From Clostridia bacterium (GTDB taxonomy: Bacteria > Bacillota_A > Clostridia > Oscillospirales > CAG-272), in the NCBI GenBank assembly GCA_017395725.1, contig JAFQOB010000175.1, forward strand, positions 1 through 9,380: a DNA stretch of 9,380 bases, given 5' to 3'. The translations under genes and the position numbers were made by a program. The number at the start of each line of letters is the position of its first letter. Position 1 is the stretch's first letter. Positions 1 to 9,380 of this stretch are shown piece by piece. The notes below the pieces were generated by a model that was given only the letters and a program-made list of their open reading frames with translations, had not been told where the DNA came from and searched no databases.

Positions 1-1292
1 CCCGGTAACCAACACACATCATTCATAAGCCTGTTTTGCAGTTCAGCCATATAATCGCCTACACCGCGAGGCAATATATTCTTTTCAACAGCCAACGCCG
101 CCGCAGTTCCCGCCGCTTGACCAAGCATTGCACATGTTCCCATTACACGAGAAGCCGCCATTGCTACGTGTGTTACGCTTATATTTCTACCCGCGAACAT
201 AAGGTTGTCTATGTTTGCAGAGTAAAGGCATCTATAGGGTATTCCAAAGGGCGAAGGACAGTCATAATACGTCGTAGGCTCACCATTGTGGTCAAAGCCT
301 GCGGGGGGGTGATCATCTATCTGCCAGCCGCCAAATGCAATTATATCATCAAATTTTCCGCCCGACTGAACGTCTGCCTGAGTCATTATATGATCACCTT
401 CATAACGTCGGCTTTCACGTTTGCCAGGCAAAAATCCCGCCCAATCAAGCTCCCAATTATCTGCATTGTGGTCGCCGTGATTCTTTATATGATCCCAAAC
501 ACCGAAAGACAGCTTCAAAAGCTCATCTCTGATTTCCTCGGCATCCTCAATCGTATCCTGAGTACCGCCCAATTCCATCCACCAGAAATTGTTATCTCTG
601 AATTGATCGGGGTTATGGGGACGGGTTGAAAGCTGAGATTCGTCAGGGAGTACCCTTGCCCACTTGGGTGGGGTATATTTAATGGATACGGGAGTTTCTC
701 TGACTTGCAAAAGACAGGAGTTACCCATAGTTTTGCGGTCAGCATCAATGGGGGCTGCCGCCTCGTTATATTCACCTCTTGCCTCTCTGCCGAAACGGTA
801 TTTTGCACCTGTCAGCTCGGCTAAAATACTGTCTCCCGAACAGTCGATAAATATTTTCGCCGTTACCTTAACGTTGTGATACGTGGTCATCTGCCAACCG
901 TATACAGCCTCGACTGTCTTTTCGTCCTTCATATCGGCATCAAGCACCGTGCAGTTAAGGAGAGACGTTATTCCTTCCTGCATACGCACGGATTCAAATA
1001 ATACGGAATCCCATATAGGATAGTTACGCGTTGGGTTTCTATGCATATTATTCAAAATGATCTCTTCAAAAAGTCCGGTTTCTCTGCGGTTCTTCCCGTG
1101 TGCGCCCATAGGCCACATACGAACCTCGGAAGAGGCATTCCCGCCAAATACGGGTCTGTCGTGAATAATAACGACGTTTCTGCCGTGTCTTGCCGCCGAT
1201 ATTGCCGCGCACATACCCGCAAAACCACCGCCGATAACGCATATATCGGCTGAATACTCTATGTATTTCTTATTACACCTTGTATTCGCCAT
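1..1292 (-). CDS. FAD-dependent oxidoreductase (FAD_oxidored type), C-terminus beyond left edge
   Basis: The reverse strand is open from an ATG at 1292 to the window edge (430 codons, no stop). The N-terminus has a Rossmann dinucleotide fold with GGGFAG at residues 21-26, followed by a conserved FGGNASSEVR stretch (49-58). A middle segment reads FIDCSGDS, and near the edge there is a second flavin-contact block, NLMFAGRNISVTHVA...GTCAMLGQAAGTAAAL. This combination is typical of the FAD_oxidored family (PF12831), whose members are mostly uncharacterised and often sit in sugar or sugar-acid catabolic clusters. No signal peptide is seen, so it is probably cytoplasmic. The start is chosen because AGGAGG lies 8 bases upstream, inside the 3' end of the aldolase gene. 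The two genes overlap by 20 bp and are probably translationally coupled. The substrate cannot be told; oxidation of a sugar-acid intermediate is an inference from the neighbour. Confidence 0.88.
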   Translation of the reverse strand, partial: MANTRCNKKYIEYSADICVIGGGFAGMCAAISAARHGRNVVIIHDRPVFGGNASSEVRMWPMGAHGKNRRETGLFEEIILNNMHRNPTRNYPIWDSVLFESVRMQEGITSLLNCTVLDADMKDEKTVEAVYGWQMTTYHNVKVTAKIFIDCSGDSILAELTGAKYRFGREARGEYNEAAAPIDADRKTMGNSCLLQVRETPVSIKYTPPKWARVLPDESQLSTRPHNPDQFRDNNFWWMELGGTQDTIEDAEEIRDELLKLSFGVWDHIKNHGDHNADNWELDWAGFLPGKRESRRYEGDHIMTQADVQSGGKFDDIIAFGGWQIDDHPPAGFDHNGEPTTYYDCPSPFGIPYRCLYSANIDNLMFAGRNISVTHVAMAASRVMGTCAMLGQAAGTAAALAVEKNILPRGVGDYMAELQNRLMNDVCWLP

Positions 1293-2166
1293 CTGTCCAA
1301 CCTCCTGCCCGCATTGCCTTTACCAATTCTTTTTTCTGCTCTGCGTTATATCTCTTCATCGGGAAAGTAGCGTTACCCATTTCAAAGCCAACCTCTTCAA
1401 GCAACGCCTTAGCGCAAGGAATTGTTGTAAAGCTTCTTAGTGCGGTAATGATCTGCGTTACTTTATCCTGATATTTCTTTGCCATTTCCATATTGCCCGA
1501 TTTAAAATTATCGTAAATACCGCGAAACAAAGGAAACATAAAATTATAGGTTGCACCGATACCGCCGTCAGCTCCCGCCGAAAGCCCCATAAGCAACATC
1601 TCATCGGGCCCGTTCATAACGTTTATCTCGCCGTTTGTAAGCTGTTTCAGCTTCATAAGTCCGTAATAATCGGAAGACGTCCACTTGATAGAAGTAATAT
1701 TGTCAATTTTAAAAAGCTTTGCAATAAAATCGGGCGTAAGAGGAAATCCCGCCAATGGACTGTTGTAAACCATTAAGGGAATATGCACCGCATCTGCAAG
1801 TGCTTTATAATAGTTGTAAACGTCGTTTTCGTCATATCTGAAAAACAGAGGAGGAGTTGCGGATATTGCAGCAGCCCCCGACTGCTCGGCGTGTTTTGCA
1901 AGTCTTATAGCTTCGCTGAAGTCGGTACTTGCAACCTGTACTATACAGGGTTTTCTTCCGTTAACCGCATTTATTGCAGTTTCTGCCAAAATTCTTCTCT
2001 CGTCGGGACGGAGAGCAAGTCCCTCACCTGTTGCCCCTGCAATATAAAAACCGTCAGCTCCCTGACCTAAAAAATATTCTATAAGCTGTTCTACCACCTT
2101 GGTGTTTACCGATTCATCCTCGTGTAACGGTGTACAGAGGGCAGGCATTACTCCTGAAAAAAACAT
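1273..2166 (-). CDS. DapA-family aldolase, N-acetylneuraminate lyase-like
   Basis: A 297-aa class I aldolase of the dihydrodipicolinate synthase/N-acetylneuraminate lyase superfamily, of normal family length. Visible features: the pyruvate-binding GATGE loop (44-48), the catalytic tyrosine in MVYNSP (Y134), and the Schiff-base lysine in IKWTSSDYY (K161). A later stretch, NGPDEMLLMGLSAGADGGIG, resembles sialic acid lyases more than DapA. Lyases of this group cleave a 2-keto-3-deoxy (or sialic) acid to pyruvate plus an aldehyde sugar. The exact substrate is not readable from sequence; KDG-type aldolases are an alternative. The ATG at 2166 is preferred over upstream in-frame codons because AAAGGAGA lies about 9 bases before it and the product then begins at the usual family N-terminus. 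It is the first gene of a leftward operon with the FAD oxidoreductase, divergent from an AraC-type regulator. Confidence 0.9.
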   Translation of the reverse strand: MFFSGVMPALCTPLHEDESVNTKVVEQLIEYFLGQGADGFYIAGATGEGLALRPDERRILAETAINAVNGRKPCIVQVASTDFSEAIRLAKHAEQSGAAAISATPPLFFRYDENDVYNYYKALADAVHIPLMVYNSPLAGFPLTPDFIAKLFKIDNITSIKWTSSDYYGLMKLKQLTNGEINVMNGPDEMLLMGLSAGADGGIGATYNFMFPLFRGIYDNFKSGNMEMAKKYQDKVTQIITALRSFTTIPCAKALLEEVGFEMGNATFPMKRYNAEQKKELVKAMRAGGWTDGEYKV

Positions 2167-2180
2167 AACCCTTTTCTCCT

Positions 2181-2194
2181 TTATGTTGACATAA
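2181..2194. promoter_or_regulatory. Palindrome in the aldolase leader (possible operator)
   Basis: TTATGT and ACATAA form a perfect 6-bp inverted repeat around a TG centre. It lies between the predicted aldolase -10 box and the ribosome binding site, a position where a bound repressor could block transcription. The AT-rich setting makes chance occurrence possible. Confidence 0.3.
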
Positions 2195-2215
2195 AAATTT
2201 ATCCGTGATAAAATA

Positions 2216-2244
2216 ATTATATACTTTAAATAAAAAAGTCTCAA
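2216..2244 (-). promoter_or_regulatory. Sigma-A promoter of the aldolase/oxidoreductase operon
   Basis: On the reverse strand, TTGAGA (2239-2244), a 17-base spacer and a perfect TATAAT (2216-2221) form a near-consensus housekeeping promoter. Transcription would start near 2209, giving a leader of about 43 bases before the ATG at 2166. The -35 hexamer lies inside one arm of the inverted repeat at 2238-2258, which suggests regulation at this point. Confidence 0.72.
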
Positions 2245-2258
2245 CAAGCTTTTGAGAC
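2238..2258. promoter_or_regulatory. Inverted repeat in divergent promoter region, candidate regulator site
   Basis: GTCTCAA (2238-2244) and TTGAGAC (2252-2258) are perfect 7-bp inverted arms around a 7-base centre. The site is in the middle of the region between the divergent aldolase and AraC genes and covers the -35 of the leftward promoter. By position it is the best candidate for an operator. AraC proteins often bind direct rather than inverted repeats, so another regulator is possible. Confidence 0.5.
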
Positions 2259-2269
2259 AATTTTATATT
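2241..2269 (+). promoter_or_regulatory. Possible promoter of the AraC-family gene
   Basis: TCAACA (2241-2246, 4 of 6 matches to TTGACA), a 17-base spacer and TATATT (2264-2269) could drive the rightward regulator gene, with transcription starting near 2276. The match is modest. Its -35 lies in the same inverted repeat as the opposing promoter, so the two would compete or be co-regulated. Confidence 0.4.
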
Positions 2270-2296
2270 CTTTTAGTCTGTTTGGGAAATGTTATT

Positions 2297-3031
2297 ATGA
2301 AAGATGAATTAAAAATCCGAATCGGTAACGCCGAAAAAAAGTGCATACTTGGCAACGGCTTCTATTCCTCTGCTATGCCCACTCATAATCTTCACAAGCA
2401 TAACTATGCGGAAATACATATTATCGCCGGCGGAAACGCTTGTTTTAAATACGAAAACGACACCGTCTCTTTATCCGAAGGAGATATTTTTATTGTTCCC
2501 GAAAATAAACTTCACGCCTTTGAAAGCTATGATGAAAACATACTTCACACTGCATTCCTTATTGAAAGCAATTGTGAGAAAATGCTTATAAAAAGACAAC
2601 CGAAAGAGCTTTTATCTTTCTTTTTTAATGAAATTGTAGAATGTGAAAAAACAAGAAATTACGCAAAAATATCCGCATACATATCCCTAATATGCTGTGA
2701 TTTTTTTCCGGAAAGCAGTCTGGAAGCCCAAAAAATAACCGACCACGCTTTTATTATCAATAATTTCTTTTCTATGAATTATACAAAAGACTCGAATCTG
2801 TCTGACCTTGCCGCCGAGCTTCATTTCTCAAAAAAACAGACCGAAAGACTTGTTCTAAACCATACAGGAACGACCTTTAAGAAAGCAATGATTGCATATC
2901 GAATGTCTATGGCAAAGCATTTGGCAGATACAACGGATTTATCTTTTGCCGATATTGCCAAAAGAGTTGGCTACAACTCCTACAATGGTTTTTGGAAAGC
3001 GTATTCAAAGTCTTTTGGGCAAAACAGATAA
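2297..3031 (+). CDS. AraC-family transcriptional regulator with N-terminal cupin, C-terminal tail lost
   Basis: A 244-aa regulator. The N-terminal half is a cupin-type ligand domain with H33-x-H35-x-x-x-E39 followed by alternating strands and SEGDIFIVPENKLHAF. The C-terminal ~80 residues (about 164-244) hold the double helix-turn-helix of AraC/XylS proteins: LSDLAAELHFSKKQTERL, then SFADIAKRVGYNSYNGFWKAYSKSFG. Family members normally continue FGKTPSEYR...; here the frame runs into QNR and stops, because the DNA from about 3018 onward belongs to a nadE fragment. Both helix-turn-helix motifs are complete, so DNA binding may survive. The ATG at 2297 gives the usual N-terminus; an in-frame TTG at 2252 falls within the inverted repeat and is unlikely. 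The ribosome binding site is weak (GGGAAA). From its divergent position it probably controls the aldolase operon in response to a sugar or sugar acid. Confidence 0.85.
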   Translation: MKDELKIRIGNAEKKCILGNGFYSSAMPTHNLHKHNYAEIHIIAGGNACFKYENDTVSLSEGDIFIVPENKLHAFESYDENILHTAFLIESNCEKMLIKRQPKELLSFFFNEIVECEKTRNYAKISAYISLICCDFFPESSLEAQKITDHAFIINNFFSMNYTKDSNLSDLAAELHFSKKQTERLVLNHTGTTFKKAMIAYRMSMAKHLADTTDLSFADIAKRVGYNSYNGFWKAYSKSFGQNR

Positions 3032-3181
3032 AGACAAGCTCGGCTTTACCTATGATGTTCTCGACAAATACATCAGAACAGGCGAAATTGCAGACAAAGC
3101 CCCAAAAGAAATAATCGACAAAAAGCATAAAGCACCCCCTTCAAACTTCAGCTTATGCCATCATTTAAACCGGAAATGTAA
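3018..3181 (+). pseudogene. nadE: C-terminal remnant of NAD+ synthetase (nadE)
   Basis: In the frame one base off the AraC gene, the DNA encodes GKTDKDKLGFTYDVLDKYI followed by RTGEI and a lysine-rich stretch, the conserved last part of NAD+ synthetase including its GKTDEDxLGFTY motif. After a run of five C (3135-3139) the match continues in another frame as FKLQLMPSFKPEM followed by TAA (3179-3181), the usual NadE end. So about 50 C-terminal codons survive, with one frameshift. The ATP-binding core (SGGxDS) is absent and there is no start, so it is not functional. The fragment joins directly to the truncated AraC gene, which marks a rearrangement junction near 3017-3026. Confidence 0.8.
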
Positions 3182-3192
3182 CACAACATAAG

Positions 3193-3230
3193 AACAACTG
3201 AGCATAAAATAATACGCTCAGTTGTTTTTT
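3193..3230 (+). terminator. Rho-independent terminator after araC/nadE remnant
   Basis: AACAACTGAGC (3193-3203) pairs perfectly with GCTCAGTTGTT (3216-3226) in an 11-bp stem with a 12-base loop, followed by a T run to 3230. It ends rightward transcription. The T run overlaps the stop codon of the convergent YD-repeat gene. In the leftward direction the U tract is poor, so it may stop that transcript only weakly. Confidence 0.85.
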
Positions 3231-4476
3231 AATATGACTTATACCAAGAGTGGTCCTCTTTATGTATAATATGCTTTTCTCCATAATAAGCATAATTACA
3301 CCAACCCGAAGAAGATTCTGTACGTACTATGTTTCCTTTGTCATCATAAAAATAATTCCGCGTTGATTCACTTATGCCATAATTCTCGTCGTAATCCATA
3401 TTATACTCAAACAAACAGTTACCGTTTTTATCGTAAGAACGTTTCACTTCATTATGCAAAACAAACTCTTCGTCATCGTCAACCAAAAGCGATGTATCTA
3501 ATACGCTCAAACGATGCAAAAGCATATTCCCGTTTTTATCGTATCGGTTCTCTTCGACAATAATTTCTTCAGGTTTCTCTTTTTTTCGGGTAAGTAAATT
3601 GTATTTTCCGTCATAAGTACATTTTACAAGCTCATTTAAATCACCGTTTTTATTTGTTGTTTTTGACCAAACCACCTTACCTCCGCCGTTATATTTATAT
3701 TCAGTCAAAAAACGGCGTTGACCGTCTGCCTCAAGTAATTCGTTACTAATCTTATTCCCATTTTTGTCATAGCCGTACTTTCTTGTTAATCCTACAGCCC
3801 CGGCTTCATTAAAGCTGGTCTCCTTAATCACCCTGTTTTTATTATCATATTCATATTCAGTAGTAACAATATTATCCCTAATTACCCTAATACGATTTCC
3901 TTTTTTGTCATATTCATAACGAAAAACCACATCACTTTCTGTGCTTTTTGAAAGAATAACGTTGCCGTACTTGTCATATTCATATTCCCGTATCCTTACC
4001 TCTTTCCAAGGATTAGTCCATTTTTCAGAAGTAAGATTGCCATTTGAATCATAGGTATATTCAAAACTTGATCTAATCTCACCGCTTTTGGCATTCTTCT
4101 CAATTTTAGAAATCCACTGCCTTTTTTCATCAAAATTATATTCGGTTATTCGGTTGCCTCCGTCGTGAACCCATATTTCCTCTTTATCATAGCATACCTT
4201 AAAGTCATTCAAATAACTGATGCTATCTCTATATTCCCCAAGTTCTTTAAATAGCAGGTATGCCTCTTCGTACTTCTTTTTTTCAATAAGCATTACAGCC
4301 CTCTCATACTTCAACTGCTCTTTGGTCGGACTTACTGCAACCAAAGCGGCAACAATAAAAACAAACAAAAGCAAACAGAAAACAACAAGCATTTTCTTTG
4401 AAAAGAACTTGCCCCAATGCTTTTTTTCTTTATTATTTGTTTCATTAACCATGTCAATGTTTAAATTATTATCCAT
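3229..4476 (-). CDS. Membrane-anchored YD-repeat (RHS-like) protein
   Basis: A 415-aa protein of unknown function. Residues 1-28 are polar and end in KFFSKK. Residues 29-48 form one strongly hydrophobic helix, without a lipobox or an obvious cleavage site, so it is probably an uncleaved signal anchor with the C-terminal part outside. Residues about 53-89 (YERAVMLIEKKKYEEAYLLFKEL...) look like one or two TPR-type helices. From about 110 to the end there are some ten YD/RHS-type repeats, such as YEYDKKGNRI, YDKNGNKISN and YDDKGNIVRT. RHS/YD repeats form beta-wound shells or strips at cell surfaces, often in polymorphic toxins. Here there is no RHS core-end motif and no toxin domain, so a surface or adhesion-type role is only an inference. 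AGGCGG lies just upstream of the ATG at 4476. The gene appears to be a single-gene transcript. Confidence 0.85.
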   Translation of the reverse strand: MDNNLNIDMVNETNNKEKKHWGKFFSKKMLVVFCLLLFVFIVAALVAVSPTKEQLKYERAVMLIEKKKYEEAYLLFKELGEYRDSISYLNDFKVCYDKEEIWVHDGGNRITEYNFDEKRQWISKIEKNAKSGEIRSSFEYTYDSNGNLTSEKWTNPWKEVRIREYEYDKYGNVILSKSTESDVVFRYEYDKKGNRIRVIRDNIVTTEYEYDNKNRVIKETSFNEAGAVGLTRKYGYDKNGNKISNELLEADGQRRFLTEYKYNGGGKVVWSKTTNKNGDLNELVKCTYDGKYNLLTRKKEKPEEIIVEENRYDKNGNMLLHRLSVLDTSLLVDDDEEFVLHNEVKRSYDKNGNCLFEYNMDYDENYGISESTRNYFYDDKGNIVRTESSSGWCNYAYYGEKHIIHKEDHSWYKSY

Positions 4477-4528
4477 ACTGCCGCCTCGCTTTTGTGGTAA
4501 ATATAAACAAAACAGTTATTACGTTTTT

Positions 4529-4558
4529 ATTATACAACAGTAATTATATACAATTCAA
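4529..4558 (-). promoter_or_regulatory. Promoter of the YD-repeat protein gene
   Basis: On the reverse strand, TTGAAT (4553-4558), an 18-base spacer and TATAAT (4529-4534) lie about 50 bases before the ATG at 4476. The next leftward terminator is immediately upstream, so the gene needs its own promoter. A second TATAAT-like hexamer a few bases upstream lacks a comparable -35. Confidence 0.55.
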
Positions 4559-4570
4559 CAACATTATGTA

Positions 4571-4616
4571 AATAAAAACCTACCATAGAATCACACAATC
4601 AATCTATGGTAGGTTT
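4571..4616 (-). terminator. Rho-independent terminator (leftward)
   Basis: AAACCTACCATAGA (4576-4589) pairs perfectly with TCTATGGTAGGTTT (4603-4616), a 14-bp stem with a 13-base loop. Read leftward, it is followed by TTTTTATT, as in a typical intrinsic terminator. It ends transcripts coming from the nuclease gene and possibly from the bcp operon beyond it. Confidence 0.82.
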
Positions 4617-4642
4617 ATTATTATATAAAACACAGGCTATAT

Positions 4643-4701
4643 ATAAGCCTTCTCCAGCGGAGAAGGGGGACCACGAAGTGGTGGATGAGGAGAGCATTTA
4701 T
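4643..4701 (+). repeat. Left inverted-repeat arm, double-hairpin palindromic repeat
   Basis: The arm contains two tandem hairpins: CCTTCTCC-AGC-GGAGAAGG (4648-4666) and ACCAC-GAA-GTGGT (4670-4682), then GGATGAGGAGA. It matches the right arm exactly over 4643-4693, and over 4643-4701 with one mismatch at 4694. It overlaps the stop codon of the nuclease gene at 4698-4700. Confidence 0.93.
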
Positions 4702-5081
4702 CTCTTATTATTAATCTTTAAATCATTTGCAGTTAATCCAAGACATTTCAAAATATCCTCGCATACAACATTGAAATTGGTATTAACATCCAAATTTCTA
4801 TATCTTAATACCGTAACTCCTAAGCTTCTCAAATCAGCATCCCTTTTTTCATCTGCTTGTTTGTTTTCTGGCAGTCTATGCTGTGAACCGTCAAGTTCTA
4901 TTACCACTCTTTTACTTGCAATAAAGAAATCCACAATATAATTCCCTATAGTTTTTTGTCTATTTACAGTCATAGGTAATTTTTTCAAAAAATCATACCA
5001 TAAATGCTTTTCTTCATCTGTCATATTCTTACGTAAATTTTGAGCATTGGTTTTTAGTTTTCTGTTATAATTATAAATCAT
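4698..5081 (-). CDS. DUF559 family, Vsr-like PD-(D/E)XK endonuclease
   Basis: A 127-aa protein of the DUF559 family, full length for the group. It opens with the usual NAQNLRKNMTDEEKHLWYDF segment (12-31). The nuclease core follows: QKTIGNYIVDFFI with D51, then VVIELDGSQH with E62, D64 and H68, matching the D...ExD pattern of Vsr/PD-(D/E)XK folds, then RDADLRSLGVTVLRYRNLDV. The catalytic residues look intact. Members resemble very short patch repair endonucleases, but no cytosine methyltransferase gene is nearby and the biological role is unknown. An in-frame TAA just upstream makes the ATG at 5081 the first usable start. The ribosome binding site is poor: the only AGGAG is 17 bases upstream, inside the repeat arm. 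It is co-directional with the bcp operon, so read-through may help to express it. Confidence 0.88.
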   Translation of the reverse strand: MIYNYNRKLKTNAQNLRKNMTDEEKHLWYDFLKKLPMTVNRQKTIGNYIVDFFIASKRVVIELDGSQHRLPENKQADEKRDADLRSLGVTVLRYRNLDVNTNFNVVCEDILKCLGLTANDLKINNKR

Positions 5082-5089
5082 ATTTTTTT

Positions 5090-5148
5090 ATAAATGATCT
5101 CCTCATCCACCACTTCGTGGTCCCCCTTCTCCGCTGGAGAAGGCTTAT
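5090..5148 (-). repeat. Right inverted-repeat arm, double-hairpin palindromic repeat
   Basis: Exact reverse complement of the left arm over 5098-5148, with ATAAATG (5090-5096) also matching inward. A 9-base direct repeat, TTTATAAAT, occurs on both edges of this arm (5087-5095 and 5148-5156). This could be a target duplication of a single repeat insertion or simple AT richness. Confidence 0.93.
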
Positions 5149-5180
5149 TTATAAATCCTCATTTTCACGCAATTGCACGC

Positions 5181-5226
5181 CTCATCCGTCGCCTAAAGGC
5201 GCCACCTTGTCCACTGGAGAAGGCTT
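5181..5226 (-). repeat. Solitary diverged copy of the same palindromic repeat family
   Basis: It begins CTCATCC and ends GGAGAAGGCTT like the right arm, in the same orientation and 32 bp away. The inner hairpin differs: CGCC-TTTA-GGCG instead of ACCAC-GAA-GTGGT (read leftward), so pairing is kept while the bases change. The other hairpin has one mismatch (CCTTGTCC against GGAGAAGG). It lies just after the bcp stop codon but lacks a U tract, so it is not a standard terminator. It may be a non-autonomous relative of the element. Confidence 0.75.
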
Positions 5227-5233
5227 TTTGTTA

Positions 5234-5686
5234 TTACAGCTCTGCAAGTATTTCTGCCGCATTGGTATCGGGTTTTACCTTAGGCATAACCTTTTCAATA
5301 TTGCCCTCTTCGTCAATAACAAATGTGGTTCTTACAACACCCATACTTACTTTTCCGCACATTTTCTTTTCCTGCCATACGCCGTATGCTTCAATAGCCA
5401 CTCTGTCGGGGTCAGAAAGCAATACAAAGGGCAGGTCATACTTTTCAGCAAACTTAACGTGTGATGCTACACTGTCTTTACTTATACCGATAACCTCGCA
5501 ATTCTTTGTTTTAAATTCATTATACGACTCACCGAATGCGCACGCCTGACGGGTACAGCCCGGAGTATTATCCTTGGGGTAAAAATATACTACCACCTTT
5601 TTACCGCGAAAATCTGAAAGAGATACGTCGTTTCCATCTTTATCCTTTAACGTAAAATCGGGTGCTTTTTGTCCTATCTGCAACAT
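5234..5686 (-). CDS. bcp: Thioredoxin-dependent peroxiredoxin, Bcp/PrxQ type
   Basis: A 150-aa thiol peroxidase that reduces hydrogen peroxide and organic hydroperoxides using thioredoxin. It has the PrxQ-type N-terminus IGQKAPDFTLKDKDG, followed by VVYFYPKDNTPGCTRQAC with the peroxidatic cysteine C44 and the resolving cysteine C49 five residues later, as in atypical 2-Cys Bcp proteins. A further family block is VRTTFVIDEEGNI. The length is normal and no signal sequence is present, so it is cytoplasmic. AAAGGAG precedes the ATG at 5686 and overlaps the stop of the upstream gene, which is 14 bases away. It is the last gene of the sfsA operon. Given this sequence, alternative assignments are unlikely. 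Confidence 0.96.
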   Translation of the reverse strand: MLQIGQKAPDFTLKDKDGNDVSLSDFRGKKVVVYFYPKDNTPGCTRQACAFGESYNEFKTKNCEVIGISKDSVASHVKFAEKYDLPFVLLSDPDRVAIEAYGVWQEKKMCGKVSMGVVRTTFVIDEEGNIEKVMPKVKPDTNAAEILAEL

Positions 5687-5700
5687 TTTTATTTTCTCCT

Positions 5701-6279
5701 TTATTCTTGAATTTCAAACTTTGAAAATCTGTATATGTTTATTATTTTTTTAGGTTCATCTTTTGATACAACCACGTAGAATTTTTCTTTATGCTCGGCA
5801 AAGGTATTGTCAAACGTGTAAGTAGTTTCATATCTGCCGTATTTATAAAAATATATTACCAAGTATTCTCTTTGGTGTCTTCGGTTTCCTCTTAACACAG
5901 AATCAAGATAGTTTACGTCGTCTATATCTACAAAAAATCCGCCGTTTTTCATTCTTATTGCCTTGATTAAGTACCGTATGGTAACATACAGTAAAACCGC
6001 AATCACTCCAATGGCAATTATAAGATTGATAATATATATAGCTTTTTGTCCAATCAGCTGAAATTTCAACAGTCTGTCTGCATTGGCGATAACTTGTTTG
6101 TACCCATTTATTGAAACAGGAAGGCTTACTGTCAAAAGGGGCACAAGCAAAAGGGTAATTATCAATGAGAATATAAATTCTCCCCAGCTCAACCAAGCTA
6201 CCTGTTTTTCAATCTGTTTTTTAGTTATTATTTTTTTACCTATGTATTCACCGTATTTGTTATAATTATTTCTCTTCAT
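5701..6279 (-). CDS. Two-transmembrane protein of unknown function
   Basis: A 192-aa protein that I do not recognise. The N-terminal ~30 residues are basic and polar (MKRNNYNKYGEYIGKK...). Hydrophobic helices span about 33-54 and 80-100, with a short loop of about 25 residues between them. A ~90-residue hydrophilic C-terminal domain rich in Tyr, Lys and Phe follows (YLVIYFYKYGRYETTYTF...). The charge pattern places both termini in the cytoplasm. The ATG at 6279 is chosen over an in-frame codon at 6303 because GGAGGAG lies 5 bases upstream. It is 26 bases after sfsA and 14 bases before bcp, so it belongs to the same operon. The C-terminal domain could be a small PH-like or sensing domain, but nothing in the sequence proves this. 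Confidence 0.82.
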   Translation of the reverse strand: MKRNNYNKYGEYIGKKIITKKQIEKQVAWLSWGEFIFSLIITLLLVPLLTVSLPVSINGYKQVIANADRLLKFQLIGQKAIYIINLIIAIGVIAVLLYVTIRYLIKAIRMKNGGFFVDIDDVNYLDSVLRGNRRHQREYLVIYFYKYGRYETTYTFDNTFAEHKEKFYVVVSKDEPKKIINIYRFSKFEIQE

Positions 6280-6305
6280 TAAAACTCCTCCAATAGACAA
6301 CACTT

Positions 6306-6986
6306 TTACAAAACAACGTCAACAAAACCGTCTATATCAAAACCCTCTTCGCATACGTTGCAATTTACACAGCATATATTTACACCCTTATTCTTTGCAA
6401 GCTTTAACGCTTCGGCAAATTTTGGGTCGGTTTGAATGTTTGGTGTAAAATATTTACATTTTTTCATTTGCACAACAAAAAATATATATGCATCAAAACC
6501 GTTTTCTTTGGCGTCAATAAGCTCGTTTATATGCTTGACACCCCGTTCTGTAGGCGCATCGGGAAAAAGAACAACTCCGTCTTTTTCAAGGGTTACACCC
6601 TTTACTTCCACAAAGATTTTTCTGCCGTCTGCCTCTATATAATAGTCGAAACGTGAATTTTTGTATTTACATTCGGGCTTTATAAGGGTTATGTTCTTGA
6701 AATAAGTCCCCTTTTCCACCCATTCGCCGAAAACCTTATTGGGTGCTTGACTGTCGATATTTATAAGCTCGTTATTCTTATATACGCCTATCAGGTCATA
6801 TTCGGTCTTTCTAGTAGGGTTATCGGTCTTTTCTAATATGACCCTAACTCCCTCAATAAGCAGTTCGCGGCATCTTCCCGTATTCTTTACGTGGCATACC
6901 TTTTTTTCGCCGTCTACCTCTACTTCTGCAATAAACCTGTTTGGACGTGCTATAAATATACCGCTAATTTTGTTTTTGTATTTCAT
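6306..6986 (-). CDS. sfsA: SfsA family DNA/RNA nuclease
   Basis: A 226-aa SfsA protein, the family once named sugar fermentation stimulation protein and now known to have nuclease activity in E. coli. Conserved blocks are in order: RPNRFIAEV, the OB-fold region HVKNTGRCRELL (32-43), SRFDYYIE with D114, FVEVKGVTLE with E127 and K129 (the PD-(D/E)XK active site), and FPDAPTERGVKH. The C-terminus has an unusual cysteine group, ICCVNCNVC (C205, C206, C209, C212). The ATG at 6986 is used rather than the in-frame TTG at 7001, because GGGGA precedes it and the protein then starts at the family N-terminus. It is the first gene of a leftward three-gene operon with its own extended -10 promoter. Confidence 0.95.
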   Translation of the reverse strand: MKYKNKISGIFIARPNRFIAEVEVDGEKKVCHVKNTGRCRELLIEGVRVILEKTDNPTRKTEYDLIGVYKNNELINIDSQAPNKVFGEWVEKGTYFKNITLIKPECKYKNSRFDYYIEADGRKIFVEVKGVTLEKDGVVLFPDAPTERGVKHINELIDAKENGFDAYIFFVVQMKKCKYFTPNIQTDPKFAEALKLAKNKGVNICCVNCNVCEEGFDIDGFVDVVL

Positions 6987-7016
6987 AAAACTATTCCCCA
7001 AGTACAGTATAGAAAT

Positions 7017-7045
7017 ATTTTACCACACCCACTCAAAATAAGCAA
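7017..7045 (-). promoter_or_regulatory. Promoter of the sfsA operon
   Basis: On the reverse strand, TTGCTT (7040-7045), a 17-base spacer and TAAAAT (7017-7022) with an extended TGG directly before the -10. Transcription would start near 7010, about 24 bases before the ATG at 6986. Confidence 0.6.
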
Positions 7046-7100
7046 TATCATTTTCATTTTGCAGTTTCAATAAAAATACATATATGCGGTAAATATCCAA

Positions 7101-7118
7101 AAACTTTCAAAAAAGTTT
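7101..7118. repeat. AAACTTT/AAAGTTT hairpin in divergent region
   Basis: AAACTTT (7101-7107) pairs with AAAGTTT (7112-7118) around a 4-base loop, with some further A/T pairing outside. It lies just upstream of the DUF4317 promoter. The same core recurs at 8334-8353. With no operon ending here it is unlikely to be an ordinary terminator. The rest of the 7046-7188 gap holds only the DUF4317 promoter and ribosome binding site. Confidence 0.45.
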
Positions 7119-7130
7119 ATTTTTATAATA

Positions 7131-7159
7131 TTGCAAGTTCAATGCAAAAATGGTATAAT
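7131..7159 (+). promoter_or_regulatory. Promoter of the DUF4317 gene
   Basis: TTGCAA (7131-7136), a 17-base spacer and a perfect TATAAT (7154-7159) preceded by TGG (extended -10). Transcription would start near 7166, and the ribosome binding site AGGAGA follows just before the ATG at 7189. Confidence 0.72.
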
Positions 7160-7188
7160 GGTTTACTTATTAGATTAGGAGAATTAAA

Positions 7189-8316
7189 ATGACAGATAAG
7201 GATCTACGCGAAATACGCAGACGTTTTCGCCCCGACAAAAATAATATAACTTACATACGAGGCTGTATCGTTAATTCCACCAAGAATATAGTTGCAAACT
7301 TTTCACAGCCTTTGGCTACCGTTTCAACCGAAGAATCGGAAAAGCTTCTTGCAGTAATGAAAAAGACTCTTTCCGGCTCTCTCGGTACAAACCTGCTTAC
7401 TCTCAACTTCAGCACAAAACAGGTTGAAAGCAGTGAAGAACACGGTCTTTTGTCAGCATTACGCTCTTCGGGTCTTAAAGACGAAGATGCACTCAACAAG
7501 TTTTATGCAAAGGTTATTGACAGCGTAAAGTTTGAAGGCGGCTTTGCAATACTTATAGCATACGATACCTACGACGTTTTCTCATATTCAAAGGACGGCG
7601 GAAAAGACGACGTTTCATCACAGATGTTTCCATATATCATCTGCAGTATTTGTCCCATAAAGCCCCTTTCCACAGGTCTCTACTTCAAAAACGAAGAGAA
7701 TCTTTTGCGTTCTGTTTCTCTGCAAACAGTTCTTGGTTCAACAGAGCTTGGTTTTATGTTCCCCGCATTTGATAACAGAGCCGCAAATATTTACAGTACC
7801 CTCTATTACACAAGAGATATTTCGAATATACACCCCGATTTTATACAGAATTTGTTTAACGTTGACCTGCCTATGTCAGCCGCAGAACAAAAAGAAAACT
7901 TTGGCTGTTGCTTGAAGGATACGCTTATAGACGAGTGCGATTTCGAGGTTGTAAAGACCGTTCATGAGCAAGTTGCCGAGCTTATCGAAGAACATAAGAA
8001 CTCAAAAGATGACGAACCTCTGGCTCTTTCTAAGGAGACTCTGCAAACGGTACTTCAATATGCCGGTATTGAACAAGAAAAAGTTGAAGAATTCGGCAAT
8101 AAATTTGATGAACAGTTCGGAAAGAATGCCGAGGTTGCTCCCAAAAGTATTGTAGAAGTAAATAAATTCCAGCTTGAAACCGCCGACGTTTCAATAAAAG
8201 TCAATCCCGAAAGAAAAGACCTCGTTTCTACACAGATTATAAATGGGGTAAAATATATATTGATTCGCGCCGAGGGCGGAGTCGAGCTAAACGGAATTGA
8301 CATTGATATAAAGTAA
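7189..8316 (+). CDS. DUF4317 family protein, function unknown
   Basis: A 375-aa protein that matches the DUF4317 family as I know it from Clostridia. The recognisable parts are the start DLREIRRRFRPDKNNITYIRGCIVN, the segment MKKTLSGSLGTNLL (about 57-70), FSTKQV...EEHGLLSALRSSGLKD, a conserved IAYDTYDV and the YIICSICPIKP block. The second half is acidic and contains a helical stretch (about 255-310). No membrane segment, signal peptide or catalytic motif is visible, so the protein is probably cytoplasmic; no function is established. It has a strong promoter, and AGGAGA lies 6 bases before the ATG. It is followed after 74 bases by rlmA on the same strand, with a hairpin between them, so the two may be partly co-transcribed. 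Confidence 0.9.
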   Translation: MTDKDLREIRRRFRPDKNNITYIRGCIVNSTKNIVANFSQPLATVSTEESEKLLAVMKKTLSGSLGTNLLTLNFSTKQVESSEEHGLLSALRSSGLKDEDALNKFYAKVIDSVKFEGGFAILIAYDTYDVFSYSKDGGKDDVSSQMFPYIICSICPIKPLSTGLYFKNEENLLRSVSLQTVLGSTELGFMFPAFDNRAANIYSTLYYTRDISNIHPDFIQNLFNVDLPMSAAEQKENFGCCLKDTLIDECDFEVVKTVHEQVAELIEEHKNSKDDEPLALSKETLQTVLQYAGIEQEKVEEFGNKFDEQFGKNAEVAPKSIVEVNKFQLETADVSIKVNPERKDLVSTQIINGVKYILIRAEGGVELNGIDIDIK

Positions 8317-8327
8317 GAGTATACAAC

Positions 8328-8359
8328 CTTAAGAAACTTTTTGAAAAAAGTTTCTTAAG
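8328..8359. repeat. Perfect 13-bp hairpin between DUF4317 gene and rlmA
   Basis: CTTAAGAAACTTT (8328-8340) pairs with AAAGTTTCTTAAG (8347-8359), and the T and A runs at the tip can extend the stem. No T run follows on the plus strand, so it is not a standard intrinsic terminator; it could attenuate transcription, stabilise mRNA or be a dispersed repeat. Its core matches the hairpin at 7101-7118. Confidence 0.6.
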
Positions 8360-8390
8360 AATCTTCAAAAACTTTAAAAAGGGATTTATT

Positions 8391-9167
8391 ATGTTCATTT
8401 GTCCTGTGTGTAAAGAAAAGCTGACAGAACTTGAGAAAAGCTTTGTTTGCCCTAATAATCATAATTTTGATAAGGCTAAACAAGGGTACGTTAATTTACT
8501 TATGTCCAGTAAGCAAGGCAATCACGGCGACGACAAGCTTATGGTAAAAGCAAGGCAGACTTTTCTTGAAAAAGGTTATTATGCGCCAATGCGTGAAGCC
8601 GTAAATACTGTCTTAGGCAAAGGAAATACCGTTCTTGACGCAGGTTGCGGCGAGGGTTATTATACAAACCTTTTTGCTGAAGACAACAATGTTTTTGGCA
8701 TTGACGTGTCCAAAGAAGCACTGAAAGTAGCGGCTCGAAAGTGCAAAAATGCCGCTTTCGCGGTTGCAAGTATATACGAGTTGCCTTTTACCAATAATTC
8801 CTTTGACGTGTGCATAAATATATTTGCCCCCGACAGCCCGACGGAATTTTTACGTATACTTAAACCAAAAGGCAGACTCATAATGGTTACACCTATGGAA
8901 AACCATTTGTTTGAGCTAAAAAAGGCAGTATATGAAGTGCCCTATAAAAACGAATACGTTAACCCCGAGAGAGACGGATATATTATAAAATCTTCAACCG
9001 AGCTGAAATATGATATAACCCTTGAAACGAATGAAGATATTGTTTCTCTCTTTAAAATGACGCCATATTATTATAACACTTCTCCCGCAGACAGACAAAA
9101 ACTCGACATTATTGATACTTTAAAAACAAGAGTCGAATTTCTTGTTACAGAATATGAAAAAATATAA
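8391..9167 (+). CDS. rlmA: 23S rRNA (guanine-N1)-methyltransferase, RlmA family
   Basis: A 258-aa SAM-dependent methyltransferase of the RlmA group, which methylates N1 of a guanine in helix 35 of 23S rRNA (G745 in the Gram-negative type, G748 in the type called TlrB/RlmA(II)). The N-terminal zinc site is complete: C4, C7, C20 and H24. It is followed by FDKAKQGYVNLL, a signature block of the family. SAM motif I is VLDAGCGEGYY (81-91), then FGIDVSKEALKVAA and VASIYELPF. FKMTPYYYNTSP (near 224-235) matches the LLxMTPF region of the family. The ATG at 8391 has AAAAAGGGA upstream and gives the standard N-terminus. Gram-positive members are usually type II; which of the two bases is methylated cannot be told here. 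Confidence 0.94.
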   Translation: MFICPVCKEKLTELEKSFVCPNNHNFDKAKQGYVNLLMSSKQGNHGDDKLMVKARQTFLEKGYYAPMREAVNTVLGKGNTVLDAGCGEGYYTNLFAEDNNVFGIDVSKEALKVAARKCKNAAFAVASIYELPFTNNSFDVCINIFAPDSPTEFLRILKPKGRLIMVTPMENHLFELKKAVYEVPYKNEYVNPERDGYIIKSSTELKYDITLETNEDIVSLFKMTPYYYNTSPADRQKLDIIDTLKTRVEFLVTEYEKI

Positions 9168-9215
9168 ATATCTTGCCACAAAACATTAAAGTATGTTTTA
9201 TGGCAAGATATTTTT
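9166..9215. terminator. Long bidirectional terminator between rlmA and a convergent gene
   Basis: Outer arms 9166-9178 and 9201-9213 (core TATCTTGCCA/TGGCAAGATA) pair over 13 bp. After one C-A mismatch, AAAACAT (9180-9186) pairs with ATGTTTT (9193-9199) around a 6-base loop. A T run follows on the plus strand to 9215, and an A-rich run before it supplies U residues in the leftward direction. It overlaps the rlmA stop codon. Confidence 0.85.
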
Positions 9216-9218
9216 GTT

Positions 9219-9380
9219 TTAAGATTCTTTTCGTTTTTGTCTTCTTACTCGGTTGATATGCCTTTCAAAATCTCCGCTGTTTATCAGCTCTGCTAAAACA
9301 AGCTGTTCGAAAGCAGGTACGGGGCAAGTATAAAACCCCACTTTTTTGGCAAACATCTCTATACATTTTTTGGGCAATAC
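9219..9380 (-). pseudogene. MocR-like (GntR/aminotransferase) C-terminal segment, probably truncated
   Basis: The reverse strand is open from the right edge for 53 codons to a TAA at 9219. The peptide contains FYTCPVPAFEQLVLAELI, then NSGDFERHINRVRR, closely resembling the region of MocR/PdxR-type regulators where a PLP-dependent aminotransferase domain follows a GntR helix-turn-helix. Those proteins normally continue with about 90 further residues after HINRMRxxY. Here the frame stops nine residues after HINR, immediately before the terminator at 9166-9215. Neither of the other frames I followed restores the missing part. The gene is therefore probably 3'-truncated and perhaps inactive; the 5' part is outside the window. 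A plain aminotransferase of the same fold is an alternative. Confidence 0.65.

Follow-up and report, generated by a model that had tools for sequence, protein, structure and literature searches.

Several described systems share features with the locus considered here, which lies in a window of 9,380 nucleotides (the whole stretch of DNA that was analysed) from a Clostridia bacterium and in which one DUF559 nuclease gene stands between two inverted structured repeats. In REPtrons, i.e., REP sequences with a RAYT/TnpA-REP gene (Di Nocera 2013, PMC3733652, in its accessible part), structured repeats likewise lie around one nuclease gene, gene-less repeats exist and copies occur within host genes; unlike REPtrons, the unit here has a nuclease with a predicted Vsr/I-Bth0305I-like fold instead of the Y1 HUH transposase, and no GTAG tag. 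The EDxHD homing endonucleases (I-Bth0305I) and Vsr share with the nuclease here the predicted fold and, presumably, the catalytic-type residues, but the unit here is bounded by structured repeats and occupies varied sites, and at the window no RNA family is matched. Rickettsia palindromic elements and CGTC REPs, in the accessible parts of PMC10969869 and PMC3733652, are, as here, palindromic repeats lying in-frame in genes and lacking a known transposase; the repeats here differ from them in layout, and CGTC REPs were rejected as the cognate repeat, with no CGTC-tagged ATTCC/ATCCC-type repeat present within 260 bp of the 18 DUF559 loci from the plasmid collection. MITEs are gene-less pairs with inverted ends and common interiors, and so are the gene-less pairs discussed below, the presumed partner of which is, unlike that of MITEs, a single Vsr-like nuclease and no DDE transposase, and for which a regular short target duplication was not found.

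For the repeats themselves, a described counterpart is given by the BoxC/PIT/TMECO repeats. As portrayed in the accessible part of Holder et al. 2015 (PMC4666352), these consist, as here, of a C-rich/G-rich hairpin and a mirror-related third block, and are dispersed, sometimes as inverted pairs, over variable loci; TMECO is reported there in 262 genomes, and that part of the paper states that mobility activities were never found around TMECO sites. The Clostridia repeat differs from TMECO in having a variable second hairpin between the duplex and the third block, and its loop exceeds the definition of that paper. In the literature searched, which left subscription papers and preprints mostly outside, no link of DUF559, COG2852 or ycjD to inverted or structured repeats was found, and within the bounds of that open literature the link is new here.

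The nuclease gene of the window (127 aa, minus strand, 4698–5081, from the ORF list and Pfam) overlaps a plus-strand ORF at 4606–4941 and is enclosed by an arm at 4643–4693 (minus strand, 3' relative to the gene) and an arm at 5098–5148 (plus strand, 5'), which, with limits set by hand, are exact 51-bp reverse complements. The repeat finder gives arms at 4638–4701 and 5090–5153 (64 nt, 97% complementary, with 388 nt between). What the preliminary description had claimed, namely exact 51-bp inverted arms with hairpins boxing one DUF559 gene, is confirmed. The double hairpin proper occupies 4648–4689 in the 3' arm and 5102–5143 in the 5' arm. From the gene outwards, the 5' arm has the tail CTCATCC (5102–5108), the variable hairpin 2 (5109–5121), the linker CCC and hairpin 1 (5125–5143), CCTTCTCC-GCT-GGAGAAGG; the second hairpin of the window arms is ACCAC-TTC-GTGGT, and the tail, as GGATGAG, faces the gene. 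The inverted-flank score of the window is 48.5, whereas a score of 14 is attained at just 3 of 624 random positions that cover an equal span, so the inverted arms are not due to chance. A divergent solo repeat of like layout (the CTCATCCGTC form, plus strand, about 5181–5226, from the repeat finder with limits by hand) lies between the unit and its neighbour on that side, a peroxiredoxin gene at 5234–5686 which we take to be bcp-type; the neighbour on the other side is an RHS/YD-repeat gene at 3229–4476. An Rfam search over 4500–5400 gave no match up to E≤1, and a known RNA family was rejected on this ground. Among nine proteins of the window scanned by family, the sole methyltransferase is RlmA-like, and at the end of its gene, at 9159–9220, there is a terminator-like inverted repeat of 28 nt with a loop of 6 nt.

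The nuclease matches Pfam DUF559 (PF04480) with 100.6 bits, the curated cut-off being 20.6; two other matches, MTES_1575 and NCBIfam PRK09767.1, are both below the cut-off, and 7986 of 8000 scored candidates match the protein at E≤1e-10. Residues E24, D51, E62, G65, H68, D77 and R80 are kept across 45 aligned DUF559 proteins, and E24, D51, H68 and D77 are presumably those of the EDxHD catalytic motif. The AlphaFold2 model (pLDDT 88.3) matches the solved fold of I-Bth0305I (3r3p) with a probability of 1.00 and a TM-score of 0.81 by target length; the Neisseria endonuclease-like protein 3hrl is also among the best fold matches and is the sole sequence match, and Vsr (1cw0) is a weaker fold match. 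The nuclease is thus predicted to have an I-Bth0305I-like catalytic fold. Identity as a RAYT/REP pair was rejected: the enzyme is a DUF559 protein, not a Y1 HUH tyrosine transposase, and no GTAG tag is visible in the arm. The preliminary description had likened the arms to REP sequences, which has to be given up, since they are no GTAG REPs and resemble instead the triplex-motif BoxC/TMECO repeats as described in the accessible part of PMC4666352, as seen in the mirror test of tail and hairpin.

Of 60 distinct repeats, collected with a search pattern that places no demand on hairpin 2, 45 form a Watson-Crick stem of length 5 or more there, versus a mean of 2.2 and a maximum of 8 on shuffling. 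Hairpin 1 covaries, with T-A in 25 and C-G in 27 repeats, 7 of 59 fitting neither assignment. The fold is, to judge from these changes, preserved through compensation while the sequence drifts. The mirror score of a tail with its own hairpin 1 has a mean of 3.84 over 56 distinct pairs, versus a mean of 3.29 and a maximum of 3.70 over 1000 re-dealt sets, with 30 of the 56 pairs falling short of the line for a near-full match; in the window, the reversed CTCATCC pairs up with CCTTCTC except for a single A opposite T. The tail would therefore resemble the third strand of a triplex over hairpin 1, a third block that mirrors the hairpin duplex being what defines the intrastrand triplex motif. Note that the 16 nt separating the blocks in the window (second hairpin and linker) lie outside the ITxF loop definition of 1–6 nt.

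Scanning the genome contigs yielded 37 related loci; by eye, many of these, in Clostridia, Nomurabacteria, Bacteroidota and other groups, are flanked by repeats that share a layout and are specific to a clade, with some loci showing a single arm or no arm. Together with genome searches and a plasmid collection, this supplied 214 distinct DUF559 domains, of which 6 that did not have 150 bp of clean flanking sequence at each side were excluded and 208 were used; the set is a convenience sample centred on the relatives of the window, many of the genomes are MAGs, and the thresholds were chosen by us. With a local score of at least 14 within 250 bp, inverted repeats flank 98 of the 208 loci versus 3 of 624 positions drawn at random from those loci, a lenient control; on the opposing side, 110 of the 208 have no inverted pair at this threshold. 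Direct flank repeats occur at 44 of 208 loci versus 4 of 624 random positions. With each locus labelled by the search that fetched it, inverted flank repeats are found at 60/130 loci in Clostridia (control 1/390), 12/22 in Patescibacteria (0/66), 15/30 in Bacteroidota (0/90), 9/18 in plasmid-collection records (2/54) and 2/8 in other groups (0/24). A gene-boundary control on an earlier set containing duplicates gave 27/65 for DUF559 versus 9/223. An absence of enrichment for flanking repeats among DUF559 homologues, which the preliminary description had named as the outcome against it, is therefore not what is seen.

The hairpin finder gives a similar account in Clostridia: a double hairpin lies on both sides of 31 of 130 DUF559 loci versus 1 of 233 other genes, and on any side of 90 of 130 versus 56 of 233, the last figure being inflated because neighbours share one intergenic repeat; at 40 of the 130 loci no double hairpin was detected within 150 bp. 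At Clostridia loci 110 repeats have the tail inward and 24 outward; by eye, tails point inward around Clostridia genes and outward in Deinococcus, Nomurabacteria and the MetH inserts. Units with class B repeats (defined below) have a constant spacing, with the 3' arm overlapping the stop codon. At three loci (L016, L186, L191) the inverted repeat runs, by eye, past the arms, so that flanking DNA is duplicated in inverted form.

The repeats fall by tail into class A (CTCATC), class B (ATCCCTC) and class C (TTCCACC), plus near forms. On the protein tree of the Clostridia nuclease domains (2 of 130 removed by the HMM-coverage filter, 45 of 128 rows without a single class being uncounted), the class changes 8 times, versus a mean of 34.9 on shuffling with 0 of 200 shuffles as low; the branches are mostly weak and the class detector requires the A/B/C tails. 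When the labels are exchanged inside seven hand-picked multi-class genomes, only 1 of 1296 labellings is as low, namely the observed one, which argues against plain species confounding in those seven genomes. The agreement of class and clade would fit co-transport as well as recognition. DUF559 may recognise or cut its own repeats, as the preliminary description suggested, and we keep this conditional because the linkage also follows if both merely travel together.

In the draws from Bacteroidota and Nomurabacteria, the DUF559 domain is found in-frame within long genes, its borders having the look of translated repeat sequence. In the wider phylum, where 42 of 149 genomes have a match, weak DUF559 matches inside long frames seem to represent a different branch and were set aside. 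From their sequence, we take the host genes in the draws to be those of MetH, LeuRS, HsdR-like and HsdM-like proteins and others. For MetH in the family of genome G482, 2 of 19 genomes have the insert, 16 are uninterrupted at the site and 1 has no comparable match; the site is 22–24 aa long in the 10 uninterrupted relatives read and 165–192 aa in L168, L169 and L153. The insert has clear arms in L168 and L153, and degenerate ones in L169. The MetH site is common to G482 and G568. LeuRS has inserts at two places, and at either place other insert-bearing LeuRS genes are empty: the insert of L164 has no equivalent at that place in L038 or L127, and L164 in turn lacks that of L142. By eye, a LeuRS site is shared between loci of the Bacteroidota and the Nomurabacteria draws. 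LeuRS of L038 contains, beside the DUF559 insert, another segment of about 186 aa, small-hydrolase-like by eye and absent there in L127, inside similar repeat-derived peptides, which is possibly cargo, and LeuRS of L127 has at about aa 521–630 an additional in-frame insert, NUDIX-like by eye, with no counterpart in the aligned L164, L038 and L142. In Deinococcus psychrotolerans, a DUF559 gene with arms scoring 53.5 lies between paaD and paaZ. At the locus of the window, the comparison of bcp/YD-repeat intergenic regions proposed in the preliminary description gave only a loose answer: by eye, the 450 bp after bcp contain neither gene nor repeat in nine relatives, and the gene order there differs.

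Duplications of host flanks were found by alignment at L044, L107 and L026/L024 only, with 42, 69 and 97–104 bp; because they are long and variable, and at few loci, no regular target duplication is evident. A regular target duplication seen via solo repeats was also rejected: direct flank repeats of at least 20 occur in 5 of 28 cases versus 0 of 99 controls, and the cases printed are tandem-array-like. In L044 (1341–2100) the last 42 bp of the host gene are present three times, the third with differences, one copy standing ahead of the DUF559 unit and two ahead of solo class B repeats.

Repeats are also found away from the gene. The class A pattern occurs in 67 of 146 genomes of one family, the reversed-pattern control giving 0 everywhere, and is present in 50 of 64 genomes with DUF559 versus 17 of 82 without (Fisher p = 2.5e-12, without phylogenetic correction, for class A only and in largely fragmented genomes); it is missing from 14 of the 64 genomes with DUF559, and 10 genomes without DUF559 have 6 to 61 copies. 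In G195 the ratio of repeats to gene is 74 to 1, and G282 has 61 repeats and no DUF559 match at E≤1e-15. In 20 regions chosen by hand, often since two matches lie close together (12 in G282 and 8 in four other genomes), 12 contain repeat pairs less than 250 bp apart, with tails inward in 11 and outward in one (L296), and the interiors of the gene-less pairs are 23–165 bp long. G282 has two pairs of elements whose interiors are homologous, with identities of 73% and 86%, well beyond those of shuffles, and the interior of a fifth element, L283, matches none of the others. Inverted ends and a common interior in gene-less copies, by which MITEs are recognised, are both present, and the gene-less pairs in G282 may be read as MITE-like families. 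At L290 (G258:C9) the repeat pair stands three times in tandem with about 83 bp of flank between, as if repeat and neighbouring DNA had been amplified jointly.

In E. coli, 3365 of 5426 genomes have the DUF559 gene ycjD, which is placed between sapF and fabI and whose end extends into a BoxC/TMECO-like repeat. By eye this repeat is near the TMECO pattern, and it is matched in 5352 of the 5426 genomes at a median of 17 places. In a spread of 60 records, of which 59 were used, one plasmid record being excluded, the repeat has 14–33 places in genomes with ycjD (median 22, n = 37) and 1–24 in genomes without (median 9, n = 22; p = 6e-9), where the query included the end of ycjD and so adds one place to genomes with the gene, and where phylogroup is a strong confounder according to the accessible part of PMC12817139. 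As a clean pair of empty and occupied sites ycjD was rejected, since two strains without it hold efflux genes there; the occupants of the sapF-fabI interval (L258–L260) are alternatively ycjD (K-12) or the efflux genes (UTI89, strain 138), which are the eef operon in the accessible part of PMC12817139.

Taken together, these data lead us to the reading, to which we give a probability of about 65%, that the locus is a compact mobile unit in which a Vsr/EDxHD-type nuclease gene lies between two inverted structured repeats, gene-less repeats being mobilised in trans. That the unit moves is what we infer by comparison: the arrangement is found at many sites in several phyla, with clade and repeat class going together, and DUF559 apparently lies in-frame in conserved genes whose relatives are without the insert, gene-less pairs forming what look like MITE-like families. 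The repeat-plus-nuclease mobile system without RAYT that the preliminary description proposed is upheld in this respect, by the enrichment, the class following the nuclease, the empty sites and the MITE-like pairs, while its limitation to Clostridia is not. A plain free-standing homing endonuclease gene that cuts particular host sites, with the repeats as a separate mobile family tagging along, would account for the predicted I-Bth0305I match with EDxHD-like invariant residues, and for one MetH site in both G482 and G568 and a LeuRS site that recurs by eye across draws; we regard it as unlikely, because elsewhere the gene lies in diverse host genes or between genes, where the constant neighbour is the repeat and no host sequence, and gene-less repeat pairs make families of their own.

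It may also be supposed that repeat-rich intergenic sites tolerate insertions and that DUF559 is a host repair or defence nuclease often located there as a passenger, in line with a repeat on at least one side of many other genes of the same loci (the inflated figure above) and with the accessible part of PMC12907096, where the Caulobacter DUF559 protein VsrA acts in a DNA damage phenotype connected with a methyltransferase. This is quite unlikely in view of the excess of DUF559 loci flanked on both sides, the tracking of nuclease clade by repeat class inside genomes, the DUF559 domains embedded in individual conserved genes, their borders derived from repeats, and the fixed spacing of class B units with the 3' arm over the stop codon. 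Highly unlikely is a role of the repeats as RNA (terminators, stability hairpins or guide-like RNA) that regulates or assists DUF559, mobility being secondary: the compensating changes in the hairpins suit RNA as well as single-stranded DNA, but copies can far exceed the gene number, as in G195, repeats lie in-frame within other genes and serve as ends of MITE-like pairs, and earlier work cited in the accessible part of PMC4666352 gave no promoter or terminator activity for the E. coli form.

For the compact mobile unit, the following pathway can be envisaged. The nuclease would recognise the folded repeat, hairpin- or triplex-capable and probably single-stranded at the replication fork, and would nick or cut at or beside it. 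Repair would then copy the unit into the break in the fashion of a homing endonuclease, sometimes with neighbouring DNA, and a gene-less repeat pair could be copied into the break in trans. On this view, repeats standing alone or in pairs would represent non-autonomous derivatives as well as old insertions.

More tentatively, and with odds that we place somewhat short of even, the units may form a pan-bacterial class of transposable element whose sole protein, a Vsr/EDxHD nuclease recognising hairpin- or triplex-folded repeats, moves itself and, in trans, gene-less repeats (BoxC/PIT/TMECO and clade-specific versions) by a chemistry unlike that of DDE, HUH and recombinase transposases. The in-frame occurrence of DUF559 within MetH and LeuRS is striking by itself. 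The triplex-motif repeats (BoxC, from the 1990s, and TMECO) have been without a reported mover, and a cognate nuclease makes their origin testable, E. coli K-12 included. If true, the proposal would assign a function to the highly abundant DUF559 family, whose members are mostly annotated as unknown or repair-like, and would add a nuclease-and-structured-repeat element unrelated to RAYT/REP.
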